Source of the DNA: Candidatus Cloacimonadota bacterium
GTDB lineage: Bacteria > Cloacimonadota > Cloacimonadia > Cloacimonadales > TCS61
Direction: 5' to 3'
Assembly (NCBI GenBank): GCA_018645365.1
Contig: JABGOP010000019.1
Location: forward strand, 1-33,377
Length of the DNA: 33,377 nt
The notes under the pieces were generated by a model. That model had not been told where the DNA came from and made no database searches. It was given only the letters and a program-made list of their open reading frames with translations. The translations under genes were made by a program, and so were the position numbers. Below, one piece after another: positions 1-33,377 of this stretch. How positions within the stretch are numbered: position 1 is the stretch's first letter; each line of letters opens with the position of its first letter.

Positions 1-969
1 GAAGGTGTGAATGTAGTTGGATATTTACAATCTCAATTTGAATATCAAATCAACGAAGATGATAACACAAACAGTTTCACATTTAACCGTGCCAGAATGG
101 GCTTAGTGGGAAACATTCCTTACGACTTCAGTTATTACATTATGTATGAATTTAGTGCTTTCAAAGGCGGACCATATCTTTTAGACGGCTTTATCACTTA
201 TTCTCGTCTTGCTCCATTTGTAAATATTTCGATGGGACAATTCAAATCTCCATTTAGTTTGGAATTAAATACACCTTGTCAGGGATTGCACACGATAAAC
301 CGTTCAATGGCAGTTGGTAATCTTATAAATCCACAAAGAGATTTAGGTGTTTTAGTTGAAGGGAAATATAAAGATTTCGCAAAATACGCAGTTTCTTTTA
401 CAAACGCTTCTACATTCAACGAAATTGATGATAACACAAATAAAGCTATTTCAGCTAGAATGGTTCTATCACCACTTTCATTTATGAATATTGGTGGAAG
501 TTATCAAAACTACACTGTTCCTGCACAAGAAATTGGCGTGGATGAAGATGAGAGAAAAAGATATGCAGCTGAATTTGAGTTTAATTTAGATCCCATTTTA
601 GTTCAAGCGGAATACATTATGGCAGAAGACCTCGGTTCTTATACAACTGGTGGTGGCTGAAGTGATGAGCCCGTGGAGGTCCACGAAGGTTCTGTAAATC
701 GTAGTGGCTATTTTGCTCAAATAATGTACAACTTAGAAGATATTATCGACATTCCTATCCAACCGATTATTAAATACGAATCTTATGAGGCTGATTGGAC
801 AAAAGATAAAATCGAAAATGTTATTACTTTTGGTGTAAATTATTTCTTTAATGATTGGACAAGATTGCAATTCAATTACCTCTATAAATCGGAAAATTCA
901 AAAAGTGGAAATGAATCTCATGAAATTGCTAACGATGAAATTTTGATGCAATTGCAGGTTAAATTTTAA
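1..969 (+). CDS. Outer-membrane porin (phosphate-selective porin-like), 5' partial, with in-frame UGA: candidate selenoprotein
   Basis: The window opens inside this gene, so the signal peptide and first strands are missing. The visible product alternates aromatic and polar residues as beta-barrel strands do, resembles OprP/OprO-type porins, and ends with a strand closing in Phe (LMQLQVKF), the usual outer-membrane insertion signal. One TGA at 658-660 lies in the same frame as both halves, in a Gly-rich stretch (YTTGGG-UGA-SDEPVEVHEG) that looks like an exposed loop. Without readthrough the product would lose its last roughly 100 residues, including the terminal strand. A SECIS-like hairpin begins just downstream. 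Selenocysteine insertion is inferred; a nonsense mutation or sequencing error is the alternative. TGA ends other genes here (for example at 26812-26814), so a global code change is unlikely. The rhodanese gene starts 9 bases downstream. Confidence 0.72.
661..692 (+). promoter_or_regulatory. SECIS-like hairpin just after the in-frame UGA
   Basis: After the UGA at 658-660 the sequence folds into a lower stem GAGCC/GGUUC (668-672 with 688-692, one G-U pair) sharing its C672 edge with an upper stem CGUGG/CCACG (672-676 with 681-685), a two-base AA bulge (686-687) and an AGGU loop at 677-680; C672 can join only one of the two stems. The loop G residues are 18-19 bases after the UGA. As I recall it, the E. 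coli fdhF SECIS also has a GGU loop about 19 bases after its UGA, capping a short GC-rich stem. Position, loop and stem therefore fit a bacterial SelB-binding element. No selA, selB or selC gene is visible in this window. Confidence 0.55.
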
Positions 970-978
970 GGAGAATAG

Positions 979-1827
979 ATGAAAAAATTAACTCTAATTA
1001 TAATTTTGCTTTTGAGTGTTAGTTTGATGTTTGCAGAAGTTCTTTCTGTGAAAGATGTTTTTAAACTTTCTAAAAAAGGTGAAGCAATCATTGTTTCTGC
1101 AAGAAATAGTGCAGATTATGCAAGCAAGCATATCAAAGGTGCTGTAAATATCTATCACAAAGACCTTTATGCAAGCGGAGATGTGAAATCTATGCTAAAA
1201 AGTACAGATGAAATTGCAGCTATTTTTGGTGAAAAAGGTATTTCTGCAGACAGCAAAATCGTTATTTATGATAATGGTGATGCAAAACTTGCGGGTCGTC
1301 TTTACTGGATTTTTGATTATCTTGGTGCAACTGATGTAAACATTTTAGACGGTCATGTGAAAGCCTGGATGAAAGGTAGAAAACCAGTTACAAAAAATGC
1401 AACTGAAATTAATGCTACCACTTTCAAAGCAAATGCAGACGCTTCTAAAATTGCTACAATGGAATATGTAAAAGCTAATTTGGAAAATGCAAATGTGCAG
1501 TTACTGGATGTGCGTTCGGCTGACGAATTTAACGGCGTGGAAGAAGATGAAGAACTTTCTCGTTTAGGTCATATTCCAGGTGCGATTAACCTCGAATACG
1601 ATACTGTTGTTAACGAAGATGGTACTCTCAAAACAAAGGAAGAAATTGCTACACTTTTGACAAATGTAGGAGTTTCTGGCGACAAAGAAATTATTCTTTA
1701 TTGTGCATCTAGCGTGCGTGCTGGCATTATGTATGTTGCTCTCACGGCTGTAATGGATTTTCCTAATGTAAAAGTTTATGACGGTGCTTTTTACGAATGG
1801 AATGTATCAGACAATTCAGTTGAATAG
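979..1827 (+). CDS. Secreted tandem-domain rhodanese (sulfurtransferase)
   Basis: A 282-residue protein with an N-terminal signal peptide (hydrophobic stretch about residues 3-18), so it acts outside the cytoplasm, probably in the periplasm. It has two rhodanese domains, about residues 25-135 and 155-275. The C-terminal domain holds the active-site loop CASSVRAG with Cys242 as the persulphide-carrying residue. The N-terminal domain has Asp98 (YDNGDAKLA) where the Cys would be, so it is structural, as is normal for tandem thiosulphate or mercaptopyruvate sulfurtransferases. The AAGGAG ribosome site at 968-973 overlaps the porin stop codon, implying co-transcription with the porin. A terminator follows at 1835-1873. 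Which sulphur or selenium donor it uses cannot be read from the sequence. Confidence 0.85.
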   Translation: MKKLTLIIILLLSVSLMFAEVLSVKDVFKLSKKGEAIIVSARNSADYASKHIKGAVNIYHKDLYASGDVKSMLKSTDEIAAIFGEKGISADSKIVIYDNGDAKLAGRLYWIFDYLGATDVNILDGHVKAWMKGRKPVTKNATEINATTFKANADASKIATMEYVKANLENANVQLLDVRSADEFNGVEEDEELSRLGHIPGAINLEYDTVVNEDGTLKTKEEIATLLTNVGVSGDKEIILYCASSVRAGIMYVALTAVMDFPNVKVYDGAFYEWNVSDNSVE

Positions 1828-1834
1828 ATTAGTT

Positions 1835-1873
1835 TTGGGCGGGAACGAACAATTCCCGTCCAATAACTTTTTT
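1835..1873 (+). terminator. Rho-independent terminator after the rhodanese
   Basis: An 11-bp stem (1835-1845 with 1853-1863, one G-U pair) with a 7-base loop is followed within a few bases by six T (1868-1873). It lies just after the rhodanese stop codon and would end the porin-rhodanese transcript. Confidence 0.75.
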
Positions 1874-1912
1874 GAAAAGTGGATTGGATAAAATCCTTTT
1901 TTCAAAAAAGTT
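1865..1912 (+). promoter_or_regulatory. Long perfect hairpin in the hdrA leader
   Basis: AACTTTTTTGAAAA (1865-1878) pairs perfectly with its inverse complement at 1899-1912, and inside it GGATT (1881-1885) pairs with AATCC (1892-1896). It shares the T-run of the preceding terminator and ends about 8 bases before the AAGGAG ribosome site of the next gene. It could be a second terminator, a transcript-end stabiliser or a leader structure; the sequence does not decide. Confidence 0.5.
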
Positions 1913-1935
1913 AAATTTTAAGGAGTTTTATATAA

Positions 1936-4900
1936 ATGGAAAATAAGAAAGTTGGTTCAGTACTTGTTGTTGGATCTGGGATTGCTGGAATTCAATCTTC
2001 ATTAGATTTGGCAAATTCAGGTTTTAAAGTTCATCTCTTGGAAAGACAATCTGCTATTGGTGGCGTGATGTCGCAACTCGACAAAACTTTCCCTACAAAT
2101 GATTGTGCGATGTGCGTGATTTCCCCAAAATTAGTGGAATGTGGCAGACATTTGAACATCAATCTTATCAACGATGCAGAACTTATATCAGTCGATGGCG
2201 ATGCTGGAAATTTCAAAGTAAAAATCCACCAAAATCCACGCTTTGTTGATTTGGATAAGTGTACTGGTTGTGGTGAATGTGCTGCGGTATGCCCTGTCCA
2301 AATGGTAAGCATTTTTGATGAAAATTTAGTGGAAAAAACTGCAATTTATAAATTATATGCACAGGCTTCTCCAAACGCCTTTGCAATGGATAAAAAAGAG
2401 ACTGCACCTTGCCAAATTGCGTGTCCATCTGGCATTCATGTGCAAGGTTATGTAGCACTTGTCCGCGAAGGAAAATATAAAGAAGCATATGATTTAATCC
2501 GCAGAAATAATCCATTTGTATCTGTTTGTGGACGCGTTTGTCATCATCCGTGTGAGACAGATTGTCGTCGTGGTGAATATGACGACCCAATTAATATTCG
2601 CAATATTAAACGCTTTATCGCAGATTATGTTCATGCAAATCATGATGAAATGGATAAAAAAGATGAAGTTGTCCCAAAAAATAAAGAAAAAATTGCCGTA
2701 ATTGGTGCTGGTCCAGCAGGACTTTCTTGTGCATTTTATTTAGCAAAAAAAGGATATCAAGTAACAATTTTTGAAAAAGAAGATAAAGCAGGCGGAATGA
2801 TGCGTTTGGGAATTCCAGCTTACCGCCTTTCCCGCGATGAATTAGATTGGGAAATTGAGCAAATATTAAAAGAAGGAATTGAACTCAAAACTAACTCTCC
2901 AATTAACTCCAAAGATGACATAGAAAAACTTAGAAAGATGGGCTTCAAAGCATTTTATGTAAGCGTAGGTTCACATTTGAGCAAAATGTTAAACATCGCT
3001 GGTGAAAATTTAGAAGGCGTTTACGGAGGCATTGAATTTTTGAGAAATGCTGAAAATGGAAAAGCAAATCTCGGTAAAAAAGTAGCCGTTATTGGTGGTG
3101 GAAACACTGCAATAGATTGTGCTAGAACCGCCATCCGAACAGGTGCAGATGTCACTCTCGTTTACCGTAGAACTGGCAGAGAAATGCCAGCAGAAAGACA
3201 CGAAATTATTGCTGCCAAAGAAGAAGGCATAAAATTCAAATTCCTCACAAATCCTGTGGAAAATATTGGCGAAAATGGTAAATTATCAAAAATCAAATTC
3301 GATGTAATGGAATTGGGCAAACCTGATAGTAGCGGTAGAAGAAGACCGCAACCAACTGGCGAACAATTCACCGAAGAATTCGATAATATGCTCGTTGCTG
3401 TTTCCCAAAATTCTGACCTTACTCTGTTAGATGGTTCCGATGTAGAAACAACAAAATGGGACACTGTCAAAGTTGACCCAATTACTTATGCAACAAACGT
3501 TACAGACGTTTTTGCTGGTGGCGATGTGGTGCTTGGACCTGCCTCTGTTGTGGAAGCAGTAGGGCAAGCATTCGAAGCTGTAATTTCAATTGATAGATAT
3601 TTGCGTGGCGAAGATATGAGTAAAGATAGAGCGGCAAGAAATGACCTGCCAGCTCGTGAATATCAAACTTATGTACCTCAAGAGAATAGAGTACCAATTC
3701 ATCATATAGACCCAAAAGAGAGAATAAAAAATTATGATGAAACAGAGATTGGCTACAGCGAAGAAGAAGTTAGAAAAGAAGCAAATCGTTGCCTCGATTG
3801 TGGAATTTGCTCACAATGTATGCAATGCGAAATTGTTTGTGAAGCTGGTGCAATTGTACACGATATGGTGGGCGAGGAATTGGAACTTGATATTGGCTCT
3901 GTTATCGTGGCGAGTGGTGCCGAAAAATATGATCCAACCGAAATGCACCAATATGGTTTTGGCAAATATGAAAATGTGCTAACAAGTATTCAATTTGAAC
4001 GAATCTTGGCTGCCTCAGGTCCATTCGAAGGACATTTACAAAGGTTGAGTGATGGCAAAATTCCAAGAAAAATAGCGTGGATTCAGTGTGTTGGCTCACG
4101 AACCGAAGATGCCCATATGCCATATTGTTCGTCTGTTTGCTGTATGTATGCTATGAAGGAAGCGATGATTGCCAAAGAACACGAAAGCATTGTGGAACCA
4201 ACAATCTTCTATATGGATATTCGTGCCCACGGTAAAGATTTTGAAAAATATTATGAAAAAGCAAAAGATTCTGGCGTAGCTTTCAAACGAGGAAGAGTTG
4301 GGAAAATCCGTGAAATTGCGGATTCAAAAAACCTAGAATTATACTATGTGCAAGATGATGGCAAGACGCAAATCGAAGAATTTGACATGGTCGTTCTTTC
4401 GGTTGGTTTGCATCAGCCGAATGATATTGCAGATTTAGCAAATAAACTCGATGTGCGTTTGAACGATTTTAATTTTATTGATAATGTCGGGCTTTCTCCT
4501 ATTCAGACTACACGTCCGGGAATTTTTGTTTGTGGACCTGCTGTTTCTCCAAAAGATATTCCAGAAACTGTGATGCAAGCAAGTGGTGCAGTTGCTGGAG
4601 CCGCCGAAGTTTTGGCGGAAGTTCGCGGTACCGAAATCGAAGAGAAGATTTTCCCAGAAGAGATTAATGTAGATGGCAAAAAACCACGCATTGGCGTCTT
4701 TGTTTGCCATTGTGGGATAAATATTAGTAGCGTGGTAGATGTGAAAGATGTGGTGAAATTTGCTAAAACCCTGCCAAATGTAGTTTATGTGGAGGATAAT
4801 CTTTTCACTTGTTCGCAAGATACGCAACAAAAGATGAAAGAAATTATCGATGAATATAAGCTAAATCGAGTGGTCGTTTCTTCTTGTTCACCAAGTACAC

Positions 4901-6387
4901 ACGAGGCACTTTTCCAAGAAACTTTGAAAGAAGCAGGTTTGAACCCGTACCTTTTCGATATGGCGAACATTAGAAATCAGTGTAGTTGGGTGCATAAAGA
5001 TGACCACCCAGCCGCTACCGAAAAAGCAAAAGTGCTTACCAAAATTGCGATTGCCAAAGCACGCTTGTTGGAGCCACTTCAAACAATTGCTCTGCCAGTT
5101 ACTCAAAAAGCACTCGTCATTGGTGGCGGACTTGCTGGAATGACAAATGCACTTTCCATTGCTAAACAAGGTTTTGAGGTTGCAATTATTGAACGAAACG
5201 ATCGCTTAGGTGGAAACTTACACCGTTTAGACGAATCAGTGGAAGGGCAAAAAATTGGCGATTACATTATCGAACTGCGTGATGAAATTACAGATAATAA
5301 GATGATTACTGTTTTTACGGATTCGGAAGCAAAAGAGATAGATGGTTACATCGGAAATTATAAAACAACTATTTTCAATAAAGTTCATCATAAAGAAACC
5401 GTTTATGAACACGGGGTTATCATTATCACAACTGGTGCTGTGGAATCTAAACCAACAGAATATCTTTATGGAAAATGTAACAACGTCCTGACCCATCTTG
5501 AATTTGAAACAGAATTTGAAAGTAAAAAAGCTGATTATAAAAAGCTGAAAAACATCGTGATGATTCAGTGCGTCGGTTCTCGTGATGATGAACACCCTTA
5601 CTGTTCGCGAGTTTGTTGCACGCAATCGGTAAAAAATGCAATTCGTTTGAAAGAATTGAATCCTAAAACAAATGTTTATGTGCTTTATCGCGATATGAGA
5701 ACTTACGGTTTCAATGAAAAATATTATCAAAAAGCACGCGAATTGGGAGTTGTCTTCATTCGCTATGAAAAAGATAATAAACCAATGGTGGAAATTGACG
5801 CAAAACGCATGATTTTGGACGATAATGGTCTCAAGGTAACTGTGAAAGACCACATCTTGAACCAAGATATGATGCTCTATCCCGATAAATTAATTTTGGC
5901 TTCGGCAATGGTTCCGCAAGCTGATGCCGATAAAATTTCACAAATGTTGAAACTTCCCCTTAATGAAGATAAATTCTTTATGGAAGCACATGTGAAATTG
6001 CGTCCCGTAGATTTTTCTGCAGAAGGAATTTTCTTGGCAGGTTTGGCACATTCACCAAAAGGAATTGAAGAGAGTATTTCGCAAGCAAAAGCAGCTGCTG
6101 AACGCGCTTGCTCGATTATTTGTTCAAATGAATACATTGCTGAAGCAAATATTTCACAAGTAGATGTGGATATGTGTGCCGGTTGCGGAATGTGTGTGTC
6201 TGTCTGCCCGTATGGTGCACCAGAACTTATTTGGCTAAACGGAAAAGAGTATGCCTATGTGAATTCTGCCCTTTGTAAAGGTTGTGGAAGTTGTGCTTCT
6301 GTCTGTCCATCTGGAGCGATGCAACAGCTGGGCTTTAAGGAAAATCAAACTTTAGCAATGCTGAATGAAGCGTTAGAGATTTGGTAA
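1936..6387 (+). CDS. HdrA / NADPH-oxidoreductase / HdrA fusion flavo-iron-sulphur protein
   Basis: A 1483-residue cytoplasmic electron-transfer protein. In order: HdrA-type FAD fold (GSGIAG, residues 13-18; HdrA Cys-rich region PTNDCAMC); a [4Fe-4S] motif (Cys109/112/115/119); a GltD/NfnB-like insert with its own Cys-rich N-terminal part, FAD motif GAGPAG (257-262) and NADPH motif GGGNTA (387-392); a Cys-rich cluster (619-635); the rest of the first HdrA with CVGSR; a second HdrA copy from about residue 915 (CHCG 924-927, FAD motif GGGLAG 1063-1068, CVGSR); and two C-terminal ferredoxin motifs (Cys1414-1424 and 1447-1457). HdrA proteins bifurcate electrons between ferredoxin, NAD(P)H and disulphide or similar acceptors; the NADPH module suggests NADPH as one partner. 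No hdrB or hdrC is adjacent. The AAGGAG site 8 bases upstream supports this start. Confidence 0.88.
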   Translation: MENKKVGSVLVVGSGIAGIQSSLDLANSGFKVHLLERQSAIGGVMSQLDKTFPTNDCAMCVISPKLVECGRHLNINLINDAELISVDGDAGNFKVKIHQNPRFVDLDKCTGCGECAAVCPVQMVSIFDENLVEKTAIYKLYAQASPNAFAMDKKETAPCQIACPSGIHVQGYVALVREGKYKEAYDLIRRNNPFVSVCGRVCHHPCETDCRRGEYDDPINIRNIKRFIADYVHANHDEMDKKDEVVPKNKEKIAVIGAGPAGLSCAFYLAKKGYQVTIFEKEDKAGGMMRLGIPAYRLSRDELDWEIEQILKEGIELKTNSPINSKDDIEKLRKMGFKAFYVSVGSHLSKMLNIAGENLEGVYGGIEFLRNAENGKANLGKKVAVIGGGNTAIDCARTAIRTGADVTLVYRRTGREMPAERHEIIAAKEEGIKFKFLTNPVENIGENGKLSKIKFDVMELGKPDSSGRRRPQPTGEQFTEEFDNMLVAVSQNSDLTLLDGSDVETTKWDTVKVDPITYATNVTDVFAGGDVVLGPASVVEAVGQAFEAVISIDRYLRGEDMSKDRAARNDLPAREYQTYVPQENRVPIHHIDPKERIKNYDETEIGYSEEEVRKEANRCLDCGICSQCMQCEIVCEAGAIVHDMVGEELELDIGSVIVASGAEKYDPTEMHQYGFGKYENVLTSIQFERILAASGPFEGHLQRLSDGKIPRKIAWIQCVGSRTEDAHMPYCSSVCCMYAMKEAMIAKEHESIVEPTIFYMDIRAHGKDFEKYYEKAKDSGVAFKRGRVGKIREIADSKNLELYYVQDDGKTQIEEFDMVVLSVGLHQPNDIADLANKLDVRLNDFNFIDNVGLSPIQTTRPGIFVCGPAVSPKDIPETVMQASGAVAGAAEVLAEVRGTEIEEKIFPEEINVDGKKPRIGVFVCHCGINISSVVDVKDVVKFAKTLPNVVYVEDNLFTCSQDTQQKMKEIIDEYKLNRVVVSSCSPSTHEALFQETLKEAGLNPYLFDMANIRNQCSWVHKDDHPAATEKAKVLTKIAIAKARLLEPLQTIALPVTQKALVIGGGLAGMTNALSIAKQGFEVAIIERNDRLGGNLHRLDESVEGQKIGDYIIELRDEITDNKMITVFTDSEAKEIDGYIGNYKTTIFNKVHHKETVYEHGVIIITTGAVESKPTEYLYGKCNNVLTHLEFETEFESKKADYKKLKNIVMIQCVGSRDDEHPYCSRVCCTQSVKNAIRLKELNPKTNVYVLYRDMRTYGFNEKYYQKARELGVVFIRYEKDNKPMVEIDAKRMILDDNGLKVTVKDHILNQDMMLYPDKLILASAMVPQADADKISQMLKLPLNEDKFFMEAHVKLRPVDFSAEGIFLAGLAHSPKGIEESISQAKAAAERACSIICSNEYIAEANISQVDVDMCAGCGMCVSVCPYGAPELIWLNGKEYAYVNSALCKGCGSCASVCPSGAMQQLGFKENQTLAMLNEALEIW

Positions 6388-6408
6388 AAATTATCAATTA
6401 AAATATAA

Positions 6409-6436
6409 AATAACCGCTCCGAAAGGAGCGGTTATT
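6409..6436 (+). terminator. Perfect GC-rich hairpin after the HdrA fusion
   Basis: AATAACCGCTCC and its exact inverse complement form a 12-bp stem closed by a GAAA tetraloop, 21 bases after the stop codon. It lacks a downstream T-run on either strand, but its place and strength suggest the 3' end of the transcript. Confidence 0.6.
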
Positions 6437-6792
6437 GCTATCTATATGGTTTTCTAAACCACTAGCATCTCCCCCGCTTTTTCATTCACGCCCATCATAA
6501 CTTTCTGCTACCATAGATAGTTAACTGTTTTCTAAAAATATTTAATTTTCCATTAAAAAACAAAAATTGTCTCAAGAAACATTAATGTTTTACTAATCTT
6601 ATATGTAAAAATGCCAAGGGGAAACGAAATTCCCTATGGGGGAAACGAAATTCCCCATGGGGGAAATGGAATTCCCTATGGGGAAAATGGTATAATGAAC
6701 GGGAAAAATGAAAATTTGTAAGCAAATTATCGCAATAAACTATTTGACAAGCAAGTGAAGGTTATGTCGCTTGGTAACAGGAAAAGAGAGAG
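6437..6792. other. Gene-poor AT-rich stretch with a short tandem repeat
   Basis: There is no convincing gene between the hairpin after the HdrA fusion and the small coding region at 6793. The stretch is AT-rich and contains the 21-bp tandem repeat described separately. An imperfect inverted pair (CTATCTATATGGT near 6438 and ACCATAGATAG near 6510) brackets its first part. I see no tRNA or known riboswitch. Confidence 0.5.
6618..6690. repeat. 21-bp tandem repeat, 3.4 copies
   Basis: The unit begins GGGGAAACGAAATTCCC and is 21 bp long. Full copies lie at 6618-6638, 6639-6659 and 6660-6680, with a partial copy after. Each unit is itself nearly palindromic (GGGGAA ... ATTCCCC), so the block can fold in several ways. 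A 21-bp unit keeps the reading frame: the frame from ATG 6611 reads MPRGNEIPYGGNEIPHGG and runs 36 residues to a stop at 6719-6721, but it lacks a ribosome-binding site, so translation is doubtful. Confidence 0.85.
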
Positions 6793-6864
6793 ATGAATAT
6801 AAAAGAGATATTTGTTGCAAGCATAGACATTAGCAACCACTTAATGATGATGGGAAAAAAATGA
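6793..6864 (+). CDS. Possible 23-residue leader peptide coupled to the next gene
   Basis: A short frame MNIKEIFVASIDISNHLMMMGKK starts at ATG 6793 after a purine-rich stretch (GGAAAAGAGAGAG), which is a plausible ribosome site. Its TGA overlaps the ATG of the following GyrI-like gene (ATGA), the arrangement of translational coupling. I do not recognise it; it could equally be a remnant of a longer broken gene. Confidence 0.3.
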   Translation: MNIKEIFVASIDISNHLMMMGKK

Positions 6865-7085
6865 AGCCTATAATTATCGAAAAAAAACAAATAAAAATTG
6901 TCGGTTGTGTTTCATTTGGAGGTGACATTCATAAACTATGGAATACCTTCATGCAGTATGAAAAACAAATTAAACATGCAAACTTAGATGTTGGCTATGA
7001 AATTCAAGTTTTTGATGACAGATTTAAAGGTGGCGATAAACTAGACTCAGAAATAGATTTCTATTTGCCTATTGCATCAAAATAA
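6861..7085 (+). CDS. Shrunken GyrI-like / AraC effector-binding domain protein
   Basis: A 74-residue product. Its first part (KIVGCVSFGGDIHKLWNTF) looks like the start of a GyrI-like small-molecule-binding domain, and its last part (YEIQVFDDRF then SEIDFYLPI) looks like the final two strands of the same fold. Such domains are normally about 150 residues, so the middle half appears to be missing in frame, with the junction near residue 45. It may be a decaying gene or a single-repeat (SHS2-like) minimal version. Its end overlaps the convergent gene by 25 bases. The family match is by motif memory only. Confidence 0.45.
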   Translation: MKPIIIEKKQIKIVGCVSFGGDIHKLWNTFMQYEKQIKHANLDVGYEIQVFDDRFKGGDKLDSEIDFYLPIASK

Positions 7086-7954
7086 GTCTCATCTAGTATC
7101 ACATTGTAGTAACTGTAGATAATCTCCCCAGTCTTGGCATCAATATAATAAGTATACATATCAGCAACTACTTTATATGCTAACTTCCACTCTCCGTATG
7201 TTTTTTTACCAGTAACTTCATCTGTTTCGGAAGGCAAATAAATAAACAGCTTAGCTCCTCTATCAAGCCAAACATCTTCTAAATCTTCCTTTGTAACCCC
7301 TGTTTCCCATTGACCTGAGGCTATACGAGTGTATGTAATTCCTCGATGAGTCATAGTTGCAGCTTCTGATATTTCAAAATCAGGTTTATCTTTTTTTATT
7401 ATTTTTAAAACTTCCCGTTTTGTAATTGTGGGGGTAGTATCCATACTAAAATTAGGCAAACAGACGTTAACAAACCTTACAGTCCCATGATTATAGGCAA
7501 TGTCTATTCGACCTAAATTAAGACTATCAAAGAATACATTATTCACACTTTGCTTGTAACTTATAAGGCAGTGTTCAGTCTCAGGAAATATCTGAATCCG
7601 GTCAAAAACAAGTTCATCTCTCTGTATTCCAGTAAACGGCAGAAAATCTATCAACAATTCTTCCGCAAAAGATACTGCACTTAATGAGTCGTTAACTGTG
7701 GATAGTTTTTCTTTTAAATGAAACCTTGCTCTTTGCAAATACTTTTGGTCAGCATGCCAAGTAATCTTCCATTTTTCACCGCGTGCTTTGTTAAATTCTT
7801 TTACCTTTTGGACATTTTCCGCACGCCTCGCATCATGCTCTTCTTTCTGTTCATCTGTTAGTTTTTCGTAATCAAAACCTATCCAATAATCACAATAACA
7901 GTTTACAAATGCAAATAAACAAATCATTAAGAAAAATAATAATCTTTTCTTCAT
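7061..7954 (-). CDS. Secreted FTP/PepSY-type propeptide protein without a peptidase domain
   Basis: A 297-residue protein with a signal peptide (hydrophobic residues about 4-19) ending in a Cys-rich VNCYC. That is not a standard lipobox, so lipidation is uncertain. The middle resembles the fungalysin/thermolysin propeptide: an FTP-like part about residues 65-165 (FLPFTGIQRDELVF ... YKQSVNNVFFDSLNLGRIDIAYNHG) and a PepSY-like part about residues 180-285 ending in YYIDAKTGEIIYSYY. In M4 metalloproteases this region chaperones and inhibits the catalytic domain, but no HExxH domain follows; the protein ends 16 residues later. It could act as a free-standing inhibitor or be a truncated gene. An AAAGGGG ribosome site precedes the start. 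Confidence 0.6.
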   Translation of the reverse strand: MKKRLLFFLMICLFAFVNCYCDYWIGFDYEKLTDEQKEEHDARRAENVQKVKEFNKARGEKWKITWHADQKYLQRARFHLKEKLSTVNDSLSAVSFAEELLIDFLPFTGIQRDELVFDRIQIFPETEHCLISYKQSVNNVFFDSLNLGRIDIAYNHGTVRFVNVCLPNFSMDTTPTITKREVLKIIKKDKPDFEISEAATMTHRGITYTRIASGQWETGVTKEDLEDVWLDRGAKLFIYLPSETDEVTGKKTYGEWKLAYKVVADMYTYYIDAKTGEIIYSYYNVILDETYFDAIGK

Positions 7955-8192
7955 AAATACCCCTTTATACTTTTTTAAAATCCTTTATTTTAATTTATGA
8001 TATTAATACAATATCACGAACAACCCGAATAAAAATCAGAGAAAGTTTCTGTCAAATGTTATTTTGGTAAGTGGCAAATCGACTTTCTTTGCGTAGAAAC
8101 CGCATTCACGAGGAGAGGAATCCACTTTCTTTGCGTAGAAACTGCATTCACGAGGAAAGGAATTGACACTCAGAGCTCTTATCAAACAAAAA
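7955..8192. other. Intergenic stretch with a 42-bp tandem duplication
   Basis: No gene is supported between the propeptide gene start (7954) and the DUF212 gene end (8325). The stretch holds the 42-bp repeat pair and the minus-strand terminator listed separately; bases 8217-8324 show nothing recognisable. Confidence 0.5.
8081..8164. repeat. 42-bp direct repeat, two tandem copies
   Basis: Copies at 8081-8122 and 8123-8164 share CTTTCTTTGCGTAGAAAC, then GCATTCACGAGGA, and differ at four positions. The 42-bp period is a multiple of three and the frame stays open through both copies (FLCVETAFTRRGIHFLCVET), but there is no start or ribosome site, so I call it an intergenic repeat and not a gene. 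Confidence 0.85.
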
Positions 8193-8216
8193 AACCGCCC
8201 CCAAAATGGGGCGGTT
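8188..8216 (-). terminator. Rho-independent terminator of the long minus-strand gene run
   Basis: AACCGCCCC (8193-8201) pairs with GGGGCGGTT (8208-8216) around a 6-base loop. Read on the minus strand the hairpin runs straight into a T-run, so it would end the transcript coming from the DUF212 gene. Confidence 0.8.
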
Positions 8217-8324
8217 GAAATATCATAACAACTGTTACTTATTGTTTTCGTGAAAAATGCTCTACCAAAATCGGGTTAGCTATAAAGAATTAAAGACAGA
8301 AGCAAAATACAACTACTGATTTTG

Positions 8325-8759
8325 TTACATCATTAAAATAGCAACAATTACTCCTAAAATAGCACCACCAAACACTTCGATTGGGGTATGACCCAAAAAT
8401 TCTTTTAAGTTTTTATCGATAATCTTATGACCCTCTTTTTTACGAATATTTTCCACAATTTTATTCAAAACTGATGCCTGCTTTCCTGCAGCACGACGCA
8501 CGCCAGTAGCATCGTACATTACCACCACTGCAAAGACTAAGCTTAACATAAATATTGAAGAGCCGCCACCTTCTTTGATGAAAATTGCGGTAGCGAGAGA
8601 AACTACAGACGAAGTGTGCGAACTTGGCATGCTACCTGTATCAAGAAAACGGCGAAAGTTTACTTTTTTCTCGGTAAATATTGAAAAAACAACTTTCAAT
8701 GCTTGAGCAGAAAATAACGCCACAAATACTACATCAAAAATGCTATTATTAAAGATCAT
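8325..8759 (-). CDS. Divergent PAP2 family (DUF212, YuiD-like) membrane protein
   Basis: A 144-residue integral membrane protein with hydrophobic helices at both ends and a central pair. It has the family signature GSMPSSHTSS at residues 42-51 and YDATGVRRAAGKQ further on, which recall the phosphatase motifs of PAP2 lipid phosphatases. The C-terminal GHTPIEVFGGAILG is also typical. A role in phospholipid or polyprenyl-phosphate metabolism is suggested by family only; the substrate is unknown. It is the last gene of the minus-strand run, 9 bases after yhbY, and is followed by a strong terminator. Confidence 0.85.
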   Translation of the reverse strand: MIFNNSIFDVVFVALFSAQALKVVFSIFTEKKVNFRRFLDTGSMPSSHTSSVVSLATAIFIKEGGGSSIFMLSLVFAVVVMYDATGVRRAAGKQASVLNKIVENIRKKEGHKIIDKNLKEFLGHTPIEVFGGAILGVIVAILMM

Positions 8760-8768
8760 GCTGACCTC

Positions 8769-9071
8769 TTATTTGATTTTTTTGAAATCGTTGGAAACAA
8801 CAGGATTATCAGGATTTTCACGATAAAATAGCATGGTTTTGCCAATAATATTCACCAAAGTTGATGCTGTCTTTTCAGCGAGTGTCATTGCAGTTTCTTT
8901 ACGAATTTCCGCAGACGGATGTGACATCGATGCTTTCACAATTTCGCGTGCGGTAAGTGCTTCATTCAAACTTTTTACAAGATTTTCACTAATGCCATTA
9001 TCACCAATTTTTACGATTACACTTAAATTATGTGCTAATTTTTTCAAATATGCTTTCTGTTTTCCAGTCAT
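8769..9071 (-). CDS. yhbY: YhbY-type CRM-domain RNA-binding protein (ribosome assembly factor)
   Basis: At 100 residues it matches the usual length of bacterial YhbY, a single CRM domain that binds pre-50S ribosomal particles. The start MTGKQKAYLKKLAHNL and the GxxG loop GDNG (residues 23-26), followed by LVKSLNEAL ... EIVKAS, are the family hallmarks. It lies 12 bases after the DEAD-box helicase gene, which fits a shared job in RNA or ribosome handling. Confidence 0.88.
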   Translation of the reverse strand: MTGKQKAYLKKLAHNLSVIVKIGDNGISENLVKSLNEALTAREIVKASMSHPSAEIRKETAMTLAEKTASTLVNIIGKTMLFYRENPDNPVVSNDFKKIK

Positions 9072-9083
9072 CTATCCTCTCAA

Positions 9084-10739
9084 CTATCTTTTTGCACGCC
9101 GCTTCTTTGTTGTTTTTTGCATCTCTTCCTTCGGTTTTGCTTTCACGACCAATGGTTTATTTTCTTTACCTTTATTACGGAATACTTTGATAATTTTTTC
9201 AGCTTCTTGGAAAGGAACATTGGCGAATGAAAAATTATCAAAAACCTTCACATCACGAATGAGGTCTGAATTAATCTTTGCCTCACTTTTAATGAATCCT
9301 ATCAGTTTCTTTTTCGTAAATTTATCCTTGTTTCCAACCGCAATAAAGAGACGCGTAGTACCACTTGTATCTACTGAAATCCTTTGCTCTTTCAAATGTT
9401 CTCTGCGACTTGAGCCTTTATCTATCTTACGAATTTCCGTATATTTTTGTGGATTGAAAATATTCCTATAAGCCTTTGTGATGATAGCTGCAATCACCTC
9501 TTCCGAGTTGAATTCTGCAAGCAATTCGCTGGCAATATCAAGGTTAGATTGGAAAGTTCCTTTATCCAATATTTCCAGTAAATCACTCTTTAATTGTATT
9601 TTTTTAGCACGAATCAAATCTTTCACTTGTGGCAATTTTTCTTTTCTTATTTCTGTTTTGGCAATTCGCTGAATTTGCAACAATTTACGGTATTCCGATG
9701 GAGTCACAAATGTAATCGCTGTGCCTTCTTTGCCTGCTCTACCAGTCCTGCCAATTCGGTGAATATACGCTTCGGGATCACGCGGAATGGAATAGTTTAG
9801 AACATGTGTTAAATCATTAATGTCGATACCGCGTGCGGCAACATCTGTTGCTACCAAAATGCGGATTCTCTTTTTTTTGAATTTGTTTAGAATTGCCTCT
9901 CTACGAGATTGTGAAATATCACCGTGTAACGCTTCGGCACTGTAGCCACGATCTCCAAGTTTATCGGCTACATGCGCTGCCTTAATCTTTGTTCTGCAAA
10001 AAATTAACGCATAAAACTCTTTTTCAATATCGATGATACGGCAGAGAGCTTCAAATTTATCGGAAGAGTTAACTTCAAAATAAATTTGATCGGTAAGGTT
10101 AATTGTGAGCTGTGAAGATTTTACCCTAATAACTTCGTGATTTGACAAATATTTCTGGGCAAGTTGCAAAATCCTTTGTGGCATTGTAGCAGAAAATAGC
10201 AACACGCGTTTATTGTCGTTGGTACTTTCCAAAATCTGTTCAATATCTTCCAAAAATCCCATATTTAACATCTCATCTGCTTCGTCGAGAATAAGATGTG
10301 AAATTTGCTTAACTTTCAAACTTTTGCGTCTGAGGTGGTCGATAAGTCGACCTGGTGTTCCCACCACAATATCTACTCCTTGTTTCAGTCTACGCAACTG
10401 CCCATCGATGGCTTGCCCACCGTAAATGGGAAGAACAGAAAGCCTTTTTGCACTTCGGAAAGAATTTATTTCTTCAGCAACTTGAATGGCAAGTTCACGC
10501 GTCGGCACAAGAATAAGTGCCTGCACATTTCTACTATTTTCGGAAAGTAACTCGATAAGAGGCAAACCAAATGCCGCTGTTTTACCTGTTCCAGTTTGTG
10601 CCTGCCCCACAATATCTTTTTCATTTTGCAACAGTTTGGGAATTGTAAGTTCCTGTATTTGTGACGGCTCTTCAAAACCTTTTCGTGCAATTGCTTTCAA
10701 TGTTTCATCAGATAAACCTAATTCTCTAAAACTTTTCAA
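9084..10739 (-). CDS. deaD: DEAD-box RNA helicase (CsdA/DeaD type)
   Basis: A 551-residue ATP-dependent RNA helicase. The motifs appear in order: a Q-motif region around residues 22-30 (FEEPSQIQ), motif I AQTGTGKT (47-54), PTREL (79-83), TPGR (128-131), DEAD (152-155), SAT (183-185), then in the second RecA domain VATDVAARG and HRIGRTGRAG. The C-terminal part (about residues 450-530) has the DbpA/CsdA RNA-binding fold (TRLFIAVGNKDKF ... VKVFDNFSF), followed by a short basic tail. Proteins of this architecture act in ribosome assembly and cold adaptation. The start overlaps the pdxJ stop by four bases (ATGA), so translation is coupled. Confidence 0.93.
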   Translation of the reverse strand: MKSFRELGLSDETLKAIARKGFEEPSQIQELTIPKLLQNEKDIVGQAQTGTGKTAAFGLPLIELLSENSRNVQALILVPTRELAIQVAEEINSFRSAKRLSVLPIYGGQAIDGQLRRLKQGVDIVVGTPGRLIDHLRRKSLKVKQISHLILDEADEMLNMGFLEDIEQILESTNDNKRVLLFSATMPQRILQLAQKYLSNHEVIRVKSSQLTINLTDQIYFEVNSSDKFEALCRIIDIEKEFYALIFCRTKIKAAHVADKLGDRGYSAEALHGDISQSRREAILNKFKKKRIRILVATDVAARGIDINDLTHVLNYSIPRDPEAYIHRIGRTGRAGKEGTAITFVTPSEYRKLLQIQRIAKTEIRKEKLPQVKDLIRAKKIQLKSDLLEILDKGTFQSNLDIASELLAEFNSEEVIAAIITKAYRNIFNPQKYTEIRKIDKGSSRREHLKEQRISVDTSGTTRLFIAVGNKDKFTKKKLIGFIKSEAKINSDLIRDVKVFDNFSFANVPFQEAEKIIKVFRNKGKENKPLVVKAKPKEEMQKTTKKRRAKR

Positions 10740-11449
10740 TTTTCATCTCCAATTATTCTTTTCATTTCTTTGATTGCTTCCGCTAAACCGCTAAACACTG
10801 CCCGCGAAATGATGCTGTGTCCAATATTATACTCTTCAATTACATCTAATTTTATTAATTTCTGAATGTTTTCATAATTCAGTCCATGCCCTGCTACTAC
10901 TCGCATTCCAAGCTTTTTTACTAAGTTAGCAGCATTTTTGATTTGCACAAATTCTGTCTCAATTTCTGTTTCATCAATTAAATTTGCATATTTTCCAGTG
11001 TGAATCTCCACCGCATCTACTCCAATTTTTTTGGAAAATTTTATCAGTTCCAAATCTGGCTCGATGAAAACACTCACTTCAATGCCAACCTCTTTTAGTC
11101 TTCGTATTAATTTTTCGTGCTTATCTGTCAAGAATAAACCACCTTCGGTAGTTAATTCTTCGCGTTTTTCTGGAACTAATGTAACCGTATCTGGCAATAT
11201 TTTTCGTGCAGTTTCAATCATTTCATCGGTTGCTGCCATTTCCAAATTCAATCTGGTTTGAACTGTTTTTCGCAAAATTTGCAAATCACGATCTTGAATG
11301 TGCCTTCTATCTTCACGAAGATGGATGGTGATTTGGTCTGCTCCATTTTTTTCCGCGATGGCAGCCGCCAAAATTGGATCTGGTTCTATTCCCATTCTAG
11401 CTTGACGCAAAGTGGCTATATGATCTATGTTAACGCCTAATTCTGGCAT
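10736..11449 (-). CDS. pdxJ: Pyridoxine 5'-phosphate synthase
   Basis: A 237-residue TIM-barrel enzyme that condenses 1-deoxyxylulose 5-phosphate with 3-amino-2-oxopropyl phosphate in the DXP-dependent vitamin B6 pathway. The N-terminal phosphate-binding strand VNIDHIATLRQAR and the catalytic stretch ITIHLREDRRHI (His43, Arg45, His50) are conserved, as is the C-terminal GHGLNYEN loop. Its length is normal. The other pathway genes (pdxA, pdxB) are not in the window. It lies 11 bases after the parvulin gene and overlaps deaD. Confidence 0.95.
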   Translation of the reverse strand: MPELGVNIDHIATLRQARMGIEPDPILAAAIAEKNGADQITIHLREDRRHIQDRDLQILRKTVQTRLNLEMAATDEMIETARKILPDTVTLVPEKREELTTEGGLFLTDKHEKLIRRLKEVGIEVSVFIEPDLELIKFSKKIGVDAVEIHTGKYANLIDETEIETEFVQIKNAANLVKKLGMRVVAGHGLNYENIQKLIKLDVIEEYNIGHSIISRAVFSGLAEAIKEMKRIIGDEN

Positions 11450-11460
11450 AATTCCTCCTT

Positions 11461-12306
11461 TTACAACATCTCACGATTGATGATAATCTCAGCTTTAACA
11501 CGCTGTTCTTTCAAAAAATTAATGAGTTTTAATTCTGCTTCAATTCGTTCTAATCTCTTTTTCAACAAATCTTTAATCTCCTCAAATTTAGGTGGTTGTG
11601 CTTCTTTTTTTTCCGTCACCATAATGATGTGATAGCCAAATTGCGTTTTGATGGGCTTGCTGATTTCACCAATTTGTAAATCGAAAGCCACATTTTCAAA
11701 TTCTGGCACCATTTTTCCGCGCGTAAAAAAACCTAAATCACCACTTTGACAGCAACTCGGGCAATCGGAACAGGTTTCTGCTATTTTATTAAATTCTTCT
11801 TTTGAATTTAACGATTGGCTAATTTCTTGTGCTTTCGAAAAACTATCTTCGGTATCACCTTTTATTAAAATGTGTGATGCCCGAACTGCATTTTCAGGAT
11901 TTAATGACAGAATATTTTTTTCATAAAAATCTTTAATTTTATCCTCTTCTACCTCACATTTTACTTCAAATTTTGCGGCAATAAATTTGCGAATTTTCAA
12001 AGTCTGCGATAAGTTTTCACGAATTGAGTCAATTGCAAGATTTTCCTTTGTCAACATCTCGTTAAACTCTTCTTCCGAGTTAAAGCGCAATTTAAAATTG
12101 AGCAATTCATCATCGATTTCATCAGATGTTATTTCTTGGTTTTGAGCAGATTCCAATAAAAGATAACCATCAATTAAACGCTCAACGGCGCTTTTTTTAG
12201 CTTCATTACTCGGCTGTTCAAGTTTCATTTTTCTCTGAACATCTGCCAATTCCATTTGGTATTCTTTCAAACTTATTTCGTAATCATTCACTTTTGCTAC
12301 AATCAT
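11461..12306 (-). CDS. Parvulin-type peptidyl-prolyl isomerase (SurA/PpiC-like), no signal peptide
   Basis: A 281-residue protein with an N-terminal SurA-like helical chaperone region (residues 1-115) and a parvulin domain (about 140-235) with ASHILI (143-148) and FGYHII (224-229). It begins MIVAKVNDYEISLKEY with no signal sequence, so it is predicted to be cytoplasmic, although most SurA-like proteins are exported. A cysteine cluster (Cys179, 182, 185, 186: CSDCPSCC) sits in the domain where the family usually has one CPS, suggesting a metal or redox site. The start overlaps the miaA stop by four bases. Confidence 0.85.
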   Translation of the reverse strand: MIVAKVNDYEISLKEYQMELADVQRKMKLEQPSNEAKKSAVERLIDGYLLLESAQNQEITSDEIDDELLNFKLRFNSEEEFNEMLTKENLAIDSIRENLSQTLKIRKFIAAKFEVKCEVEEDKIKDFYEKNILSLNPENAVRASHILIKGDTEDSFSKAQEISQSLNSKEEFNKIAETCSDCPSCCQSGDLGFFTRGKMVPEFENVAFDLQIGEISKPIKTQFGYHIIMVTEKKEAQPPKFEEIKDLLKKRLERIEAELKLINFLKEQRVKAEIIINREML

Positions 12307-13235
12307 TTATTCTCCATTTTCGTAAATATTTCTTTTTCAATATTAGAAAAACTAATGTTTTTTAATGTAAATGTCAAGTCAAAATTAATTTTTCTATACC
12401 AAGTAAATTGTCGTTTTGCATAATTTCGAGTGTGTTTTTTGATTAATTCCACACATTCTGAAAGTGGTTTTTCATCTTCAAAAAATGGGAATAACTCGCG
12501 ATAGCCTACAGTGTTCATTCCCACGTCATTTTGCTTAAAGCCAAGCTGCAATATTTTTTTCATTTCAGAAAGCAAACCAGCTTCCATCATCGTGTCGACA
12601 CGTTTATTTATTTTTTCGTAAAGTGTGTCACGTTCTTCCGTTATGAGGATATTTATTGTTTCAATTTTTCTCTTTTGGGAAGGGTTTTCCGCCCAAAGTT
12701 GGGTGATTGTTTTACCCGTTATTTCGTAAATTTCTAATGCCCGAATGATGCGATTTACATCGTTATTTTCCACCCGATTTGCAGATTGAGGGTCAATTTT
12801 CCTTAATTTTTCGTAAAGGTATTTCACACCTTTAACTTTTGCCAATTCATTAAACTTCTCTCTAACCTCCAAAGGTATTTCGGGAGCATTAAATAGACCT
12901 TCTAAAAATGATTTGATGTAAAAACCAGTTCCGCCAACAATTATTGGAATTTTGTTGTTTTGCATCAATTTTGCAACTATTTTTTCAACATCACCACAAA
13001 AATTTCCCGCCGAATAATTTTCATTTGGTTTTACGATATCGAGGAGATGATGTTTAATTTTTTGTTGTTCCGTTTTAGATGGTTTAGCGGTACCAACATC
13101 GAGATATTTATAAACTTGTCGCGAATCGCCAGAAATTATTTCGGTTTGCCATTTTTCGGCTAAAAATAGTGCTAATGCGCTTTTGCCAACAGCAGTTGGA
13201 CCTTGAATAATGATAACCGTTTTTTCTAAATTCAT
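12303..13235 (-). CDS. miaA: tRNA dimethylallyltransferase
   Basis: A 310-residue enzyme that transfers the dimethylallyl group to A37 of tRNAs reading codons that start with U. The P-loop GPTAVGKS is at residues 12-19, followed by ISGDSRQVYKYLDVGTAKPS, and the substrate region has IIVGGTGFYIKSFLEG. The C-terminal part contains NTVGYRE and YAKRQFTWYRK, both typical. It overlaps mutL by four bases upstream and the parvulin by four downstream. The mutL-miaA pairing is common in bacteria. Confidence 0.96.
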   Translation of the reverse strand: MNLEKTVIIIQGPTAVGKSALALFLAEKWQTEIISGDSRQVYKYLDVGTAKPSKTEQQKIKHHLLDIVKPNENYSAGNFCGDVEKIVAKLMQNNKIPIIVGGTGFYIKSFLEGLFNAPEIPLEVREKFNELAKVKGVKYLYEKLRKIDPQSANRVENNDVNRIIRALEIYEITGKTITQLWAENPSQKRKIETINILITEERDTLYEKINKRVDTMMEAGLLSEMKKILQLGFKQNDVGMNTVGYRELFPFFEDEKPLSECVELIKKHTRNYAKRQFTWYRKINFDLTFTLKNISFSNIEKEIFTKMENK

Positions 13236-15067
13236 ATAATTCTTTTAAATTTCTTCTCGAAATCATTGATTGTCATCTTGATGATGAGCGGACGACCGTG
13301 TGGACAGTAATAAGGAACTTCACAAGCGAACAGATCATTTATGAGTGCCAACATCTCTTTTTTTGTCAGTTTCGCACCAGCTTTGAGAGCTGCTTTGCAA
13401 GACACTGATTTTGCCAAGCTATCTCGAAAATCTTCTGTTTGTCCAAATTCTTCTTTCGATTGCTTCAAAATATCCAAAAATATCTCACCACCATCCCAAT
13501 TTTCCAATTCAATGGGAATTTCATCTATCGCGATCGAATTTCCACTAAATGTTTTAATGGAAAATCCTATTCTCTCCAAAATTTCCAAATTTTCAGAAAT
13601 CATATCTGCAACAGAATTACTCATGTGCGGTGGTAAATCTATCACAATTGGAAACAATAATTTTTGTGTGTTAGGAGGAGTTCCGTGAATGCGATGCAGA
13701 AGTTTTTCGTAAATAACTCTTTCGTGAGCAGCGTGTTGGTCGATGACCAATAAACCATCTTCCGTTTGGACAAAAATATAGCTTTGATGCAATTGCCAAG
13801 GATTTATTATATCCTCTTCGGGACGCAATAAAATATCTTGTTTGGGACTAAATACATTTTTTTCTAATTGTGTATCTTGTGTCGTTTTTTTTCTAAAAAT
13901 ATCTGGTTGATATATCTCTTCAATCTCTTTTTTCACATCTGAAAATCGTTTTCTATCTGATTTATTTTTGAATATTTTTTGATTAATAATTTTAGTTTTC
14001 CCAGTTAAACTTGGTGTAATCAGTTTCGTTTTTATTTCATCATATCTGTTACTTTCATATGCCAACAACTCTTTATTAATCATGGTTTTAACAAAATTAT
14101 AAACGCTACCAGAATCATTGAAACGAACTTCCATTTTGGCTGGGTGAACATTAAAATCAATTTTTTGAGGATCAATATTCAAAAATAAAATAAATGGTGG
14201 AATTTTTCCATTTTGATAGATACGTAACTTTGCGATGAACGGTGCATAAGCCGCTCGAATTGCATGAAAAATAATCTTGTCTTTGATAAATCTGCCATTC
14301 ACAAAAAGATAACGATAATCGGAGTAAGCACCATTTTCTTCATTCAAACCGGCAATGTAACCACTCAATTTCAAACTGTTAATTTCGTGCTTTATTTCGA
14401 TAATGTCACTTTGAAAATATTTTGCACCAAAAACAGCAATCATTCGCTTTTTAGAATTCTCAACAGCTGGAAAATTCTGTTTCTCTTTACCGTCTGCGAT
14501 AAATTGAAAATGCACTTGAGGATGTAAAATAGACTGATAATGAAGGTAATTGTCAATGTGTTTAAACTCAACTTTATCTGTTTTTAAAAATTTTTTTCGT
14601 GCCGGAACATTGCTGAAAAGACGCTTTATAGTTACAATCGTCCCGATATTTGCAGAAGTTTTTGAAAAATCAATTAGTTTACCAGAATCAAAAACAATTT
14701 TCGAAGCAGTTGTACTCTCTACATCTCGTGTTATCATCGTCAATCTGCAAATTGATGCAATGCTTGGAAGTGCCTCGCCTCGAAAACCGAGTGATGAAAT
14801 ATTGAATATATCACTAACCGTCTGAATCTTACTGGTAGCATGTCTTTCGAACGACTGAAGTGCATCATCTTCGCTCATACCAAAACCATTGTCGCTTACT
14901 TGAATTAGTTTTTTCCCACCGTTTTCAATATGTACGATAATTTTTGTGGATTTAGCATCAATCGCATTTTCCACTAATTCTTTCACAATCGAAACAGGTC
15001 TTTCCACCACTTCGCCAGCAGCAATTCGATTTGCCACTTCTTCCGATAATATTCTAATTTTACCCAT
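13232..15067 (-). CDS. mutL: DNA mismatch repair protein MutL with endonuclease motif
   Basis: A 611-residue protein. The N-terminal GHKL ATPase has ELVENAIDA (catalytic Glu30, Mg-binding Asn34), DNGFGM and GFRGEALPSIASI; the C-terminal dimerisation domain begins about residue 420. The metal-dependent nicking motif DQHA(x2)E(x4)E is present from Asp443, with CPHGRP near the end, so this is the endonuclease-bearing MutL expected where MutH strand discrimination is absent. A GGAG ribosome site lies 7 bases before the start. It is 66 bases downstream of trmL, the largest gap in this part of the run, where a perfect TTGACA occurs (minus strand of 15116-15121). Confidence 0.96.
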   Translation of the reverse strand: MGKIRILSEEVANRIAAGEVVERPVSIVKELVENAIDAKSTKIIVHIENGGKKLIQVSDNGFGMSEDDALQSFERHATSKIQTVSDIFNISSLGFRGEALPSIASICRLTMITRDVESTTASKIVFDSGKLIDFSKTSANIGTIVTIKRLFSNVPARKKFLKTDKVEFKHIDNYLHYQSILHPQVHFQFIADGKEKQNFPAVENSKKRMIAVFGAKYFQSDIIEIKHEINSLKLSGYIAGLNEENGAYSDYRYLFVNGRFIKDKIIFHAIRAAYAPFIAKLRIYQNGKIPPFILFLNIDPQKIDFNVHPAKMEVRFNDSGSVYNFVKTMINKELLAYESNRYDEIKTKLITPSLTGKTKIINQKIFKNKSDRKRFSDVKKEIEEIYQPDIFRKKTTQDTQLEKNVFSPKQDILLRPEEDIINPWQLHQSYIFVQTEDGLLVIDQHAAHERVIYEKLLHRIHGTPPNTQKLLFPIVIDLPPHMSNSVADMISENLEILERIGFSIKTFSGNSIAIDEIPIELENWDGGEIFLDILKQSKEEFGQTEDFRDSLAKSVSCKAALKAGAKLTKKEMLALINDLFACEVPYYCPHGRPLIIKMTINDFEKKFKRII

Positions 15068-15133
15068 AAATTTACTCCAAAATTCTCAATGGCAAAATGC
15101 AATTTGTAGATTTGATGTCAATTATTTAGAATT

Positions 15134-15601
15134 TTATCTGAATCCAATTTGGCGACATGCTTCGTAAAGAATGATTGCTACGCTATTCGCAAGATTTATT
15201 GAACGAACTTTATTTGACATTGGAATGCGAATTGTTTCTTCTGAATTTTCATTCAAAATATTTTCTGGAATTCCACGTGATTCTGGTCCAAAAATAAACA
15301 TATCATCTTTTTGAAACTTGAAGTCAGTAAAAATATTTTTGCTTTTTGTAGTGCAATAATAGATATTTTTATCGCCATATTTTGTTAAAAATGTCTCAAA
15401 ATCATCATGAAGTTCAAGCTGAATATCTTTCCAATAATCCAATCCAGCGCGTTTTACAGAACGATCGTCCAGCAAAAACCGCATCGGTTTTATGATGTGC
15501 AACTTTGCTTCAGTGCCAACGCATAATCTGCCGATATTCCCAGTATTTGCAGGAATTTCAGGCTGGTACAACACGATGTGAAATTGCGGATTTGATGGCA
15601 T
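15134..15601 (-). CDS. trmL: tRNA (cytidine/uridine-34 2'-O)-methyltransferase TrmL
   Basis: A 155-residue single-domain SPOUT methyltransferase that uses SAM to methylate the wobble base of tRNA-Leu isoacceptors. The start FHIVLYQPEIPANTGNIGRLC, the knot motif IFGPESRGIPENIL and the end IRIPM followed by RSINLANSVAIILYEACRQ are diagnostic of the TrmL/YibK group. Length matches the family. It follows the MotB-like gene by 12 bases, so it may be co-transcribed with the envelope cluster despite the unrelated function. Confidence 0.94.
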   Translation of the reverse strand: MPSNPQFHIVLYQPEIPANTGNIGRLCVGTEAKLHIIKPMRFLLDDRSVKRAGLDYWKDIQLELHDDFETFLTKYGDKNIYYCTTKSKNIFTDFKFQKDDMFIFGPESRGIPENILNENSEETIRIPMSNKVRSINLANSVAIILYEACRQIGFR

Positions 15602-15613
15602 CAGTTTGCTCTG

Positions 15614-16234
15614 TTATTTTGTTTGTAAATTTTTAATCAAACGAATTTCTACGCGTCTATTTTTCTTCCGATTCTCAGCAGAAGAATTTTCCACTAAAGG
15701 TTTAAATTCACCGTAACCCATAGCTTGCAATTGGTCGGCTATAAACAAATTATTCTGCAGAAAAAATCTGACAACACTGATTGCGCGTGCGGTCGAAAGC
15801 TCCCAATTTGACGCATATTTTTCTGTATTTATCGGCACATTATCGGTATGACCTTCAACTCTTATTTGCCAATCTGAATCAATTTCATCTTTAATATTTG
15901 CTGCAACTTTCATCAACGAATGGAGTGATTTTGTTTTCAGTTTTGCTTTCCCAGATGCAAATAAAATTTCCGATGAAATTTGAATCACTATTTCGTTACC
16001 AGAAACTGAATCTACTTGGGCAATTTCCGTCATTATCTTTTGCGAATTTTCAGATGGAGTAGTTACATCTGTTAATGAAGAATAGATAAAAAACATCACG
16101 AAAAAGATAAGTAGAAGCGTCATCAAATCTGCGTATGGAATCATCACATCGAGCAGATTTTCTTGTTCATAAATCTCGCTTTGCAAATCATCTAATTTAT
16201 TTTGATAAAAACTTTTTATGATCTTTTTAAGCAA
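15614..16234 (-). CDS. MotB-like stator protein with OmpA peptidoglycan-binding domain
   Basis: A 206-residue inner-membrane protein with one transmembrane helix (about residues 32-52). The sequence PYADLMTLLLIFFVMFF places Asp36 at the position of the proton- or sodium-carrying Asp of MotB. The C-terminal OmpA-like domain (about 90-200; VEGHTDNVP and the end ENRKKNRRVEIRL) would anchor it to peptidoglycan. The MotA-like gene ends 9 bases upstream. MotB-like proteins also serve Zorya, Exb/Tol-like and gliding motors, but the MotA and FliG-domain neighbours favour a flagellar-type stator. Confidence 0.88.
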   Translation of the reverse strand: MLKKIIKSFYQNKLDDLQSEIYEQENLLDVMIPYADLMTLLLIFFVMFFIYSSLTDVTTPSENSQKIMTEIAQVDSVSGNEIVIQISSEILFASGKAKLKTKSLHSLMKVAANIKDEIDSDWQIRVEGHTDNVPINTEKYASNWELSTARAISVVRFFLQNNLFIADQLQAMGYGEFKPLVENSSAENRKKNRRVEIRLIKNLQTK

Positions 16235-16243
16235 AATAACATC

Positions 16244-16978
16244 CTATAAATAACTTTGTAGATTTTCTTTGATGATTTGAGAATTTTCACCACGCTGAAT
16301 GGCAAGAATAGCGTCTATTATCATATCTTTCACTTGGTTATCCAACTGGTTTTTATCTCTAATTTTACCAGAAATTGGTTTAAAAATAAGTGCTGAGAGT
16401 ATCAATCCATAGAAAGTTGTAACGAGTGCTAACCCCATAGCTGCCGGAATTGAAGATGGGTCATTAACTTTGTGAAGCATCGAGATAAGCCCAATCACCG
16501 TCCCCATCATTCCAAACATCGGTGCAAAACTTCCGGCAATCTTAAAAACTCTTTCTGCCACTCGATTTTTTCCAAAAATCATCTGTTTTTCACGCGTCAA
16601 TATCGCAGAAAGTTGTTCCGGTTCCATTCCGTCTGCCAAAAATCTCAAACCTTTTTTCAAAAATTTAATTTTCTGAACCGAATGTAAATTCTGCAAATTG
16701 GAAAATCCAGCAATGCGCGCCTCTCTACAAACAGCTACCATAATATCAATCATCTTCTTTTTTGAATAATATTTTTCGGTAAATATTTTGAAAAAAGCCG
16801 AGATTGAACTCTTCAAAGCCCAAGGTGAAAAGTAGATAATTACAGCCGAAATCGTGCCTCCAAATGTAATGCCAAGTGCCGACCAACTAAGAAAATATTC
16901 AGTACCTTGCTGATAGAAAATCGTTAAACCAATAATCGTTAAACCAAAAATAAAACCAAAAATTGTTGTAAGTTTCAT
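16244..16978 (-). CDS. MotA-like stator protein
   Basis: A 244-residue protein with two N-terminal membrane helices (about residues 3-22 and 33-50), a cytoplasmic charged loop and two C-terminal helices (about 145-165 and 178-200), the MotA/PomA plan. The loop carries the Arg/Glu-rich stretch LRFLADGMEPEQLSAILTRE, which in MotA meets the FliG torque helix; GSFAPMFGMMGTVIGL and LALVTTFYGLILSALIFKPI are the usual channel helices. It sits between a FliG-fusion gene (10 bases away) and a MotB-like gene (9 bases away), so rotor and stator parts are co-expressed. Confidence 0.88.
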   Translation of the reverse strand: MKLTTIFGFIFGLTIIGLTIFYQQGTEYFLSWSALGITFGGTISAVIIYFSPWALKSSISAFFKIFTEKYYSKKKMIDIMVAVCREARIAGFSNLQNLHSVQKIKFLKKGLRFLADGMEPEQLSAILTREKQMIFGKNRVAERVFKIAGSFAPMFGMMGTVIGLISMLHKVNDPSSIPAAMGLALVTTFYGLILSALIFKPISGKIRDKNQLDNQVKDMIIDAILAIQRGENSQIIKENLQSYL

Positions 16979-16988
16979 AAATTTATCC

Positions 16989-18323
16989 TCATCTCAATAT
17001 TTTGCGAATTTCAGTTAACATCAAATTAATCGAATGTTCTCTTGATGCATCATCTAAAACACCAATTACATCTACATCTTCTTGAATAATTGCTCTCGTT
17101 CGACTCGTCATATTCTGCAAAAATACTTCTCGAGCCGATTTATCTACACATGCCAAAAACGAGACCAAAAAATTACGATCAACAATATCGATAATCTGAT
17201 TTATTTTTTCTTTTTCCAACGTTAAAACATCATCTAACAAGAAAATTTTTGCACGAATTTCAGTTGCAATTTTACTGTTTGTTTTTTGTACTTTTGCCAA
17301 CATCTCTTTTGCTTTCGCAGATGGTAACTCATTTATAATATTAACAATTGCATCTTTTCCGCCGAAAGAAAGTTGCTTATTTTCCATAAATTCTAGATAT
17401 TTTTGGAATAATTTATTTCTCAATTTCGCTACTTCATCTTTTGTTTTTTGAGAAACAGAAGGCATTTCGTCCAGAATAAATGACGAATCATCTTTAAATT
17501 CCACAAAAAATTTATTAGTGAAATCATTCGATAAAATAGTCAAAATAAAAGCAATTTCTTTTTTATCAATTAATTGTACAAAATCTTGTGTTGACAACGA
17601 TTCCAAGAAATTGAACGAGCTATCTTCTTCTTTATTTGACTCCACAATTTTGATAGGAAGTGGGCCTTTTTCGAAAAATTTTTCCGATTTTTTTTCAGCT
17701 GTTTGGGTTTGCAAATTCCCCATAATGCGAATCGCTTTATCAAATCCACTAATGTTGATTGCACGCATCGATTCTGATAATTGCTTTATTTTTGAATTAA
17801 ACATAAATATGAAGATGAGTGCTAGCAATAAAAATATCGCAACTATTGCGTAAAGTGGTTGCCAACTAATTGAATCAAAATTTTCATTTTTCATCGACAG
17901 CGTCTTTTTGATGGTCAAATCAGTAGCATCAATGCGAGCCCAATTTGTCACATTTTCTTTGATAAATTCGATTTTTTTAGTCTCCATTAATTTATCAACA
18001 TAAACCACAATTTTTTTGGCAGTAATTTGTGTAGGAAGTGTTGGCTTACCATCAATTTTGTTCGGCAAAATACCTTTCGATTTTGCCACTGGTAAACCAG
18101 GTAAACTCTCATTCCTATTCAGTTCCATTCCAAATGGAATAAGCCCCTCTGACGGATACAGCAAAGTCAAATTGACATCAACAATCGTTTTGCCAACGAT
18201 TGGAAAAAGCATGTTTTCAATTCTTTCTGCCAACCCTTTTTCCATTTGCAATTCGGTAACTGTTTCTGTACTTTGCCCCAAAATGACTATCGCAAACATT
18301 AAAACCACAAATAATTTTTTCAT
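16989..18323 (-). CDS. FliF-like periplasmic domain fused to FliG (rotor-ring fusion)
   Basis: A 444-residue protein with a signal sequence (residues 1-17), a periplasmic part (about 20-150) whose EKGLAERIENMLFPIVGK resembles the third ring-building domain of FliF, one transmembrane helix (155-175), and a cytoplasmic part (about 230-444) ending as a FliG C-terminal torque domain (LTLEKEKINQIIDIVDRNFL, QNMTSRTRAIIQED, SINLMLTEIRKIL). In flagella FliF and FliG are separate proteins that touch at the membrane; here they are one chain, and the N-terminal membrane helix and first two ring domains of FliF are absent. Downstream motA and motB homologues supply a stator. FliG-C identity is clear by motif; the FliF assignment is weaker. 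Confidence 0.78.
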   Translation of the reverse strand: MKKLFVVLMFAIVILGQSTETVTELQMEKGLAERIENMLFPIVGKTIVDVNLTLLYPSEGLIPFGMELNRNESLPGLPVAKSKGILPNKIDGKPTLPTQITAKKIVVYVDKLMETKKIEFIKENVTNWARIDATDLTIKKTLSMKNENFDSISWQPLYAIVAIFLLLALIFIFMFNSKIKQLSESMRAINISGFDKAIRIMGNLQTQTAEKKSEKFFEKGPLPIKIVESNKEEDSSFNFLESLSTQDFVQLIDKKEIAFILTILSNDFTNKFFVEFKDDSSFILDEMPSVSQKTKDEVAKLRNKLFQKYLEFMENKQLSFGGKDAIVNIINELPSAKAKEMLAKVQKTNSKIATEIRAKIFLLDDVLTLEKEKINQIIDIVDRNFLVSFLACVDKSAREVFLQNMTSRTRAIIQEDVDVIGVLDDASREHSINLMLTEIRKILR

Positions 18324-18346
18324 TCTTCATTTTCCTTCTTTTACTT

Positions 18347-19768
18347 TTAAAATTTCGGTGCTAAATCTTCCACACCATTTTTTATGCCATCTAAAAGTTG
18401 TTTTAATTCCACATTATTTGAATCCACCTTATAACCTTTTTTCCAGTGATACAAAGCTTCTTCTCTGTCACCCAGTTTCCAATATATCGAACCCAATCGC
18501 AAATATGAAAGCGATAATTTCGGAGCAATTTGAATTGCTTTTTCGCACTCTTCAATTGCTTTTTCAAAATTTTCAGCGAAATAATATTCCAAAGATTTTA
18601 TTAGGTGAGCAGATGCCGCATTAAACACTTCAATTTCACCACTTGTTTGATTTGAAATTGCTTCTGCTAATTTCTTTTTGAGTAATTCCTCATCAAGCAC
18701 TTTTTCGATAATTGTGATTGTATCCATTTTTACAATTTCTCTGTAAATTGTGTCTAATTTAACTTTTTCGATAACGACTGTATCAATTTGCACATTTACA
18801 TCTAGACCAAATTCAGATGGAAAGAATTTTATAAAATCTTCTTTTGATTCAGTTCTGCCAAAATTAATTTTTAGTCCAAAAAAGTGGTCTCCAAATTCAG
18901 ATTCTAAACCGTTACCAATTTCAAAATCACCCTTTGTATATTCAAAATTTAGCGGATGTTGAAAAGCATAATCAAGCGAAACATCAAAATATGTCATTCG
19001 ATTAATTTCAGCAGAAAAAAAAGCCGGCCAATATTGGGAAAAAATATCTACTCCGAAACCAAAAGTGTAATAATTGTTGTTCATTCCAGCCCTAATAAAT
19101 AAATTTTTCATGGCAAGTTCTGTACCAATTGCAGCTAAAATTTCGGTTTCACTAAAATTACTACCACGCTGAACATCTGCCGAAATAACCAAATTCTTCA
19201 AATTCAAAGAAGAACCAAAACCATAAATTCGCGAAAATTTATCCTCTGAATATGTGCCTAAATCAGCTTGTAATAAATTTTTGGCAACTATACCAAATTT
19301 AGCAAAAGGTAATTTGTAACCAATGCCAAAATCACAATCGTATGCAGATGAACTACTTATTTCTGTATCAAAAGAAAAATAATTTGCACTCAAACCAACA
19401 AATAAATTATGGGGTAACTCTTTACCAAAATGAAATCCAAATTTGCTTTCTCCTGCTACATCTCCCCCAAAATAATTTGCATTCAACACAAATGTGCCAG
19501 CTTTTTTAGTTGGCATTGCGAAATACATCACATTTTGAGACCAATTATCATTATCCAACTGGATGGTAAATTTTCTGGAATCTGTGAGCAATTCAAACTT
19601 GTGTAAATTTCCTAAAAATGCGGGATTCCAAACAGCTGTTGAAGCATCATTTGAAGAGCTTATGCCTGTTCTCCCCATCGCCGAATTACGCACGCCACCA
19701 TCAATAAAATCGTAAGCTGAACAGATAATTGGGATAACTAAAATTAGAACTAAAAGTTTATTTTTCAT
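18347..19768 (-). CDS. PorV/UPF0164-like outer-membrane barrel with C-terminal TPRs
   Basis: A 473-residue protein with a signal peptide (cleaved near residue 18), then GGVRNSAMGRTGISSSNDASTA with VWNPAFLGNL, the characteristic start of PorV/PorQ-type barrels. Barrel strands run to about residue 310. A linker rich in DTVVIEKV/DTIYREIV repeats follows, then two tetratricopeptide repeats (about 385-460), which would sit in the periplasm. PorV-like proteins act in type IX secretion and surface attachment in the Bacteroidetes; here the neighbours are a large surface protein (4 bases upstream) and a motor-like set (23 bases downstream). A bridge from surface protein to inner-membrane rotor is an inference. 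Confidence 0.72.
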   Translation of the reverse strand: MKNKLLVLILVIPIICSAYDFIDGGVRNSAMGRTGISSSNDASTAVWNPAFLGNLHKFELLTDSRKFTIQLDNDNWSQNVMYFAMPTKKAGTFVLNANYFGGDVAGESKFGFHFGKELPHNLFVGLSANYFSFDTEISSSSAYDCDFGIGYKLPFAKFGIVAKNLLQADLGTYSEDKFSRIYGFGSSLNLKNLVISADVQRGSNFSETEILAAIGTELAMKNLFIRAGMNNNYYTFGFGVDIFSQYWPAFFSAEINRMTYFDVSLDYAFQHPLNFEYTKGDFEIGNGLESEFGDHFFGLKINFGRTESKEDFIKFFPSEFGLDVNVQIDTVVIEKVKLDTIYREIVKMDTITIIEKVLDEELLKKKLAEAISNQTSGEIEVFNAASAHLIKSLEYYFAENFEKAIEECEKAIQIAPKLSLSYLRLGSIYWKLGDREEALYHWKKGYKVDSNNVELKQLLDGIKNGVEDLAPKF

Positions 19769-19772
19769 ATTT

Positions 19773-22700
19773 CTACCTTACAATTATTATGCTTCCTTGA
19801 TATGTTTTTTCGCCAATTTTCACTTGATAAATGTAAAATCCACCTGGAATTTGTCGCCCAAATTTATCAGTTGTATCCCATCTGGCAACATTATTATATT
19901 CGTTAAACGCAGGTTCGATATCTATTGTGTTAATAATTTTTCCACGCCGATTTAAGATTTCACAATGTTCAATTACTTCGTTATTGGCCGTATAAATAAA
20001 TATTTCACATTCATTATTACTTACCGTATGTGGTTCCACTTGAACTTTTTTTGCAGGATATTCCACATCTGACATCGGGTTTACGATAACCTCAACTGTA
20101 TCTAAAACGACTGTTCTATCAAAATTGTCATTCAAAGAAAAAATAATGTTCTCCACTCCATTCCAGTTTGCAGTTGCTGTAAAAGTAACCACAAACTCGT
20201 TAATTTCGACATTGATTTCTTCATTTCCTAAAACTTCTAATGTTAATATATCTGTATCAACATCATCAATATAATTCGCAAAATTTCCAACATACCAGCT
20301 ATCTTCATCGAAAGTAAAATTATCTGGTAAATTCATTATTGGTGCGTCGTTTACAGGATTTATGGTAATCATAATGATTGCTAAATTAGAATAATTTTCA
20401 CCATCAAATGCACGATAAGTAAATTCATCTTCTCCGTAAAAATCGGTGTTTGGCGTATAAATCCCATCTGCGTAAATCCCATTAGAGGGCAGACCTACAA
20501 CTTCAATAGTCAAAGCATCACCATCGATATCATTACCCAACAAAATAACTTCAAGGAAAATGTCTTCATCTGTTGTAAGTAACAAATCATCAACAGTTGG
20601 AGCATCATTTGTAGGACTTACGATTACCTCTATCTCATCAGTGGCAATTGTTCTATTTTGATTATCATTCACTGTAAAAGTTAGAGTTTCCATTCCATTC
20701 CAATTTGCAGTTGCTGTAAAAGTAACCACAAATTCGTTGATTTCGACATTAATCTCTTCATTTTCTGAAACTTCTAGTGTTAATATATCTGTATCAACAT
20801 CATCAATATAATTCGCAAAATTTCCAACATACCAACTGTCTTCATCAAAAGTCAAATTATCTGGTAAATTAATTATTGGTGCGTCATTTACGGAATTTAC
20901 AGCAATCGTAATTGTTTGATTAACCGTAAATTCTCCATCTGAAAGTGAAAATGTAATCTCTTCCGTTCCAAACCAATCTGCTGTTGGTTCAAAATTTACA
21001 TCATTAAATAAAACTGCGACATCAATATTTTCTGAACCCACCGCAGATAAAATCAAATTGTCGGTTTCATTATAAGTTTGGCTCATAAATTGGGTAAAAT
21101 TAGTGGGTAGAATTGAATCTTCGTCAAATATAAAAGTTCCAGTAATATTCAAAATTGGTGGGTCATTGATTGGATTTACAGTCACTTCAACTTCATCAGT
21201 CACATCGTTTCCACCTTGATTATCGTTGACCGCAAAAGTTAAAATTTCACTTCCATTCCAATTTTGCGAAGCAGAAAATGTGATTTCATAACCATTAATT
21301 TGCACAAAAATATTTGAATTTCCACTGACAGTTATAGTCAAGTCATCGTTATCCAAATCATCTACAAAGTAGGAAAAATTTTGTTGGAACGATGTGTCTT
21401 CTTCAAACGTAAAAATTTCGGGAATATCTATTTCTGGCTCGTGATTCATTACGTTCAAAACATTAACAATGATTGTATCCGGTTCGGAATTGTATTCACC
21501 ATCATTCACCGTAAGAATAAAATTGTACTCAATATCTTCACTTACAAACGGTGCTATAAAATATGACTCAGCAAATGAAGAGCCGAACAACTCAATTTCG
21601 GGTGGTGCAATCCATTCATAAGTAAGAACATCATTATCTATATCATTTGAAAGAGAACCGTTCAAATATACCGTTTCACCTTCATCAACAGATTGATTTT
21701 CGCCAGCATCCGCAATTGGTGGTTGATTCACATTTAAAACAGTAATGGTCACATTACTCATATCGTTGTACTCAGCATCAGAAACGATTAAATTGAAAAT
21801 AAAATCTTCATTTTCTACCACCGCTGGTGCGATAAATGTAGGATTTATCGCTGTTTCATCTGAAAGAATAATACCTTCTGGCATTAACCACAAATAGCTT
21901 ATTTCATCACCATCTGGGTCAAAAGAAGCAGAAGCATCTAACTGCACTTCTGCAAGTTCATCCACCATTTGGTCAAACCCAGCGTCCGCAATAGGCTCAT
22001 CATTTCGAGGAATAATAATAATGTTAACCGTCGCATAATCGGAAAAAGATTCGCCGTCAAAAGCACGATAGGTCAATACATCAATTCCATTAAAGTTTGT
22101 CGTTGGAATATACGAACCATTTACATAAACACCATTTTCGGGATAATCTGAAATATGATAAGTCAAAATTTCCAAGCCTTGATCATCATTTGAATGTTGG
22201 GCAAATGGAACAACAATTGCGACATCTTCTTCTGTTTGAATTAAAAAGTCTTCGACCGTTGGTGGTGTATTGGTTATATCGCATTCAAATGATGAAGTTT
22301 CCATTAATGTGTTGGGTGGAATAGCCAAATCTTCAGCTGAAATTTCAAGGTTGATTGTCGCACCAAAATTAAAATCATTCGGTGGATTAATGGTAATTCC
22401 ATAGCCATAATCTATCGAAAATGATGAAAAAACACCAACATCTAAATAATTGTAAACTGAACCATTTACATTAACTTCAATCGTTGATAAATTAACGCCT
22501 GCACCACCAGAATCTTTAACATCAAAATATATCGATGAATTCACCAAAACACCCGTTTCACCGTTTGCTGGTTCCAGACTCTGTACAAAAGGCGATGAAT
22601 CATCTTCCACACATTTGAACCAATATGTTACATTTAATTCATTTTGCAAAATATCCATTGCACGCACATTCACAAAAATTGAATCTCCATATCTGAAATT

Positions 22701-22988
22701 CACATTGGGGTCAATTTGAATTTCATAAAAATTGTCTGTAATCTGATTTACACCCAAATTATCGTAAATGACCGCATAGTGCGTTATATCTTCGTTTGCA
22801 TTTTCAGTTATCGTGACCAAAACAGAATCGATCAAAATACCATCTTCATCGTGAAGGTCAAATTCAATATTTGTATTTACAGCAATTTCTGTTGCAAGAG
22901 AATCTGGGCTTAAATTTTCGATGTAAGGTAAATCTGCAAATAACAAAATAGATAAAAACAGCAAAATAATAACTAATGTTTTTTTCAT
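19773..22988 (-). CDS. Large secreted cadherin/PKD-repeat surface protein with FlgD-like C-terminal Ig domain
   Basis: A 1071-residue exported protein: signal peptide (residues 1-18), Ig-like N-terminal region (about 20-230), a cadherin-like module (about 245-335), two PKD domains (about 335-520; PIADAG ... DASASFDPDGDEISYLW and PIADAGENQSVDEG), several cadherin-like repeats (about 520-985; NDPPI or NDAPI joints, FDEDS starts, Asp-rich calcium-type loops), and a C-terminal FlgD-like Ig / sorting-type domain ending GGFYIYQVKIGEKTYQGSII. The last feature is typical of surface proteins exported by type IX-like routes. Two modules (about residues 697-766 and 875-944) are near copies. It heads the motor cluster, so an adhesin role is likely. 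Confidence 0.8.
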   Translation of the reverse strand: MKKTLVIILLFLSILLFADLPYIENLSPDSLATEIAVNTNIEFDLHDEDGILIDSVLVTITENANEDITHYAVIYDNLGVNQITDNFYEIQIDPNVNFRYGDSIFVNVRAMDILQNELNVTYWFKCVEDDSSPFVQSLEPANGETGVLVNSSIYFDVKDSGGAGVNLSTIEVNVNGSVYNYLDVGVFSSFSIDYGYGITINPPNDFNFGATINLEISAEDLAIPPNTLMETSSFECDITNTPPTVEDFLIQTEEDVAIVVPFAQHSNDDQGLEILTYHISDYPENGVYVNGSYIPTTNFNGIDVLTYRAFDGESFSDYATVNIIIIPRNDEPIADAGFDQMVDELAEVQLDASASFDPDGDEISYLWLMPEGIILSDETAINPTFIAPAVVENEDFIFNLIVSDAEYNDMSNVTITVLNVNQPPIADAGENQSVDEGETVYLNGSLSNDIDNDVLTYEWIAPPEIELFGSSFAESYFIAPFVSEDIEYNFILTVNDGEYNSEPDTIIVNVLNVMNHEPEIDIPEIFTFEEDTSFQQNFSYFVDDLDNDDLTITVSGNSNIFVQINGYEITFSASQNWNGSEILTFAVNDNQGGNDVTDEVEVTVNPINDPPILNITGTFIFDEDSILPTNFTQFMSQTYNETDNLILSAVGSENIDVAVLFNDVNFEPTADWFGTEEITFSLSDGEFTVNQTITIAVNSVNDAPIINLPDNLTFDEDSWYVGNFANYIDDVDTDILTLEVSENEEINVEINEFVVTFTATANWNGMETLTFTVNDNQNRTIATDEIEVIVSPTNDAPTVDDLLLTTDEDIFLEVILLGNDIDGDALTIEVVGLPSNGIYADGIYTPNTDFYGEDEFTYRAFDGENYSNLAIIMITINPVNDAPIMNLPDNFTFDEDSWYVGNFANYIDDVDTDILTLEVLGNEEINVEINEFVVTFTATANWNGVENIIFSLNDNFDRTVVLDTVEVIVNPMSDVEYPAKKVQVEPHTVSNNECEIFIYTANNEVIEHCEILNRRGKIINTIDIEPAFNEYNNVARWDTTDKFGRQIPGGFYIYQVKIGEKTYQGSIIIVR
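20157..20902 (-). repeat. Near-identical cadherin-like modules 537 bp apart
   Basis: Bases 20157-20365 and 20694-20902 agree at roughly nine in ten positions by eye, at an offset of exactly 537 bp (179 codons). They encode the module FDEDSWYVGNFANYIDDVDT and its continuation. The other cadherin-like repeats of the protein are much less alike, so this pair is a recent duplication or is kept alike by recombination. Confidence 0.85.
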
Positions 22989-23057
22989 CTAATCTCCATT
23001 TTTTTTATTAACTTTAAAATTCTTTTGCACACTTTCAAAATACTATTTTATTGTCAA

Positions 23058-23858
23058 CTATTTTATATCTTTCATAAATTCAATCTTTTCGACACCATTA
23101 TATTTTGCCAAAATTTCGGCAATTATCGCCACCGCAATTTCTGGGGTTGTCGTCTTAGCAACATTCAATCCAATCGGAGCATTAACAGAATCAACCAAAT
23201 TATTGCCATATTTTTTTTGTTTAATTTTTTTAATTGTATCTGGCACTTTTACTTTTGAGCCTATCATTCCGACGTATTTTGCAACAAGATTACGTTCACA
23301 AATTTTATCTAAAATTTCCAAATCGTGTAAATGACCGTGCGTGAAAATAACGATAGCATCATTTGAGGTTAATTGCATTTTCTCCACAAAATCAACATAA
23401 TTTGAAAAAATTATTTCATCTGCTTTGGGAAGGTTATTTTTGGAAGCAAATTCTTCCCGATTATCGATCACAACACAGTAGAAACCAACCGATTTCAAAA
23501 GTGGAATCAAACTTTGGCAAAGGTGTCCACCGCCAAACGCAAACACTTTTCTAGGTGCTGAAAAATATTCACAATACACTTTTACATCACCACCACAAAG
23601 CATACCAATTCCAGATTTAGTCAGATTAAACGATAAAAAATCATTTTGTTTTGAACGATGAATTTCACTACATTTTTCCAAAACTAATTTTTCCAATTCG
23701 CCGCCACCAACTGTCCCTTCCGAAGTGCCATCGAGATAAGAAATCATTTTAAATCCGCTTCTACCCGGTGACTTTTCGGCACCTTCCACCACTGTTGCCA
23801 AGACAAATGATTTTCCATTTTTCTGATTTTCCACCATTTTCTTTAAAATATCTATCAT
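23058..23858 (-). CDS. XdhC family molybdenum-hydroxylase maturation protein
   Basis: A 266-residue protein. The N-terminal XdhC/CoxI domain has SPGRSGFKM, GTVGGGELEK and the conserved MLCGGDVKVYCEY; the C-terminal Rossmann domain has FAFGGGHLCQSLIPLLKSVGF and CVVIDNREEF. XdhC binds the molybdenum cofactor and promotes its sulphuration and insertion into xanthine-dehydrogenase-type enzymes. It overlaps the cofactor nucleotidyltransferase by four bases. No molybdenum hydroxylase is in the window, so the client is encoded elsewhere. Related proteins also serve selenium-dependent hydroxylases, which cannot be told apart here. Confidence 0.88.
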   Translation of the reverse strand: MIDILKKMVENQKNGKSFVLATVVEGAEKSPGRSGFKMISYLDGTSEGTVGGGELEKLVLEKCSEIHRSKQNDFLSFNLTKSGIGMLCGGDVKVYCEYFSAPRKVFAFGGGHLCQSLIPLLKSVGFYCVVIDNREEFASKNNLPKADEIIFSNYVDFVEKMQLTSNDAIVIFTHGHLHDLEILDKICERNLVAKYVGMIGSKVKVPDTIKKIKQKKYGNNLVDSVNAPIGLNVAKTTTPEIAVAIIAEILAKYNGVEKIEFMKDIK

Positions 23859-24424
23859 ATTAGCTCCTTTTTTACTTCGTTTAAAAATGCCATTTTGGTG
23901 TTCAAATTTTGCAAAACGCTCTCGTTATCAACTTCAACAAATTTTCGCTTTTGGGAATATTTATCTATAATCTTTTTGAGATTATAATTTACAGGATAAG
24001 ATTGAATAATTTTACTAAATTCTTCAGAAATCAAAAGTGGATGTCCTGCTTTCATCTGAAATGATGGCTGAATCACAAAACATTCTGCATCAAATTTTGA
24101 AATCATTTTACGATATATTTCAAGTGATACGAAAGGCTGATCGACCATTTGCACAAATGTCGCACCAGATTCAAAATTTGACAAACCTTTTTGTAACGAC
24201 GAAAACATTCCCAAATCATGAAGTTCATTAAATTGTATTTTTGTGTTTTGAATTTGAGCTTTTACATTTTCAAAATTATCGCCCAAGACAACCAAAATAT
24301 TAGAAGATATTTGCGATAATTTAACGATCAAATGCTGAATTACGGTTACTTCTCCAAACTTCAAAAGAGCTTTATCACTTCCCATTCTCGTCGATTTTCC
24401 AGCAGATAAGATTAGTATATTAAT
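23855..24424 (-). CDS. MocA/MobA-like molybdopterin nucleotidyltransferase, apparent ATT start
   Basis: A 189-residue enzyme that joins CTP or GTP to molybdopterin. The family's nucleotide-binding loop xxLSAGKSTRMGSDKALL lies partly before the first ATG (24385): the codons upstream encode INILILSAGKSTR in frame, and the frame is closed by TAA at 24425-24427. The first sense codon, ATT at 24422-24424, sits 7 bases after a perfect AAGGAG (minus strand of 24432-24437), so ATT is the likely start; a start at ATG 24385 would remove the essential loop. The later MVDQPFVSLEIYRKM contains the usual DQP. It overlaps xdhC, forming a cofactor-maturation pair. Confidence 0.8.
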   Translation of the reverse strand: MNILILSAGKSTRMGSDKALLKFGEVTVIQHLIVKLSQISSNILVVLGDNFENVKAQIQNTKIQFNELHDLGMFSSLQKGLSNFESGATFVQMVDQPFVSLEIYRKMISKFDAECFVIQPSFQMKAGHPLLISEEFSKIIQSYPVNYNLKKIIDKYSQKRKFVEVDNESVLQNLNTKMAFLNEVKKELI

Positions 24425-24431
24425 TTAAACT

Positions 24432-24437
24432 CTCCTT
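24432..24437 (-). promoter_or_regulatory. Ribosome-binding site that decides the ATT start
   Basis: AAGGAG on the minus strand, 7 bases before ATT (24424-24422). No ATG, GTG or TTG start that preserves the nucleotide-binding loop lies within reach, so this site argues for initiation at ATT. Confidence 0.65.
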
Positions 24438-24456
24438 AAATTTTCATTCAAAATCA

Positions 24457-24487
24457 TTGACATAAAAAAGACGAATAGCGATATTGT
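24457..24487 (+). promoter_or_regulatory. Possible sigma70-type promoter for the GAF/HD-GYP operon
   Basis: A perfect TTGACA (24457-24462) is followed after 19 bases by TATTGT (24482-24487), in the divergent gap before the start at 24516. The spacing is longer than the ideal 17, so confidence is modest. Confidence 0.4.
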
Positions 24488-24515
24488 AAAGTTAAAATAA
24501 AAGAAAGTTGGCAAA

Positions 24516-26117
24516 ATGGAAATGAACTCAAAAAAAAGGTTGGCGAAACACCTAAAAGATTTCACAAATATCGGCACCGCACTTTCAACCGAAAGTGACA
24601 TAAATAAATTTTTTCAGCTCGTTTTGAATGCCGCGATTGAATTCACAAATTGTGATGGTGGAACAATATATCTGATTTCAGAAAATAAAAAATTTCTCGA
24701 TTTCAAAACTATTTGTACTTTGTCAAAAAACTTGCTTTTAGGAATGGCAGATACCGCAAAATGGCCAAGCATTCCTCTTTTTGACAAAAATAATCAGAAA
24801 ATTTTCAAAAATTTTGCGTCTTATGTGGCAAACACAAAAAAAGCGTGTTGTATCGATGATGTTTATCATCAAAACATTTTTGATAATAGCGGTACTCAAA
24901 AATACGATACCGAAAATAATTACAACTCAAAATCTATGGCTGCAATTCCAATGATGGACCACGAAAAAGAGCTTCTCGGGGTAATTCAGCTCATCAACGC
25001 AATGGATGAAAATGGAGAAATCATCCCTTTTTCTGATGAGCATTTATCATCATTAACATCATTAACATCACTCGCAGCGGTAGCTTTGACAAACCGTAAC
25101 TTAATCGATAATTTGGAAAAATTATTATTAGAATTTCTTCAAAGTATCGCCACAGCAATCGACCGTGAATCAAAATATACGAGTGGACACATCAAGCGAG
25201 TAGCAAAATTATCGGACATGCTTGCGAATGCAGTTCAAAATGATAATGCCCACTATTCCAAAACTAAGTTTAGTGAAAATGAATTGCAAGAATTGAGTAT
25301 CGCCAGTTGGATGCATGACATTGGGAAAATTACCACTCCCACGCATATCCGCGATAAAAGTACAAAATTAGAAATCGTTTTCGATAGAATTGAACTTGTT
25401 CTAACACGATTTGATTTCATCGAAGCTTTGATAAAAAAAGATATTTTTTATTTGAAAAATGACGTTTCCAAAAAAGAGTTAAATCAATTGCTAAAACTTT
25501 TGAAGAAATACCGCAAATTTATCATAAAAATGAACAGTGGCGGAGAATTTTTGGAAAATGATGCCATAGATAAAATTGAAGAAATCGCTGAATTTCATTA
25601 CCTTTCTGATGAGAAAGAATATTATCTTATTAACGATAATGAAAAAAATAATCTACTTATAAAAAAAGGTACTTTCCTACCAGAAGAATATGAAAAAATG
25701 CGTGAGCATGTGATAGTTACTCACGAAATGCTTTCACAACTTACTTTCCCCAAAAAATTCAAAAATGTACCCAAGTTTGCGGCTTCTCATCATGAGTTAC
25801 TGAATGGGAAGGGCTATCCATTTGGATTAACAGCAGATGAGCTTCCTATCCAATCTCGCATCATTACAATTGCCGATTTATTTGAAGCACTCACATCATC
25901 TGATAGACCGTATAAAAAAATGAAAACACTAACGGAGACTTTGAAAATTATGGCTTTTCAGGTGCGTGATAACTGTATTGATGAACATTTATTTAACTTA
26001 TTTCTCGACTCAAAAATATATTTACAATATGCAAAAACATCCCTAGATTCAGAACAAATTGATGATGTAAACATACCAAAAATAAAAGAAATTTATCATG
26101 AAAATAACAAAAAATAA
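24516..26117 (+). CDS. GAF + HD-GYP domain protein, predicted cyclic-di-GMP phosphodiesterase
   Basis: A 533-residue cytoplasmic signalling protein. A GAF sensor domain covers about residues 20-195 (NCDGGTIYLI, MAAIPMMDHEKELLGVIQLIN) and an HD-GYP domain about 205-510. The metal-binding HD pair is His267-Asp268 (MHDIGKI) and the signature HHELLNGKGYPFGL has His425-His426 and Gly433-Tyr434-Pro435, so it should be active. About 110 residues are inserted between the HD motif and the EHVIVTHEML stretch. HD-GYP enzymes hydrolyse cyclic-di-GMP, often steering motility and attachment; the divergently placed envelope cluster is a possible target. It is the first gene of a four-gene overlapping operon. 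Confidence 0.88.
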   Translation: MEMNSKKRLAKHLKDFTNIGTALSTESDINKFFQLVLNAAIEFTNCDGGTIYLISENKKFLDFKTICTLSKNLLLGMADTAKWPSIPLFDKNNQKIFKNFASYVANTKKACCIDDVYHQNIFDNSGTQKYDTENNYNSKSMAAIPMMDHEKELLGVIQLINAMDENGEIIPFSDEHLSSLTSLTSLAAVALTNRNLIDNLEKLLLEFLQSIATAIDRESKYTSGHIKRVAKLSDMLANAVQNDNAHYSKTKFSENELQELSIASWMHDIGKITTPTHIRDKSTKLEIVFDRIELVLTRFDFIEALIKKDIFYLKNDVSKKELNQLLKLLKKYRKFIIKMNSGGEFLENDAIDKIEEIAEFHYLSDEKEYYLINDNEKNNLLIKKGTFLPEEYEKMREHVIVTHEMLSQLTFPKKFKNVPKFAASHHELLNGKGYPFGLTADELPIQSRIITIADLFEALTSSDRPYKKMKTLTETLKIMAFQVRDNCIDEHLFNLFLDSKIYLQYAKTSLDSEQIDDVNIPKIKEIYHENNKK

Positions 26118-26814
26118 AGTTAAAGAATTAGCAAAACTAAACCAGAAAAAATACCGTGAATTAAGTAGAAATGTCGTTGTAGAAGGAGTTCGTTTAATTG
26201 AACAAATTAACCATTATGGCATCGAACTTGAGGAACTTTATTCCACAGAAAGATTCCAAAATAATTCATTTTTATGCAAAAATAACTTTGAGGTTACCGA
26301 ACAACAATTACAAAAAATTACTGATACAAAAAATCCACAACCAATTGCAGCTCTTGTCCAAAAAAAGAAAATCTGCCTTAAAGACAATAACTTCATTCTC
26401 TATTTAGATGGCATTAAAGAACCAGGAAATTTAGGCACAATAATCCGCACTGCAACCGCGTTAAATGTAGATGGAATTATTCTTTCGCCAAATTGTTGCG
26501 AACTTTATAATCCCAAAGTAATTCGTGCTTCTTTGGGAACTGTTTTCCAGTTGCCCATCGAAATTCACGGCATTGAATGGCTAAAAAAATCTGATGCAAC
26601 CATAGTCTCGACCGCGATGAAAAATGCAGAAAAGATTCTTGCGTTTAGCAAACCACAAAAAATAATTTTGGTTATCGGCTCTGAAGCATTTGGTGTTTCA
26701 GATGAGATTTTAGCGATTTCTCATAAGACTGTAAAAATACCAATTTCAAAAAACATTGAATCACTTAATGTTGCTGTCGCGACTGGAATTGCAATTTTTC
26801 AAATTAACAGATGA
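26098..26814 (+). CDS. TrmH/SpoU family RNA 2'-O-methyltransferase
   Basis: A 238-residue protein with an N-terminal substrate-binding domain (about 1-85, the L30e-like fold of SpoU methylases) and a SPOUT catalytic domain with the three family motifs: EPGNLGTIIRTATAL, GSEAFGVSDEIL and IPISKNIESLNVAVATGIAI. It would methylate a ribose in rRNA or tRNA using SAM; the target base cannot be told. The start overlaps the end of the HD-GYP gene by 20 bases, and its TGA overlaps the dusB start, so translation is coupled. Confidence 0.9.
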   Translation: MKITKNKVKELAKLNQKKYRELSRNVVVEGVRLIEQINHYGIELEELYSTERFQNNSFLCKNNFEVTEQQLQKITDTKNPQPIAALVQKKKICLKDNNFILYLDGIKEPGNLGTIIRTATALNVDGIILSPNCCELYNPKVIRASLGTVFQLPIEIHGIEWLKKSDATIVSTAMKNAEKILAFSKPQKIILVIGSEAFGVSDEILAISHKTVKIPISKNIESLNVAVATGIAIFQINR

Positions 26815-27749
26815 ACACCGCATTTTTGACCAATAAAAAATTGTGGTTAGCACCGCTTGCCGGAATTACTGATTTTGCTTTTCGCCAAATTTGCAAAAAT
26901 TGTGGAGCAGATGTGATGGTAAGCGAAATGGTAAGTGCAGATGGGCTTATTTTCAATAAAAACAAGAGCATCGCTTACGCTAATTTTGAAGATTATCAAC
27001 GACCTTTTGGCATTCAATTATTTGGTTCTGACCCACAAAGAATGGCAGACGCAACCAAAATACTTTTAGAAAAAAAACCAGATTTCATCGACATAAATAT
27101 GGGGTGTCCCGTAAAAAAAGTGGTAGCGCGTGGGGCTGGGTCAGCTTTGATGAAAAATCCAAAATTAGCAGCCGAAATTGTTTCTGAAATGAAGAAAATG
27201 CTCAACATTCCGCTTTCGGTAAAATTCCGAGCTGGATGGGATTTTGAGCACATTAATGCAGTTGAATTTGGCAAGCGTATGGCAGGTGCAGGTGCCGACA
27301 TTATCTGTCTTCATCCACGAACAAAATCACAAATGTTCAGTGGGAAAAGCAATTGGAATCTGATTGAAAAACTAAAAAATGCTGTGAAAACCCCAATCAT
27401 CGGCAATGGCGATATCGCTTCCAAAAATGATGTTGAGAAAATGTATGCCCAAACAAATTGCGATTCTGTGATGCTTGGACGAGGCGTGATGGGAAGACCG
27501 TGGATTTTTCGAGAAATAAAAAATAATCTTGAAATTAATCCAAAAGAAAAATTTGCAATTATCAAAAAGCACTTTCTGCTTTCCATCGAACAAAAAGGCG
27601 AAAAAAAAGCAATTATAGAAATGCGTACTCAATTGCATCATTACACAAAAGGTTTACGAAACAGTGCTAAAATTCGAGAATTCATCAATTATTGTTACGA
27701 CAAAAATGAAATTTTAAAAGCAATCGAAAATTTATTTGAAAAAGTATGA
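26811..27749 (+). CDS. dusB: tRNA-dihydrouridine synthase (DusB-like)
   Basis: A 312-residue flavoenzyme that reduces uridine to dihydrouridine in tRNA. The TIM-barrel starts LWLAPLAGITDFAFR, the catalytic Cys99 lies in INMGCPVKKVVARGAGSALM, and FMN-binding stretches SVKFRAGW, LHPRTKSQMFSG and IIGNGDI follow, with VMLGRGVMGRPWIFREI near residue 225. The helical C-terminal domain contains MRTQLHHYTKG. The order dus with other RNA-modification genes is common. It overlaps its neighbours by four bases on both sides. Confidence 0.92.
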   Translation: MNTAFLTNKKLWLAPLAGITDFAFRQICKNCGADVMVSEMVSADGLIFNKNKSIAYANFEDYQRPFGIQLFGSDPQRMADATKILLEKKPDFIDINMGCPVKKVVARGAGSALMKNPKLAAEIVSEMKKMLNIPLSVKFRAGWDFEHINAVEFGKRMAGAGADIICLHPRTKSQMFSGKSNWNLIEKLKNAVKTPIIGNGDIASKNDVEKMYAQTNCDSVMLGRGVMGRPWIFREIKNNLEINPKEKFAIIKKHFLLSIEQKGEKKAIIEMRTQLHHYTKGLRNSAKIREFINYCYDKNEILKAIENLFEKV

Positions 27750-28606
27750 AAAAAGTTGAAGCAATCATTTGGAAAGCAAAATTATGCCAAAAAAAAAATT
27801 GGATAAGAGCCCAAAATTTACTCGAAAATGGGCTAAATGATTTCCCCAATAATACCAGTTTGCTCACCAATTTAGCAGAAATTTATCGTCAAAGAAAAAT
27901 GTATGAGAAAGCAATCGAAAAATACCAAATAATTCAAAAACTAAATCCGAAAGATGATGATATTTCATTCCAAATTGGGAACTGCTATTTACTTTTAAAA
28001 AAATACCATTCCGCCATTGAATCCTTCAAAGAAGTGGAAACAAATTTTGATGAATTGCTCTATAATAAAGCATTCTGCTACGCTCGCCTTAAACAAATAG
28101 ATACCGCTATCCACCTTTTAGAACAACTAAATCGGGATAATCTAAAATCAGTTGCACCCATTGTTTTTTTGGCAGAATTATATTTTGCACAACGAGACTA
28201 TAACAAATCTTTAGAATACTTAAATGACGCAAAAAATAAGTTTGGCGATCGTGAAGTTGTCTCTTATTTAAGTGGTTTAATCTTTTTTCGCAAGAAGAAT
28301 TATTTGAAAGCATATTGGGAATTCCAAAAGACAGATAAACAAAATTTTTCCGACCCACTTTTTTTCTTAAATTACGCTTTGACCTGCAAACATTTGGGTA
28401 AAAAAATGAAAGCAATTGGCATTTTGATGCGTGCCATAAAAATATTTCCAAATGAAGAAAGATGTTATTTGGAATTGATTAAACTACACTTCGAAATGGG
28501 CAATAAAGACCAAGCTATTTTTATTTTTGAACAAGCTACTGTACTTTTTGCGTCATCGTTTGAATTGAAGTTTCTCTACAAAAAAATTCTGCAAATGAGA
28601 GATTAA
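27746..28606 (+). CDS. Tetratricopeptide repeat protein
   Basis: A 286-residue soluble protein with no signal peptide, built almost wholly of TPR helices (for example PNNTSLLTNLAEIYRQRKMY with EKAIEKYQ, and DDISFQIGNCYLLLKKYHSA with IESF). About seven repeats can be counted. It is a protein-interaction scaffold with no enzymatic motif. It is the last gene of the HD-GYP operon, coupled to dusB by an ATGA overlap, and is followed by the bidirectional hairpin shared with the tracrRNA. Confidence 0.85.
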   Translation: MKKVEAIIWKAKLCQKKNWIRAQNLLENGLNDFPNNTSLLTNLAEIYRQRKMYEKAIEKYQIIQKLNPKDDDISFQIGNCYLLLKKYHSAIESFKEVETNFDELLYNKAFCYARLKQIDTAIHLLEQLNRDNLKSVAPIVFLAELYFAQRDYNKSLEYLNDAKNKFGDREVVSYLSGLIFFRKKNYLKAYWEFQKTDKQNFSDPLFFLNYALTCKHLGKKMKAIGILMRAIKIFPNEERCYLELIKLHFEMGNKDQAIFIFEQATVLFASSFELKFLYKKILQMRD

Positions 28607-28620
28607 GACTATTTTATTAT

Positions 28621-28656
28621 AAAAAAGGTGCAAGCCGGAGCCTACACCTTAATTTT
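28621..28656. terminator. Bidirectional terminator shared by tracrRNA and the TPR operon
   Basis: AAGGTG (28625-28630) pairs with CACCTT (28645-28650). On the minus strand it is followed by six T, ending tracrRNA; on the plus strand AATTTTTT (28651-28658) follows, ending the HD-GYP/TPR operon. Confidence 0.75.
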
Positions 28657-28704
28657 TTGGTAAAAACCTTGTTAACAGCTTGACACCAAAACCTAATTTT
28701 CTAA
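28621..28704 (-). ncRNA. tracrRNA of the type II-C system
   Basis: Bases 28676-28704 equal 29 consecutive bases of the CRISPR repeat, in the orientation that makes the minus-strand transcript complementary to the crRNA repeat: a perfect anti-repeat. Downstream on the minus strand come AACAAGG and a small hairpin GGTTTTTACC (28659-28668), like the nexus of known tracrRNAs, then a terminator hairpin AAGGTG/CACCTT (28625-28650) running into six T (28626-28621). The total of about 85 bases plus an undetermined 5' extension is normal. The 5' end is not fixed; it must lie at or beyond 28704, in the cas9 leader. Confidence 0.85.
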
Positions 28705-28707
28705 TTT
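28680..28707 (+). promoter_or_regulatory. Candidate cas9 promoter inside the anti-repeat
   Basis: TTGACA (28680-28685), 16 bases, then TAATTT (28702-28707) on the plus strand. The -35 element and spacer lie within DNA that encodes the tracrRNA anti-repeat on the other strand. Transcription would begin about 28714 and give a leader of some 55 bases before the cas9 ATG. The -10 match is weak (3 of 6). Confidence 0.4.
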
Positions 28708-28721
28708 CAAACATCAAGGAC

Positions 28722-28737
28722 TTTCCAAAACTGGAAA
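28722..28737 (+). promoter_or_regulatory. Small hairpin in the cas9 leader
   Basis: TTTCCA and TGGAAA form a 6-bp stem with an AAAC loop, about 30 bases before the cas9 start and upstream of its AAGGAAAAGGAG ribosome site. The function is unknown; it also lies where the tracrRNA promoter should be on the other strand. Confidence 0.4.
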
Positions 28738-28768
28738 CAACAAAATAAATTAAGGAAAAGGAGTCAAG

Positions 28769-31700
28769 ATGAAAAATTATCGATTAGGAATTGACCTCGG
28801 TGCAACCTCACTTGGATGGAGTTTAATAGAGCTTGATAACAACAACGAACCTACAAAATTAGAAAAAGTTGGCGTACGCATTTTTTTAGATGGTAGAGAT
28901 GCAAAATCCAAAGAGCCATTGAATGTTACTCGTAGAGATGCTCGTGGTATCCGCCGTAATAGAGACAGATATTTACAAAGAAGAACTTATTTGATTAATT
29001 ACTTAATTGAAATCGGTTTAATGCCAAAAGACAAAACAAAACGAAAGAAACTCGAACACATTGACCCTTACCTCCTAAGAACAAAAGGATTAGATGATAA
29101 ATTATCTCTTTTTGAATTCGGTAGAACTATTTTTCATTTGAACCAAAGACGAGGTTTCAAAAGTAACAGAAAATTAGATGCAAAAGACAATGATACTTCT
29201 ATAATGAAAACTGCAATAAAAGAACTTAAAGAGGAATTAGAAAAAACCAATTCGAGAACGCTGGGAGAATATCTTTTCAATTTGAACAAAGACCTACCGC
29301 AAAGTGAAGATAAAAACCGAAAACCTGTTAGAGTGAAAAAAAGTTCGAAATCTTACAATCTCTACCCAAATCGACAAATGTATTTAGATGAATTTGAGCT
29401 ACTTTGGCAGAAACAAGCAAAATACTATCCTGAATTAACTGATGACAAAAAAGAACAACTCATTAACATTATTTTCTACCAACGCGATTTGAAACCACAA
29501 GAAAAGGGAAGTTGCCAATTTGAGGAAGGAGAAAAAAGATGCTCATTTGCTTTTGCTACCGCTCAAAAATTTCGCATACTTCAAGAGATAAATAATCTTT
29601 CGCTATTAGATTTTAATAAAAATAGCCATTTACTAACCGAAGCACAAAGAGCAATAATTCTAGAAGCACTTCTAATTCAAAAATCTGCAACTTTCAAATC
29701 TTTACGCAAAAAATTAGGTAAAGAGTACGCCAGAGATTATGTTTTTAATCTTGAAAGCGAAAAGAGAAAAGATTTAAAAGGTGATGACACTTCTTATACT
29801 ATGCGAAAAAATGATTACTTTGGCGATAAATGGGATGAATTAAGTAATGATGAAAAAGATGAAATTATTTCAAAAATTCTAAATGATGAAAATGATAAAG
29901 AGATTGAAGCAACACTCATAACTTGGCTCTGTGAAAATTATAATCTCCCCAAAGAAAATGCTCAAAATATTGCAAACGCTTCTCTATCAAAAAAAATAAG
30001 TAATTTAAGTAGAAAGGCTATGACAAATATTCTGCCATTTTTAAATGATGGTTTCAACTACTACGAATCCTGCCAAAAAGCAGGTTACGAAAATACTGAT
30101 GAAGCACCAGAAGAACCAAAATACTTTAAAGGAGATCTTCCATATTACGGGGAACTTTTTGAGAAAGATGCTCTTTTTGGAAATAAAGAAAACTATGACT
30201 CTGAAAAAGAACCCGAAAAATATTATGGTAAAATTGGCAATGTTACCGTTCACATTGCTCTCAATCAATTACGAAAACTGGTGAACCAACTTACCAAAAC
30301 TTACGGTGCACCAAAGCAAATAGTTTTAGAACTGGCTCGTGAACTAAAACTTGGAAAAACCAAAGTTGATGAAATCGAAAAAAATCAAGCAAAAAACAGA
30401 AAAATCAACAAAGCAATTGGCAAAAAATTAGAGGAAATAAGTGTTGAAAATAATTATGAAAACAGAACAAAATACAAACTTTGGGAAGAGTTAAGCAAAA
30501 ATGATACAGAAAGATGTTGCCCTTTTTCTGGAATCATTATCCCCATTCATAAATTATTCACACATGAATTCCAAATTGAACATATTTTGCCAAAATCAAG
30601 AACATTTAACGATAGAATGGTAAATAAAACAATTGCCCACCGTAAAGCAAATCAAGATAAAGGTGAACGAAGCCCATTTGAAGCTTTTGGGCATAATCCA
30701 CCTGATTACAACTACAATCATATTTTGGCACGCGCAAAAAATCTACCTTCCAATAAAGAAAAAAGGTTCTTCCCCGATGCAATGCAATATTACCAAGATG
30801 AAGGTGAAATTTTAAGCCGCATGCTTACAGATACACAATATATGAGCAGAGTTGCCAGAAAATATATGGCTTTTGTTTGCGGAAAAAATAATGTGTGGTC
30901 TATCAATGGACAACTTACCGCCAAGCTGAGATCTAAATGGGGGTTGAATAATTTACTCTCCGACGACAGCACCAAAAACCGTGCTGACCACCGCCATCAT
31001 GCAGTTGATGCTTTTGTAGTTGCCTGCACTTCGCGTTCTACAATGCAAAAAGTAGCAAGAGCAATTGGCAACAGCCGTGATAAATTTATCGATACAATGC
31101 CACCGCCTTTTGATAATTTTAAACATAATGAGATGAAACAAATTTTAGATGATACAGTAATTTCCTACAAACCAGACCACGGAAATGCCAAAAAAGCAAT
31201 CTCCGAACATAAAACTGTGGGACAACTCCACAAAGATACCGCTTACGGTTTGGTGAGCATTGACGAAAAAAAAGGAAAAATAACTCTCTCTGTTAGAAAA
31301 GAATTAGTAAGCTTAGAGAGCATAAAAAAAATTAATGAAATTGCCGACCCAAGAATACGAGCAACCTTATTACAACTTACAGATGGAGAAAATGACAAGA
31401 AAAAAATAGTTAGAATTCTCTCTGAATATTCTGAACGAACTGGTATAAAAAGAGTGAAAATACACATTGAAAAATCTTTGGAAACAGTAGTTCGCATTGA
31501 AGATAAACTGGGCAATTACAAATACTACGAGTTACGAAACAACTATTGTGCAGATATTTATATCCCCAATAAAGGCAAAAAAGCGGGAAAGTGGCAAATT
31601 GAAATTATCCCAATGTTCTATGCCCACCAGCCGAACTCTACCCCAAAATGGCAAAAAGAAAACCCAACTGCAAAAAAGAAAATGAGACTCTTTATAAACG

Positions 31701-31912
31701 ACACAGTTGCTTACGAAGAAAACGGCAAAACAGAAATTAGACGGGTAAAAAAGATGACATTTGACGGTAGATTATTTTTTGTTAATCATAGAATTGCAAA
31801 ATCTGATAAAGACCCAAATGCAACATCGGTAAAACAGTTACAAGAAAAAGATGGTCGCAAAGTAGGGGTTGACATACTTGGTAGAGTAAGCGACCCTAAA
31901 AACACAAAATGA
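28769..31912 (+). CDS. cas9: Type II-C CRISPR endonuclease Cas9
   Basis: At 1047 residues it has the compact size of II-C Cas9. RuvC-I is LGIDLGATSLGW with Asp9; an Arg-rich bridge helix follows (TRRDARGIRRNRDRYLQRR). RuvC-II is IVLELARE with Glu521, HNH is IEHILPKS with His605 and Asn628, and RuvC-III is HHAVDAFVVA with His744 and Asp747. All catalytic residues are present, so the nuclease should be active. The motif CQFEEGEKRCSFA in the recognition lobe is typical of II-C proteins. The C-terminal part after about residue 850 would read the PAM, which cannot be predicted. A strong AAGGAAAAGGAG ribosome site precedes the start, and the stop overlaps cas1. Confidence 0.97.
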   Translation: MKNYRLGIDLGATSLGWSLIELDNNNEPTKLEKVGVRIFLDGRDAKSKEPLNVTRRDARGIRRNRDRYLQRRTYLINYLIEIGLMPKDKTKRKKLEHIDPYLLRTKGLDDKLSLFEFGRTIFHLNQRRGFKSNRKLDAKDNDTSIMKTAIKELKEELEKTNSRTLGEYLFNLNKDLPQSEDKNRKPVRVKKSSKSYNLYPNRQMYLDEFELLWQKQAKYYPELTDDKKEQLINIIFYQRDLKPQEKGSCQFEEGEKRCSFAFATAQKFRILQEINNLSLLDFNKNSHLLTEAQRAIILEALLIQKSATFKSLRKKLGKEYARDYVFNLESEKRKDLKGDDTSYTMRKNDYFGDKWDELSNDEKDEIISKILNDENDKEIEATLITWLCENYNLPKENAQNIANASLSKKISNLSRKAMTNILPFLNDGFNYYESCQKAGYENTDEAPEEPKYFKGDLPYYGELFEKDALFGNKENYDSEKEPEKYYGKIGNVTVHIALNQLRKLVNQLTKTYGAPKQIVLELARELKLGKTKVDEIEKNQAKNRKINKAIGKKLEEISVENNYENRTKYKLWEELSKNDTERCCPFSGIIIPIHKLFTHEFQIEHILPKSRTFNDRMVNKTIAHRKANQDKGERSPFEAFGHNPPDYNYNHILARAKNLPSNKEKRFFPDAMQYYQDEGEILSRMLTDTQYMSRVARKYMAFVCGKNNVWSINGQLTAKLRSKWGLNNLLSDDSTKNRADHRHHAVDAFVVACTSRSTMQKVARAIGNSRDKFIDTMPPPFDNFKHNEMKQILDDTVISYKPDHGNAKKAISEHKTVGQLHKDTAYGLVSIDEKKGKITLSVRKELVSLESIKKINEIADPRIRATLLQLTDGENDKKKIVRILSEYSERTGIKRVKIHIEKSLETVVRIEDKLGNYKYYELRNNYCADIYIPNKGKKAGKWQIEIIPMFYAHQPNSTPKWQKENPTAKKKMRLFINDTVAYEENGKTEIRRVKKMTFDGRLFFVNHRIAKSDKDPNATSVKQLQEKDGRKVGVDILGRVSDPKNTK

Positions 31913-32787
31913 AAATCGTTGAGATTTCGCAAAGTGGAGTGCATCTAAAACTTTATCATGGTTTTATGGTGATACAAAAAAGTGGAGAAGAGATCGGCAG
32001 AGAACCAATTGATGACATTGATTGTCTGCTAATTTACGGTTACGGTGTAACCTACTCACACAATTTAATCGTTAGATTTTGTGAAGTAAATATTCCCATA
32101 ATTCTGTGTAGTGGAAATTTTATGCCAGTTGGTTTTGTAGTAAGTACAAATGCAAATTACGAACGCAAAGCTCGTCTGGATGAACAAATTAATGTAACCC
32201 TGCCGTTTTCTAAAAAATTGTGGCAAACTATTATCAAAGAAAAAATCCGTAATCAACAAATTGTTTTGGAATTTGCAAAAGTTGACGCGAAAGAATTTAG
32301 TTATCTGATTAAAAAAGTAAAATCTGGTGATATTGAAAATGTGGAAGCTGTAGCCGCCCGAAAATATTGGCAAAAGTTATTTGGCAAAGATTTCAAACGC
32401 GATTACCTGCTTGATGGCATCAATAGTTTTCTAAATTTTGGTTATGCAATTTTACGAAGCTGTGTAGCACGCTATCTCATTGCCACAGGTCTCGATGCAT
32501 CGCTCGGTTTACATCACAAAAACAAACTAAATGTTTTCTGCCTTGCAGATGATATAATGGAACCATTTCGTCCGATGGTAGATAAAATAGTTTACGAAAT
32601 GCAAGTTACTAAAAATGACTCACTTAATCCTCAACATAAAAAAGAATTAGCCAGTTTATTAGAGAAAAGATTGATGATGAACGGTGAGAATATGACAATT
32701 CAAAATTGCATTAAGAAAACAGTAATGTCTCTTTTAAATTCTTATCGTGCCAGAAAGGATTTGTTGAAATTTCCAGAATTTAAATGA
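31909..32787 (+). CDS. cas1: CRISPR integrase Cas1 (type II)
   Basis: A 292-residue protein that, with Cas2, cuts and inserts new spacers. The metal-binding residues are visible: Glu146 in ENVEAVAARKYWQKLFG, His203 in GLHHKNKLN, and the acidic LADDIMEPFRP. This sequence style is that of type II Cas1. The start overlaps the cas9 stop by four bases and the end overlaps cas2 by four, so the three genes form one operon. Neither csn2 nor cas4 is present, which defines subtype II-C. Confidence 0.96.
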   Translation: MKIVEISQSGVHLKLYHGFMVIQKSGEEIGREPIDDIDCLLIYGYGVTYSHNLIVRFCEVNIPIILCSGNFMPVGFVVSTNANYERKARLDEQINVTLPFSKKLWQTIIKEKIRNQQIVLEFAKVDAKEFSYLIKKVKSGDIENVEAVAARKYWQKLFGKDFKRDYLLDGINSFLNFGYAILRSCVARYLIATGLDASLGLHHKNKLNVFCLADDIMEPFRPMVDKIVYEMQVTKNDSLNPQHKKELASLLEKRLMMNGENMTIQNCIKKTVMSLLNSYRARKDLLKFPEFK

Positions 32788-33143
32788 TTAGTGGATTTCG
32801 TTTAATGTGGATGATGGTGATGTTTGATCTTCCAGTTACAGAAGATAAAGATAGAAAGTTAGCCTCCAGATTCCGCAAATTTTTGCTTGATGAAGGATTT
32901 GATATGTGTCAATTCTCGGTTTATATGAAATTTTGTGGAACAAGAGAAAGAACCAATAAATATGTTAAGCGAGTAAAAGAAAATGCTCCCACAAATGGAA
33001 AGGTAAGTATCTTGTTTTTTACCGATAAACAATTTGGAAATATTATCAATATTTTTAATCGTGAACGGTATGAATTACCAAAAAGATCAGCACAATATGT
33101 CCTTTTTGAAGACAATTTACCAGAAAATAAACAGCCACAATAA
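32784..33143 (+). CDS. cas2: CRISPR adaptation protein Cas2 (type II)
   Basis: A 119-residue protein of the ferredoxin-like Cas2 fold, the structural partner of Cas1 in spacer integration. It starts ISGFRLMWMMVMFDLPVTE with the conserved Asp15 at the end of the first strand, followed by FRKFLLDEGFDMCQFSVYMK and the Cas2 end stretch KVSILFFTDKQFGNI. Length and style match type II Cas2. It overlaps cas1 by four bases and ends 37 bases before the first visible CRISPR repeat. Confidence 0.95.
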   Translation: MISGFRLMWMMVMFDLPVTEDKDRKLASRFRKFLLDEGFDMCQFSVYMKFCGTRERTNKYVKRVKENAPTNGKVSILFFTDKQFGNIINIFNRERYELPKRSAQYVLFEDNLPENKQPQ

Positions 33144-33147
33144 GTCA

Positions 33148-33169
33148 AAGCCCTTATGGTTAAGGGCTT
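33148..33169. terminator. Hairpin between cas2 and the CRISPR array
   Basis: AAGCCCTTA pairs exactly with TAAGGGCTT around a TGGT loop. It lies where the plus-strand cas operon meets the minus-strand array transcript, so it may stop either. Flanking T-runs are short, so termination efficiency is uncertain. Confidence 0.55.
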
Positions 33170-33180
33170 ATAAACTCAAT

Positions 33181-33208
33181 ACTTTAGAAAATTAGGTTTT
33201 GGTGTCAA
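33181..33208 (-). promoter_or_regulatory. Repeat-embedded promoter (also in the other two repeats)
   Basis: In the crRNA orientation each repeat contains TTGACA (minus strand of 33203-33208 in this copy), 16 bases, then TAAAGT as its last six bases (minus strand of 33181-33186). Transcription would start inside the adjacent spacer, as described for Neisseria meningitidis II-C repeats. The same elements recur at 33247-33274 and 33313-33340. Confidence 0.5.
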
Positions 33209-33377
33209 GCTGCAACAAATTTTGCAATGCTCGTTGTCGTGCTTAAACTTTAGAAAATTAGGTTTTGGTGTCAAGCTGCAACTTTCCTTGTATTGGTGTA
33301 TCAGGTGTTTTAACTTTAGAAAATTAGGTTTTGGTGTCAAGCTGCAACTATAAAATCAAAGCCCTTTTTCATAGCAA
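33181..33377 (-). CRISPR. Type II-C CRISPR array, three repeats visible, continues beyond the window
   Basis: Three identical 36-bp repeats lie at 33181-33216, 33247-33282 and 33313-33348. They read ACTTTAGAAAATTAGG at the plus-strand start and AAGCTGCAAC at the end. Spacers at 33217-33246 and 33283-33312 are exactly 30 bp; a third starts at 33349 and is cut by the window end. The crRNA strand is minus, because the repeat then starts GTTGCAGC and pairs with the minus-strand tracrRNA. No leader is recognisable in the 37 bases next to cas2; it may lie past the window end. Confidence 0.97.

Follow-up and report, generated by a model that had tools for sequence, protein, structure and literature searches.

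A candidate non-flagellar rotary envelope machine with a flagellar-type rotor and stator in Candidatus Cloacimonadota

Can a flagellar rotor and its stator serve a bacterium that has no flagellum? This question is raised by a locus in a Candidatus Cloacimonadota genome (assembly GCA_018645365.1), which was analysed within a window of 33,377 nucleotides. The window is an entire contig (JABGOP010000019.1) of a 1.79-Mb genome, 96.9% complete and belonging to the phylum Cloacimonadota, and the named relatives of this genome are MAGs of Candidatus Cloacimonadota. An earlier note, made from the sequence alone, had described five closely spaced genes for an adhesin, a PorV-like barrel with TPRs, a FliF-like/FliG fusion, MotA, and MotB. 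All five ORFs were found where the note had placed them, co-directional on the minus strand (22988–15614) and separated by only 4, 23, 10, and 9 bp, and Pfam, PDB profiles, and Foldseek bore out the identities as follows.

19773..22988, minus strand: adhesin, 1071 aa (Pfam/NCBIfam; C-terminal domain conserved in cluster adhesins)
18347..19768, minus strand: PorV-like barrel with C-terminal TPR, 473 aa (Pfam TPR, NCBIfam, AlphaFold, Foldseek)
16989..18323, minus strand: FliF/FliG fusion (rotor), 444 aa (Pfam, PDB profile, predicted fold, Foldseek, profile–profile comparison)
16244..16978, minus strand: MotA, PomA-like stator subunit, 244 aa (Pfam; PDB profile match to PomA)
15614..16234, minus strand: MotB stator subunit, 206 aa (Pfam OmpA and MotB_plug; ion-binding Asp36)

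An XdhC-like gene lies upstream of the block, and RNA methylase, MutL, and MiaA-type genes lie downstream. On balance, we lean towards the reading that the block encodes a non-flagellar rotary envelope machine, built on a flagellar rotor–stator pair, that moves or tensions surface proteins.

The rotor protein consists of a FliF ring-building domain (residues ~20–145), a transmembrane helix (~155–180), and the FliG middle and C-terminal domains (~238–443). FliG_C was detected by Pfam (5e-13), the C-terminal half covers the full FliG middle and C-terminal domains (PDB profile 1lkv, FliG-MC, 1.3e-39), and flagellar FliGs were the top Foldseek matches. In an alignment to E. coli FliG, with position numbers that we take to be those of that sequence, the invariant Arg408 of the fusion corresponds to R281 and the acidic pair E415/D416 to D288/D289; the equivalents of K264 and R297 are not conserved. 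The N-terminal half is predicted to comprise a signal-like start, a periplasmic alpha-beta-beta-alpha-beta fold in which an insert separates strands one and two, and the transmembrane helix; the succession of elements matches that of the ring-building fold. This FliF-like part was not recognized by Pfam in the window fusion, and its Foldseek matches to the ring-building domains of FliF, PrgK, and SpoIIIAG (E of ~0.02–0.1) are weak when taken alone. Its identity as FliF rests on alignment to Fidelibacterota proteins with YscJ_FliF_C: the profile–profile comparison with one such FliF_C protein, itself recognized by Pfam (YscJ_FliF_C, 1.6e-10), gave a probability of 96% and an E-value of 7e-9 in a single comparison. 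Because a phmmer search of the Fidelibacterota FliF against the PDB yielded just a weak FliF M-ring match, the claim for that protein rests on Pfam and the profile comparison. Judged from single comparisons, the ring-building assignment of the N-terminal half is weak. Engineered full FliF–FliG fusions build rings in Salmonella and Vibrio (PMC6079021, PMC11481574), which indicates that such a fusion is mechanically sound; unlike the Cloacimonadota fusion, these are laboratory constructs that contain full-length FliF from a flagellum.

The stator subunit MotA (Pfam MotA_ExbB, 1e-21) has PomA as its nearest solved structure (PDB profile, 2e-55). Its functional channel prolines are conserved, and T160 and T188, the equivalents of PomA T158 and T186, are invariant. 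In PomA, these two threonines coordinate Na+, and their joint retention makes Na+ the likely coupling ion, a prediction from residue conservation. A basic residue occupies the MotA R90 position in all aligned sequences, and the E98 equivalent is not conserved; roles in rotor–stator contact have been described for R90/D288–D289 and E98/R281 (PMC12505986). MotB contains a plug (Pfam MotB_plug, 3e-8), an OmpA-type peptidoglycan-binding domain (Pfam OmpA, 7e-18), and the ion-binding Asp36 in the motif PYADLMTLL. This residue is conserved in the relatives with one exception (Asn in G046), and in two genomes of family f13 (G116 and G117) MotB has no OmpA match. The components and the rotor–stator contact are well supported, and we are highly confident that MotAB and the FliF/FliG fusion constitute a rotor–stator pair.

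The absence of flagellar genes was tested family by family. With positive controls in place, neither FlhA (PF00771) nor FliM/FliN (PF01052) was matched in the window genome (G000) or in sampled members of its family (f1). FlhA and FliM/FliN co-occur in the same 10 genomes among 59 sampled relatives; nine of these have an ordinary FliG, and the fusion occurs in just the remaining one, G046. Both are absent from 16 of the 17 sampled Cloacimonadota that have the fusion. The earlier note had seen no export gene in the window, and the genome as a whole also lacks FlhA. Its proposal to search the genome for flagellar genes was answered for FlhA and FliM/FliN, with fliC, flgE, and fliP lying outside the individual search; among the window ORFs examined, no rod, hook, or filament genes (FlgE, FliC) were found. 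An ordinary flagellum was rejected on the absence of FlhA and FliM/FliN, i.e. of the export gate and the switch. The Cloacimonadota system shares with the bacterial flagellum a FliF ring-building domain, a FliG-MC with torque residues, a PomA-type MotA, and a MotB with an ion-binding Asp and a peptidoglycan-binding domain. It differs from the flagellum in lacking FlhA, FliM, and FliN, in having a FliF that is fused to FliG and keeps just a single ring-building domain and a single transmembrane helix, and in its cluster partners, a PorV-TPR barrel and an adhesin.

The barrel protein matches TPR_2 (1e-9) and, weakly, PorV in Pfam, and it matches NCBIfam PorV_fam (9e-9) below the cut-off of that model. 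Its AlphaFold model shows ~14 strands followed by TPR helices, and the top Foldseek match of this model was 8gl6_F (3.5e-9), a T9SS PorV chain bound to the C-terminal domain of a substrate; a second T9SS PorV chain, 6h3i_F, and FadL-type barrels were also matched. The TPR domain is presumed to be periplasmic, and the protein is presumed to act both as the adhesin carrier and as the coupler to the rotor. A disulfide link like that of SprF–GldK was considered and rejected: Cys408 of the barrel protein is invariant, but the periplasmic part of the window rotor contains no cysteine.

The adhesin has a signal peptide followed by Big_5/PKD/cadherin repeats (Pfam Big_9/Cadherin_4/PKD, 3e-49) and ends in a C-terminal domain (CTD; residues ~976–1071, ...GGFYIYQVKIGEKTYQGSIIIVR). 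Among relatives, its length ranges from 772 to >2500 aa and its repeats vary (cadherin, PKD, Big_5, or FG-GAP), and the last 100 residues are conserved despite this variation. A profile of this end scored 87–145 bits in cluster adhesins (some of which had been used to build it), and no other surface protein at the loci retrieved exceeded 40 bits. By sequence, the CTD is cluster-specific and differs from the CTD-like ends of other proteins. Flavobacterium type B CTD adhesins are carried by cognate barrels that are often encoded by neighbouring genes, and SprF carries SprB along the gliding track (PMC12618676, PMC12635249). An adhesin with a CTD encoded beside its cognate barrel corresponds to the SprB/SprF arrangement.

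The T9SS translocon SprA was detected in the window genome (PF14349, 6e-21) and in all 37 good genomes, with or without the motor; there are thus Cloacimonadota that possess SprA and lack this motor. GldM (TIGR03517) was found neither in the window genome nor in its relatives, and a GldM-powered T9SS was set aside on this basis, though the model could be insensitive to distant forms. As SprA is present and GldM was not detected, export of the adhesin through SprA is plausible, although it remains an inference. The cluster and the Bacteroidota gliding machinery have in common a large CTD adhesin encoded beside its own outer-membrane barrel, SprA, and an ion-driven inner-membrane stator. The cluster departs from the Bacteroidota machinery in that no GldM was found, MotAB forms the stator and is paired with a FliF/FliG rotor, the barrel is PorV-like with TPRs rather than PorP/SprF, and no track protein was identified. 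With the Agl-Glt system of Myxococcus, the cluster shares a MotAB-related motor, which in that system is thought to drive surface adhesion complexes; to our knowledge, AglRQS has no FliF/FliG rotor. Unlike the MotAB of the cluster, AglRQS falls into the ExbBD/TolQR-like group (PMC12505986).

These data bear on the rival that survives best, in which the motor substitutes for GldLM in energizing T9SS-like export via SprA, with the adhesin as one cargo and no surface movement. The presence of SprA without detectable GldM in Cloacimonadota, and of a PorV-like barrel with a CTD substrate in the cluster, would fit such a secretion motor. However, the fusion occurs in under half of the sampled genera against 37 of 37 good genomes for SprA, the CTD belongs to the cluster adhesin alone rather than to CTD-like proteins at large, and distant GldM relatives may simply escape the model; we consider this explanation unlikely. 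SprA is also found in genomes without the motor and so does not generally depend on it; for the same reason, the adhesin transport that the earlier note had offered as one possible function is a less probable role than moving the adhesin.

The order adhesin, PorV-TPR, fusion, MotA, MotB is identical in 15 genomes and permuted in 3 more, across several families, and the cluster genes are under purifying selection (dN/dS of 0.03–0.14 in close pairs). Neither refutation that the earlier note had envisaged, a full flagellar gene set elsewhere (judged by FlhA and FliM/FliN) or a lack of conservation, materialized. Mere shared synteny accounts for part of the order within the family, but the block is kept where the flanking genes differ; because it recurs in many genomes, some with different flanks, the grouping goes beyond chance. 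XdhC/MobA-like neighbours recur in some relatives within the family, an MscS-type mechanosensitive channel gene follows motB in several relatives, and neither an adhesin nor a barrel gene lies beside the rotor gene in G107 and at second-paralogue loci.

Gene neighbourhoods also underlie two weaker alternatives. In several divergent carriers, the fusion adjoins capsule-export genes, encoding Poly_export in G107 (L090), a Wzz/AAA protein in G035 (L047), a Wzc-like protein in G125 (L114), and a Wza-like protein in G126 (L110), and the rotor might accordingly act on a Wza/Wzc-type exporter to drive polysaccharide (slime) export; we regard this as improbable, as the window and the main family show no such neighbours and have the adhesin and PorV-TPR as constant partners. 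Slightly more doubtful still is a force or surface sensor, in which stator and ring serve the adhesin as a mechanosensor or as an anchor that bears tension, without sustained work: the MscS-type gene after motB is compatible with it, but the ion-binding Asp, the channel threonines, and the torque residues are retained, none of which a merely passive anchor would require.

The reading of a stripped rotor working with non-flagellar partners is extended by a homologous unfused cluster in Fidelibacterota (Marinimicrobia), many genomes of which contain FliG-like proteins of ~310 aa. A complete split order (PorV-TPR, MotA, MotB, FliF_C protein, FliG) was identified at nine Fidelibacterota loci. The split-form FliF_C retains only the C-domain, without the N-terminal YscJ domain, and ends in a motif resembling the FliG-binding tail of flagellar FliF, a likeness to Salmonella FliF that we presume, with partial phmmer support; the split-form FliG has all of the N, M, and C domains. 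FlhA exceeded the cut-off in only 3 of the 28 Fidelibacterota genomes searched and is absent from 8 of the 10 with an inspected split locus; in G157 and G373, the unfused form occurs alongside the export gate. In total, rotor, stator, and PorV-TPR genes lie together at 15 + 3 loci of the fused form and at 9 complete loci of the split form, with FlhA mostly absent. G125, a MAG labelled Gemmatimonadetes, carries the fusion beside the Wzc-like gene and, separately, ordinary FliG and FlhA. A FliG-MC tree resolves three clades: the 39 flagellar FliGs from these phyla (100/100), the split forms (100/100), and a group uniting the Cloacimonadota fusions with L110 (100/99). The branches are long and the order among the non-flagellar lineages is unsure; as far as this tree can tell, the non-flagellar FliGs lie outside the flagellar clade and did not branch off recently from the flagellar FliGs found in their own phyla.

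That the genes are decayed leftovers of a former flagellum, surviving by accident, is suggested by the fused and shortened FliF/FliG, by flagella in related lineages, and by a paper that states the open question and counts remnants among the possible explanations for rotor genes in species without motility (PMC12199754), but this explanation is very improbable given the FliG lineage outside the flagellar clade, the block retained across families and phyla with non-flagellar partners, the unfused form coexisting with an export gate in G157 and G373, and above all the dN/dS values, on which a pseudogene was likewise rejected.

For the rotary envelope machine that we favour, the following mechanism is proposed. 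The fusion would assemble into a small ring in the membrane that has no rod, hook, or export apparatus; ion flow would turn the MotA pentamer, which would push FliG as in flagella. Both ring formation and ion-driven turning are inferred. The periplasmic face of the ring may then engage the TPR domain of the barrel, directly or via an unidentified partner, and coupling of the rotor to the barrel is, in our estimation, fairly probable, although the ring–TPR link is likewise an inference. SprA would export the adhesin, and the CTD would keep it on its cognate barrel, as SprB on SprF; the seating of the adhesin on this barrel is again inferred. Finally, the motor would move or tension the barrel–adhesin unit in the outer membrane, resulting in gliding or force-bearing attachment. 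Adhesin movement or gliding is an inference that we judge to be evenly balanced. Rotation in place alone would give no net translation, and no track protein has been identified. The proposal rests on uncultured MAGs, with no experiment, complex prediction, or phenotype. The suggestion of the earlier note that a stripped flagellar rotor drives adhesin or surface movement agrees with what the sequences show and is largely supported, with the movement itself inferred.

No earlier description of the cluster was found in the open-licence literature searched; bioRxiv and subscription papers were outside the scope, and one is therefore not excluded. Non-flagellar FliF/FliG-based machines in Cloacimonadota are mentioned neither in a 2025 study of MotAB diversity (PMC12505986) nor in a 2026 gliding review. 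Whether Cloacimonadota, Fidelibacterota, and a Gemmatimonadota-labelled lineage share a new type of ion-powered machine for gliding or for moving adhesins, with MotAB turning a minimal FliF/FliG ring that in turn drives adhesin-carrying outer-membrane barrels, could in our view go either way. If they do, this would be a flagellar rotor with a non-flagellar output, old enough to fall outside the flagellar FliG clade and informative on flagellar origins. The cluster is a concrete candidate, with the rotor retained alongside its stator and outer-membrane partners in at least two phyla and under selection. It would show that the flagellar rotor–stator pair works outside flagella, would supply a motor to phyla without described gliding motors, and would make a minimal FliF/FliG ring available to structural studies and to tests of how flagella arose.

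A second paralogue of the fusion, the rotor protein that combines the FliF ring-building domain, a transmembrane helix, and the middle and C-terminal domains of FliG, is encoded without the adhesin and the barrel at five loci (L045 and L049, and also L046, L050, and L051). At these loci, where the contig extends far enough, the fusion gene is followed by genes for MotA, MotB, and a 376-aa TPR protein. In Fidelibacterota (L150, L151, and L152), a further FliF/FliG-like fusion adjoins two TPR proteins, with no MotAB genes adjacent. In divergent lineages (L047, L090, L110, and L114), the fusion is adjoined by Wza/Wzc-type polysaccharide export genes.

A gene of 299-301 aa comes after motB in several relatives (L035, L036, L037, L039, L040, and L086). 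The Pfam assignment covers only the L035 copy, with which the other five ORFs were grouped by their similar size:

7691-8590 (L035), gene after motB, MscS-type mechanosensitive channel (Pfam)

The window also encodes a 1483-aa multidomain, HdrA/GltD-like oxidoreductase (1936-6387) and a 1047-aa Cas9 (28769-31912; NCBIfam cas_Csn1, 1e-185). Two further ORFs come after the Cas9 gene, one of 292 aa and one of 119 aa, and resemble Cas1 and Cas2, respectively, by size alone.

MotB varies among the relatives. According to Pfam, the OmpA domain is missing in two genomes of family f13 (L088, 9579-10001; L089, 1338-1877); the end of the L088 protein appears LysM-like by eye only, without a Pfam match to LysM. 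In genome G046, the only sampled Cloacimonadota genome containing both FlhA and the fusion, the ion-binding Asp position of MotB (L032, 216-797) is occupied by Asn; the stator of G046 may be inactive, or the contig may be foreign.
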